From Toxoplasma gondii ME49 (taxonomy: Eukaryota > Apicomplexa > Conoidasida > Eucoccidiorida > Sarcocystidae), in NCBI RefSeq assembly GCF_000006565.2, contig NC_031474.1, positions 3,507,662-3,571,661 on the forward strand: a stretch of DNA of 64,000 bases. The letters run 5' to 3'. The notes beneath the pieces were generated by a model, which saw nothing but the letters and a program-made list of their open reading frames with translations, did no database searches and was not told the origin of the DNA. Every line of letters begins with the position of its first letter. The stretch's first letter is position 1. Of the stretch, positions 1 through 64,000 are shown piece by piece. A program made the position numbers and the translations under genes.

Positions 1-2308
1 GAGTTGCCTGTTAAACATATGCTTGTATTTCACGTTGTGCCTCTTATGATATACTCGCGACGAGGCCACCATTCATGGGTAACAGCGATCATATTGTCTT
101 CCTCGTTCTAGGGCGGTCTCTGTGGTTTCCACGATTTCGGTTTTCGTGTTACAGTTCGAGCGGATTTGGTTTGATGCGAGAACTGTGCAAATCTAGGTCT
201 TTGCTCGTTCCGTGACGGTGGAAGATTGCATGACAGTGCGATATCTTTTGTCAGATTCACTGGCTCACCGCGGCAGCTCCACGCTCTCGCAGTCTCGACG
301 GCATGCTGATGTGATGTTTCTCAGGTCTCCGACGAACGCCTTTGCCTCCTCTGCAAGTGCGCCGAGCGCGCAACGATACGGCGATTCAGCAACAGTGAAC
401 AACAACGACCTTCTCACGCTGCGAGCTTTGTGCCGCGGAACCGATGGCTGTCTGCGATGAAGCGACGATGGGGCCGGTGCGCGGGTGAACCTAATGCGTG
501 CAACCGTTTTTCGCGTGTCGCTCCGGGATCAACCGGCTTCTCGTTTCGAGGGTGACGTCAGAGGATCAAGAACAACGGCTCACAGACCGCACTGAGAAAT
601 CCTCTGGACACTATTTTCCGCCCTCGACGGTTCGCATCAGGCCTTTCTCTTTTCCAAATGGATAGCTTTGAACACTTTTGTTGCCGGGCATGATGCGGTA
701 AAGATTTGCACTGCTCGTGTTCCTGCGTAGCTGGCTGCAGAGAGTTTCAGTGGAACCTTCTTGGAGGTCACCCACGGCTCCCTTTTTGGCAGTTAAATAA
801 CTGTAACTCCAGTTACACAGTCCTCGGGTCCTGTGAATCAAACTATCACGCCTCGCATCGAGCTCACCAGCGATGAAAGCGAAGCGTCACTTGAGGATGG
901 AGGCGTGGGAAGGTCTGCGCGCCGGGTCGTCCTTCGTGCTTTGTACGAAAAAGCCTTCCTTCGAATCTGTTTTGCCACAGGTTTGCGCGTAGCCGTGCGT
1001 CCGTGTACGACTGCTAAGATTGAGAGTCGGGGCTGCCGCGTTTTTGTATGTATGCTACCGGCTGACTCTGTGGCCTCCAGAGAAAGAGTCACGAGACAGG
1101 TCAATAGCGTCTGCTGGTTTCTGTGCGGGCTATGATGTCACTGATTTTTTGGCGAACATTATCAAAGTGCGGACATTCTGTTTCAAACTCAGTGTTTTCT
1201 AGATGTTTAAGTGACCCGCGAGGCCCGAAGGTGTGCAAGGGTTAGCCGACTTGGTGTCCTGTGGGTTGCCGTTCAACTTCAGCACAATTCGCATCGCTAG
1301 CGCCAGTGAAGTTACATGGGGAATGGCGCGCGACACGATTGTTGCGTCTCGCTCAGACGAATGAATTCCAGGCCAGATATATGATACGCTAGTTTGTGTA
1401 GTTGCGGCAAAACAAGCAACATCAAACAGACGTTTCAAACGACAACGATCAATAAACAATGCCGCTTTCGCTCAATTCGTAGACAGGGACCCAACGTGAG
1501 AGCCCATGTAGTGCGGTCTTCTTCTTTTCGTAGAAGCTGAAGGAATGAATCACCAACCTCCCGGGAAGCGTCACGTGACTTCCAGGAGAGTGATTTTATA
1601 CTTGTTTCTTCTGGTTGACAGGTGGAAACCAAAATAGATCGATGAGGGCGCAGCGTCCAGAGGACGAGAACGACAACAGCTGTTGCTGAGACAGTTTCGG
1701 GTCGACTTCACATATTTCCTTATATATGGAATAGGAGACAACCCGTCGCCTCCTGCAGTAAATGTGAGCAAGGCTACTCAAGAGGAACGCGTATCCTTTG
1801 AGCCTTTATCTTGCCTTGGAGCTGGCGGTGTCTACGCAAAAAGCATTTATCTCACGACTGGCAACCGGCCACAAACAAATGGTCACTGGAAGGTCGCTTC
1901 ACCTGCCAGTTATGTAGTCTTCCAACACATAACTAGTTGGAGAGTGGTGAGCCTGTTAGAGTGTTCCGGCTGTGGCTGAGGCGAGAGAGCTTTTCTGATG
2001 GAAACGCAATAGAAAGGCTGGCATCGATGGCTGCAGCGCCATCATGTCTGAGATGCCCCTCGCTTCAAGTCAGCCAATCAAGCGACAGATGTCAAAAAAA
2101 GCACCCTGCGTTTATTCTTTGCATGTGACAAGTGCCCGCTGGAAGTCATTCCCTTCGAGGAAAAGTGTAGTTACCACATTCCTTTCCGTGCACCTCCACG
2201 TCCCGCACTGGCCGAGGCATCTCACAGAGACACCTCCGCTTCTCGGATGCTTCTCAGAACTCTTCTATCTTATGGAGAGGTGTGGTGCGGCAGAATTCAC
2301 ATCACCCT
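1..2308. other. No supported gene (flanking/untranslated sequence)
   Basis: Open frames of 60-100 codons occur on both strands, but none has a family match, a good start context or phase-consistent splice neighbours. A plus frame at about 1683-1979 and overlapping frames at 833-1135 are the longest. The stretch next to 2309 is probably the 3' flank of the minus-strand gene ending there. Confidence 0.5.
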
Positions 2309-5300
2309 CTACCGCGTTGCTTCGGTAACCACACGAGGCACTCCCCATGCATAAGGGGGCATTCCTTGAGGGCCAGCGCCTGTGGACACGCCCACTGAAG
2401 GGTAGTAGTAGGTCAGATGCGACGTGGATTGCGGGAGCACGTACCGCCTCATATTCTCACGTCGAGACGGCGCACGGCTGCCGAAGAGCTGCACCAGTCG
2501 TTTCTGGATCGGTTGAATGGGCTCGAGAATTGCAGCAGCTGCCTCCTGCACTCCGTCAGCCGCTCGTCGCGCCGCTGCCCGCGCGGCTTCTGCAGCAGCT
2601 GCAGCCGCAGCAGCCGTCACTGCGGACATGTCGGACGAGTTGCCAGGTGCAGCGAGTCCCCATCGCTCCTGAAGCCGCGTCTGCAGACAGGCTTCCTTCC
2701 CGGTTCCTGGTGGCTGAGGCCAGTGGCAAAACTCTGGTGGGCTCTCAAGTGTCGCCACGTCACCCCTGCCTTGACGTGTGGGAGATGCCGCGGGACTGGA
2801 ACGAAAAACGCAGGAAACCTGGCTTGCAGAAGCCGCCGCCGGATGGCCTGTCTGCACACCTGTCGTTGCGGTCCGGGTGCGCTGTTTCTCCGGTTTCCCC
2901 GTCCTACGCGCGTTCGTTTTTACGCCAGAAACGGACGGGCTTCGTTCAGACCCTTGTTCCGGGCAGTCCCCCTCACGGCAGCGGTGGAGCTTCTGTTCTT
3001 TCTTCACTACAGCGCGATCTTCTTCCTCCTTGCGTTTCATCCTTTCGCGCTCGACCTCTTCCCGCTCAAAATGCTGTTGTAATAGCGCTTGGCGCTGCTT
3101 CTGCAGCTGCCGGCGCTGGTGTCGGAGTTCTAGAACGCGTCCACTCACGGAGGCAGCATCTTCCAGCTCCCACGGTTCCTCTCTCGGACTCTCAAATTTC
3201 ACCCAACCCTCCGTGCCGCTGATGGTGCTGTTTTCCGGTTGCTTTCCTCGTTCGTTGGAGAAAGACTCTCGTCTTCTGTCCGGCTGAGAACGCTCACGCT
3301 GAAAATCGCGACCACGCGGCCTCAGCAACGGGGAAAAGCCCCTCTCGCTCTCAACAGGCTGGCAAAATTCAACAACTGGTGCAGAGGGATTCACTGGAGT
3401 CGTTCCCGCTTGCACGGGAGCAACTGGGGAGGGAGGGGCGCAAGTGTCCGAACTCGCGGATCGAGGGGGGCCTAAAACCACACCTGGCACTGAGAGCGGA
3501 CTGAGCCACGACGACTGCTGCGGGAAGGCAAACAGCGGCCGGTAGGTCACGTATGGGCCTGGCTGGCTATGAGGAGGCACAGGAACTGTGACAGAAGGCT
3601 GTCCCGCGCGGGCACCGAAACGAGTCCGGTAATAGACCCGCGGGACCGGCGACGCGGAAGAGGACGAAACCGTCGTGGCATTCGCGTCAAAACCCACAGG
3701 CTGGGAGCCTACGATTGCGCCGACCTCAGCACCGACCGTTGAATGCAACGACGTCTGAAGAGGCCTGGTAGCGGCGCGTGGCCACCCTTGTGAAGCTGCG
3801 CGAGGACCGCTCGCGCCGACGGCCGGGGTAAGGGGAACTGAAGACGACCGTATTGCTGCCGGGACGGAAACAGTCGGAAGAATCGGGTATTCGGTAGCAT
3901 GCATTCCGTGGGGAGACGAGATCGTCGAGGGTGGGCCGCCGCAGCAGACAGCTGCGCAGAGCCCGCCTAGGGTGGTTTTCGAGCTGGAAAAAGGGACGCC
4001 TTCCGATGGTCGAGAAGCTGCCGGCGAGACTGTGGCCACCGAAGCGGCTTGTCGGCTCATGTGCTGGACAGGAACTGAAAAGGGGCGCTGAAGACCTGGG
4101 TAACTCACACGTGGTGCACGCGATACAGGCGTTGAAGACACGACTTTCCCTTGTTTCTCTGTGCAAATCAACGGCTGTTTCCCTGCGAGCGCTCGAACGA
4201 CTCGAATCGGGCTCGGACCCGAAGCCGGGCCGAGCCTAGGGTCGGGGGAGACTCGCGGCATCGGTGGCGTGGTAACAGTTTTGCTAACATGCACAGACAC
4301 AGGGAGGTTCGAAGTCTGTTCAGGAGGCGGTCCTCGGGGCGCCCCACCGACCTTGAGGGCGAGTGGAGCGGCTTCCGATTGGTCTTTGGACGACGGGGCG
4401 GGGCTTGAAGAAAGCCGCGTCGTTGTGGCCGTCGGGCGTTCTGCTGTTGCGCAGACACCCCGAACGAGTGGACTCGAGGCGTGCGAAGCAGCAGGGCTGC
4501 TCACAGATGACGGAAGGGCAGGTGAGGCTGGCTGCAGTTTCGATATCTCCGTGGACACCTGGAGACCTGTCTCGTTGTCTCGCGTCGGGGTCAAAGTCGC
4601 TTTCTGCAGCTGCAGCTCTGAGAAGCCTTTAAGCAGCTTGGCATGCTGGTTCTCGAGGATATCGCGCTCTCGCTGGAGCTGCGCATATACATTTGAAGCT
4701 TCTTGTCGCTGAAGAAGATCCTGCTTCAACTGCAGCTGCTCTTGCTGCTGCGCTAGAGCCTTTTGGCTGTTCCGGAGGCTCTCCAACTCCCGCGAGACAA
4801 CCGCCTGTTGTTCCGCCTGCTTGGCCAGCAGCTGAAGCAGGTGCTTCTGTTCCTCCTCAGCCTTTGCGGTCGCCACGGCTTGCCTGAAGACAGCGCTCCC
4901 CAGCGCGTCTCGCGCAGACTGCAGCGCTGCCGCCTCTTCTTTGGCGGCTGCCGCTGCAGCCGCAGTGAGAACATCATTGGCAAGAGCGGCCGAAATTGGA
5001 GTGCGTGCCGAGAACGGATACTCGAGATCTGCACTCAGCAGCGCCTCTTTTCCAGCGCAAACCGTGCCGGAATCTTTCCAAAGGTGTGGGCTGCCCCCTC
5101 CATCTGTGGACGCAAGACCCTCGCGGAGGGACGAAACCCCGGCAAGACTCGAAGTGACGTTTTTGCGCTCCGAAACTGCGCCAGCCTCAGCGCCAAAGAA
5201 ACTTAGCTCGTCACCTCTGCTGCAGGGGGACACAGAGTTACCGCTAGATCTCGCGTTCAACAGGGCCACAAGTTGCGCAGTCGACAAAAGCGGCCGCTTG

Positions 5301-5755
5301 GAAACATCCGTGTCAGCGAGCGATCGGTGCCGCCCTCTTTGGGGTACCCTCCGCAGCGGTCGACGACTTCCCCTGGAAGCGATTTCCTGCAAGGAAAGAC
5401 TTTCAGGGTCTGCATCGAAGTTGTCGCCTTCCCATGTGCCGCGCCCGGGCTCCGGTGGGATAACCGTTGCCAAGCGGTAGCTGTTGAAGCTATTGCAACT
5501 AAGAAGGGCCGCCTCGCATGCAGCGGCTGTGGGGGAGAGGGCAGCTTCAGTCAATCTGTCGCGCGTGCCCACACTCCGTCCGCAGCGGTTCTTTCGCCGT
5601 GGCTCATGAGCGTCGCCGGCCTGCCTGCCTCGGAGAATCGAGGTGTCGAGGGTCGAAAGTCTTGCATCGTCGCGACGGCCTGCGCGAGACGACACGCTGC
5701 CGCCACAGAGCTCGTCCAGCTGTTCGGCGAATAAGGATATCTCAGAATGTGCCAT
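2309..5755 (-). CDS. Large Gln-rich coiled-coil protein, unrecognised
   Basis: An uninterrupted minus-strand frame. The first in-frame ATG is at 5755 and gives about 1148 residues; the frame stays open upstream to 5974, but only through a GTG codon, so I do not use that part. I do not recognise the protein. Order of regions: a basic/acidic N-terminal third; an Ala-rich segment followed by a heptad-like Gln/Glu/Leu coiled coil (around 5.0-4.6 kb); a long Pro/Ser/Thr/Val-rich unstructured middle; a second charged Arg/Glu/Gln helix (around 3.2-3.0 kb); an Ala-rich stretch; and a Tyr-rich tail. No enzyme motif is visible. The Gln-rich helices suggest a scaffold or self-assembling role, which is inference only. 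No intron is needed in the frame, unlike most genes in the window. The length of the frame is the main evidence that it is a gene. Confidence 0.75.
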   Translation of the reverse strand: MAHSEISLFAEQLDELCGGSVSSRAGRRDDARLSTLDTSILRGRQAGDAHEPRRKNRCGRSVGTRDRLTEAALSPTAAACEAALLSCNSFNSYRLATVIPPEPGRGTWEGDNFDADPESLSLQEIASRGSRRPLRRVPQRGRHRSLADTDVSKRPLLSTAQLVALLNARSSGNSVSPCSRGDELSFFGAEAGAVSERKNVTSSLAGVSSLREGLASTDGGGSPHLWKDSGTVCAGKEALLSADLEYPFSARTPISAALANDVLTAAAAAAAKEEAAALQSARDALGSAVFRQAVATAKAEEEQKHLLQLLAKQAEQQAVVSRELESLRNSQKALAQQQEQLQLKQDLLQRQEASNVYAQLQRERDILENQHAKLLKGFSELQLQKATLTPTRDNETGLQVSTEISKLQPASPALPSSVSSPAASHASSPLVRGVCATAERPTATTTRLSSSPAPSSKDQSEAAPLALKVGGAPRGPPPEQTSNLPVSVHVSKTVTTPPMPRVSPDPRLGPASGPSPIRVVRALAGKQPLICTEKQGKVVSSTPVSRAPRVSYPGLQRPFSVPVQHMSRQAASVATVSPAASRPSEGVPFSSSKTTLGGLCAAVCCGGPPSTISSPHGMHATEYPILPTVSVPAAIRSSSVPLTPAVGASGPRAASQGWPRAATRPLQTSLHSTVGAEVGAIVGSQPVGFDANATTVSSSSASPVPRVYYRTRFGARAGQPSVTVPVPPHSQPGPYVTYRPLFAFPQQSSWLSPLSVPGVVLGPPRSASSDTCAPPSPVAPVQAGTTPVNPSAPVVEFCQPVESERGFSPLLRPRGRDFQRERSQPDRRRESFSNERGKQPENSTISGTEGWVKFESPREEPWELEDAASVSGRVLELRHQRRQLQKQRQALLQQHFEREEVERERMKRKEEEDRAVVKKEQKLHRCREGDCPEQGSERSPSVSGVKTNARRTGKPEKQRTRTATTGVQTGHPAAASASQVSCVFRSSPAASPTRQGRGDVATLESPPEFCHWPQPPGTGKEACLQTRLQERWGLAAPGNSSDMSAVTAAAAAAAAEAARAAARRAADGVQEAAAAILEPIQPIQKRLVQLFGSRAPSRRENMRRYVLPQSTSHLTYYYPSVGVSTGAGPQGMPPYAWGVPRVVTEATR

Positions 5756-7311
5756 TTTGCACTCTGCAAAAAAACGCGAGTCCTGAAAGGGCAAGGCCGC
5801 CTGAGCTAAACGCGACCAGTGCCGCTCGCCTTGCCGGTAGCGTCCATTGCCGAGCGCTGTCAACAGCAGAAAGAGTATCGCCGGCAACACTGCTGGGCAC
5901 TCCGTGATGGCAATCGTCGACAACGACGACTTGCATGTGGGCACTGCACGGCTACGGAAAGACACACGGACCACCTATTACGGGCGCATCGTTTGGGCCG
6001 GTAGCGCGCTTGGTGGTTCCCCGTTTTACGAAGAAAATTGTGGCAGTTTGTGGAATCGATTGTTGTCTTATTCACACGCCTCGTACAGCTGGAGTAACCG
6101 TAGGTGCAACAGCTCTGAGCCAGCGGATTACACTCTGACGAAACAAAGGACCTGTAACAAGCGAATCACGATGCTCTCGTACAAAAACGGGCAACTAAGT
6201 CCCTTGGTCCAGTAGCAAAGGCACTGCAGGCTTGCCGCTTGAAATATCAACTTTAGAACACGTACCAATTGCTACGCGCACGTATCGATTCTCTTAGTCG
6301 AGCTGAGTTTCCCCTCTGCATCCGGCGAAGGTTTCGGCCCGTAATTGCGCAGGACCTCTCTGGCTAGCTGCTTCCTGTTTCGAGACACTAGATATTGCAT
6401 GCCATCCTGCTGCATGGAACGGAGGTCAAAACAGATCTCTTTGTCGCGGTGGTCTCGAAACAATTCGCTGATGAACGCATCCTAAATTGTTGGATTCTTT
6501 GGAGATGCGTGCGAAATAAAGGGGGTTCGAAGGTCGGGAGGACCTGCCCGGCCTCCACCAAGCCTTTTCACGGACACTTTTTGCCGGCAAGGGTTGCGTC
6601 GCATGCAGTGAGGGGCGCTCCGAAAGAAAAAATATCCAGTGCTGTGTTTGATGGAAAAGAATCAGTGACTCAGATGTGTTGTCGTCGAAAGTATCTCTTC
6701 TGTTAGCGAGACCTGCCTTAATTTTTTGTGGCACCGTACCGACAACTGGCATGAGTAATCGGGACATCCTCGACTGACACACCGCGTGATTCTTAGTCAC
6801 AATGTGGTTCCACGAAGTCAGAACTGAAGCGGTGAATATAATGAGCGAGTATCTGGGACTCCTACAGTAAGAAATGGGTGGGCAGCACAACGGCTTCGGT
6901 GCTACCATTGAAATCAGCGGATTGGAATCTCCTCCGACCATTTACACTGAGGCATTCGAAGTCCGCTACTCTACTCATTCACGATGGCGATGATTAAAAA
7001 CTGCTTTGTTGTGCTAGGAGTGTCACAGATTCGCTTCAGGTCTCTGTGATATGGCTAGTCATCTAACACTGCATCGGGCACGACTATCTTTTGTGTGTAG
7101 GTCTGCGAAGGTCTTGTGTTGGTCGATAGTGTGGACATATCTCGCGGCCAGCATGTATGATAATAGATATGCGGCAAATATTATGGTGTACGAAAACTCT
7201 ATTGAGGTTGTACCTGAGAGAGCGGAGCTCAACGATTGCCGATCTTCTTCGAGGAAAAGGATCGATGGGAGTGGTGGATGTATGAGGCAACGGCATATTT
7301 GTGTTCCGTAG
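5756..7311. other. Intergenic/5' flanks of two divergent genes
   Basis: This segment lies between the start of the minus-strand coiled-coil gene and the first visible exon of the plus-strand IQ gene. A plus frame starting with an ATG near 7153 may be an upstream exon of the IQ gene, because the IQ exon enters in phase 2 and so needs a 5' exon. No donor in the right phase could be fixed. Confidence 0.4.
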
Positions 7312-9745
7312 GGAGGCATCGGATGAATATAGAAAAGAGAAAGACGCCGCCGTAAAGATCCAGAAGTTCTTCCGCGGTGCTAGGGAACGGCAGATATATG
7401 CGAGGAAGCTGTCAGTCTACATACCGTCCAATCCTATGCAGTGTTACGCGGCAGGGAAGGAGAATGCTGGTAACGAAAAACAACTATTTGTCTGTTCTCC
7501 CTCGAACGATACTTCCGGGGAACAAAGAGTGTTTGATGCAGTCAGTGTGAAACGGGATGGTGGTGCCGCCAGGATACTCGCTGTGCCAGAAGGGCCCACA
7601 GATACTTTCTGTACGGGTTCATCTTGAAATAACACATAATTTGTAGCTTAGAGATACGCCCAGGCTACGCACACAAGATTATTCTCGTTAAATCCGCTTC
7701 GATCAGACAGCGGATGAGGCCTATTTGTTTTCCCAGATCCCTGGTGAAGAAAATGCAACAGCTTTATCGGCGAAATAAAGGCAAACAGAGGGCCGCTCTA
7801 AAACGAGCAGAGGAGGTTCGCCGCCAAGAGGAACTCCTCATGACTGCCGTGTGCTCTACGATCCAACGCTTGTAAGTAAAAAGGGGGGGACGTCAATCCA
7901 GCAATATTTCGATAGAGACAATAACGCTGCAACGACCTATGTAATACTGAAGCGGCCTTTGGGACTAAGCATATAAAAACGAAACGCGTCATAGGAGCGT
8001 GCACGATATTGTGGTGGGGGTAATTTCGTGATAAAGCTGCAGTGTATGCATTGATGCCGATTCTTGTTTTTTCGTCGCGAGCAAACGTGCGCCTGAGCAG
8101 CTTTCGGGGCGAAAGGAGTCGTCGAAAAGTTTTCTGCTTCGAAGAGCGCAAACGTTTTGCGGAGCGTATTGCTCGAGAAGTAAGACAAACTCTGGAGTTG
8201 ACGAAACGTCCGTAAGGTTGGACACTTCGCGGCGCTGTTCTCGGTGCGAACTGACACATAGTCATGCGTGGCCCATCCGTGAATGCGAACACAGCAGTAC
8301 GCCTATAGTCACTAGAGGATGTGTATACATGCACGTGTGTATCCGTGTCTAACTTACTAAAACTTCTGGTAGCAAACGCTGTGTTTAAAAGAGAGACAGG
8401 CTGCAAACACGTTGGCTGTTCGGTTCATTGCCTGGCGGAGCTCAGCAGTGTTGCTGGGGACACCAGTGATTGCCGTAGATCCTACGTCGCCCCTATCTTC
8501 ACCAGGTGGCCAAAGTCGGCGTTTCTGCACTGTGATCAATAAATGGCGGGACTGAATGGTTTTAACACGCGCGAAAACAAGCCACGTAGATGCAACGAGT
8601 ATGCCGATGGATCCATGTCGGTGCCCGCCACCACCGCTGTCGAGCAAATAATTGTAAACAGTTTCGGCTTTGCCGTAGCGTTTAGCTGAGACAGTGGGCC
8701 GACAAAGATGTTCTCCATCCCCTTCTATCAGTTTCTGTGCCATTTTTTAACCCACCAAAGTTCCAGGCGAAACTGTAACACGCGTTTGTTTCCCTGTGCG
8801 TACGTGGTCTCTCTTATAGTAGTTAAGGAAGTCGCAATCTGTGCTGTTTTTCCACTTCGAAAGCAAGCACTGAATCATGTTGCAGTAAGCGCTGTTTCAT
8901 GTTCCCTACTCAGATTGCGGTTGCTGGTGATACGTGATAAGATATCCAAGTTACCCAATCACTCACATTCTTCTAAGCACGATGTCTGTTATAGGAAGAT
9001 CGCTGTTTTCCTAGGCAGAGGAGAAAATAGCGGCCTTAAAAGCTGAAGAACAACGACTACGAACGGAGAGAGAGGTCAGGCATGTCTCTCCTCATTCGAA
9101 CTGCACTGGTGTAACCTACTCGGATTCATGTTCTGTTCCAGTGAGATGCTAAATTCCACTACGCATAGATGGAAATATAACTCTCGCCACTATTATTGGC
9201 ATTTAGTTGAGGCTGTGTATTGGTTAGGTATTGGCACATAATGAGGCAATAAAATGTTTCCAGAAAAACGTCGCTTGCGCTCATCATCTGATTTCAACAG
9301 CATCTACCCCCGGTAAGGCTGCTGTCTTGAGGATTGAGAAATGATCTGTTTCTTTAGCCTAGTTGTTGCCAGCGACGCATAGATGCAGCTCCACCATTAC
9401 ACCCATACTGGGGAGCTCGATTTTCTGACACTAGACGTTCGCCACTAAGAGAATATTTTACGAGGCACATCCGCAGGAAGCAGAGAGAATATAGTTCAGT
9501 GGTTTCTGTATGAGTGCACTACGTTTATGAACAGCTCCAGTCTATCCCAAATAAAGCGCGAATACTCATTTGCCTAACTGATTCAACCCATTTGCACGAT
9601 ACAGGAATTTTCCGGCCAGGACCTCGATGCCATCCTGCATCAGTATGCAAATCCGCCCAAGGTCACTGCACAGCTTGCTATTGCAGACAGTCGCCTCATG
9701 GCGCCAGCTGCTGCGACTCGAAGATGGCTTTTGGGAAACCTGTAG
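7312..9745 (+). CDS. IQ-motif (calmodulin-binding) coiled-coil protein, 5' end uncertain
   Basis: Exons traced on the plus strand: one from 7312 with an IQ motif (AAVKIQKFFRGARERQ), 7737-7871, 8101-8179, 9015-9074 and 9620-9745 with a TAG stop. The last four join in phase (2 to 2, 2 to 0, 0 to 0, 0). A second IQ motif is created only by splicing: STIQR at the end of 7737-7871 joins FFRGERSRRK in 8101-8179. A charged helix follows (AEEKIAALKAEEQRLRTERE), then a short C-terminal tail. Donors GTAAGT and GTAAGA and pyrimidine-rich acceptors support the model. The join from the first IQ exon to 7737 is not resolved because no good phase-2 donor is visible. IQ motifs bind calmodulin or myosin-type light chains; the partner here is unknown. 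The gene is tail-to-tail with the NME7-like gene. Confidence 0.6.
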
Positions 9746-10520
9746 ATGAGTGGCTACGATTGCATGCAAGCCCTAACCAGCAGAAAAAAGGCGTGCAGAG
9801 TACTCTAATGTAGATTTGTGGTTCGCGCTAATGAGCGACTGACATAAGCTTTAACAGATGGTGAAGTTTCCCTGTTGTGCACCCGGTGGGCCGCTGTTTT
9901 CCCAATTAGTTTCTGCACCATTCCATCAAGCTACGATTTCTCAAACAGTAGTGTGGTTGACAATGTGCTTGCTCGCGAGAGTATATGCCTTTGTTTGTTT
10001 CCTGCCCGTGGACACCACGACGGGGATGCCGTTAGAGCGATAGCGCTTCATCATAGTCCTTTGGGTGTTCTGTCAGAAGAATAACCTTTCTGCAGAGCTA
10101 GGGCAGTGATGCCATCTTGGAGGCATTGAAAACCAAGAAATGGAATGGCAATTTGTTGTAGTGCCGTCACGCCATATTTGCGTCGACCAGACGACCACAG
10201 AATCTGCGGGGCTCGTGCCGGGGCCTGTGCTGAAGTTGCCTTTGGTACAGGCGAAACTGCGTCAGTTGTAAGCGGAATAAACGATGTAATATGTAGTCAG
10301 TATCTTTGGGGCTCAGCTCAGTGCCGCTCTTCGTTGGTGAAACAACGCCATGCCTTCCACTGCTGCACGAAACAACTGAGGAAGAATTTCACACCGAAGC
10401 AGACAGGACGATTCAAGCCGTTTGATCAGCGGACAAAGCGAATGGCTCTCATACATAACGCTTGCCAGGGACGGAAGTTGAGACGGCGTATCAGAACATG
10501 TTACAATGCCACAAACAACA

Positions 10521-12670
10521 TCATTGCTGGGAGCGTGCAAGGAGAGAAAAAAAGTACTGAGTCTCAAGAAGGGCGTCGCCTACAAGATCTGTGCAGTGGA
10601 CAGCGTTACGAACACGATCGGAGCCAAATTTTGCGCGAAGGCTTTGCGGACGCACACACTTTGCCAATTCCGGGTCATGTGGTCCTGCACACAAATGAGA
10701 AAAAAGGCAACACTTGCAGGACCTCATGGCTATTGGCTGTTAAGCGAGCATGCTTCGTCTGCCCGCCGAGGCGCATCGGTTGCCCAGCAGAGGCTTTTCA
10801 TGCTCGGGATCCGCACAATTTCTCACATCGCGTATTCGAACTGGCGGTGCCGCGGTACCTGAGAGTTGGCGCAGTCGGGCGACAGAATCGTTTTCTTCGT
10901 GCTCAACCTGCATCGCTAGGCAAACGCCCTGAGTTAGCTCGTCGATCATCTGCAGACGCAGGTAATGCTGGATTTCCGTCTCATGGGTAGTGCAACTTTT
11001 TCCAAAACCCACGAAAGAGGCCCCACAACGACTCGATGCCGGTCATTTCCGTGCAATCTCAACCACATGGCGCAATAAAAAACTTGCGGACGGGATACGG
11101 ATCTCAACGAACTGTTCGTTAGCCGTGCTCGGGCATCACATGGACCACTCCATTTCTCGTGGAATGTTGCAAAGAAGACTCACGAAGTCCAGCCATGTTC
11201 TGATTCATTCCTGTATAGTTCTGTATACATGCAGACACACGAGTTGATGAACGGCGGGTAATCCTGAAAGAATTCTGTGTCATGCGATAGTTGCAATCAC
11301 CTGAGAGTATTCAGCGAGAACAGTTTTGTAGACCTCATAGAACTCGTCCGCAGCGTTCCGGCTTAAATGAAATGACTGGATAGCAGTGATTCTGAATCCG
11401 TGAGTCAGGATCTCGTCAACTATCTTTCCAGCGTGTCTGAGTGCCGAAGGTTTTATCACGCAGCAGCTGCAGTCGCGGCCGATCTCATGAAGTGTGGCCG
11501 CTGAGGTGGCCGACAAAAATTCCGGCAGGTGCCGAAGGCTATCATCTTCCAGCGCGCTCCAGAGAACAGCATTCTGAGTCCTCGAGATACCGTAAGCTGC
11601 TCGTAAGCTGCTTGGTGACTGTTGCCGCGCCTGAGCAGGATCCTCTGCGCCGACAATGTATTCCAAACTGTACGCAGCACGGACGCTTGAAGACAGTCAT
11701 TTCTAATTCCCGTACCATGCTACGGAGGAACGGTTGTGTGCATTTACCTTAAGACGTGCACTCTGCGCACAGTATGTCTCCTCTACAACTTCGCTGGTCT
11801 TTGAATGCATCTCCGGCATTACAACACAAATTGTAATGATGCCCAACAATCGTTGACGCGCACGACAGAGAAACTCCTACGGATACGCCAAAGAAGGATG
11901 TGTTTCAGTCACCGGAACTCAGTACATACCACCACTTTTGCATTCCAGATGCAAGGACTGACATGCGTTCCGTCTAGGAGAAAAAACCCGCCATGGTCCA
12001 AGATAGCTATCAGTGGTGAATTGTTTGTTGGGCATGCTGTCTACTGGCAAGCTGTTCTGGTGGTGAACTGACGATGAGGATTTTTGAGGAGCTGGCCAGG
12101 AGGCAATGTGTGTATTCACACCAGGGCCCACCGTTGTTTGGAATCATGCCCGACGATCTCTACGACGACCGCCCTTCCATCAGTTAAGGTCTGGGTGTCA
12201 GCGTCTGTCTGTTCGGCTGTATCGTTATTCTCGGGTTGGGACTGCGGACTTTTCATGATGTCAAGCAACCGTTTGGCTTTCTGATGGTCCAGTTGCACCG
12301 TTTGTATGCCCGATAAGATGAAGCCGCTGTCAGTCAGTCGCTGCAGGATGCACCCAAGATGTTTTTGTGCGTGTGGCTTTACAATCACGGCCGCTTTGCG
12401 GAATCGAGGGGCGAGATCAGAACGCGTGCACTCATCACCATAATCAACGATCTTTAGTTGTCGCGAGAATATTGTAACGGTATTGCCTAAGTACAAGTGC
12501 CCTTCCAGAGGTATCGAGGCAGGTGTTCGTTTTAGAAAAAGTCGTCGAAGCTTAGGGTCGTACAGCTCAACAGAGTTGTCTGATCGATTGTAAGACAAAG
12601 AGAGCTCCTTGACCATATCAGCCTGGTGGTCGCACCAGGTGACGTGGAATACCCACGTGTCTGGTACCAT
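10521..12670 (-). CDS. NME7: NME7-like nucleoside diphosphate kinase (DM10 plus two NDK domains)
   Basis: Four exons, all junctions in phase: 12670-12120, 11667-11301, 10949-10859 and 10684-10521, giving 390 residues (human NME7 is 376). The N-terminal DM10 domain (about residues 5-88) shows LFLKRTP, LYLGNTVTIFSRQL and DYGDE. The first NDK domain follows (VIVKPHA) and ends near NAVLWSALEDD. The second NDK domain has CCVIKPSAL, EFYEVYK, GPHDPELAKCVRPQSLRAKFG and RNAVHCTD, so its phospho-acceptor His is present. In the first domain the corresponding His is Leu and the domain is shortened, so it is probably catalytically dead. NME7 family proteins sit inside ciliary doublet microtubules and bind gamma-tubulin complexes. 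In a coccidian the likely site is the male gamete flagellum (inference). The start is the ATG just before DM10, as in homologues. Confidence 0.93.
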
Positions 12671-13445
12671 CTTGTTTCACAGTATTGAACTCAGCCTCCA
12701 GATCTAGCGTGGCGACCGTTAGAGGGACACAGGCCTTTCTGTTCTTTAAGGACTGGCAGTTCCTTTGCTGCCTGTGGCGCCGCTGCCTTCAAGAACGAAA
12801 CGTCCGTGCACGTCTCCTTTGTTGAAAGCAACAAGTCAGGCAAAGCCAAAGTCACTAGAGGACAACTTCAGTGCCGACGATTCACCGCTGTGTCATGCGT
12901 GCTGCCCTTTGTCGTAGGCAAAAATCACCACAGAACCATGCTTTTGCTTTCAATTCGTCTCACTAGCGGGGTAATAGGATGTGAACACGGTTAACGTCCT
13001 TGCGTGCAAAGTAGCGCTATCAGTATTCTGGCTTGCCAAGAGAACAATCGCCTGACTGTCTGTCAGGGCGTGGTTATGCTGCAGACGGGCTTGGAAGGTT
13101 TGTGCGCTTGCCGTTTGGAGTGGCCGCAGTCTCTACAATTCACTGGGGAAAACCAGAGACGCGAACAGTTAACCGGTGACATGACTTTGCATTGTGGTTT
13201 AAACATCCGGAACGCCCCACAGATATTAACACACAAAAGAAACGGCATCGCCAAATTTGCCTGTTTGCTACCACACTTTGTACTATAATCCTTAGTACGA
13301 CAAGTTTTCACTTGATTGTTCACGCGCTCCTTTCCATCTCTATGTATGGTTTCTGACGAAGTGGCTCCGATTTGTTCCACGCCTTCCTCTGACTACCCGT
13401 CAGCGTGGGGCCCGCCTTGTTTGTTTCCTCTCGACCGATTTAGAT
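12671..13445. other. Intergenic, no gene seen
   Basis: This is the upstream flank of the NME7-like gene and the downstream flank of the small secreted-protein gene. Only short frames occur, and none has support. Confidence 0.5.
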
Positions 13446-14196
13446 TTAGTCAAGCAGTTTCAGCTTCTGAACATTTGCGCAGTTTTACTACCGGCATTTG
13501 AAGGTAACTACCCGCCAGACGTACCTGGTTGACCGAGCGCAATTCGTACGTTGCCTGACGACGAGATTAATCATCGTTGTTTCGCGGGGAGGTAGTGCGA
13601 CTATCATACCGCAACGAGTTCGGACATGAGTCTCTCCAAATTTCCGTCTGGAGATGCATTGTGCATCTGCAGAGTTTAGTCATGAGCATGCTTTTTCAGC
13701 AGAGGGAGGCTCGGAAAGCTGCTTACTGCATCTTCGGCAGCGATGGCTTTTTCAGCAACTGCTGTCTCAGCGACTTCCTGTGCACTCTGCGTCAGAGCTC
13801 GCATTTTTATCAAGATCGAACAACTAATTCACCTCTTCAATCTCAGCCTCATCAGCGGCATCGTGACTTGACTGTATTTTCTCATCTATTTCCTCTTCTC
13901 TTCAAAAGGAGCATCTCAGAATAATATGATGGCTCTTCTCCACAGTCTAAGACGAAAAGGGCTACCGTTTGTCCGCTTCTTCCAAGTCAGCAATCGCACT
14001 TTCTGCTCGCGATTCGGCTTCATCTTCCTGAAATACAGCTGACTGTAAACTGTATCGTTTCAGCCATTGCAAGTTCACTTACGTCATAGTCTTGAGTTAC
14101 CCGAATGGTAGCCCGTCCGGATTCAGCAGTTGCTTCGAGAACCAGGCGGCAGAGTGCGCAGGCACAAACCAGAAGCAATCCACGAGCGTATCTCAT
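13446..14196 (-). CDS. Small secreted acidic helical protein, seven mini-exons
   Basis: Seven exons with agreeing phases: 14196-14083, 14027-13966, 13866-13833, 13786-13727, 13666-13610, 13554-13525 and 13466-13446 (TAA), giving 125 residues. Exon 1 encodes a clear signal peptide (MRYARGLLLVCACALCRLVL, then EATAES). The rest is Ala/Glu/Asp-rich and likely helical, with segments such as EDEAESRAESAIADLEEADK and AQEVAETAVAEKAIAAEDA, and a short basic-hydrophobic end (KLKLLD). Donors are mostly GTAAGT/GTAAGC/GTACGT-like. The weakest are GTAGCC after exon 2 and GTATGA after exon 5. I recognise no family. A signal peptide without a membrane segment suggests secretion, for example to a dense-granule-like compartment or the vacuole (inference). 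The coding exons are too short to be found as ordinary long frames. Confidence 0.72.
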
Positions 14197-15137
14197 TCTG
14201 ACAATAGAATGAAACAACTTCTGAAATAGAAATGCGACACAACTGGGCGTTGGCGTATAAGTAGCCACCAGTCATTCACGAAAAAACACATTTCTGAGTT
14301 GATAGCTACCACTATCGTGTCTTGACACCCGAGAGTAGCATCGTGTGAGCCATCGGGCTCACTCGATATTATTTTCGTTGCGGCCACATATTCACCATAG
14401 TGCTAGCAACCTACAACTACCTCGCAACTAGGCATGGGTTTCACGTGGCAAAATGGCACAATCATGCATTGAGCTCTGAGCTCTTTACTGAACCTGGGTG
14501 TGAAAAGGCGAATAGACCGTGTGTTGTCTACAATCCATTCGACCATAGAACGAGAGGCAAACATGCCGTGGACACCGATGTGCAACGTCTGAATGCCGGC
14601 TTTGAACACAGTGACTTCGCACAAAGTGTGATTATACCGGAAACTGTCGCCAACGACGTTTGCCTTCCAGGCATTTCCATTTATCCTGCTGCTTACGGGG
14701 TTCGCTGCTCCGTGTGCATTAGCAGCAGGGGGAAGTGCATTTCTGGGCAGTCATTGCGCAGTATCGAATACCTGGGTGGATACAATATGCACCCAGTGTC
14801 TGTATGGGTTAGCAGAAGAGCCTGCCGATTTTTAGTCATCCCTTTTGCAGAGCTGTTGGGTTCCCGAGACTCACATTTTTGTTTGGTGGACGTGATGTCC
14901 GGCCTCATGAAAGTTACTACGGCGCGATAATGTGGAGTAGCGGCGTGTGACACGACGTGCAGCCGCTTAACTCGCGACACAGCATAATAATGGAACTGGC
15001 GCCATCAAACGTCAGATGCCCATTTACGTGGGATGCCCTGCTATACTTCCTTTCTGAAGACACACACGGATGTTGATGCCTGCTTCCGCTCGCCACAGGG
15101 GCAGACCCCCACAAGATTCTGGTCTCACCTTGAAGAG
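14197..15137. other. Intergenic; one long plus frame without a good start
   Basis: A plus-strand frame, 14400-14930, is open for 177 codons, but it begins with GTG and has no early ATG, no splice partners and no family resemblance. I treat it as chance or transcript flank. Confidence 0.35.
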
Positions 15138-17650
15138 TTATGACTCTTGCACAACACTGTTAATCCGCGAACCAAAGAGATGAACCACAAAAGAAAATGG
15201 TATATGGTCACTGCGCGTGTTGTGGTACACGTATGTGCTCATGAGAAATGCACCAGCATCTCCCTTTGCTCGAATTATGACGCGATCCAAAAACCCTGTG
15301 CCCTGTGGTCTTTCGAGGCCCGACGGACTGAAGCATCTTTTCATCATCGATGTGATTGTCGCCTGCGCGCACATACAACCGACATACAAGACAGCTGTAT
15401 TTGCTCGACATTCGCGGAAAAGATGTTGTCTTTAGCATCACTGGGATTCGTGCTTGGGATGACGGTCCCGAAGGCCTCCATAACATTAAACTAGCCAGAA
15501 GAAGCAAAATAAGGCGTACCGTGATGACTTCTCCATCGCGATAGGGGCGGCAATCCTTCGACCATGGGTAACTGAAGCCACCTCGATAGCACACGTTTAC
15601 TGATGAAAACCCCGCTTCACGTAGAGCCACGGTAAAGTCCTGACCCAGCTCCTCTCTGCCGGGATTCGGTATCATCGAATCCATCATAAATAAAACAGGA
15701 ACAACGCGCCGTTGAAAAAGTGATTCTTTTGTTTCGTAGCTTTCTTGAAGGCTCCGCATGAAGTTCTTGCCGCCTGCAAGCATCAGAAAAACAAAAATCG
15801 AATCAGCGACTAACAGAAGCACCCGTAATGGCAGTGATTATCGATGTGACGATTGAGCTCCAACAAAAACCTACTTATGGAACCGCCTTCACTGTCGAGA
15901 TAGTTTGTGAACGGGGAAAGTCCTGATACGCCAGTCAGAACCTCCTCGGATGTCTTCATGTTCAACCGAGCATTGAAGTCGCCGGCAACAAGGACGATAT
16001 CGAAATCGTCCAAACTACCTGAAAGAACGCATCCGAACAAGAAGATCCAAAAAGCACTGTACTGCGACGGCTCACACAAGGCTGCGGCCGCCTCCTGGTA
16101 TCGTCAGAAAAGAACATGTCTTAAGACGACCACTACGGATTCATCATTGCGAGCCATGTTGAACAAGGGTCCACTCAACCTTCCCGTTTAGAGAACCCGT
16201 CAAGTGTGTCGACATTCTCAGACTTTCGTTGTGCCGAAGCTGTCGGCTTCATCTTGTGAAACTGGGTCTTCTAAAAGTATACCTGGGCACATTTATCGTG
16301 CAATCACCGATACAACAGTGTAGACTACCTCAGAGAAAATACATCGCAGCAGACTCTAGATACGAATGATATTTTATAAAACAACCAAACAGGGGAAACG
16401 GGTCTGGATATATCCGTCGAGATGAACGGCGGTCCTCTCTGTTCGCGTCACAGGCGTCTGGGCTCGTTCTGTTGCGCGGTTTCTGGTCAACGTGTTCTTG
16501 CACCATGTTGTTGTTGCTCGTACCAGTTCCTTCACCTCCACAGTTCTCTGCCATCATCGAAAGAACTTGCGACACTGGAGGGGTGTTGCTTCTTTTGTGG
16601 GTGACATGAATCCCGGCGATCAACACCTTCCCTACGCCTGCAACAGTCATCTTCACTCCGACGAAGCCTTTCTCCGATGACTCAATGCTGCCCATGCAAA
16701 ACTCGGGGGCTCCGGTCATTTCCACGGTGTCTCTCGCAAACCACATGATCGCTTGTGTATTTGGCGTGAAGAAGCGCAAGCTCCTAAGCATAGTGCCCCT
16801 GGTGTTGTTCAATTGACGGACTCCTGACAGGGTCCAAGTTGGGGTTATACTGATTGCGTTCAGACCATCTAGGACGGAATCACGGAGTATCGCCTCCTCT
16901 GGAGGTGAATATCGATTGTTCTCTTGAACAGTGACAAAGAACATATCAATGTTGTCCAGGTCGATGACAGGCTTGCCCTTTTCAAAAGGATGTTCGCGAC
17001 AGAAAGGCAGCAGGAACTCAAAGGGGGTAGGTTTGAACAGTTCAGTGTTCCTGTGGACACACAGTTGAGCAGGCAGAATGTGACATCACCAGAACTGGAT
17101 TCCTCTAATTGCAGAGCACATGAGAGCGACACTGAATTACTGTTGCAACAAGTGTGTCAGTCCCGTGGGACTTACCATTGAAATATAGCTACTCTCAAAG
17201 GACCTGTGCCAGAAGGAAGATCACGCGACCGTTGCTCCCTCTCCGCAGATTTCTTTTGACTGAATTGGACGACCCTGCTATGGTACTCTGCATGCACTGC
17301 CGCCAAAAGCGACTCTGCTGTGTCTTGGCTCGTTTGTAACAACGGAGTTTCATCGCTTTCCATCAGCCCTCCGGAAGCGGTTGGCGTTTCATCTGGAACT
17401 CGTATGGCGTCGACGTCCTCAAGGCCAGCTTCGGATGCTGTTGTCGAAGCGACCGACGGCTGGCGGCTAAGGGGTACGAATGAAAGAGATGCCTCCCTAT
17501 GCGCCTCACAGGCCGTGACTGGAACCGGATACCCAGGTTTTGAGCCAAACGTTTTTACCAGGGTTTCCTCACGCTCGGACGTGGGAGTCAGCCCATTTGC
17601 GACGAGCCATAGCTCCTCCTTAGTGATGTCACTGGGTATGCGAGAGAGTC
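15138..17650 (-). CDS. Endonuclease/exonuclease/phosphatase (EEP) family protein, catalytic part
   Basis: Five exons agree in phase: 17650-17176, 17050-16536, 16018-15815, 15773-15520 and 15362-15138 (stop). Donors are GTAAGT, GTGAAG, GTTAGT and GTACGC. The product shows the EEP catalytic set in order: LRVAIFQWN (Asn of the first strand, formed across a splice), FFVTVQEN (metal-binding Glu), VLIAGIHVTHK (central His strand), DIVLVAGDFNARL (Asp and Asn), and TGFLDRVIIR with TRSDHIPF (final Asp-His). All key residues are kept, so it is probably active. The layout recalls inositol-polyphosphate 5-phosphatase-like and DNase I-like enzymes; the substrate is not clear. The first exon here enters in phase 1, so further 5' exons exist; candidates lie at about 17.7-17.8 kb and 18.05-18.26 kb, and an ATG frame near 18.30 kb begins with a hydrophobic stretch. 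The N-terminus is therefore unresolved. Confidence 0.82.
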
Positions 17651-18334
17651 CTGCAAATACAAACAAGAGTAGACAACATGGCGGAGTCGGGCAGTCTGTG
17701 GGGCGGCAGTAACAGACCTCGTAGAGCGTCGTCAAACGGGCAGACAGGACAACCTTGTACTGCCTCTTAAAGAAGAGCTGCATGGCACTTTTCTGCAACA
17801 ATTGCACAGGTATCCAGGATTCACTGACACATCCTCACGAAAGAAGATGTTGTACGATGCAGGAAAGGACTCGACGACGCAAATGCTGGCCAACGCAGCT
17901 TACATATGGTCCTGCGAGTAACAGTCAAGAAGAGACATCGATTCATCTGATAAACCGCTTCTGTACAGACTGAATCCCTCGACGCTCTCGCAATGTGGAT
18001 ACGATGTGAACAGGCTTGTGTCGGCAGACTTGCTTGGTGAGCTTGAAGGACAGACTTACCGTGACGATCACGGAATTGAAGACGAAGGAGATTGAACATC
18101 CTCTTCGCTTGACGCGCCCTGCTGTAGAAAAACTGACTAATTCGGGAGCCAATCCTTCGCAAGCGTGGTCCCAACCCGTACCTCCCGGAGCGATTCCTCC
18201 GCCGAGGGACGAACGCGGCTGTCTCCAACGCTGACGATCTCGTTGCTTCTGGTGGAAATGCCTGCACAAAATGAAAGCATGATAAACATAAATGGCATGC
18301 TCGAAGGATGCGCGTGATGTAGAGTAAACCTTTT
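17651..18334 (-). CDS. Candidate 5' exons of the EEP-family gene
   Basis: Two exon-like pieces are visible. One follows a strong acceptor near 17.80 kb (about 25 codons, including QLFFKRQYKVVLSARL). The other ends at a GTAAGT donor near 18.05 kb and is open in more than one frame. Phase 0 to 0 joining is possible between them, but the join to the exon at 17650 needs a poor GTTTGA donor. An upstream ATG near 18.30 kb starts MPFMFIMLSFCAG, which could be a signal peptide. The exact splicing cannot be decided by eye. Confidence 0.35.
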
Positions 18335-19069
18335 TTATCTTCGGTGTGCGCACTTTATCTTCTGAAGCGTTGTCAACAGGCTAAAGGTGAGCCCCAAAAC
18401 ACAGAGAAGGGTCGTCGCGCCTGAGTCCCCGCAGATGTTGTAAAATGGCAGAGCTCTACCCATGCGGGCGTGCTTCCTTGGTAGCACCGCACTCGAGCTA
18501 CTCTGTGTGATGCAGTAGGTTCCTGAAAAAGTTAGCAGGGTGGCATAGATCATATTTATTGTTGTATGACACGTTCCCACCTTTCGAAGACCAGGAAAAA
18601 CTGAACAGCGAATCACCACGGACATCGTGAACCCTGTTGGCTTCAAAACTAACGTGTCGAGACCTGGGCGTGCCATCCATTGGTAGTCTGACAGCTGGGC
18701 TCTTTTCCGTACATGGGTTAAAGATGACAACTCGTCGATTGCAAACCTTGATAAGGATTCGGAGTGGTTCCCAATTGAAACGAGCGATGAAGGCGGACGT
18801 GACTCCCGCTGGGTCTCACTTCCAGCCGCAGAGACACCCCCCACACTGAATGCCGCCGGCGGAGAAACACCTTGCGGCGCAGCGTCGACCACTGAAAACG
18901 GCGCATTCTTCTGGTATTCATTCAGATCTACCACATCCCTATCAGCAGCCAACGTGCGGAGCAGGCCAGACCTCCTAGATGGATGTCGACCGGGAGCAAA
19001 CTGCAGGCTGGCCTCGGTCTCGTGCGTGTACGCACAGGAGACGGCTAGTATAGCCAAGAAGAGAAGCAT
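18335..19069 (-). CDS. Predicted type I membrane protein with signal peptide
   Basis: A single open frame from ATG 19069, about 244 residues. It begins MLLFLAILAVSCAYTHETEA, a signal peptide. A basic patch with LLRTLAADRD lies about 20 residues past the cleavage region. A Ser/Pro-rich stretch and a Cys-containing region follow, then a hydrophobic segment near the C-terminus (TTLLCVLGLTFSLLTTL) and a short basic tail (KIKCAHRR). The predicted topology is lumenal N-terminus, one membrane span and a short cytosolic tail. No family is recognised. RTLAA is close to, but not, the RRL-type export cleavage motif (TEXEL) of coccidian dense-granule proteins. A GTGGGA site inside the frame could instead splice it onto downstream exons, making it the 5' end of the EEP gene. 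I prefer a separate gene because the unspliced frame ends with a plausible membrane anchor. Confidence 0.5.
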   Translation of the reverse strand: MLLFLAILAVSCAYTHETEASLQFAPGRHPSRRSGLLRTLAADRDVVDLNEYQKNAPFSVVDAAPQGVSPPAAFSVGGVSAAGSETQRESRPPSSLVSIGNHSESLSRFAIDELSSLTHVRKRAQLSDYQWMARPGLDTLVLKPTGFTMSVVIRCSVFPGLRKVGTCHTTINMIYATLLTFSGTYCITQSSSSAVLPRKHARMGRALPFYNICGDSGATTLLCVLGLTFSLLTTLQKIKCAHRR

Positions 19070-19726
19070 AGTGTTGGGAGATGTCGCCAGAGAGCTGGTT
19101 GAGTGAAGCTGTTGTTTCTTTCGTGTGCCGTTCGATATAGAGCTCTGCTTCAGAGCGGCTTCGCAGATGTACGGAAAAACGGACGACCCTCCACCTGCGC
19201 AGTGGCTACTACGGATCCTAACCCCCTCAAAAGCTGTGCTGGTGTTGTTTCGGCTGGGAACACACATGGACCCTCTTGATGGAGTGAAGTTGGAAATGCT
19301 CCGCTCTTGCAAGGACCGGTGCAGTGACAACTAACAAGCGTCGCTGTACTGATGTAAGTTGAGTCTCAGACATCAACAGCACACTGGACGAAACACGCCC
19401 TCAAACTGTAAAGGGGAACCATGTCTCCTGAGTTTTTTTCAATACTGCCACTGACGGCGAAATTTTCAGGCACCCGCGGGGATGCATCGATGAAGACTTT
19501 TTACAAAGTTTCGCTGACAGGCTCACATAGCACCAACGAACAAAACTGGATGTTCAACGAACACGCGCGTCCTCCAATTTATATAGACAGGCCGCTGTGC
19601 CGTAAAATCATGTAGGCCTGGTAACGCAACTTGGGCGGCCACGACTTCGATCACCTGCTGCCTTGCTGAGCAGGGAGGCCTGCCGCTCCAGTAGCGAGAG
19701 AAAATACATTGGAGGCATCCATCACC

Positions 19727-19750
19727 ATATATATATATATATATATATAT
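19727..19750. repeat. (AT)n microsatellite
   Basis: A run of 12 AT dinucleotides. It is the only long AT-dinucleotide tract I see in the first 44 kb, in contrast to the many tracts between 44 and 58.6 kb. Confidence 0.95.
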
Positions 19751-20974
19751 AAACGTACCGAGCTGTTCAGTGACCGACGGAGAGCAGTGGAGAATTAAAT
19801 CGCCACACGATGTCATGGTTAACCATGAATCTGTCTCGTTGAATTGCTCTCGAAGCCACGCAACACCAGCTGACTGGCTAGCTTGCCTCCAGCATGCATG
19901 GCACCCGCCAGAATGATTTTCTTTTCGCTTGTTAGAACACTTGCTTATTAGCTTCTCCTGTGAATTCCATATCATTCGATGTTGACGAACAAACGTGGAC
20001 GTCTGCATGTGGCTTGGCTTCTTTTTCGTTTTGGACTTTGATGCGCGTCGCACGCAGCCGACATGTCTTGCAAATCAAACTCCCCATCGCAAGAGAGTAA
20101 ATCAATGGTATTTTCACGCCGGAGATCCGTCATACCAAGATGATAGGGGGTCGAAAAAAATCTGCGTTTTAGTTCTTTTCGAGGTCGTTTAATATTTCCT
20201 GTTCCGCGTGCCCTGGTGTAACCGGCGAGTGGTAGTCAGTGTGTCTGTGTCTCCGAGCAGCTCGAAGACAGTCCACATACAGACAGACGGTTAGTGCCTT
20301 ACCGTTGTAGTTATCATTACGGGAAAACAAAACCATCGTCTGAGCTCCGCTGATTTCTTTTTTTTTCAGTCTCGCCATAGTTGTCAGTCTACGCTGAAAG
20401 GCGCCACGTGCCAAGGCCTCTAGCGCACGGCAGTCCACAGTCCACTTTAGTTCAGGTGCGAGTTTGATCTTAACGGAGTCACCAGATGTTGTTGCAGGGT
20501 GGATGCTTGTTAACATTACAACAGGAGACAAACGTGACAGAATAATATTGCCTTATGGCCTTATCAGGACCCGAACTTGGGAAAAACAAGAGTGGAGCTA
20601 CAGAGTTCCGAGCCATGCAGCCGCCTATAACAAATGCGTAATACGAGCACGAGATGCCTCTCGTAGGAGCATCCCCGCACAGTAGCAAATCATTTTCTCG
20701 GAGAAGTTTCAGGGCACATAGAAAGTTCACGAAACCTTGCGTCTCTCGATTGACTACTGTTGAGAGAAAGTGTATATTTCACAGAAGTCGCACTTCTGTG
20801 AGCCCGCAGGTGTAGCCGGTTCCTTACCATCATCCGCAGGGTATGTCGACAAAGAAAACCAAGAAAGTAGGAAGATCCCCGGCCATATCAGCTGTAAGCC
20901 AAGCTTCTACGGTGTTCATAATTGAGACTCCAGCTTTGATGGCTGAGAATTTATTGAGCGCTCTCATTCTGGCT

Positions 20975-21009
20975 CTCCTTTCGCAGTTGCATGCCACCTG
21001 CGAAAGGAG
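20975..21009. repeat. Perfect 12-bp inverted repeat around a GCATGC loop
   Basis: CTCCTTTCGCAG at 20975-20986 pairs exactly with CTGCGAAAGGAG at 20998-21009. The 11-base spacer contains TGCATGCC, so the element is nearly symmetric throughout. Each arm reads as a splice acceptor (TTTCGCAG) on its own strand. GCATGC is a known coccidian promoter/AP2-type element. Confidence 0.9.
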
Positions 21010-22642
21010 GGAGCATGTGAGAGGCTAGTGTCACTACTTGTAAAGACAGAGTTTTTCTTCCGACAACGACTCTCCGTTTTCAGCAACTAGCGTTTTCTGC
21101 AGTACCTACGGGTTCTAACACATTTTGCCGTTGATGCAGATGATTTGAGTCACGTGAAGTCCAGCAGGAGATTTTGTTCGAAATGAGAGTCACTCGCTTA
21201 ACGGGACTGCATTTAGCTGGTGCTCACACGCGGGTGCTTTAGCCTTACCTTTGTAACATAAACTGTACGTGCTGTTATTCTTTCTAGAAGAACTCTATGA
21301 TTGCAAGTAGAGAACAAAAGGGCACTATCAAATCACGCGGTGGCGGCGAACGGGAAAAATCGCCCACCACCCTTCTTTGAGCAAACAAGATGCGCATTAC
21401 TTGGTGAAGTGCTTTCTCTCGCGACTCCAGGTGCCTGATCTAGCATTCAAAAGGAAATGAATGGTCGCTCGAAACTATGGAAAATGGCTGACGTTCAGGT
21501 CAGTGGTACAGCCACATCTCAACATTCCATCTCGGCGGCATGCTTCCCATTTTTGTTCACGATGGAGACTTGCTCGCCTTTCCACATACTGTGGTATCGG
21601 ATATCGTGTACCCTCACTTTGCCCCGATGAGCGTCGGAGGCGATTGGTCCTCCGCGTCGCTTCCAGAGCAGCAATGCCCCGGATGGGGGGAATGGGTTAA
21701 ATCAAGCTCAAGTCTTTAATTTCTTGTCGCCTGGAATTGAAACTGCCGGTTCTAGCTTTGCTGTATGTCTGTGTGGCAACAAAACCATCGTCATCCAGCT
21801 ATGCGGCGGTGGGCGGCTGAAGCGTCTGCAGTTTGCCTGTAATATGTTTTTGGTTGAGCTGCAGCGATGGCGGCGCTGACTGGTGACCCTGCAAGCAACA
21901 ACCGCTGTGCAGCGAGTCACGTATCAAAGAAGGACCTTGGTTTTCTGTTCTCTGCACCGTTTATTCTCTGACGAGTGATGAAAAATTGGATGTGTGAGAG
22001 CGGCTCCAGAACTGATCGACTGCTTCGCGCGACGAATCGTCTAAAACTATCTGCCCGCACGCTGGGAAGTGGAACTTGTATTCGCTGGGAAGATGAATAC
22101 CGAGGCTTGAAAACTATGTTCTTTGACGTCACCAGACCCACAAAACTGCATGCATCAATAACGCCCCGCAAAGGACAGGGACTCTCATGCCGGTTGGGGG
22201 CTTCGACTGTAAAGATCATCGACCGCGGCACTTCACCTCACACGCCGGAAGCATAATGTCGCTTTTCACTTGTTTGCCTTTCCTGTTGTGCGCATATGGC
22301 CACGAATTCTGGAGGCCAAGTCGCGATTAGGTGTGTCGGTGCAGTCACTCGTAGTAAAAGGTCTTGAAGGCCGACAGAGCGGGATTGGATCCTGTACAGC
22401 GGACGCACTTGCTAATACCCGCAAGCCGTTGAATTCCTGGAGGCTTGCGCTGCCACATGCCGCAGACAGGACTATCCTATTTAGAGGATGCCCCAGGTGA
22501 CGCTGAGCCGTCAGAGTTTTCGTGAATCTCTGACTGCGATGCTAAGTTCTCGAAACAGCTCTGCAGCTCATCTACTCTGCAATAGCTACCTGGAATTGCC
22601 ATCACAGTTTTACATTTCTTGCCCCGGTTGCCCCTCCATACT

Positions 22643-24127
22643 ATGAAGCAGATCGCAGTACTAGAATGGGGACCACTGTCGATGTGTCAGCGTTCCCCAC
22701 GGGAGCGCCTGAAAATCAGAACCAGGTTTATGCCTGGAGGTCCGTTCTTACCTGCCTTCCCTTACGAAGACTCCAGGTCGCCCGGCACAGTGTACCAGTG
22801 TAGCGTGCGTTACGCAATCAGCGCGTACACAAAACTGGATTCAGCGATAAGGAACTTGCGCTTGGCATTTGGGTATGGATTCCCCGAGGCTGTTGGATAC
22901 ATCAATATGAAAGCTCGCAGACACCGGTGCTGCGCGGAGCACATGCAGTTTCTGCAGCGCATAGAGGCTTGGGCAATTATGAAGAGCATTGATGCCGTTG
23001 TATGGATAGACTATGAGAGCTTAGCGAATAAGTTGAAAATGGGGGAACCTCCATCAGCCTTTGAGGACATGCAGAAGATCGTAAGGGATACGTTCGATGA
23101 TGCGAAAAACTGGCGCCCCCCCATTATACCTGAGAAGGAAAGACGGATGCGACTCAAGCAGCAATATGTCACTCAGATGACATCCTGGATAGCAGACTCC
23201 TTCGTCGTTCCCCCCAGCATGCCTTGGGTCAAGCAAGAGGTATTCAGACTGCAGCAGAGACAACGATTAGATTTCCTCCATCAGACGCCGCAACCAGAGG
23301 GATCTCGGATTTGCATCACGGCAAAGAATACAACATCTGTTCAAGCATCCGCGTCGGTCCTAAAGGCTGAATATACGGGCCAGCGTCACAGTGGAGAGGC
23401 GGAAAACAAAAGCGTTTTGAGGACCTGCATTCCCATGGCCCATGTTTCGACGATGCGCAGGGAGAAGGGGAAGTCAGGACTATTTCCTCGTGTAGGAGGT
23501 CCTCCGTATCAGGGATCCGTGCATCTAGCGAAAACCAGATTACTCAGGAGTAACAGCGATGACCTCTACAAACCGAACAGGTGGTCGGTTACAGCGAGGC
23601 ACAGAAATACTGCCAACAATTCAAGAAAAGGACTTGAATGCGCACCTGCACCTTGTAACGCACCAGCTGATGCGGATGAAGATGAAACACAAGGCGGCCT
23701 GCGTAATGATTCACCAGCCACAACGGTCCCAGAAAACACTGCTTACGAAGCTCCAGATGTTTCAGCTCGCTTGGTAGGGGACGTCAGAGTTGAACAAGCT
23801 TCCAAAGCTGCTGTTTATGAAGCACACAGTGATGGTCCGGTGCGGGAAAACATTGGGGACGATTTGACTTTGATAGACAATAAATCGAGAAACAGATCAA
23901 TTAGATTTTTCAGTGAACCAGCAAGAGCCGTCATCAACCTGATAAAAGACCGCAACAGACGCAGATCAGATGGACTTGATACGGAGACGTTGAAAGAACA
24001 AATTCAGCCGGAAGTGGTGAGTGCCCTCAACTGTTTCGCGCCGCTCTGCTGGAATCACGAGCGAGCCCTTGTTCTCAATGCGGTACCGAATACTTTCGTC
24101 ATGTCGGCACATCCAGAGAGAGTCTAG
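22643..24127 (+). CDS. Unrecognised protein with helical N-terminal half
   Basis: An open frame from ATG 22643, about 494 residues if unspliced. The N-terminal half (to about residue 200) is dense in Trp/Tyr/Phe and helix-like charged segments (AIRNLRLAFGYGFPEAVGYI, FLQRIEAWAIMKSIDAVVWI, PEKERRMRLKQQYVTQM), so it is probably folded. The C-terminal half is Ser/Asn/Asp/Glu-rich and probably disordered. No family motif is recognised. A consensus GTGAGT donor at 24017 in phase 0 could end the exon there. A candidate next exon after 25.47 kb (phase 0, reading IQRYDERDTQF) has its own stop near 25.6 kb. An acceptor-like site at about 22655 may mean the true start is upstream. The function is unknown. 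Confidence 0.6.
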   Translation: MKQIAVLEWGPLSMCQRSPRERLKIRTRFMPGGPFLPAFPYEDSRSPGTVYQCSVRYAISAYTKLDSAIRNLRLAFGYGFPEAVGYINMKARRHRCCAEHMQFLQRIEAWAIMKSIDAVVWIDYESLANKLKMGEPPSAFEDMQKIVRDTFDDAKNWRPPIIPEKERRMRLKQQYVTQMTSWIADSFVVPPSMPWVKQEVFRLQQRQRLDFLHQTPQPEGSRICITAKNTTSVQASASVLKAEYTGQRHSGEAENKSVLRTCIPMAHVSTMRREKGKSGLFPRVGGPPYQGSVHLAKTRLLRSNSDDLYKPNRWSVTARHRNTANNSRKGLECAPAPCNAPADADEDETQGGLRNDSPATTVPENTAYEAPDVSARLVGDVRVEQASKAAVYEAHSDGPVRENIGDDLTLIDNKSRNRSIRFFSEPARAVINLIKDRNRRRSDGLDTETLKEQIQPEVVSALNCFAPLCWNHERALVLNAVPNTFVMSAHPERV

Positions 24128-27100
24128 GCACTCACGCTGAGTCTTTGCTATGGCTGCAGATTCCGCCATTCAACTGCATCTATTCCCGAAGCATGACTCC
24201 AGGTGGGTTCTGTAGAGATGAAACGTTTTCAAAATGCGAGCAAGGAAAGACGGAGTTTGGTTTTCACCTGGTGAGGGACTTGTCGGGAATCGGTGTTCAC
24301 CCCCCGTCCAACTGAGCAACACAACACGGGATGGGTGCAGCAGATAGTCATATTTTAGGTGGTGCTCCATCACGTGTGTGCGAGACAACACTATCATAAT
24401 GACCATACAAGTCGAGGATTTCGAAAGTGTGTGGAAATACTGAAGAAATTTCGTTTTTCACATGGGCCCTTCGTGCCGCTTGTCCGCAACTGCAATTCCA
24501 GAGGAAGCGATCTGTCAATCCTCTCCGCGAACAGATAGAGCATTTCATTAACTGACAACAAGAAGAACCACAATCCGGAAAAAGAGAGGAAAATGACAGT
24601 AGACATGGAGAATGGTCAGCTTCTGTTTCTTGTTGCCTCTGGGCTCACTGTTGGTGGGGCTTGAATTTCCGAGTATTCGCGGTAATATTTCGGTGATGCT
24701 TCGTGGTCTAATATTCACGCTTACCGTCGTACTGGGAGTAATGGTCTTTTAGACAGCATGATTTATTACGCAGTCCTGCCAGAGCTATGGAAGCTACTCG
24801 CGTTAGTGATTTGTGGAAGGCGATGAGATAGGGCGCATATTAAAACACCTGTAGCACATAATTATTTCAGAGGAATAAGGTCTAACTGCTGCGGCGGCAA
24901 TGCGATCCTGCTTCTAGCATCTAACTACGTTGGAATATCCGATTAATTGCCTGTGAATCGCGTAGGTCCGGGTCGATATAAATGTCCCGACATGTGGACT
25001 TCAAGGTGAGGGCCGATTCATTAGATGCTGCCCAGAAACGGATCTCCCGTGCTGTGTCTACTTGGCTGCTTGTGTCGATGAGCATAGACTGATGAAATGC
25101 GAAAGTTGTGCCGCGCTCCTCATTACCATCTGCACCAGGAAGGATTAGAAATTTAGATGGACTTCGAAGTGCAGAAGCTGGGTCGACGAGGAGACAACAT
25201 ATCTTGTCGAGCATCTTATTGAGGGGTCACTTAGGACTTGACGCAGAACATTACGTGCAGTACTCCGTGTGACGCGTCGTGGACCAGGCTGGGAGAGCGC
25301 AGTTGATCGACGTCTGTTCCCTATGTATGGCTCCACGAAAGACATTTGATACAAGTAGGAAGCCACACAAAAGGCTCGATTTAAATATGAGCAGCAGTGT
25401 TGGCTACGTGTGCGACCACGTGTCTGCAGAAGTGCAAAAAACACGACCAGCTTGACATCAAGACCCCCTACAATCTTCTGCGAGATTCAACGGTATGACG
25501 AAAGAGACACCCAATTCGGATGTGGATGCGAGCGAGAGCCCTTTTCGCAATTCGCCCCTTCACGATACGGTAGCTGCGGCACAAATGAACAAAACGAGGA
25601 ACAGTAGACTCTGCGTTTCATTCGCAAAAGGTTCTTGTCTGTGCTGAACCAGGAAAGCTGCCGAACTCCCCGCAGGCGCTAATTATGAGCCGCAGGTCGG
25701 TCCCCGCTATGGGGGAAAGGGCCCGCCGTTTCACAGAGCTGGTTCTTTGACAGTAAATTTACTGTATATAATACGCAGCAGGGATGAAAGCAGAAACACG
25801 CTCTGGACCCCGATAACTCGAAGATGAACCACTAGCTCGATGTGCTATTCGTGGTTCAGAAACCAGAGAGACATACGGCAGCGGCGATTTTCCCAAGAGC
25901 CCCCCGGTGTACCGAGGACGAGGTTGGTTCCCACCCAAACCTTTTTGTGGCAGTTCACTGTTAACAAGACTCACTCACTGCAGCAGCTGTCGCAAGGATT
26001 GAAACAGTCTGTAGGAAGTAACATGTCTAATCATTTTCATCGTTACTAAGATATCATAAGACTATTCAAGGGATAGCGGTGATCGGTGTACGTAGCGAAA
26101 GGGGATCCCCTAGACTCTGACGGTCACAGTGTGGCACCAGACGCAGCAGAACTGAGTCGTAGACCGGGTGTTTGCACCATTTGGATACAATGAGGCATGT
26201 CAAACGTGTGTTGTATAGTTCAGCGTGAAACATGTACCATGGCTGCCGCAGGGTAATCATAACAGGTCTGAACAATTCAGTTTTTTGAATTAAGCAGAGC
26301 ACCTCCGGGGTAATCAGTGCCTGCGAGTGTACGCAGACTACCATGTCCGAGCGTATCAGGAAAATATTTTGTCCCAGTTGAGCTCTTGCGAGAAACGCAT
26401 AGCAGGCAGACAAGCGTTTTGAATAAGAACCCCTTGAAAACAGAGCGAACAGGCGTTGCATGTCACGGGACGCATCATGCTACAGAACAAAGCCGACCGC
26501 TCCCTCCCATTTATAAGCTCAGAGCATACGCTCCATGTTGCGAAAGAACCCGACCTTCCTGGTAATGAATGACAAGAACTCTGCCCACGAGTTCAGACAA
26601 TCCATGGTAGTACGCGCCAACCTGGGTTAGACGCCGATGCTGAGCCGCGCTTTCTCGGCACGGTTGATGGAATTAGTAAGGACATGTGTGCGCGCTTGGC
26701 TGCTGTACCTTTCACCTATGCCTAGGACGAACGTGGAGAGTGAACAGGGATGGCCCTGGAGCCGAGTTAACTACAACGCTACCACACATATTGACTGCCG
26801 CGCTCATTCACGGGAAAGTGCACAACTTATACACTCATGCTATCATCACAGTGAAGCATGTACACACTGAAACCGACGACTGACGATACAAGGTGCCCAG
26901 TCCCGTCGACAGAGCAGTTGTCATACGTACGACCAATGCTTGCAACAGGCATGCCGATAGACAGAGACAACCAATAAGGCGTGTCTTAGTTCAGAATTGT
27001 CCATTTTCAAACTTTGTCGACAGCGAGGCCAGCGTCCCGTGTGTGTGAGGCAGGACCTGGCGCATACGACGTCAGCAGCGCACCCCATTCGACATCACCG

Positions 27101-28469
27101 CGTTTCTCGATAGGAAAGGCGCAACGGTTCTAGACAGCGAGTGCCGCCCGAAAAGTTAGTCTTTCCTTTGAGCCACAATCTGCTGTCCTATCAAACCATA
27201 TGAAGTGAGCGTGTACTCGCTATCTGTACGGACTGGGAAGGCGCAGTTCGAGAGGACGCACTGCTGGTGGACATGGGCGTGAACCGAACCACTTTCCAAC
27301 AGGGAAATGCTACGAACATAAAAGGAAATGCTTTCATCCCATCTGCTGCGAAAGACAAGGTTTGAGCCGATCTGCTTGCTGTCGGGAGTCAACTCTTTTT
27401 CCGTTCCTGAGGACATCTGATGAAGTGAGCTCTTGAAACTGCTGTTTTTCGCGAGGATGCACATCCTTCCATTTTCTATTTAGGTGCTGCTGATACACGA
27501 ATCTAGTCAAGAAAATATACTGTCCATTCTCGATTTTCATGTGGAGCCTCACCAACTCTGGTGAGTGCGTCATTATTGACGCAGGCACAACGGACGTAGC
27601 ACCGTCTACCGTTTCCGTTCATACTCTGCATTGCTAAGGAGAAAACCTGTTCGCGCCCGACTGCATCACATGCGTCGAAAGCGTCTGGTGTCTTGTCACA
27701 GCAAACACACCCAAGGTCTATGGAATCGACAAACGCAACTTAACGCCTGCCCAGTGGAACCATTTTTTTTCTAAAAAGACTGAACGTGCCGACAAGTCTG
27801 CTCTGTGTCGTCGGCGCGAGAACTAGCATTCACATGCGAGTGCCGCTAGAAGTTAGTTTGTTTTATCGGCACGACTAGAATTGTTTTCGTTTCATTTGGT
27901 CTCCTGATGGTGTAGAACACTGCGACACCCACAAGATGGTGTCTCCCTACACTCCGTGAACCTCGAAATGCCAAAATGGCCAAAGCGCACGAAAGCCACA
28001 TGCAGTGCTCTTTAAAAAACGAATATGTCTGGGAAGAATAACACACTAGTAGCCAAAATTACACAAACCAAATAGTGAAGATGAAGTGAAGATATGTTCT
28101 GCGCGCCTGGCGCTGAGAGGGCGCAACCGAGTAGTGAAGGCGGGACTTCCTGGGTGAGCTGCAGATTTTGGGGATGGGCTGATTCGCATATCTCCTTCGG
28201 TTGCTTATTTGTGTCTCGACAAAAAGATATGCAGAGAGTGTTCCTTGAGTGTAGCAACTCTGTTTCCTGTCAAGCGTCTGTGCCAGTTCACCCAGACCTG
28301 CTGAAATACAGTGAAACAAACCGTCGTCTTTCTTTGCCACGAGCTCTGCTCAGCGACTCACCAGCAGCGGTGTTCCACGCTTCCCTTGAGAGCACAAAAT
28401 TCTGCTGCTACCCGCAGAAAGATAAACGTCCGCATTCACATGCATGCGTACTGAACAGACACTCAACCC
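24128..28469 (-). other. Weak minus-strand frames, possibly exons of one or two genes
   Basis: Three minus-strand frames read like real protein: about 25214-24921 (contains SKFLILPGADGNEERGTTFA), 26461-26066 (contains LFRPVMITLRQPWYMFHAEL), and two overlapping frames at 27588-27156 (contains SRWDESISFYVRSISLLESG) with a frame change between them near 27.45 kb. None could be joined with good donors and acceptors in phase, and no family is recognised. They may be exons of a gene upstream of, or overlapping, the 3' flank of the tubby-like gene. The remainder of the interval shows nothing supportable. Confidence 0.3.
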
Positions 28470-30678
28470 CTACGTAACCGCTCGTTTCTTTGCCATCGTC
28501 GCAGCGGCGATGGCAAACGCTTCAAACAGGCGAACGGGCGCGCGGAAATCAAGAGCATACACATCTTTGGACATTTTCCCCATCATCAAATAGATCGACG
28601 TTTGCTCCTCGTCGTCCGTAGAACATTCCTCTCGCTGTCCTTTACCCGAGGACCGTCTTCCCGAACCTACACACGGAATCAGCTGCAGGTTTTTCGCTGA
28701 AGCAACTTTGGCTCTGCCGAAAAAGGGGAGCGAGTATGCTTGGAGTGCCTCGTCCCACTTGGCCTTCACGTTCTGTAGAGTATAGGCGCCTCCTGCGGCG
28801 AGACGTGTGTCCAAATAGAATGAACCGACAAACGCGAATTCTTAGCTGACAGCTATACTCGACTTGTCGGGCGGCGCACAATGCAAGACGAACAAAAAAC
28901 TTTTTCTGAAGTATGACTCGGGGTGTCACAAGCACTCGCGGATTTCAGACACATATTGTAGCCACCCGTGCACCATTCCTGCTCTTCTGTCACTTTTCTC
29001 CGTCGCACCCCCTCCCCTGTTTGTTACTCTCGCCCTCAATTGCCTACTCGATTCTACACACTGAAACGGCTTGCTATGTTGCGTAGAACCACAGACGCAC
29101 CGAAAAAAATCGGCTCTTTTTATATGAATTATAATAGCTGCGCCTCAATACATTTCGGGGAGAACCAGCTAGCTCCAAATTCGACAAGCCTTTCCCAACT
29201 AACCTCATTTCTTATTAAAACTCTACATACTACTGCAGTTGAAAGAATTTCTAAAACAAGTAGCAAAACACATGCAGTATCGCACCCAAGCACATTTGGC
29301 CTGTAGCTAGGCCTCGCCTAACTCCTGTTGCACCCGAAGCAGATACACCTCCGCTGTGACTATCTTGACGCTTCCGAAGCGACTCTTCGGAGGCAGCGCT
29401 TCGTTCTCGGACATCCAAAGACGATAACATTCTGTTATGACCTGGTTTCGGTGTACTATCTCAAACTCTGTCTACGACTTCATGTGGACGGTCTTGGCCG
29501 GTCCATATGCGACACTCCCCAGGAACGCCTATGCTGGGTTTGTCCCCAGTTCGAGCACATCCCGTGATGAGTGTGACCCTCGGTACCAAGAAGACTCACC
29601 GTGTCTGTTCAGACGGACTTTCATTTGTCGGGGCATGTCTCCACGAAGATTCCGCTCAAAGTGGATTGTGCAAGGTTCCTCTTCCTCGCTGTGTGGCAGC
29701 ACGCTGACGGGGTCGGCGTCTTCTGGTCTCGATTCATTCGAGCTGACTTCCGCACTTTTCTCCCGCGACTTCTCCCGACCCACATCTTCTTCTGCAACGA
29801 CTTCTACAAATTGTCCCTCGGCAGCTTGCACTGCACTTGGGCTGCGCCGACAGTTGGGGAAGAACAGGCAGTCGTGGACCCACTTCATTTTTTCTGGCAG
29901 TTTCTCGCGCCTCTCCTCGCAGTTTTCCTGGTCGCGGTAGATCTCCTCGTAGGGCAGTTCCCAGTACTTGACGGGTGTGTTTTTTTTCGGATTTCGTTGT
30001 CTCCACGCGTCTCCCTCGCCCGCGCTCGGAGCGCGACCAGTCTGTGTCCAGACGCCCCCGAAGGCGTCTCCCGCCTCTGCAGTCCCCGCCTGAAGCTGCA
30101 AGCTCGCAGCGGCGCGAAACGCCTCGGTCGACAGTTCTCCTGCCTCCGCCTTCTCGTACACTCGGTAGAGTCGCGCGAACGTGCGTTTCTCCAGGGACGC
30201 CCTAGCAGAGGCCCCGAGTTGGTGGTTGTAGCCCTGCTTCAGCCCCCAGTTGGTCAAAGAGAACTTGGTGCCCCAGAAACTCCCTTGCAGAGTTCCAAGA
30301 AACTCTCTGCCGTACGCGCGCGCCGCGCTCACCACCGCCAGCAGCTTCTGGCTGCATGCAGAGACCACAGGGCGGGTTTCCCCTCCCTCAGGCGACTTTG
30401 GCGTGGCAGTGGGTGCGAGGTCGCTCCCCTCCGCGATCTGGCAGAAAGGCTCGACCGCGGTGATCAGCGCCGGAAACGGAATGAAGAACTCGACTGACGA
30501 GTGCTCGGACTGTCTCCGGCCACACAGCAGCAGCACCTTCGCCTGCGCCTGGTTGCAGAGGACCTGCTCGCTCAGTCCGAGTTGCCGACAACTCGCAGCG
30601 TCCACCAAGAGCAAGTACGCGTGCGGGTAAGTCGAGGGCGTCGCACTCCGCACTCGGCGGAACTCACAGTGCAGATAC
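28470..30678 (-). CDS. Tubby-like protein, TUB domain exons
   Basis: The penultimate exon (30678-29600) ends at a GTGAGT donor. It joins in phase after an 807-base intron to the last exon (28792-28470, stop). TUB hallmarks in order: YLHCEFRRV, VLLLCGRRQ, FLGTLQGSFWGTKFSLTNWG, ERNLRGDMPRQMKVRL, LQNVKAKWDEALQAYSLPFF, ASAKNLQLI, and IYLMMGKMSKDVYALDFRAP ending in FEAFAIAAATM. These match the tubby barrel and its buried C-terminal helix. Tubby-like proteins bind phosphoinositides and carry membrane proteins into cilia, and some act at the plasma membrane. A roughly 190-residue charged insertion sits between the GTKFSL strand and the ERNLRG strand, where animal tubbies have a short loop. Acceptor CAG at 30679-30681 is good, but the frame also stays open upstream, so the exact 5' boundary of the exon is uncertain. 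Confidence 0.88.
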
Positions 30679-33600
30679 CTGCAAACACAGAACGAGGAAC
30701 TTTCTTGGGTGGAAATCGCCCCCTGAACTCGCTTCGAGAAGAGCCTGGAAAACGCCAAGGAAACGGAACTCTCTTGCAGCTGAAATGCGCTTCTGAACTC
30801 GCGGTGCACGCGCCTCAAAAAACATCTTTGCGGAGGAAATCTCCCCCGCCTCCACGAACACTTCGTCCTCAAGACGAGCAGGCCGAGCCGGGTCAAGTGT
30901 GAGGGCAAATCGCAATTCTGGCCAGAAGAACCAAGCGGGGACTCCAACGAAAAAAGTAGAGTGTCATCAGGAGGCCCTCAGACTTCAGCAGTTCGTCGCG
31001 GCCACCTTCGTCAGGGTGCGACGAAATGTTTGTGCTCTGCTTCTTCAAAAGCATCTTCTCCCGGACCCATGCAAAAGGCGACCGAAGGAAGAGACTACCC
31101 GCCCAGAGTCTAGCTGACAGTGTCGCAGCACGCAGTTTGGTCCTCCCAAATTTTCTCTTTTTTCAGTTTCCCTCCTGCCTCGGCGGAGCCCGACAACCGG
31201 AAGACACCCAGCTTTACGAAAATACGAGTTGGAAAAAGACAGTTCACAGTGGAAAATGAAACAGGGGATTGCCTTTCGTTCTTGAGAAGACGACGAATTC
31301 CCAGTGTCGACTGAGACAAAGAAGTGACCAGGTATCTTTCGTGGAAGCCCCGCATTACGAAACGATGAAAGACACAGCTCGACTGCCTCGAGTGATGGTC
31401 GCACTGGAACTGGGAAAGACATTTTCATGCTCGAATGCAGGAAGCACAAGCCACCTGTACTGAAAAGTGTGAGAGGTCGAGAGAACGAAATAGCTGTCCC
31501 TGCGTGTCTGCGGTTAAACTGCACACGTGTGTCGGGAACAACGCGTTCAACCAGTGGTTAGAATCTTCACACTCAAAACGTTGATGAAGGCATCTTGTGA
31601 TTCACTCGACTTCAACGTCTGTAAGACAGACAACATCTATTCAGACAGCCGGATGACCGCACCGGCCTGCGAGTCGCCGTCTGCGAGCGAGGAGCCTCCC
31701 TCTCCACACACGTCAAGCTACACATTCGTTTCGTCACCGATGCATTTAGGATAAATGCACATGTGTACGGAAGAACTCTTGAGACGCTCTTGTATTCAGT
31801 TCCATCGTCCGGCTAGTTACTACCTCTGAAAAACACAACGGGGTGGCTTACCCTTTCGGCTCCTCGAGAAACTTGCTCTTGGTGAAAGTCTCGTCTGCCA
31901 CGACGCTCCAGAAACTGTGGAGAGGAACCTGAGGGCGACGGAGACACCGCGCACACGATAAGAGTTGGCGACAGACAAGCAGATTTCCTCCCAGAATCTG
32001 TGTCTGTCCTGTTCTTTCCATCGGGAGAGGCCTAGCACAAACGCACCAAGGATGCATTTACCAAAGCGAAGAGTGAGGCGCCACTACGGCTCTGTTTCTG
32101 CCCCTAGTCTTCTTCAACGCTCGACCGTGGCCGGGGATCCGTTTACATGGAGGAAAGAGGACGTCCTGGAAGAAATGAATGTTTGAAAGCGACGGAGAGC
32201 GTGAAAAAAGTACTTCAAGGAGGAGAACTGAAAGTGTCTAGTGGAAAAGTAGATGCTTGGAAACAGCTGAGAACGTGAAAATGGACACGTAGGAAAAATG
32301 ACGAGAGGCTGAACTTTGCAGGGCGACGCGGAGCAATGTCTCAGAGTCAGAGAGATGTTGGAGCAGATCCTGAAACCTTCACACTTTGGGTCGGGTTGTC
32401 CATTCCAAAGGAGGTTGAGCAGATGCCGAGGCGTGATACACGGATTGCTGTCGTCATTCGCCTTAACAACGGAGAAAACGACTACTCAGACGCTAGTACG
32501 ACCCGCACCGTAGTTGAAATCCAAGACCAGCTAGATCGCAGTTTCAGGAAGATCCCCTGTGTTTTCTTCTTTCTCACTGAAAACTCCCTCCGGCGAAGAG
32601 CGAGAAGCAGTTTACCGAGAGGTTCGAGGTTCTCTCCCCCCTCTACCTTTCACCGAAACCAGATGAAACGGCAGCATGCCAAGCGCCGTTCCTACGTTCC
32701 TCCTTTTTCGTTCAACTGACACGATTAACCTCCGACTTGGCCGTTGAAAAAATCGAGATGTTCTCCCAGGGCCTCACGCGCTCAGGCGTCTGACTGTATG
32801 GGCACCTCAAGGCGCTGTCGCTGCTACCTAGGGATTCTCAATATGGTTACGTGCAGCTGAGGCTGTGTAGTCACATTCTTACTAGTGAACAGGACAACTG
32901 TGAGCATGTGAGAAGTTCTCTTAATCTTGATAGGGAATAATCAAAGCCATCCGCGTAGGGCACCCAGAACAGAACAGTTGCGATCTAAAAAGATGCATTA
33001 TGAACGATGTTCTCTGATCCATTTACAGTAGTAAGAATTCCTGACAAGAACCTCTGATCTGCGTCTTAGGATTGCCATATTCGTGCATCTGCAGTTTCTT
33101 TCTGTGTGTCGAAGGGGTTTCCCACGCGGCTTACAGTGTAGGTAAGATGCGTCAGAACAGCTCGCGAAACGCTATAACACATTTTCCTGCCGGCGCATTT
33201 CTGGAAGACAGAGGGGGGCAGCCAAGACCAGTCGAGAGTTGCGGAGGCGCCTGACTCGGGCGTAGGTACACCTGACGCGCCGGCCGTCGCGAATTCCCCA
33301 CTTTTAGCCCGCGAGGCAGCGGCGTCACCCGAGCGTTGCCTGGTTCCTTGTTCCTCCAAATCGCTCTCGGTCGAAGTTTCAGGTTTTCGCAGCTCTTTCC
33401 ACTCTGCAGGAAGTCCTTTGTCGAGCAGGATCCGCTTCAAGAGCCAGTAACAACTGCGGCGTACAGACAGAAGAAACGCAGGGTAAACGGCGAGCGCGTT
33501 CAGAACACTGACCGAGGAAGGAAATGGCGCCTCCATAGCAGTGAAACCGAGAACGGGGAGTAGGTGCTGCGGAAATCAAAGACCCGTTTAGGGTCTCAAG

Positions 33601-35834
33601 GGAGCAGGGAAGCGATTGATGATAGAAAGATCGTGGTTTGTCTGTCTCTCACACGAGCCACATGCAGTGTCATAGGTACGAGAATGGCAGGAATCACAGA
33701 GATTTGCATTGCCGTTTCGACTGCATAAGACACACAGACGCCGCTCGCAGGTCCCCACGGAAGGCGTGTGTTTGTGCTCTTTTTCTGCGGAGTGTAAACC
33801 ACGAATTGGACTCGTTAAAGTAGTTGTCTACATTTTGAAGATCGTTGTTTCCAAAATCCGAGTTCCATTGAGCTTTCATGACCAATATGTCAAGGGCATG
33901 GAGTGTAGTGGCATCGAGCGTCCACTTGCCTTGCTCTACAAGACAGGCGACCTAACAGTGTCGCGCCTGATCTTTGAGCCTCAGCTGTCTGTGGACTGAA
34001 GTGCAGGAGAAAGGCTGACTCTGGAAATAGCTTCAGTTGGGGCACTCGTTGACAGTGTGCATCTACGGCTTCACTGCAAGAAAGCCTTGAACGGGTAACG
34101 CAACTACTAGCGTATGAGCGGCAGAGACGAGATAACTAGGATACAAGACACCGTTTTACCTCGTGTACCATATCCCAAAAAGACACCTGTCGCACGTCAC
34201 ACGGAAATTGACGAACGCAGTGAGGAAAACGAAAGACTTTCCTGAGATCTACGCGACGAAGACACGGCAGAGCCTTTCTACAGAGACCCGCACATGAAGG
34301 CAGGAGACGCACACAACGCGCCGGCTATTTCCTTGCGTCTCCGAAACTGCGCACATCTGTCCGTCACCATTACGGTGGAGTTTTCTCTTTCTCTCGCGTC
34401 TGCGGCAGCAAGCCCCGAGGGAAAGCTCCAGTGATGTGTCAAAGCATCTATCAGGGAGGACTGGGTGAGAAGCATGCCGTCCTGTAGCTACTGCTAGACA
34501 GACATGCGTCAGGAGTGGCCTACACTAGAGACCCTAGACTAGAGCTACCACCCAGCTGTTGTACGTCCTGAAGGAAAGAGAGGAGAACAACTCGAAGCGG
34601 AGACACAGAGACACTGTGGGATCCCCCAACGACAGATGCTCGTAAATCCCACAACGCCTTCTCTGAAACTCACTGGGCATGCTAGTGCTGACATGATTGT
34701 TACCTCAGCTCTTCACAGAACAACGGGGAACATACTTCCAGATGAAATCCGAGTGTGTTCTCAGTCCCGGAGTCAGAAGAGAACCGCGTGTCGCCCGTTT
34801 GCCTCACCTATCCATGAGGAGCGGGTCGTCGTACCGATACGCAACACAGCAGGAAGCAGGGAGAAGAACGTCATCGATTTTTCGACTTAATTGTTCCCCC
34901 AGGGTCTCCTTCAGCGTCCGCAAAGCCTCTGCAGAAGCCGCTGCTCCGAGAGTGCATGGATTCGCCGAGTCCACGAGGGCGGGACGAGGGTCGCCCCCTC
35001 TCGCCTTCGCTCTGCCACGGAGGCCGTCCTGCGTTCTTGTGAGGGGTTGTGAAAGCAAGAGACAACTTGCGTAGGTTTCCAGAAGTTTTTCTGCAGGGAG
35101 AGTCGCCAGCAAAGCGGCGGCATCAGCACCAATCCGCGTTAAGTCTTCCCGCGAAAGAGCGCAAGCGGCGCCCCTCTCGGACTCGGAAGGAAGGCCCGCA
35201 GGCGACACGGACTCCACCTTGCCCACGCCTGGATGCACCACAGACGCTCCTCTGTGGAGAAACGCATTTCCCTCGAAATTCGGGTAAAACCGAGTGACAT
35301 CTGCCGACAAACCCGCACCGTTTTGCCGCCTGTCGCACTCGGCCGCATCCATTCGCGGCAGCCCAGCCTCCCACCGCAGTTCGGGTGTACGTACACCCCA
35401 GGAGTCGGCCAGCCGGACGTCGCCCTGCGCGTCAGCTAGCCACGCGGCGTCGCTGCGACTCTGTTGGCCTTGCTGGCGCGGCGAACGGGCGGAAACCATG
35501 CCGGTCCGGAGAGACGCGCACGCACCTGCGAGCGTTGCTGCGCGCTCTTGCGCACAGAACTCAATCACTCGCCACAGCGCCTCGGCCGTCACGTGGTCTT
35601 CCTGGTCAAACACAAAGAGCACCTGGCGCACGCACCGCGGCACCCACGCCGGCGGGGTGTATGTACACTCCGGCGCCGGGGCGCAGGAGTACCTTGCGGT
35701 TGTGTCGAGGCGGCCGGTGGCAAACAGCGGGAGGCCGTCGAGAAGGTCTGCGCCGACTGGCGCCGACATTTCCACCACTTGCGTTTGCAAAGCAACATCT
35801 AGAGAGGGTGTTTTGACTGCATGCGCTTGGCTTC
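30679..35834 (-). CDS. Probable 5' exons of the tubby-like gene
   Basis: Minus-strand exons that join in phase: up to 35834-34808 (starting at an acceptor or at ATG 35769), 33453-33135, 31928-31852, 31459-31329 and one beginning at 30917. Phases run 2, 0, 2, 1, with donors GTGAGG, GTAAGC and GTAAGC and a weaker GTCACT. The long exon contains VRQVLFVFDQEDHVTAEALW and ends YRYDDPLLMD. The next begins CYWLLKRILLDKGLPAEWKE and ends FQKCAGRKMCYSVSR and beyond. The short one contains SVVADETFTKSKFLEEPK. The exon at 30917 reads LRFALTLDPARPARLEDE. No domain is recognised in this part. No terminator or start separates it from the TUB exons, so one gene of about 1,000 codons is the simplest reading. 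The final join into the TUB exon is unresolved, and two genes remain possible. Confidence 0.5.
32336..32719 (+). CDS. Plus-strand frame inside a tubby-gene intron, doubtful
   Basis: A 127-codon frame from an ATG, on the strand opposite to the surrounding gene. The first 70 residues (TFTLWVGLSIPKEVEQM, RIAVVIRLNNGENDY, RTVVEIQDQLDRSFRKI) read like protein and faintly recall a copine/C2-type strand pattern ending in TEVI..NP.F. No calcium-binding Asp set is visible, and no following exon was found. It could be a nested antisense gene, a broken copy, or chance. Confidence 0.22.
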   Translation: MSQSQRDVGADPETFTLWVGLSIPKEVEQMPRRDTRIAVVIRLNNGENDYSDASTTRTVVEIQDQLDRSFRKIPCVFFFLTENSLRRRARSSLPRGSRFSPPSTFHRNQMKRQHAKRRSYVPPFSFN

Positions 35835-35976
35835 CTGAATAGTCCTGTACGCTTTTCCACAACCCCGAGCTTGCCGGAGGCTCCTGAGCAAGTACACGCC
35901 GGACACAGCACGAGGACTGAATGCTGGTACCGGTGTCGTTGCGAGAGAAGTAACGGACAGAAATGAGGGCAAGGGG

Positions 35977-36348
35977 CTATGACGGGGAATCAGTCAAAGC
36001 GTGGACTCTCGTAGACACTGCAGGTTGTCGTACATCTTGTGGATGTGCTGGAAACCGTACACGTGGCGTCCTGGGGCATGCCTGAACCGGGAAAACGCCA
36101 CAGAGCTGACTGTCTTGCCGAAGGACAAAGATCCTTCTGGGTCTTACCGGACTTTTGGCAGGCTCGCTGGTGGAGGGGGCCGAGACAGGTGGTGGGTCGG
36201 CGGTATCAACAGAGTGGTGCCATCGGTACTTTGTTTGTGTGATGGTCACCACGAGCGTTTTCTCTTCCTTTTGATTCGGATGTTCGTCGCAAGTGGCAGG
36301 TCCTGCTGCCGCGGGACTTGCGTCACCTGAAACGCTCACTTCTGACAT
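35977..36348 (-). CDS. Small unrecognised protein with an apparent frame break
   Basis: ATG 36348 opens an acidic, Pro/Ser/Thr-rich frame (MSEVSVSGDASPAAAG, then TLVVTITQTKYRWHHSVDT, then SEPAKSP). Around 36130-36150 the naturally reading frame switches to another one (SLSFGKTVSSVAFSRFRHAP, HVYGFQHIHKMYDNLQCL), which ends at a TGA at 35994. The first frame itself runs on to 35977 with a less natural sequence. A GTAAGA donor sits at the switch point, but the only matching acceptors lie within 11-38 bases, too close for a normal intron. No family is recognised. Possible readings are a very small intron, a one-base sequence error, a decayed gene, or simply the uninterrupted frame. Confidence 0.4.
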   Translation of the reverse strand: MSEVSVSGDASPAAAGPATCDEHPNQKEEKTLVVTITQTKYRWHHSVDTADPPPVSAPSTSEPAKSPVRPRRIFVLRQDSQLCGVFPVQACPRTPRVRFPAHPQDVRQPAVSTRVHALTDSPS

Positions 36349-39300
36349 TTTAGTCAAGAGGCGACAGAGCAGCAGCTCTTGAACACTCGCTGTATCAAAT
36401 CCGCAGGTCTCGGCTCGCTGCGGCCATGCTCTTTTGCACTTGCCTTGCTGGCTCTGAAGCGAGCAGAGAATGGGATGCGTGCCGAATGGTGGGCATCCCT
36501 TCAAAAGGCGTCTAGGTTTTCGAGAAGACTCATGGACGGCGACGCAGCGGCGTGCGCACGCAGACAACTGCACTTGTGGACTTCTCTGCGCAGCTGCCTA
36601 CACAGCGCATGAGAGTATACACCTGCATACGCACGCATAACTTGATGTTGTTTCAAAGGAGAAGCCGCGGCATTTTCTGCGAGCTTGCAGGCAAGACACC
36701 GCCAAAGTTCGCCGCGGCAAATAGGGAAAAAACTCGTTAGCTTCAGAGCGGCCTCGTGAGGCGCGAATGGGAGGAAGCCACGAACGAGACCAGTCGCAAG
36801 TGACTCACCTCACTGGAGTGAAAATAGCACGAAAGCTGTCGAGGAATCACCAAAGGTTTAGTAGCACACAGACTTCAGAAAAGGGAAATTTTCAGCACTG
36901 ACAGCGGACCGCATGCACGCGTCCGCGAGGGGGGAGAAAGACATGTGATATTCAGGATTTCTGCGAAAAAGAAAGTTGTCGAAACTGCTAAAACGCCCAT
37001 TTAACGCAGAAGGAGCTATCATGTTCTGGCGAATCTCCGAAACTCTTTTCTGCGACTGGTTCGCGGCAAAACGGCGCGAATTCCATGCTGCAAATATCCA
37101 GAAGACCGGCTAGGTGGTCGGCACACGTGCCAGCCGTCTGGTCACAAGAAACGAAATGGAGGCTGCCGGGGAACAAACGAACGGTGGCTTTCCGGCATTT
37201 TGACGGATCAGCAACTTTCTGGGTCTGAAGGTAAATCAGCGAGTGATTGTCGATTTTTTTTCGAAAATGGAAGCCTAATATCTAGCCCAGGAACTCGACA
37301 GCCCGCAGACAACCTGGGAAGCCGCCAGGGTTGTCGCCGGGCGGCGCGAATGGATTGGGAAACTTTCCAGCTTTGACGCTACTAGCTTTTTTCGGCAAAA
37401 CAAAAAGGAAAAATCCCGCAGAAAATGCTAATAGGATCCGCATGTCTTCGCCTGGAGTTTTCAGCGTCTGACCTCCGCTCCTTTCGCCGTTTTCGACTGT
37501 TCACTACCTTGCGGTGAAAGATCAGAATCTCGACTCTTTGTCTGTGACGTTCCATACTCTTGTAGATGAAAGGTTTATCAGAGACTGGGAATCGCGCAGG
37601 AGCCCTGTTTGTGGTTCGATCTTTCATGCTCAGCCTTCGACCAGGCCAGTCAAGGAAAGAATTGAAAGTCCCCACAGGAAGGCACCGTTCTTTTCGACTG
37701 GAAACTGGGGATTTCGATCGAGGAAGTCTGCTGTCCCAGAAGCCACTTTTCATGAACGCCCCGCGTCAGCAGCGTCAAGTGCACTCGTATCCAGCTTCAT
37801 CTGAAAAACAAACAGTTGTGTACAAGCTGTAGAAAGCCCTGGAGCTCTGTGTTCGACACGGCGCACAAAGAATTTCAGGGAAACAGCACCGGCGCAACAT
37901 AATTCCGTCTCCGATCGGTTCCGTACTTGATGAGGAAAAGTTCCATCCAAGACAGCTGGCTGAAACTCAAACTCACCTCAGTTGACTGCTTAGGAATGCT
38001 AAAAAACGTGCTGGACTGCTGCATCCGACGACTTTACGGTTATTCCACATCGGCTTCCTTGTAAGCGAAATCCGTGGATCGAAAACCCCGTAAACACTCG
38101 TAGTAACAGGGAGAGAGATCGACTACTCAGATGCCGATTATTTATCTGTATTTGTCCTCAAACTGAGAATAGGCATTTCCGAGACTTCCTCGTGGACCTG
38201 TTTGATACAGCACCCGTGTCTCGGAATCGCGACGTGCGCTTTTCAAGCATGAACTGTTTGGATGCTGCTTGAGTATTCTATCGTTTAGTCCCCCAAATGC
38301 TTCTGCGGCACACTTCCTAAAATCGGAAGATCTTCCCATATGGAAAGAGATGCTTCAGTGAAGTTGTGAGGTGCCTTTCCACTCACCACCAAACACGGCG
38401 AACAAGCCTTGAGACAAATGCAGCCGGTAGAGTTGAATGGGGGAGAAAACGTGGAATACGGCTATCCCGAGAAAACTTGTGTGTTATTTTATAAGCTGGA
38501 ACTGGTCGCTTGTAACGTGTGGAGAGTTGGAATTCGCGAGGCGATGCCGAAGAACTTTAAGCTTTCTTCTTGGAGAGTTCTCAAATGTGTTTTGCGTGTT
38601 TTGTTGGAAGAAAGAGCACCATACGATCAGAAGGCTTTCGCTTTTGTACGACTGAGGTTTTCGACAAAAACCTGTCTTTTTCCAGAACTCGCGAATTTCC
38701 TCGCTGCCCCGCACAGTGACGTGCGACGCAAGCAATTCCTGTTTTACAGTTTCTGTCTCATTGAAGGTACTGGAGGTTGTGATTTCTTTCCGAGCAGATG
38801 CACGCAAACTGTGGTGACTCGGTTCCTTCGATCTGATTTGCTTTACCTATGTGATGAGGCGAAATCGGAGATAACGGCATGAAGATACCAAGCTCTCAAC
38901 AGTACATTTCCGAGCGTGAGACGTCAAGCAGCCTGGGAGTGACTGTGGTGGGGAATCCTGGACCGAGCTGTCTCGCGACGGTTCACCTCTGAATCGGGAA
39001 AAAGAAGCTTTCCCCCAGCTTTCTTTCCTGAAACGACTATGCTGAAGCATACAAGGTCTTGGCTGAGCATTCCAATGCAGTGAGCTTGAAGGAGTTTTCG
39101 CTGGAAACCTTTAGATAGCGACATCGAAGATCATCTGAAAGATCCCTCCGATTCGAAGGTTTTTCGGACAGATGCTCGATGCCACACAACACAGGCTCTT
39201 GTGTCCACGCACTTGACACGGTCCCTTTTCACACCTGTTCTGTATTCCATACTTTTCTCTTGAAGTGCATGCTAGCACGTATACACGGTCCACTATCAGA

Positions 39301-40774
39301 TCCACTGTCGTGGATACCGAGAGATCGACCTACGCTTCGGATGTAGGTTTGTATGAATAGATCGACGGCCACCGACGCGAGGAACGTAAAGAGAGACAAA
39401 TAGACCTAAGTAGTCCGTGGAGACTAACAGAAGACCGGAGACTACCACTGTGTGAAGTTCCATTCGTTATACCCTGAATCTTGAACATAGACGTTCTTGG
39501 AAGGGTCGATGCTGAAAGGACTTCTCTACGTTTCTCTCCTCCCTCTGGGTGTACGGGTTACCTCCTCTCTACTCGTCTAAGTCGCGTAAGAATGCTCTCA
39601 AGATTTCCTCGAATGGCGTGTGGTTTATCTCTGTGCTCGAACACTGAATTCGCCTTTCCCTTTCGCTTTCAAAGTTTTCACCTAACACAGACAGGACCCT
39701 CTTGAGTGTGCCTCGGAAGGCGCAGATTTTTGCAGCTCATCAAGACCCTTACACGTTTCCTGAGGAAGACAATGAATGAATTAGCGTCTCGACTGTTGCA
39801 TACTGTTACATATTCCGTTGGTCTCCATGTAACGCCGTTCATTCTCCCGTCTGCGCATACACTCGCCGATAGTTGCAGGTCGTCCACTTCAACACAATTC
39901 TTAAAGATCACCGAATGACGAACTGACACCTATGCGTTGGTCAAGTTTCATTTGTTTCCACTATTCCGCTTCTCACCGCTTTTCTTCGGACCCTGTGAAA
40001 ACGTCAAGACACAGGTCGTTTCGATGCATGCAACGGCGCCTTTGCAACGCGTTCCAGAGGAACGCACATCTGTCTCGTCCTTCTAAGGCAAACACCCCCC
40101 AATCTCTTTCCTCGGCTTCTCTGTTTTGTTTTTCGCAAAGAGACGAAAGCTTTTCGATGCATTAGTTGGCTTCCAACCGAGAAGTAAATATTCTGAAAAT
40201 GCGGTGATTTAAGCGACGATTGCTCAGAGCACGAGTGTGCAGAGATGCAGACTCTTTTCGCAAGAAGCTTCTCAGCAGAAACTGCCGAATCCTCGTAAAC
40301 GGAACAGAAATCCCTCTCCTGCTTTTCAAGAGACATGGAGAAACGATGAGACGCCGGAATCCTGGGGGCGCCTGGCGCCCTCCCTTCTCGCGATGTCTCT
40401 TTCCTTCTCTCTCCACTGCGTCGGCTTTCACAGTTCGGCTGCGGAAAAAGCGAGACCGCACGGCGGAAAGGGAACCTCCCCCCAGGAAATTGCTTCACTC
40501 GCCTTTCGCTGCTGGATGCGCGAGTGTATGCTGCGATGTACAAACACCTCTCCACGCGACGGCGCTCTCGCTCGCGAGTTGTCGACGCGAGACGGAACCT
40601 GCAGATTCAAGAGAATCAGACAGACGCACAAAGAACGGAACGCACAGGGAAAGAAACTTCCCGGAAAGAGATACACAAAGAGGAACTGCTTTCTTTGAAT
40701 CCGAGAGGCGTTGTCGCTTCGAGAGAATTCGCCGCCGAGGCACCAAGGCTGCTTGTTGGGCGTCTCTGTTGCTC
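36349..40774. other. No supported gene; long upstream region
   Basis: About 4.4 kb between divergent genes. The best frame is plus 38418-38882 (about 155 codons from an ATG), with no family match and no splice neighbours. Frames at 37.4-37.8 kb and 40.0-40.6 kb overlap on both strands and look like shadows or untranslated sequence. The interval probably holds promoters and 5' untranslated sequence for the HA-repeat gene. Confidence 0.4.
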
Positions 40775-43700
40775 ATGGGTCTTGTCTTGCGTGTGAGTTT
40801 TGATTCTCCGATTTTCCCTCGACCTTCTGCGCTTGAGGCTTCGCGTTTTGTCTTCGGCGCAGCTCACCGAACTTCTCGCACCTGCCATGTCAGGCCTTCT
40901 CGCTGTCTCTCTCGTGTCTTCTTCCGCGCCTCTCCAGTCTCTTCTCTCAACCCCCATCGGCTGTTTTCTTCGTCCTCTTCTTCCCGACCTCGTCGCCTTC
41001 CTCCTCTCCTTCCTCAACAGGACTCGATCTTCTCCTGGGCCTCCGCCTGTCTCTCCGCCTCTTCTCTTTGCCCGGCCTGCCTCTCCCCTTCCACGAAGCC
41101 TTTCTCTCTGAGGCGTCTCGCCTTCCTCCTCCTCCCCGCCTTCCCCCGGACGCCCTCGCCGCCCCACACTGTCTCCACTGTCTCCTCGCGTCTCTTCTCT
41201 CCGGCCTGCTGCCGGGCCTCCTTGCCCGCCTCGTGGCTGCCGCGGCGCACGTCCGGCCTCGCCGCTGCGGCTCCGGCGCCGCAGGCCTCGCCGGCGGACT
41301 TTCTGCCTGAGTATTTCCACAATTATCCCGTCTCGGACGATGCAGAGACGGAGACCGAGTTTCGCCCCGGCGTCACAGCTGAGATGGAGAAGGCTCTGCT
41401 CGGCTACGAGTTCGGCGTCCGCTTCAGTCGACCCTCGGACGACCGTTACGTACCGGGATTCACCCAGAGCCGCATGGCTGCCGCCGTTCGACCCCACAAG
41501 TCGCTCGCCGCCGCCACCGTCACCGACGCCCTCGGGCCTCGCCCCGGCCCCGCCCCGCGCCCAACGGGCCCGTTCGACCCGCCGGAACCCCAGGGTCACG
41601 GAGACACCTCAGAGACACCCCACACGCCAGACCCCGCGCAGCAGACGGAGACACAGACACCGTTGAGAACTTCACGCACAGACGAGGAACCTTCTTCTTC
41701 TGCGGCTTCCTTGAGGTTTTACACCCGCTTTCCGTATGATGCGGAGGCCGCAGGAGCGCCGGCGGGAGATGCTCGCGAGTTCGCGGCAGCTGAGAGGCGA
41801 CGAGAAGAGGAGAAGAAAAAAGCAGAGAGAGAAGAAGACAAGGGATTCCAGGTCGGACTGCAAATCAAGCTTCTCCGGGAGGGTGTCCTCTCCATTATGG
41901 GCAGCGGAGACGGACATCTCGCCAGCAAGACTCGAGGAGAAGACGCCGCAATCCTCTTGAAAAAGAAAGTCCCTGTTCACAGACTGAAACTCTTTCAGTG
42001 GGACAACCTTGGTGAGTTTCAACTGCACGGATGCTCTGGAAAGGATCTAGAATCTTGTAGATGGAGATGACTCTTTATGGCGTAAATGCGATCGAATTTT
42101 TCCTTTTTCTCTTCCTCTTGGGCTCTCGTCTTTCTCGCTTGTCGGTTGCCGCTTGCCCTCTTCCTCAGTCTCGCTCTTTGTCACTCTTTCTTCTCGTCTC
42201 TCTCCTCGTGTCTGTTTTTCTATCTCTCTCTCTCTTTCTCTGCCCTCGCTCTTCCTCTTCCATCGCTCTTTCCCTCCTTCCATTCCTTCTCACGTCTGGC
42301 TTCCTCGCGTTCTCTCTCTGCCTCTTGCCTTCTTTGTGTTCACGACTTCTCTTTTCTCGCCGGTCTTTGCCTCAGAAGTCGCGTCTGCGGGCGGGCATCT
42401 GCCGACGTTCCACCTGTCGCTCGTGCGCGCCGTGGAGCTCGTGCGAGCTTGCTACCTTCACTTCGGACCTTCGAAGGCCCCGCGGGGCTTTGCAGTGCCG
42501 CCGCCTTCGCGTCGGGACCCTCTGGAGGAGGACGAAGCGACAGAGGCTGCAGCGCGCGCTCTTCTGAACGAAGAAGGAAACGCGGACCAGGTTCTCGAGA
42601 AATTCCGCGACAGACGCGAGACGCGCGCCTGGCCGCCACACCTGGTCGGACTCACCCTTGGAGAGCAGGTGCGATCGAGCGGGATAAAACGAGAGGCGGA
42701 CAGCGTGGAAGAAGAGGCAAGGAACGGCGATCAAGGGGAAAGAGACCCAAAAAGGGAGAGGGGAGGCGACCGGGAAGGGGAAGGGGAGGAGAAAATGGAG
42801 AGGTTGAGGAGAAGGGAAGTTTTTCGTGACGCTTCTCGTGTCTCTTGTTCATCGTTGCGTTTGATGAGTCTGTCGCGCTTCGCTCGTCTCAGTCTGGTCA
42901 TGTTTCTCTCGATTTTCTGTCTCCACGCGCTTCACATTGATCTGCTTAACTTGTCCGGACGTTCCCGTTTTTCTTCTTGACAGGAAGACCTTTTGAGGCG
43001 ACACAAAGACACTCTCGTCGAAGATCTTCCCGCAGCTGCCGACGAACTCCAGAAAGTTGGTGGGAATTTCTTTCGCTCGATTTCGCTCGTTGTCTGCCTT
43101 CTTTTCCACGTTCCACTCTACGGGGGTTGTTCGTTCTGTTTCTCTCTTCCTCTCCGTTTTGTTCTCTTCTGTGCCTCTCGCTTTCCTTCCACTTTTGCTT
43201 TTCCTTCTCTTCCTTTCTTTCAGCTGCCTTCTCTGCTCCCTGCGAGTTGGGTGTCTGTGCCTGTAGGATTCTCCTGGGAACCCACGGAGCGTGCAGAAGA
43301 CGAAGAGAAGGAATTCAGCATTTTCCTCGAAGCCTTTGCTGCCTACTTGGTGCGTCTTCCCTATTGCTTTCTCTGCCTTTCCTGTCTTCTCTGTAAAGTC
43401 ACTCTCTCTCTTCTCTGCAGTTCCGCTTTCCTTCGTCTCTCTGAAGTCTGCGTTCTTCTCTGTACCTCGCTTTCCTTCGCCTCTCTGAATGTTTGGTGCG
43501 ATGTCTCTCACCTCCCTGTTCTCTTCTCTCGCTATTTCTCTGTCGCGCTTCTGTCCTGCGCCTGGAGTCTCTCGCTGCACCGCCTCCTTCGCTGTTTTTA
43601 GGCGGACAAACGCTCTGGACCAAAGGAGATTTCTGTGAATCCCTCCGGCGAAGTCAGCCTGGACCCGCTGCACCCATCGCCTGCCGTCGCGCCGCCTCGC

Positions 43701-46700
43701 GAGCCCCCGCGGGTGTCGCCGGCGTTGCCGAGCCGTCTGCCGGCTACCCACTTGCCGCCTCGGTTCTTCAAAATTCCTTCGAACGCGTCTTATCCAGAGT
43801 ATCTCTGGGGATATCCGCTGGGAGCAGTTGTTGCGGAGCTGCGCAGAGGAAGAAAGTTCCTCGCTCTCCCGCATGCAGTCCAGATGCTGCTTGCTGTCGA
43901 GTTCCCCGTCCACACCATCGACGGAGTTGAAAAGGTTCTGTCGAGCCCCGAAAAAACGCATACAAACAGTGCCGACACGGTTGGAGAGGAAACCGCGACA
44001 GAGAGCGAGGACCGATTTCCCCCAGCAACTCTTGAAGACGAAGGTACTGAAAAATGTTACCGGTGTATGTATATGTATGCATATGCATGTATGTATATGT
44101 ATATATATGTATATGTATGCATATGTATGTTTATATTTGCACATGTACGTACGTAGGTGTATGTATGTACGTATGCGTATGCATGTTTGCGCATATGTAT
44201 GTATACGTATGCATATATATGTATAAGTATGCATATGTATGTCTGTATATGTTTGTACGTATATGTTTGCATGTATATGTATGTTTGTATGTGTATGCAT
44301 GTGTCCACATCAAATGGACGTATCCATGCACACATCCGTTTCCAACTGTATGTTTACACATATAAGTGTATATTTCATGGGTGGAAAGATTTGCGGGAGT
44401 GAACGGAGGCCCGTGCGGAAGTCTGTTCTGGAGTTCGCGGGAAGGCTTTGTGGCTGCGGAGACCGCGTTTGAGTTTCGACGGAAATTAAACCGTCAGCGC
44501 TTTGCAGCTCTTTCGTTCCTGCGAGACTTGGCGCCGGCCTCCTTTCTCAGGCTTCGTCGAGCCGGCGCCCTTCGAGGAACTTCGCGCCCAAGCAGAAGCC
44601 GGCGAGGACGGTTCTGGAGGCGAACGCGCCGGTTCGGAGAAGACCGGAACGGAGACCGAGGAGACACAAGACAGAGAAACAAGAGGAATGGGAGGAGAGA
44701 GAGAAATGAGCGGAGAGAGAGGAGATGTAGAAAAGGACGCAAAGAAGGCATTTGTAGAGGAACTGGATATTCACGAACTTCGCAATCTCCTGGCCGATGT
44801 GGTAGATTTTGAGGAGGCGGCAGAGGCATCTGTTTCGGCGTCGAGCGGCGCAACTCGTGCTGCAGATCCTGCAAAGCCGAGGCTGGCGTTTCCAGTAGGT
44901 TGTTTGTTCCATTTGTTTGAGAAAGAATTCAGGAAATGTTTGTTTTTCTCTCCCTTCTTCTCTTTTACACTTTCCGCCCTTTGTTCTGACCATGCTTTCT
45001 TCTTGTCTTCTTCCGTGTTTCTTTTCTTCCCGACAGGTTTTTCTCCATTCGCTTTTTTTTCTTCTTCTGAGGTTTTCTTTTCCTCGCTCCTTTCCTCTCC
45101 CTTCTCCTCTTCTTCTTTTTCTCCTCCGCTCCTCTCCATTCTCCACTCCTTTCGTCTCTTTCCTGCTTCGGCGTCTCCGCTTTCTCTGGTCGTTTTCTTC
45201 TTCCTCTCTCCCCCACTCTCGTTGCCGCTGCCTTCCTGTTGATTCTCTCCGGCTTCTCACTCTCCTTTCGCTCTGTCTGTTTCGTCTGCTCCCCTCAGGT
45301 GTCTCCGTACTACCATTTGATTGCCCCTGCGGAGTTTCCCTTGCCGCCGCCCGCGCGAGTGCCCGCCCCGCGGCGCGGTCTCCGTTGGGAGCTGCAGGCT
45401 CTCCAGGACCGGCTTATAAACGAAGAAAGGGAGCGGGGAGAACAGGTGACTTTCGAGGACCGAGAGGCGGGAGGCAGCGCGAGGACAACTGGGGGACCAG
45501 TGCCGACAGAGGAGGCGACGCAGACAAAAAAGAGAGGAAAGGGACGGAAGGCGAAGAAGACTCGGTCGAGGTCGGAGAAAGAGGAGAAAGAAGGAATAAA
45601 GGCAGTTTCCTCTGAAGAGAAGAAAGCGCTGCCGTTCTTAGCAGACCGAGCTCTGAGGTATCCTCACACGCTCTTCTCTCGCAGGAGAACGGAGGGCGGC
45701 TTCCACTACGCTTTCGACAAATGGAGTTTCGACGACGTCGTCGAAGCCATGCAGTACTTCAACGTATGTCCTCCGTGCGAGGAAGAAACGTTGCTTGGAG
45801 ACACTTGACTTGGTGAAGAGAAATACACTCGTACTCTGTAACGCAGCCGAGGCCGGTCCTGAGCAAACGCGAAAAGTCTCGGGTGTCGATGTGGAAGAGG
45901 GATGTTTCCTACGCGTCCTCTCTCGATCTCTCTCGCGACCGCCGTCGTCTCAGTACTCGTCTATTCTTGCTGTACCGCTCTGCACCCATACATATACACT
46001 TACATACGCATATTCATATCTATCTATCTATCGATCTATCTATATAGATATAAAGATATAGAGATATATTTATATATTTATATATATGTATATATACGTT
46101 TATAAATGTATGTTGTATGCTATTCGTGTGCGGATTGCACTCGTTTCAGGCTTTCGGCTTCTTCTGTTTTTCAGGACATGTACCGAGGAGTCCATCGCGA
46201 AATCGGAGGCGAAGAGCAGCTGACGTTCAACGTGCTACCCAGAGGGTGGTGCATTCCATCACGTGAGAACTCCACAAAAATTTGAATAAAATTCTTCCTA
46301 GTTACTCACTTCGAACCTTTCGCCCTTTTGTCCATCTGTCATTCTGTGCAAGAGGCACTGCACATTTCTTCAAAACATTTATATACATATATATATGTAC
46401 ATGTAGTTATATATGTATATATATACATATGTATATGTATGTATGGCTATGTATGGCTATGTATACATATATATATATATATATATATATGCATACACAT
46501 CTGGTTATCTACATGGATATGTGCTAGCCTGGTAACACTTGTGAAGAAGACCCTTTGTTCGTTTACTGTCTGTTCCCTGCCACCCTTATATTTTTCTGTG
46601 ACTGGCACACGATTCACTTCGTATTACTACTTCTGAATATATATATATATATATATGAGTATACATATATATATATGAGTATACATATATATATATATAT

Positions 46701-46704
46701 GAGT

Positions 46705-46741
<37 letters not shown>

Positions 46742-46742
46742 T

Positions 46743-46777
<35 letters not shown>

Positions 46778-48180
46778 TATGCATATATATATATATATAT
46801 GAATATACATATATATATGCACGGGTGTCTCTACTTGCATACTCTCTCCTCATCTGCGTATCAGTCTTTTTATTTACCACCTGTATATTTATATGTACAC
46901 GCATGGATATATTCACATATCGTCGTGTATGTTTATATGCAAACAGACATATATATATATATATATAAATGTGTCGTCATTCATACATATATGATGATAA
47001 GACGCGTTTTATATGTTTATGGGCGTTCCATCGATTTGCCTCCTTGCTTCTTCGAATCCAGCGAATCTACTTCCGTTTTTGGAGTGGCGTTTTTACAAGG
47101 GAAGCCATGCATGCGCACATGGATAGCTCCGTCAAAGAAAAAATCCATCGATGTCTTCATCTTTTAAAATGTCGATTTTCTCAGGTGTTGGACTTAGTGT
47201 CCGCATCTCCAGACGTGAAAGCCTACCGTGCACACTTTGGGGGGGAATCTCATGTTTGCTGAGAGGCGGTCGCGAGCTTCCACCAGTCAACCAGATTGTC
47301 TTGGTCTCACAGCCAATTGAGAGACGTATAAAAGCGTTTATTTATTTTCGTGTCTATCTGTATGGGCGTCCGCAACCAGTAGAGGCTATCTCTCTATACA
47401 TCTCCCTTTTTATCTCTCTACGTACATCTCTATCTATCCCCATCTATCTCTCTGTTCAGACATGCCCATGTTTGTTTGTGAATGCATGTATATGTAGCCG
47501 AGGTGGAAGGCGCGTGTGTTTCCTGTGTACCTCCTTTTTCTGGAGACAGAAAACCGCTTTCTTCTCTTTGTCTAATGTTGAACGAAGTCTCTCGCTTGCT
47601 CATGTCCCTGCCCTTCCTCTCGATTTCCCACAGCCGATCATCGAACATTTCCAAAACTCTTTTCTCCCTTCTCGAGTCTGCCTGCCTCTCCTTCTTCCTC
47701 TCCTTCTTCTTCTTCCTTTCCTTCTTCTTCTTCCTCTCCTTCTTCTTCTTCCTCTCCTACTCCTTCTTCCTCTCCTTCTCCTCCTTCTTCTTCCTCTTCT
47801 TCTCCTCCTTCTCCTTCTTCCTCTTCTTCCGCTTCGGTGCCGGAGTTTGCGGAGTCTCTGTGGCCGAGAGAGTGGTGGGGAATGCCTCTAGGGAAGTACC
47901 TCCACGCGTTTCGTATCGGCGACATCGACGCGAAGTTTCATCCTCGGCGTCGACCGGTCCTCGATCGCTTAGGCCTTACCTGGGGTGACCCTCTCCAGTA
48001 TCTGCACTTCACCTGGATGAAGCTTATCAAGGCTATGCGGTGGTACGACACACTTGTCCTCTCCTCTTGTAGCTCCACTTAGCGAAAGTCGCGCGTCGAT
48101 ACATTCGCGGAAACGTCCTCACATCACGAAGCGATCGATTTCTACAATTCCGCATGCATGCATATCTATCTATCTATCTT

Positions 48181-48254
<74 letters not shown>

Positions 48255-48327
48255 TATGTACATGTGCACTAATACATACCTTCGCATCTTTCTATCCAGA
48301 CGTCTTCGGGACCTAGCGCGAATGGGT

Positions 48328-48372
<45 letters not shown>

Positions 48373-50122
48373 ATAGGCGTTTCTGTGTATTGCTGTCACT
48401 TTATTTTTATCGATCTTTGTTTGCGTGTACGCAAACCTATCAGTGTCTTCTTTTACGATCACCTCCACTCTCGTCGGGTAGCAACAGACCTGCGTTTTAG
48501 TCTGAGTATCTTCACACTTGTGTGTGAAATTCTTGCTATTTGCGTGTGAGCTTGTTGCAACTTGTGCATAGATATCGAGAATCTGTGAATAGAAGCCTAG
48601 GAACTTGTGTTGAGATCTTCTGAAATCTGTGAATAGAAGCCTGGAAATTTGTGTTTAGACCTTCTGAAATCTGTGAATAGAAGCCTAGGAACTTGTGTTT
48701 CGAGCTTCTGAAATCTGTGAATAGAAGCCTATGAATTTGTGTTGAGATCTTCTGAAATCCGTGTATAAGTACTGCGGAATGCGCAGTCGAGCTCATGAAG
48801 AGACGCGCTGAAGTTTTTGCGTACGACCACCCCACACGTTTCGCTGTCTCCAGGAGTCTCCTCAGATGAGGGGTGGGAAGGATTCGGATCTCTCGCTTCG
48901 CGACGCGAATTAACGAGGAAAATTTAGACTGAGCAGCTTGCGTCATCAGCGCCATCGCACTGAACGTGATTCTCGCTTTCGACTTCTGTCTGAGGTTGTT
49001 CTTGCATCGCTCATGCGCAACAGGCATCAAAGGATCTCGGCGTCTCTTTGTCGCACAAGTCGAGTCTTGAAGTGTAGTGGTTTCGCATGTACGCGTCTGA
49101 TTAAAAAAGCAGACACCAGCAGCAGTTTGCCAGGAAGTTTTCCCCAGACGTTTTTACGCATGCGAATGGAGAGACATGTGTGCAGCTGCTTCTCTGCCTT
49201 TGTGTTGTCTTCGCTCCTCGGTTTTTTTCTCTTCTTTCAAGGTGGATGCTTTTTCGCGGCCAGCCTCTCGAGCAATTGTTTCCGTGGACTGTCATTCCTG
49301 ATTTTACTTTCGTTGCCAACGTGTGCAAGCCCGAGGAGGTTCAGGTAAGAAAAGATGTCACGTTCTCTGTTTCCTATCCCTTTCGCTGTGTCTTCCGCTT
49401 CTCTCGTTAAACTCACTATGTCTGTCTACTCTTTTTCCCTCCTTCTCTTTCGTTCCATCTATCCTCACTCTCTTCCTCTCTCTTGTCTCTCTTTTTTCTC
49501 TCTACTTCCTTCTCCTTCCCTCTCTCCGTCTCTCTACGTCGATGTCGCAGCCTCGTTCTTCCTCTCTTAATCTCTGTCTTACTCGCTTCCTTTATTACCT
49601 CTTCTCTTCTCCTCACCGCTCTCTCTCTCCAAGTCTGCATTCTGCTTCTCTCCCTCTCTTTTCGGTGTAGACGCACGCGTACTGACGGCTGTGTACTTCA
49701 GTCTCTGTGTCTTCCCTCTTTTATTCCGCAGTTTCTCCAAGTAAATCTAGGATCAAAAGCGGCTTTGCATGTGCGTGCACTGATGAAGCAACTGAACTGC
49801 ATTGCCCCACAGTTGTTTCTCTTTTCTCTTCTCTCCTGCCTTCTCTTTATCTCTCTCGCTCCTTTCCATCTGTGTTTCTTCGCTCTTTCAGGGCGTAAAG
49901 ATCGGATATCTTGTGCACATGGCGCGACGTCAGGAGAACATTCTTTATCACTTTTACCCTAATCGGTTCGAGATCTACAAAAGACTGAATCTAAACATCT
50001 TGCCGGCAGACAGACTGCTCCTCGATTTTCCTTTCAAAGTCGAAAAAGAGTCTTTGCCGCTGCAAGGCGAGCTCGGATACCTCATCCCTCATGTTCCAGA
50101 AGAACAGAGAGAAGATGTGTAG
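40775..50122 (+). CDS. Multi-exon protein with tandem degenerate HA-like repeats, presequence-like N-terminus
   Basis: Eleven exons: 40775-42011, 42376-42668, 42984-43059, 43267-43349, 43602-44043, 44551-44894, 45299-45763, 46175-46262, 47634-48042 (or 48039), 49242-49344 and 49892-50122 (TAG). All phases agree, giving about 1256 residues. The start [20 protein letters not shown] leads into an Arg/Ser/Ala-rich, acid-poor stretch typical of mitochondrial presequences. A motif then recurs: a helix with FG..., a Pro-rich link, P-x-x-x-x-G-x-x-L-G, R-x-G, and L..GF.W. Copies are [13 protein letters not shown] with [50 protein letters not shown] with [31 protein letters not shown]; and weaker ones near [14 protein letters not shown] and [13 protein letters not shown]. 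This resembles the helicase-associated (HA, PF03457-type) repeat. No helicase motor is present. The role is unknown; organelle nucleic-acid binding is inference. Confidence 0.8.
44060..44380. repeat. Degenerate TGTA/GCATA microsatellite in an intron
   Basis: Imperfect GTATATGTATGCATATG-type units fill much of the intron between the exons ending 44043 and starting 44551. Alternating purine-pyrimidine makes all reading frames open as Met/Tyr/Cys/Ile runs, which are not coding. Confidence 0.85.
46014..46960. repeat. Cluster of TCTA, (TA)n and GAGTATACATA minisatellite tracts
   Basis: A TCTA/TATA tract lies at 46014-46108. Further (TA)n tracts lie at 46376-46495. Between about 46636 and 46825 at least six units of TATATAT..GAGTATACA repeat. 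The tracts flank the short exon 46175-46262 and fill the following intron, so they are intronic. Confidence 0.85.
47690..47835 (+). repeat. TCTTCCTCTCCT-type pyrimidine repeat, predicted to encode Ser/Pro
   Basis: Imperfect TTC/TCT/CCT repeats. In the exon model beginning at 47634 they are in frame as Ser and Pro codons leading into [15 protein letters not shown]. They could instead be an intron pyrimidine tract if an acceptor near 47847 (GCCGGAG) is used. Confidence 0.7.
48168..48369. repeat. CTAT/(CT)n/(TA)n tract and (AT)n tract in an intron
   Basis: A compound CTAT-(CT)n-CTAT-(TA)n repeat is at 48168-48257 and a pure (AT)n run is at 48331-48369. Both are inside the intron between exons ending 48042 and starting 49242. 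Confidence 0.9.
48583..48765. repeat. 44-bp minisatellite, four copies
   Basis: CTGTGAATAGAAGCCT recurs at 48583, 48627, 48671 and 48715, exactly 44 bases apart. The rest of each unit is a variable (A/T)GAA(C/T)TTGTGTTGAGATCTTC. It is intronic in the HA-repeat gene. Confidence 0.93.
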
Positions 50123-53100
50123 CAGTTCTCACTTTCGTGAACAGAGAAAAGCGGGCGGATGCCGGAAAACGGTAAAAAGGAAAATGAGGCAGAGTCAACT
50201 TCCGAAATCCCCCAAAATGCTTGTCTCGGATTCCTCGTTCTCTCTTTACTCCACTTGGAGAAGAAAAGTCACAGAAAATCTAGTGACGCTTGAGAGTTAA
50301 GGATAAGGAAGGAAGCGGCTTCTGGCGTCCGCTTGCTCTGAGCGAGACGTGTGTGTGTGTGTGTGTCGCAGAGTCTACGAAGGACCGACCAGAGGGGTGT
50401 GACTGTTTTTTCCGAATATAAGGCGTTACACCTGCACATCCGTTCGCGTGCACTTGCGCGAACAGAGACGCAGCTGTTTGCGTTTAAAGCGAGACTTTCG
50501 AACGACTTGTTTCTTTTCATGTGAAGTCGAAAGCAGGTAGCTGGCGGTGAGGAAAAGGCTTTCCGTTACGCCGGCTCGGTCCACTTGAGTTCGCCTTGAA
50601 CTGAGAAGTGAAGCACCACGAGCGCACAGCGATTAATTTTGGTTTTAAGTTTGGTTGAGGGATGCCCATCGGTGCACTCGAGTTGACACTGGGTGAAAGG
50701 AAGTGGTGGTACCGCGGTATCTGCGAAAACGCGTGGAGACCCATTTTGTCGGGGAGGGCGTTTCTGCGCTCCAGAGAAAGACGACATCTCTTTCTCGTTG
50801 GCTGCAGCACAGAGAGAATTCGTTTCCTCCCAATCCTTCGACGAATCTGCAACCTGTGACTATCGAGGAAACCGAGCAACAAAGGTTCTCGGGACTAGGG
50901 AGCATCTTAAAGCCTCTTTCCTCACACAAGTGCCACCAGACTCTACGCGTAGATCAGTAGAAGACTGGATAAAGAGAAGAACCCACCAGTTATTCCTGAA
51001 ACGCGGCCCTCGGGCAGACTTCTCGGCTCTGAGAGTCAACAGAACTTGATGGCATCGGAACGTCGTGACAGGTCGCCGCCAAGAGTCGAGGGGAGAGCGA
51101 GAGAGGGTGGAAACCGATTGCGTTTCTCTTTTTACAAAATCGCGCTTCCACTCTCTCTGTCATGGGCGAGTACGCCTTTTCTCTCTCGCTGCACACACTT
51201 CGAAACATTTGAAGCTTCGTCTGAAGAGTATTCGTGTTCAACAGAGACAGGTGACTGTTTGAGAGAGTCTCCGAAGACTCTGAACTCTCACGCAACAGCA
51301 ACGAACAAGGATTGCAGAAACTGAGAGCACGGGGAGAGCACCAACGAAGAGACGGGGACGTTTGAAACTCTACACAGGAAGTTGGAAACGGAGGCGCTGT
51401 GAAAAAGGGAGACGCGGTGGGGACGGAGACGCGGTGGGGAATTCGACAAGAACAGAGGGGTGCGCGCGTCTCAGATCTGCGAGTTTTCCTTCGATTCTTT
51501 TGAGTGCATCCTCGTTCCTCTGTCGCCTTCTCGACGCTTTCAGGCTTTCTAAGGGAGCGACGCGGCCGCGTCGACGGCACTGACCGAACGAAGGCTCACT
51601 GCATGCGCGCAGTTGTCCTCGGTCGAGAGAAAAGCCACAAAATGGCAACTGCTGTCACTGCTTAAGTCCACTGCGCCTGCGAGGACCGGCAGCGGAGCAC
51701 CCGAAGGAAACACAGCGCAAACACCTGAGTTAAGCACTGCTGGCGAGCGGATGATCTGTACAGAGACAATATATCTTCTTATCCTGTGACAACTAGAGTA
51801 CATGGCCTAGCTGTGACATTCATGCGCCTAATACCGGCTCTGTACAACCCCCCGTCCTTCGCCGTCCAAATGCACACAGACATTAAGCAGCCCACAAAAA
51901 CCTCTCTACCTTCGCGTAGACGCGTCTACACTTTTCACACGCATTCAGATGGGCATATATATATATATATATATGATATATATGCATCATATAGCTATAT
52001 CTTTATATATCTATATATATATATATATATAGATATATATATGTATGTAAGTCTGTAGATAATGTCAAAGGTGTCTAGCAGGGAACAGGCATGTATGTGT
52101 CGACGCAAGCACGTGGATGTTTTCCTGCAGTTACGGCAGAGATATTCGAATACTACAGAAGTGCATGCATGGCGGTGTAGATGGAGACATGTCGAGAGAA
52201 CTGGGCAGGTGCGGTTCATGAGAGTCGATCTTTTTTTTCTTTTTTCGAGGCCTACCGTGCGGCAGGCCTTTAAACAGTGTCGGGGCATCGGCAACGCCAA
52301 AGGTGGAGACGGCAAACCAGGGAGAACGAGAAGAAAAGGAAGAAGAAGGTGACGGAGAAGAAGAGAGCGTCTCGGTTCCCTTCTCGCCTGCGGGATCTCC
52401 ACGTTCCCCGGGGGGCGAGCGCCGCTGCCGCAGCATTTTGCGACGCAGACAGCTGGAGAGAAGACAAGAAAGCTCATCGATGAAGAAGACAGGACGAAGA
52501 GGCAGTGAAAGAAGAACACGCTGAGACGAAAGGCGTTGGAGGAGAGACAGAGCAGCAAACGAAAAGGAAACGACGGAAGAGAAAACGAGAGAGATAGAAA
52601 GAAAAAAAGACGAACGCCAAAGATGCAACATTCCAACTATTAAGTGGACCTCAGCCGCAGGACAACTGGTGATCGCGACGAGTGGCGAAAGGAAACGCAC
52701 AAAAAAGAGTAAAAAGAAGACAATGAAACGGCAGAGTGAGGAAAAGACAGACACGCAGCGGCAAGCACGACTGGAAAGAAGTAGAAGAACGACATAATCC
52801 TGTAGATATGAGGAGGAAGAAAAAAAGAGGGAGAACTGCTGGAAGAGACATGAGGGCTGAAGTATGGTGGCATGAACCGGAAAATATGGTGAGGAAAGGA
52901 AGGCGAGAAAGAACCAAGGAGAGACCCTCGGAGAAGCTGGAGGGACATGCAGAGAACAGCGAAAGTGACCGCCCTAGCAAGACGAAGAAAGCGCCATGCA
53001 CAGGAAAGCACAAGAACTGCGACGAGAAAAAGCAAGATGGACAGAAGAAAAGTGGAGCAAAGTTGAAGAGTTTGGACAGATGGAAAGAGAAGGAAAGCCA

Positions 53101-53174
53101 CTTTCGCCAGCGAGGAAGGACGCGATAGACAGACAGCAAAGCAAAGGCAACGAAGCAGAGAGAGAGAACGGTAC
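50123..53174. other. 3' flank of the HA gene and 3' part/introns of the next minus gene
   Basis: 50.1-52.0 kb shows only short overlapping frames. From about 52.2 to 53.2 kb the minus strand is strongly pyrimidine-rich, as introns of this region are on their coding strand. An exon-like piece after the acceptor CTCTCCAG at about 52.46 kb (one frame reads LSASQNAAAAALAPRGTWRS) may be a further 3' exon of the minus-strand gene described next, but its end and frame are unclear. Confidence 0.35.
51955..52040. repeat. (TA)n / ATATAG compound microsatellite
   Basis: TA dinucleotide runs with interspersed ATATAGCTATAT and TATCTATATA segments. No coding potential. Confidence 0.9.
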
Positions 53175-53851
53175 TTCGAAAGGAACAGAAGGAGAGGCAA
53201 AGCGCCTCGGAAGAACAAATAGAGGAATTCTGCAAAGACTGTCGAGAGACAGAGGAGGAGAGCGCAACAAGTCGAGAACCAGCACCGAATTCAGAACGCA
53301 GGAAACCAGTTGCACTTCCTTCCGGAACGTCTTTTTCTTCGGCCCTCTACTCACCCAGAGAGACAGCGCACAACGGCGGCGACCGCGGACGGGTGAAAAA
53401 TGCCCCCCTCGATTGTCAACACAGACAGCTGAGGAGAAATGGAGACGCAAAAGACAAACTTCGACTCAGCGAATCACTGAAAAAACGAACGGGTGCGGTT
53501 GTCATATTTTCACCAAACAGCAAACATTTGTGAAGCCACGATGTTAAAGTCGATACATGCGTTTCCCCTGTTCTCACAAGTGCACGAGCGATGTCGGCGC
53601 CAATCCCGACGTGAGGGGTCGCAAAATACTAGTTCTGCATGAAGAAAATCTTGTCTAAAAAGTACAAGCACAGGAAACAGAGGGCAAAGACTTGCCGAAA
53701 CATAGTTTCAGCACCGCAAGTCTGGCAGGCTGCTCACACGAAGTCAAAAGGCACATGTGCAGAGTTTTTCGTTGTCTGGCCAACGTAAACCTTTACCCTT
53801 GCCTTCGACTCATGCATCTCTATATATCTATCTGTCCATACATAAATGCGT

Positions 53852-53896
<45 letters not shown>

Positions 53897-54217
53897 AAGA
53901 GCTACAGATGCGCGGCAAGACATTTGCAAACAAAGGCTGAGATACATCAGACAACGAAAAACTCTGCACATTTGCCTTTTGACTTCGTGTGAGCATCCTG
54001 CCAGACTTGCGGTGCTGAAACTGTGTTTCGGCAACTCAACAGACATGTCACTCCATCGTCACAGACTGAGCTTTGCAGTTCACGTCTCTCACCACCTGCA
54101 CCCCGGCGATGATTCACCGATAAACACAGGCGAAGCGTTCCCTCTAAATACAGAGGTTTTTTTGTCAGATTACATAAAAAGAAAGACGCCCCCACATCTG
54201 GGAATGAAAATAGGCAT

Positions 54218-54253
<36 letters not shown>

Positions 54254-54806
54254 GTATATGCAAACAAGCATATATTGATGCTTCTACCAATATATATATA
54301 TATATATATATATATGATGTGTGTATCTGCATATACTTTTACAGATGGATAATGGTTATTCGGGAGCCGTGGAGAAATCCAGAATTGGAGAGAGGCATCC
54401 GCAACAGAACTGAGACTTTTCGTTTTTGTCTTACTCGACTTGAGGAGGGAGTGGCGGAATCGAGGTCGACCCAGGAGAAAGGCGGATTCACAGCGTTTTT
54501 CGCATCCTGAAAAGAAGGAAAAAGGACAGATCGAAGGCAGAGTGAACGCGGGACTTGCGGCGCGCGCATCCTCGTGTAGGTCGTGCGAATTTGCACTGAA
54601 GAGAAGGTCTGAAAGTCGATGAAACCAGTCGACGACGCGACGACATGCGAACAAAGAGGCAGACTTAAAAGATGAACTCCCCGTCCCCGAAAAGCGAAGT
54701 TCTACACACAGTGATACAACAAAAAGGCACAAACGCCTTTGCACGCACACACACACAACCAGCTATACACACACCGATACATCCATGTATGCACACAGAC
54801 ATACAA

Positions 54807-54844
<38 letters not shown>

Positions 54845-56355
54845 GTACGCAAAGGTGGATAGATGGTTAGAAGGACTGGCACAAGCCTAGTAAGACAGCT
54901 ACAGAGAGCACTAGACGGATGAGCAACGACCTTACGTGAGGCAGAGAGTTTTGGTCCTCGTCAAAACTCAGAGGAATGTCGAGTCCGTAGCTTCCGAGCA
55001 CCTGGATAATTTCATCTGCGAGCTTCTCTCTCTCTGTCCCCTGTCTCCGATCATCTCTTTCACCTTTTCTCGCCTCGGCGAACTCGCCGAACGCCAGCCG
55101 CAACGCTGCACTTTCGAGTCTCGCCTTCAACCGCGGAAAAGGAAACTGTTTTTCTTCTTCCATCTCTCCTTCCCCTTGTTCTCTCTCTTGTTCTGTGTCG
55201 GTTTCTTCTTCCATCGAGACGTCGAGAATCGCTTCCGATTCATCGGAATCGTCACACGCTTCTGAAATGGTACTTCTCTGGAGGTTTCCTGCGCGTTTTC
55301 TCCGAGATGTCGCGCGGCTTGCCTCTCCGTCTTCGTCCCTGTTTCTACGCTCAGCCGCTTGGCGCAGGCGCGCAAGCAGCTTGTTCCAGTTCGGCAGCCA
55401 GACGTCTGGGTTGTTCTCTCTGGCGCGACTTCCTGCCTGTCGCGTCTCCCCCGGAGACCTGCCTTCCTTCTCTTGAGGACTGTCAGCTTCAAAGGCGAGG
55501 AAGCTGTCGTCTGCTTCCCTAGGCATGCTGTCTGCTTCGCCTTCTTCCGCCTCTCCCGTCACCGCCGAAGGAGACAGATAGCGGCGATGCTGCGCTGAGA
55601 CGCCGGTCAGGGCGACAAAAGCCGCCGACGAATTCGCTGCACGAAGCAGCTGCTCGAGCGACGCGCGCAGAGTCGAAAGATGAGAGAATGCGGAGTCGCC
55701 GACGCCGGGAAAAGGCACTGAGGAAAGAAAAACACCCAGACAATCTGCATTCGCTTCGCAGCTCGCCTCTATATATAAATGTGAACAAATGTGTAGATCC
55801 ATGATCTATGAGTCAACGCGCGAATAGAAATCTAAATTAATTTAAATGCATCTACGTGAATTTGTAGGAAAATAAAATTCTGTACATGTCTAGGAGGCAC
55901 AGCGTTGCGTGTGCCTGTAGAAGGCCGGAGCTGGCGACTGAGTTCGTTTCCGTTGATGTCCAGGTGAAACGCCAACACAAATGTACATTCCCTCTGTGTG
56001 TGCCTCACTTTTCAGCGCGCAGAGGAAGCTGAGAGGCGCGAGTTTTTCGCCGAGGCAGTACTGCAGATGAAGAAACATCTTCGAAGGCTGCGACGCGCGC
56101 GACTTTTTTCTCCGAAGGTTTCCTTCCCTTTTGACACTCCTTTCAGCGTCGGGAGAGGGTCGCTCAGGCTCCAAGGCGCGCTGGTGACGCAGCACCGCTG
56201 GATGCGCAAGCGGAATGCGCAGGAAACGCGTGGTGGACGGCAGCGCTGAAAGACCCAAAGAAGACGGTTCAAAAGGCAAACACCGATCGAACAGAACGCC
56301 TCTTCAACCTGAATCCGTCAAGAAATGCATGTCTGCCTATATGCGTCAAGATATA

Positions 56356-56395
<40 letters not shown>

Positions 56396-57447
56396 CATGC
56401 ACACATAGAGCGGTTGATATGTGTGAATGTATTTCTGCTTACATATATATATATATATATATAAATGCACGCAAGTCTATGTGTACGTATGTCCACGGAG
56501 GAGAAGTGTATGGCAACAGGGCTGTGCCCGTTTGGAGAAGGCGACGAAACTGTGTCGTTTTTCTGTAGTGCAAGTCCGGCTTGGACATCCGTCACCTTTC
56601 TTCACGGAATGCGGCAGAGAGGCGAGAGTGTCGACTCCGAGCGTCTGGTAGAGAAAGCCGTCGACCTGCATGCAGTCGCGGAAAAAACAGAACAGACCGA
56701 GAAGCATGGAGTCGCAGCGCTGGGCGAGACGCCACAGCATCCCATGGATCGAAGGACATGAGAAGGAAACTGATGGACTTCGGCGAAGAGAAGCGACGCG
56801 AGAGGCGATTCTGCAACTTCTCTTTCGTGAACGCGAATCCACTCCACGGACTGTCTCTATGAGCACGGTCAGGTCGCCTTCGCCGATACGATCGAGGCGG
56901 GGGGAGAGCAGGTTCCGTCCAGCTGTCACAGAGACGGAGGAGTTTCGGGGAAAACGCAGCGCGAGAGAACAGAGAGAGAGAAGAACACCGTCCTCTCGGC
57001 TGGCAGGAGAAACCGCAAGCGTGGAGTTCTTCCACTTCGCCTTACACGCATGAGGAGAGATCCTCCTTCCTCAGCCGTCATCGCAGCTGCGTTGCCGCCG
57101 GTGGCGACATCCGACAGATAGACGTCCGAACAAAGGAAGCCGTTTGTTGCTTGTTCTCTCTCTTCCGCCGCTTGACCTTCAGTCGCTCGAGCGAGAGAAG
57201 GGCAGGGAAAAGGAGAGGCGCAGAGAGGCGACGCTCCCGTCCAGGAGAGAAGACAGGCATCGTGTTGAGAAAACAGAAACTTCTGGAGAGGCAGCGAGAG
57301 AAACGACGCAAGCGAAACGTCGTGGAGGAAAACGCCTGTGCTGCGAGCCCGGACCTGCAAGCAAACGGAGGCGGCAAGCGGGCATGGCGACAGTTCCAAA
57401 ATGTCGAGCGTCAAATTCCATCTCGTTTTACAGGTGCATAGAAACAT
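53175..57447 (-). CDS. Unrecognised multi-exon protein, 3' end open
   Basis: Seven exons agree in phase: 57447-57046, 56719-56596, 56245-56009, 55717-54936, 54608-54435, 53428-53355 and 53229-53175. Donors include GTAAGG (twice), GTGAGG, GTAAGA and GTGAGT, with strong pyrimidine acceptors. At least 616 codons. The long fourth exon is the firmest evidence: its N-terminal part is folded-looking (FSHLSTLRASLEQLLRAANS, then SAAFVALTGVSA), followed by an acidic Ser/Glu/Arg linker (NPDVWLPNWNKLLARLRQAA) and a second folded part (ESAALRLAFGEFAEARKGE, SYGLDIPLSFDEDQNSLPH). The next exons give TFSSVQIRTTYTRMRAPQ, FSWVDLDSATP and VLTIEGGIFHPSAVAAVVRC. No family is recognised. The start ATG at 57447 is a guess, since the 57.4 kb frame may continue from upstream exons. 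The last exon has not been found. Confidence 0.6.
53857..54315. repeat. Three (TA)n tracts
   Basis: (AT)n runs at 53857-53893, 54221-54252 and 54290-54315, all within the large intron between exons 54608-54435 and 53428-53355 of the minus-strand gene. Flanking bases include CATATATGCTTG-like segments in inverted orientation. Confidence 0.93.
54809..54845. repeat. (TA)n tract
   Basis: A dinucleotide run interrupted once by TATG, in the intron just 3' (minus sense) of the exon ending at 54936. A nearby ACACACAC stretch precedes it on the plus strand. Confidence 0.9.
56350..56462. repeat. Two (TA)n tracts in an intron
   Basis: Runs at 56350-56397 (with an ATACATATA break) and 56441-56462, inside the intron between exons 56719-56596 and 56245-56009. 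Confidence 0.92.
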
Positions 57448-57581
57448 GCGGGCACCTTGGCTATCACACTTTCAGAGATACGCATTTGTGCATACTGGGA
57501 ATATATAAATACACACACAAGGAAGGCCCACTGGATACAGACACGAGCAACGTTCACAATATTCAAAAAAATCTGCATTTT

Positions 57582-57675
57582 ACATATATATATATATATA
57601 CAAACATACATAAATGCCTGTAGATTCGTAGCAAACGCTTACACAGAACCTGTACATATATATATATATATATTT
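57582..57675. repeat. Short (TA)n tracts
   Basis: Two TA runs, about 57583-57600 and 57655-57673, upstream of the minus-strand exon at 57447. Confidence 0.85.
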
Positions 57676-58498
57676 ATATGAATATATACGACTCAGCGGA
57701 GATGTGTACATACGTGAGATGAACGGTGGAACGTTTTGCGAAGCTTCACTTCACTTTTTCCGACAGGACAAAGTCAGGGGAAGCTCGACAGGCTCGCATG
57801 ACAGGCAGTGGCTTGCCGAGGAAAGTCACTGAAGAACAAGAGATCTTCGACGAAGGCGGAGACGAGAGCGCCAGAAGCGAGAGAAGAAAGGAGAGACAAA
57901 GAACCGGAAGCCGCGGAAGGTCCACAGCTCTCCAGAGACTGTGCACGCAGTTACCGGAGGGGAGGAAGAAAAACAATTGGGGAACAACCGAAGACAAAAA
58001 ACGGCGACGCTTCAAAAGCGGAAGCCACGAGACGCAAGAGATCCGAAGGACCATCCAGAAAAGACAAAATCCTCGATATCGGACCTCGCGTGTGCCTCCG
58101 CTGCTTCAGATCAGCCGGAACTCACCAGCTCTACAAGACGACGCATGACGAGTTCCCGAGCTTCACATGAAGAAGATGACAATGAAGACGGCGAAGAAGA
58201 AGACGATGAAGAGCACAGGAAAGGAGAGGATGAAGAAGCTGGAGAGGAAGAAGGACAAGAAGAGGAAGCGCGCGGCTGCCTCGAGGCTCTGTGTTGCTTG
58301 TGTTCTTCTCTCTCCACTTCTGCGAGAGCTGCGGGAGAGAACGTCGCCTCTTCAGACTCGCAAGCATCTTCAAAAGAAACGAGAATCACAACCTGCAAAA
58401 GCACAGAAGAAACACAAAAAAATTCGATTCGCGTATGCTTGTACGTCTGCGTCTGCGTGTGACGTTGTGCATAAACAAGTACCTATTTATCGATATAA

Positions 58499-58553
58499 GT
58501 ATATATATATATATATATTGGTAATAATGAATGTATATATATATATATATATG
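58499..58553. repeat. (TA)n tracts
   Basis: Two TA runs separated by TTGGTAATAATGAATG. They mark the right edge of the AT-tract-rich block that begins near 44 kb. Confidence 0.9.
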
Positions 58554-59621
58554 TTTGTGAGCCTGTTATCCTGAAAGTTTTCGCAGTTCCTTTGAAGCAA
58601 ATTGGTTACGTGTTTGTGCTGGGTTTCTTTTTTTGCTTTTTTTTGACGACGCCTTTCTTTCTCCGTGCTTCTCTTTTCGTTGTTTATTTCTCGTTTTCTT
58701 TTTTCGCAAGTTCACTTCCGCTCAGCAATTTCCCCTTTGTGTTGATTTTCTCTCGTCTGGTACGCGTCCTTCTCTGCCGCTCTCTCTCTCTCTCTCTGTC
58801 TCTCTTTGTCTCTCTTTGTCTCTCTTTGTGACGGCTTCAGTCGCTCCTTTTCTTTTTCTTTCACGCGTTTTTCTCCGTTCTCCGCTTCTCGCGTCTCTTC
58901 CATCCTTCTACACGCAAGCGCTGTCTCGTCGTCGGCATTTGTCGCTTTCGACACTCGTTCTTTTCAGGTTTCTTTACTTTCTGGTTGAAGGGATGAGCCT
59001 GGACGGAGCGCGTGAAGGAGACGAGTCCGGCGTCGAGGCTTCCGAAGGAGACGGAACAGCGAGACGACGGAAGGCAGAAGACGGAAGAAGAAGTTCTTTT
59101 CTTCGCCGCAGAGGCACCATCTGAGACGAGAAACATTTTCGCAGTTTTCTTGAGAGACTCGCCTTCTTTTCTTGAGAGCCAACACGAGAGCCTTTCCTGA
59201 GTTCTCGCATGCAGACGCCGCCACTGAGGACCGATACAAAAGGAAAACGACACAGAAAAAGGAACGAAAGTAACCGGATCGCGACTCCTGGTCGTTTTGC
59301 ATCTAATATCAAGAGAAACATATAGACAGAAAAAAAAGTTGTAAATCTTCACGAAAACGCAAATAACGGGTGTTGAGGACATGCATGCGCTGAAAAAAAT
59401 GCAGTCACGCCCGATACCGCTGGCCCTGCGCATGCACGACGAGACTCACGAGGTGCGAAGGCGGACTTTTCTCGTCAAATGGAAATTGTTTTTTTTCAGA
59501 GCTTCTTTGTCTTTTTTGTCTGTGTGCGTCTCTCTGCTTCCTCCTCTTCTCTGCCGGCGCCTCCCCACCCGAAGCTCCCGACGCCGGCCGCATGCGTTAG
59601 CTGCGGAGAGAAGAAAAGAGG

Positions 59622-59745
59622 GAGCGCAGCAGAGAAGAAGGAGAGCAGCAGAGAAGAAGGAGAACAGCAGAGAAGAAGGAGAACAGCAGAGAAGAAGGAG
59701 AACAGCAGAGAAGAAGGAGAACAGCAGAGAAGAACAGCAAGGAGA
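59622..59745. repeat. 19-bp minisatellite (AGAAGAAGGAGAACAGCAG)
   Basis: About six copies of a purine unit of 19 bases. Because 19 is not a multiple of 3, every three copies cycle through all frames, so the plus-strand Glu/Arg/Gln run here is not evidence of coding. It lies just upstream of the ABC1-type gene start. Confidence 0.88.
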
Positions 59746-59774
59746 GGGGAAGCACAAGAAGCGTAGACGGCAGA

Positions 59775-62700
59775 ATGGCGACGCACCGGGGAGTCCAAGT
59801 TCTCTTCTTTCTGAGGAGGAGAGGACTGCAGCAGATGCAGATGCAGAGTCGTCTTTCAGATGTCTCGTCTGTTCGTTTCGCTCCTTCTGCCGCGTCGCCT
59901 TCCAGTTCAACCAGCCGATCTTTTTTTTCTCCTCTTCCTGTCGCTCACGCAGACCTGCGTCGCTCTTCCCCCTTTTCGCGTCTCACGTCCTTTCGCTTCT
60001 TCTCTTCCTCAGCTGCTTTCTCAGCTTCTTCTTCGTGCGGCTCCCCGGCTGCTCTATCTCGTCTGTCGGCCCCAGCTTTTCCTCTGCGACGCTGTGTCAA
60101 GACTCTTTTCTGGTTGGGAGCTCTGTCGGGAGCCAGCCTTTTCGCGTTCTGTCTTGCTTTTCCTGCCGAGGCTCGTCAAGTTCCCCTCCTTCGCTGCGCG
60201 CGAGCAGCCTGGTGTGTTGCCTGCATCTGCGTCGACTACAAGCTATGCGGTAAGGAAGCTGTCGCGACAAGCGAAGAGGCGTCTGACTGGATTTGTTTTT
60301 GGAGCCGCGTACCCATCCGTCTGAAGCTGTGTTTCCTCCTTTGTAGAAAGCGGAGAAGATGCGTCTCAATGGCCTCGGCCCCAAAGCTTCGCTTGTCTTC
60401 CTCAGAGCTTGCGGCCATTCTCGCAGTTCCCCCCTCTGATCCTCAGATCGCTCGAAGCCTCGTGTTCTTCCGTGAAACCCACCGAAAGAAAGAAAAACTC
60501 GACTGCTACTGGCAAGAGAAAGAGGCAGAAATCCGAGGATGCCGACAGACAAGACAATGCCAACCGGCAGCAAAAAGAGAAGATGCTCAACGGTCCATGT
60601 CCCTCGTGACTTTCAGAGGTGCATGCGCATCTTCTTGCCGTCTTCCTGCTGTCGTTCCGGACCTCCCGACCTCTCTTGCTCGGTTTCGCTCTCTCCTGCT
60701 CGCGTGTGTGACTGTGTCTGTCTGTCTGCGGTGGAGCCGAGGCCTGCTGTCAGAAGAAGATGCCTCTCTGTCTGCGGCCGTCTGTCCGCTGTGTCGCGAG
60801 CAGGAGAGGATGGGGGGAGCCACAAGAGAAAAGAACAGGATCGAGAAGCAGCAGCAGAGGAAGAGGAAATGGAGACGCGAGGAAGGTGGAGAAAGGTCGA
60901 CGAGACGGCCAAGGGGGGAAGAGTCGAAGGACGCGACAAATGGGGAGAAGCGGGAGGCAGGATAGACTGGTGCGTCTCTCAGTGGCACGGCCTGTTCTCG
61001 CATCGTCCGCGCTCCGATGTCACTCGCGTCCATTGTCTTCACTTTCTTTTTCTTGTCTTCACTTTCTTTTTCTTGTCTTTTTTCGCAGGAAATACGGACA
61101 TGTCTGGCTCTCACGCGCGATCGGCACAGAGACTGTTGAAGCTCGCCGAGGCAAACAGAGGCGTCTACATCAAACTCGGCCAGCATGCAGCCGCCATGGT
61201 TTACCTCCTCCCTCCCGCGTACACGGAGACTCTCTCTGTTCTCCAGGTGCGTCTCCTTCCATGCGTTCTTGCTCGTTTCCTCCCCCTGTTTCTCCTTGCT
61301 CTGCGTTGGCGCGTTCCAACTTCTTCCCTCGCTTCCGTCGGTTGCCGCAGGCCATCACCCCCGCGCAGTCGCGCAGGTCGGCAACTGGCCAGCGTGTCTC
61401 TGTTCCTCTGAAGCACTGCGAATGATTTATTCTCGGCGTTCTCACTTCCAGAAGAGCAGTAGTTGGTGCCGGCCTGTCTGGTCGAGGCTCAGGCGCTCGT
61501 TCGCTCGAATCCGCCGTATGCGCTCTCTCAGCGAAAAAGATGCAGAGACCTCGGCCAGCTTCAAAAGGTCTCGATGGACGACAGAGAGACAGGCGAGACA
61601 CCGAGCGTGAAGGTCTCAGCTAAGAAGGAAACGAAGCTGTGAAACTGGGGGAACTCGCGGTTTTCCGAGAGGCGTTTACACATCGAGGTGAACGTTTTTC
61701 CTGCCTTCTGCCGACTGGACGCGACTCTGTTTCTCTGCACAAAGTTCGCTTCTAGCGAAAAACGCAGAGCAGATCTTTAACTTGGAAGAAGCCTGCCTTC
61801 TCCACTATCGCGTGGAGTTCCTTCCACGCCTGCAGGACTCTCCGTGTGAGATGGGGCGCAGAAAAACGCCTCTTTGCGTTTCCTTTCCTTCTTCCCTGAG
61901 AAACGAAGAAAACACAAATGCCTTCGGCAGATCTAAACGAGTTGGCCAACTCTTCGCGCCGCGTTTTCTCGAGGAATGACGCGTTTGCGGCAAGGACAAC
62001 TCTCTTTCTTCTTTTCCGCTGGAGCTTCTCGCGAGTCCTTCGTTCGCACTTCTCACTGCATGCACCCGTCGCTGGACGGCTCGCCGGCCGTGCCGCCGAG
62101 CTCTCCAGGTTTCTGCCGATCTACTTGCTGCTTTTCTCTCTGCGTCTGCTTCTCCCTCTTGACGTTCAGTCCGAGGCTCCGGCTTCTTCGCTCGAAGACG
62201 TCTACAGCGTTCTGCAAAAGGACTTGGGGGTGGAGGACCTCGCCGAAGTCTTCGAGGAATTCGACCCGCAGCCGGTCGGCGCAGGTGCGTGGCGTCCGAC
62301 CGATCTTGTCCACTTCTTTACAGCTTCTCTCAGCTTCTCTCAGCTTCTCACAGCTTCTCTCAGCTTCTCTCAGCTTCTCACAGCTTCTCTCAGCGTCTCT
62401 CAGCTTCTCACAGCTTCTCTTAGCTTCTCTCAGCTTCTCTGCAAAGAGTCGCTGCTCGATATACGCGGCGCGCCGCTGCGCGTGATGCGCTGTACACGAG
62501 GAAGGGGAAGCGCACAAGACAACTCCATCCGGTAGACAGAATGCTTGAGATCGGAACGCTTCTTCAACCTTTTTAACTAGCAGGGAGACGAGGTGACAGC
62601 TGCGCGTCCGAGTGCGGGGAGACAGAGACTTTCCGCTATTGACTCCGCCTTCCTTTTGCGTTTACACAACGTTTTCCTCTGCTTCGACTTGTCCTCAAAC

Positions 62701-63302
62701 GATCGCCTTAACTACTCTCCGAAGGAATCGCGCAAGCGTCCTTCCTGTCTTTTCGAGCTTCCGTTGTCCTTCACTCGGTCGCGAGAGTAAAGAACGCGAC
62801 ATACATTCCCTCAAGTCTCTCTGGACCAGCTGTCGTTTCGGCGTACGTGCGAGTCATTCTTTCTCTCTGAAAACCTCTGTTCCTCTCCCTCCTGCTTCTC
62901 TGCTTGGCCTCTCTTTCCTACCTCTGTCCCTCCGCTGCCTCTGCTTTCCGCGCTGTGTCCTCGACCCTCTCAACATGCCTTCCTCTTTCTCCCTCTTCTT
63001 CTTCTCTCTTTTTGGTTTTCTTTTCTCTCTTGTTCTCGGCTCTCTCTGTCCCCGTCCATCCCGCGCTTGTTCCGCGTTCCCCGCTGCTCCTTCGCCTCCA
63101 GCTGCTGCGAATCCTCGTTGCTCGCGTTGCTCCTCGTTTCCTTTTCAGCTTCTCTCGCGCAAGTACACTTCGCGCGGCTGCGCGACGGCTCTCCGGTGGC
63201 TGTGAAGGTCCAGCACCGGGAGGTCGCAGAGCTCGCGCGCGCAGACGCGCAGGTGGTGAAGAGACTCGAAGAAGTCGCTGAGCGCGTCTTCCCCGAAGTC
63301 AA
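59775..63302 (+). CDS. ABC1/ADCK1-type (UbiB-like) atypical kinase, 5' part; runs toward window end
   Basis: Exons 59775-60249, 60406-60618, 61089-61246, 62170-62284 and 63149-63302 agree in phase, with donors GTAAGG, GTGCAT, GTGCGT, GTGCGT and GTAAGT. The N-terminus is Arg/Ser-rich (mitochondrial-type presequence), then a hydrophobic segment (FWLGALSGASLFAFCLAFP) and RCARAAWCVACICVDYKL, which matches the RAA..ISYDY part of ADCK1 proteins. Then HARSAQRLLKLAEANRGVYI with the family KxGQ motif (IKLGQH), SEAPASSLEDVYSVLQKDLG, FDPQPVGA, and ASLAQVHFARLRDGSPVAVK with the ATP-site Lys. Later kinase motifs lie beyond 63302. The family acts in mitochondrial lipid/coenzyme Q metabolism or inner-membrane homeostasis. 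Exon 2 (60406-60618) is the least certain: another acceptor at about 60347 opens a different frame that meets a stop. It is partial, continuing past the window. Confidence 0.87.
62321..62440 (+). repeat. Twelve 10-bp units (CAGCTTCTCT/CAGCTTCTCA)
   Basis: Twelve consecutive 10-base units, most identical, in the intron after the 62170-62284 exon. Each unit contains CAG after a pyrimidine run, so the array holds many acceptor-like sites. Confidence 0.96.
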
Positions 63303-64000
63303 GTAAGTCTGGCGCGGCGGCGAACATGGCGGGAGAACGAAGACGGAAGCCGGAGGAAGCCATCAAGGCGCCGAGCTGAAAACTCCCGAAAGACTGAAAA
63401 CGGCGTCGGGGAAAGAGTGCAAGTCCCGAGAAGAGGCTGATCAGACGTACTGGACTCGTCCTCATGTCTCCAGGGGAGGCTTGTTCCGCTTTCCTGAAGA
63501 CTCGTCAACGTGGATCTGGAAGAAACGCTGCACAGCTAAAAGTAGAGTGCTTCAGTCTTCCGTGCAACTTCCTCGTTTCCAGTCTGCTCCTGGAGGCAGA
63601 CTCTTCAACACACTGTTCAACATCCGATACCTCCTGAGGTGCATGTGGTGGAGAGACTGTCCAAAGGTGACGTTAGGTGTACATTTGAAAAACCAACAGT
63701 TTGATACAAGCTGGTCAAATCTCATGAAATTCACTGTGGCTCAACGAGGGTCGGCGGCCTCATCAGGGGGGAGGGGGGCGACCGCTTCTCGCCTGCTTTG
63801 CGGACGAAACGCAGATGCGAGTCATGAGACCAGCCAAGAGAACGCGTCTCGCTTCTACAGGCGGAATACGACTCTACGTGAAGCTCGCATCGTGAGGGTC
63901 GTGGAAAGCGCAGCAGCCGCGCAGGATTCTTAGAAAAAGTTTGTCGCGACGACACACTCACGGGCCGTCCTTCGTAGTGGCGGATGGTAAATGCCTACAC
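63303..64000 (+). other. Intron or unresolved continuation of the ABC1-type gene
   Basis: After the GTAAGT donor at 63303 the next kinase exon should encode the segment with ...LPKELDF-like residues. I see no such sequence up to 64000. A plus frame at 63481-63933 has no resemblance to the family. The rest of the gene probably lies outside the window. Confidence 0.5.

What the first reader, a model, noticed from the sequence alone, without database searches (positions are those of the whole stretch)
40775..50122. Tandem HA-like repeat protein with an organelle-type N-terminus in an apicomplexan
After splicing, the protein shows at least four clear and perhaps six copies of a roughly 90-150 residue unit whose core is P-x4-G-x2-LG-x-n-R...L..GF.W. 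Seen directly: [35 protein letters not shown] and PEEVQGVKIG, each followed by a helix and, in two copies, a GF.W/GL.W end. Known: HA (helicase-associated) repeats of this kind occur in bacterial helicases and in stramenopile proteins. Here they have no helicase motor and follow a presequence-like stretch. This could be an undescribed organellar nucleic-acid-binding family.
Basis: partly seen in the sequence, partly recalled or inferred. Interest (0 to 1): 0.78.

Follow-up and report, generated by a model that had tools for sequence, protein, structure and literature searches.

The report
Plastid-type HA-like repeat protein, Toxoplasma
A Toxoplasma gene whose public models are cut in two encodes one protein with four diverged helicase-associated repeats, related to a diatom protein with the same kind of repeats and a similar leader; it may work inside the parasite's relict plastid, but its task is untested.

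Summary
Eleven exons (40775-50122; start probably upstream, 40346) encode one protein, locus TG_202180, found as single proteins in Neospora, Besnoitia, Cystoisospora and Cyclospora. It has four repeat units, three clear and one degenerate, not six.

Pfam HA does not hit the parasite proteins directly. The HA link is still sound: a coccidian profile finds three proteins carrying Pfam HA, one from a diatom, and a model built only from those proteins' units gives 88.8 bits on the Toxoplasma protein against at most 3.5 in shuffles. Units 3 and 4 pair, with moderate support, with the last two units of the diatom protein and its metagenome relative; the N-terminal units do not sort clearly.

The leader looks more like plastid (apicoplast) than mitochondrion: a hydrophobic segment, then about 170 residues rich in S, R and P and poor in acids, in four of five coccidians. 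The protein is not a chain of the PDB copy, which holds mitoribosomal L14 matching this genome. Nucleic-acid binding is inference only; the repeats are nearly uncharged.

The parts
40346..41302 (+). Leader: upstream start (40346), hydrophobic segment [17 protein letters not shown] (40751-40801), then 167 residues rich in S/T/R/P and poor in D/E
   Evidence: P0002 starts here; a hydrophobic segment recurs in Neospora, Besnoitia and Cystoisospora
40775..42011 (+).
42376..42668 (+). Exon 2; lead-in helix, FAVP loop and first half of the unit 1 core ([13 protein letters not shown] from 42630)
42984..43059 (+). Exon 3 (unit 1 core continued)
43267..43349 (+). Exon 4 (unit 1 end, GFSWEP)
   Evidence: frame and orthologs fix the acceptor
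43602..44043 (+). Exon 5; unit 2 core [11 protein letters not shown] from 43791
   Evidence: 28.2 bits
44551..44894 (+). Exon 6, acidic linker
45299..45763 (+). Exon 7; block FPVSPYY...RRGLRW, charged linker, helix [14 protein letters not shown] that opens unit 3
46175..46262 (+). Exon 8; [12 protein letters not shown], the 'VP' loop of unit 3
47634..48042 (+). Exon 9; serine-rich insert, then unit 3 core [11 protein letters not shown] from 47861 (the strongest unit)
   Evidence: (30.1 bits)
49242..49344 (+). Exon 10; opening helix and loop of unit 4, KPEEVQ at its end
49892..50122 (+). Exon 11; unit 4 core GVKIG..., C-terminus and stop
   Evidence: (0.9 bits in Toxoplasma, 5.6 in Cyclospora)

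Best explanation
The locus is one gene, with no second copy found, for a nuclear-encoded plastid (apicoplast) protein. After removal of a signal segment and a transit-like stretch, the mature protein is a set of four diverged HA repeats (opening helix, [FW]-x-[VI]-P loop, WP....G..LG turn and helix, RR..LD.LGF.W helix) spaced by disordered linkers. It has no motor and no catalytic domain that we could find, so it most likely acts by binding: a scaffold that holds plastid nucleic acid or a ribonucleoprotein or gene-expression partner. Shown by computation: one gene model through all exons in related genera, four units, relation to HA-repeat proteins of a diatom and of two unnamed metagenome records, matching order of the last two units. 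Inferred from the leader: plastid location (about 0.65). Inferred only from what HA repeats are thought to do (recalled): the nucleic-acid or gene-expression role (about 0.4).
For: Single protein in four other coccidian genera. Distant hits P0008 (9.6e-15), P0009 from the diatom Stephanopyxis turris (3.2e-9) and P0010 (6.5e-5), all over the Pfam HA cut-off and with no helicase domain in Pfam. Independent unit model and shuffles; profile-profile scores 41, 66, 69 and 25 for units 1-4 against at most 15.7, 17.8, 14.3 and 15.5 in 30 column shuffles each. Coccidian unit 3 groups with unit 4 of P0008/P0009 (91/83) and unit 4 with their unit 5 (93/82). The coccidian C-terminus aligns best to units 4-5 of those two (97.6%, 131 columns; next best 84.1%, 46 columns). 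Long insert before the unit 3 core (22-77 residues) and before their unit 4 core (59, 63), 4-5 residues in their other units. Leader in 4 of 5 coccidians: hydrophobic segment, then 167-187 residues with 0.5-3.5% D/E and net charge +8 to +16, while the rest is -14 to -32. P0009 also opens with a strongly hydrophobic segment (2.27) followed by AASF, like the diatom plastid motif as recalled.
Against: No direct Pfam HA hit on any coccidian protein. In the whole-protein comparison the coccidian unit 1-2 region also aligned best to units 4-5 of the relatives (95.4%) and only then to their units 2-3 (83.0%), so collinearity of the N-terminal half is not shown; tree supports are below the starred level, and unit 5 of the two relatives groups at only 55/61. 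Unit 1 of coccidia also has a long insert (41-67), without counterpart. Repeat blocks are close to neutral, and P0008 and P0009 are very acidic, which does not favour nucleic-acid binding. The leader is not seen in Cyclospora P0006, whose N-terminus differs from that of P0007. In Toxoplasma the hydrophobic segment is 135 residues from the upstream ATG. No SignalP-type tool and no chance control for the leader were run. Structure models are poor (pLDDT 53.5 and 49.3) and fold searches gave nothing.
Confidence: 0.45

Rival explanations
1. Same protein and same plastid location, but a protein-protein scaffold (for example of a membrane, import or metabolic complex) that never touches nucleic acid.
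For: Near-neutral repeat blocks; P0009 and P0008 without their leaders at -96 and -113. No enzyme family in Pfam for the coccidian proteins or in NCBIfam for the seven proteins scanned.
Against: The nearest named family is attached to helicases (recalled). P0010 is not acidic (+11). No partner is known.
Confidence: 0.3
2. A mitochondrial HA-like protein.
For: Arg/Ser-rich, acid-poor leader; no localisation data seen.
Against: A hydrophobic segment precedes the basic stretch in four species. The protein is not a chain of the PDB copy, although that copy holds L14 chains matching an L14 gene of this genome (9g6k, named uL14m, and 9i05). This speaks only against a resolved mitoribosome subunit.
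Confidence: 0.12
3. A secretory or single-span membrane protein; the 'transmembrane protein' names in public records would be right.
For: Hydrophobic segment of 17 residues, mean hydropathy 1.8-2.0; names of P0001 and P0005.
Against: The acid-poor basic stretch behind it looks like a transit region; the diatom relative has a similar leader.
Confidence: 0.1
4. Two genes, as in the two strain models P0002 (ends in intron 8) and P0001 (begins in intron 9 sequence).
For: These public Toxoplasma models are split.
Against: Neospora, Besnoitia, Cystoisospora and Cyclospora models run through; the cut would fall inside unit 3 and would leave exon 9, with the best unit, in neither model.
Confidence: 0.03

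Closest known systems
Pfam HA, helicase associated domain (PF03457), as in diatom protein P0009 and metagenome proteins P0008 and P0010
   Same: Helix, VP loop, G..LG turn, R, LD.LGF.W end; tandem copies; matching last two units with P0008/P0009 and a long insert before the last but one
   Different: Coccidian units fall below Pfam detection; four of them, widely spaced by linkers; no acidic C-terminal tail such as P0008 and P0009 have
2KTA, solved domain of a putative helicase
   Same: Weak profile match of 10 of the relatives' 14 units, E 0.06, covering the core and the LDK.GFVW end
   Different: Named a helicase; no match from the coccidian sequences themselves
HA2 domain protein TGME49_295070 in PMC5823475 (outline and passages seen)
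   Same: Name, and pulled down with an apicoplast thioredoxin
   Different: HA2 is a different domain family (recalled); no call here relates them

Membership tests
Pfam HA (PF03457) | Direct profile match over the curated cut-off | tested here: not met
   No HA match at E <= 10 in the Toxoplasma protein, its pieces or P0002-P0005, nor at E <= 1 in P0006 and P0007
Pfam HA (PF03457) | Homology to sequences that do match the profile | tested here: met
   three HA-bearing relatives, 88.8 bits against at most 3.5 in shuffles
Pfam HA (PF03457) | Tandem copies | tested here: met
   Four units, three of them clear
Pfam HA (PF03457) | Three-helix HA fold | tested here: inconclusive
   Helices fall in a repeating order in the units modelled, but pLDDT is 53.5 and 49.3 and fold searches are empty
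Pfam HA (PF03457) | Attached helicase motor (bacterial members, recalled) | tested here: not met
   No helicase family in the coccidian proteins or in P0008-P0010
Apicoplast proteins with bipartite leader | Hydrophobic signal segment followed by a basic, acid-poor stretch | tested here: met
   4 of 5 coccidian proteins; not seen in Cyclospora P0006; no dedicated predictor and no chance control
Apicoplast proteins with bipartite leader | Observed in the organelle | not testable with these tools
   Supplementary tables could not be opened; no paper found by gene name; of 12 papers holding '202180' and Toxoplasma one passage was opened
Apicomplexan mitoribosome | Chain of the solved Toxoplasma mitoribosome | tested here: not met
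   with the positive control

The most novel reading that the evidence does not exclude
A plastid-specific HA-repeat family, inherited with the red-algal plastid and kept from photosynthetic diatoms to non-photosynthetic coccidia, in which HA repeats have been freed from the helicase and serve as a stand-alone binding scaffold for plastid gene expression or genome upkeep.
Probability: 0.3. Interest if true: 0.7.

Novelty: new variant of a known kind. Interest (0 to 1): 0.52.

Why it matters
Much of the apicoplast's protein content has no known task (recalled). A protein kept across coccidia, with a probable diatom ortholog that also seems plastid-bound, is a candidate for plastid upkeep that predates the loss of photosynthesis. 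It is hidden by a split gene model and by lying below Pfam detection. It would also give HA repeats, whose function is guessed from helicases, a motor-free case to study.
Full report
What is there. Eleven exons on the + strand, 40775-42011, 42376-42668, 42984-43059, 43267-43349, 43602-44043, 44551-44894, 45299-45763, 46175-46262, 47634-48042, 49242-49344 and 49892-50122, give a 1256-residue protein. The donors and acceptors are GT/AG. Where more than one choice was open, orthologs decided: exon 4 and the end of exon 9. The organism is Toxoplasma gondii or a very near strain: P0001 (strain VAND) is 100% identical over 35% of its query and P0002 (strain ARI) 95% over 78%, in a genome of 65 Mb. 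The locus number comes from P0002's name, TGARI_202180A.

One gene, split in public models. P0002 ends by reading into intron 8; P0001 begins in intron 9 sequence. Exon 9, which holds the best repeat core, is in neither. Neospora, Besnoitia and Cystoisospora models run straight through, as does Cyclospora. Identity of the C-terminal part is 280 of 309, 229 of 276 and 199 of 264 to the first three, against 58 of 169, 42 of 144 and 48 of 168 in the leader.

Repeats. The core P-x4-G-x2-[LIV]-G occurs four times in the protein; shuffles average 0.06. A hidden Markov model made from 14 units of P0008, P0009 and P0010, no coccidian sequence in it, finds four units in Toxoplasma and totals 88.8 bits. 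The five coccidian proteins score 56.3-88.8 bits; of 200 shuffles of each, 49-73 returned a score, the highest 3.5. The fourth unit is weak by that model in all five (-0.3 to 5.6 bits) but is supported by profile-profile score (25.0 against at most 15.5 in 30 column shuffles) and by its grouping with unit 5 of the relatives. Unit 1 is also weak in two models (2.5 in the mis-spliced P0003, 11.1 in P0004). Two further stretches that could have made six are not supported.

Relation to HA. Pfam gives no HA match for the parasite proteins, only sub-threshold chance matches. The bridge is P0008, P0009 and P0010: found by the coccidian profile at 9.6e-15, 3.2e-9 and 6.5e-5 in a database of 5.8 billion sequences, and themselves at 92.9, 85.9 and 65.8 bits to Pfam HA, cut-off 28.4. 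The profile query was a rearranged concatenation, so the comparison was repeated with an HMM of natural, unrearranged proteins, which aligned unit by unit with the three. Of ten of the relatives' units tested one by one, eight match Pfam HA at E <= 1, best 1.2e-10, and their profile touches the solved domain 2KTA at E 0.06. P0009 is from the diatom Stephanopyxis turris; P0008, from an unnamed metagenome, is 44% identical to it; P0010 is also unnamed.

Orthology, not only shared repeats. In a tree of 30 units, coccidian unit 3 joins unit 4 of P0008/P0009 (91/83) and coccidian unit 4 joins their unit 5 (93/82); support is moderate, below the starred level, and one unit of P0010 sits next to the first of these groups. 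The coccidian C-terminus aligns to units 4-5 of the two over 131 columns (97.6%), the next best place being 84.1% over 46 columns. In the whole-protein comparison, however, the region of coccidian units 1-2 also prefers units 4-5 (95.4%, 137 columns) over units 2-3 (83.0%, 122 columns), so the first half is not sorted. Before the core of unit 3 lies a long insert (77, 34, 22 and 26 residues in the four coccidians examined), as before unit 4 of P0008/P0009 (63 and 59), while their other units have 4-5 residues there. Unit 1 of coccidia also has an insert (41-67) without counterpart, and the last unit of P0010 has 27. Whole-protein orthology is therefore probable, not proven.

Leader. In four of five coccidian proteins a hydrophobic segment with basic residues before it is followed by 167-187 residues with 22-41% S+T, 0.5-3.5% D+E and net +8 to +16, while the rest of the protein is net -14 to -32. 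The fifth, Cyclospora P0006, shows none, but P0006 and P0007 have different N-termini. The segment was picked as the most hydrophobic window of each leader and no chance control was run. From established knowledge (recalled), this is the order of an apicoplast bipartite leader; a mitochondrial presequence has no such segment in front. P0009 has a hydrophobic start of mean 2.27 followed by AASF, and P0008 has a weaker one (1.48) ending in MAF; these resemble the diatom plastid motif (recalled). P0010's is weak (1.19) and without such a motif.

What it does. No enzyme or motor domain was found. The models show helix, short turn, helix, helix in the units modelled, but the coccidian model was made with the relatives' rows in its alignment and both are of low confidence (mean pLDDT 53.5 and 49.3; ten-residue blocks of the first three units of P0009 mostly 64-87), and no fold match is worth quoting. 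Net charge of the repeat blocks is -5 to +5, which neither proves nor favours nucleic-acid binding. I therefore hold the apicoplast location as likely, a binding-scaffold role as the default, and a gene-expression role as the leading but weak guess. The protein is not a chain of the PDB copy, while an L14 gene of this genome finds chains 9g6k (named uL14m) and 9i05 there at about 1e-63. That these entries are Toxoplasma mitoribosomes is inferred from score and name, not read from the entries.

Limits. The three large protein searches score only candidates sharing most words within a length range, so absence of Plasmodium, Eimeria or chromerid hits means little. No localisation predictor, RNA data or supplementary table was available.

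Noticed in passing
window 46262-49242: Public Toxoplasma gene models for this locus stop in intron 8 (P0002) or begin in intron 9 (P0001), so exon 9 is missing from both; orthologs are single proteins.
   Followed up: yes
P0003 residues about 570-600: The Neospora model looks mis-spliced across unit 1 (KNASPLDCRCCLCCLFAVFLLS stands where the unit end should be).
   Followed up: partly
window 48580-48767: A 44-base tandem repeat, 4.3 copies at 88% matches, in intron 9.
   Followed up: no
window 46037-46111, 46380-46490, 46637-46818, 48331-48369: Long AT-rich microsatellites in introns 7, 8 and 9, which may explain the broken gene models.
   Followed up: no
window 2312-5974 (-) and seven other open stretches of 311 aa or more: Open frames elsewhere in the window match no Pfam family at E 0.01 (8 of the 14 of 300 aa or more were examined), the largest of 1221 aa.
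   Followed up: no
G000 contig C1959, 10198-10554: The held genome may include the apicoplast genome: the contig numbered last carries an L14 gene.
   Followed up: no
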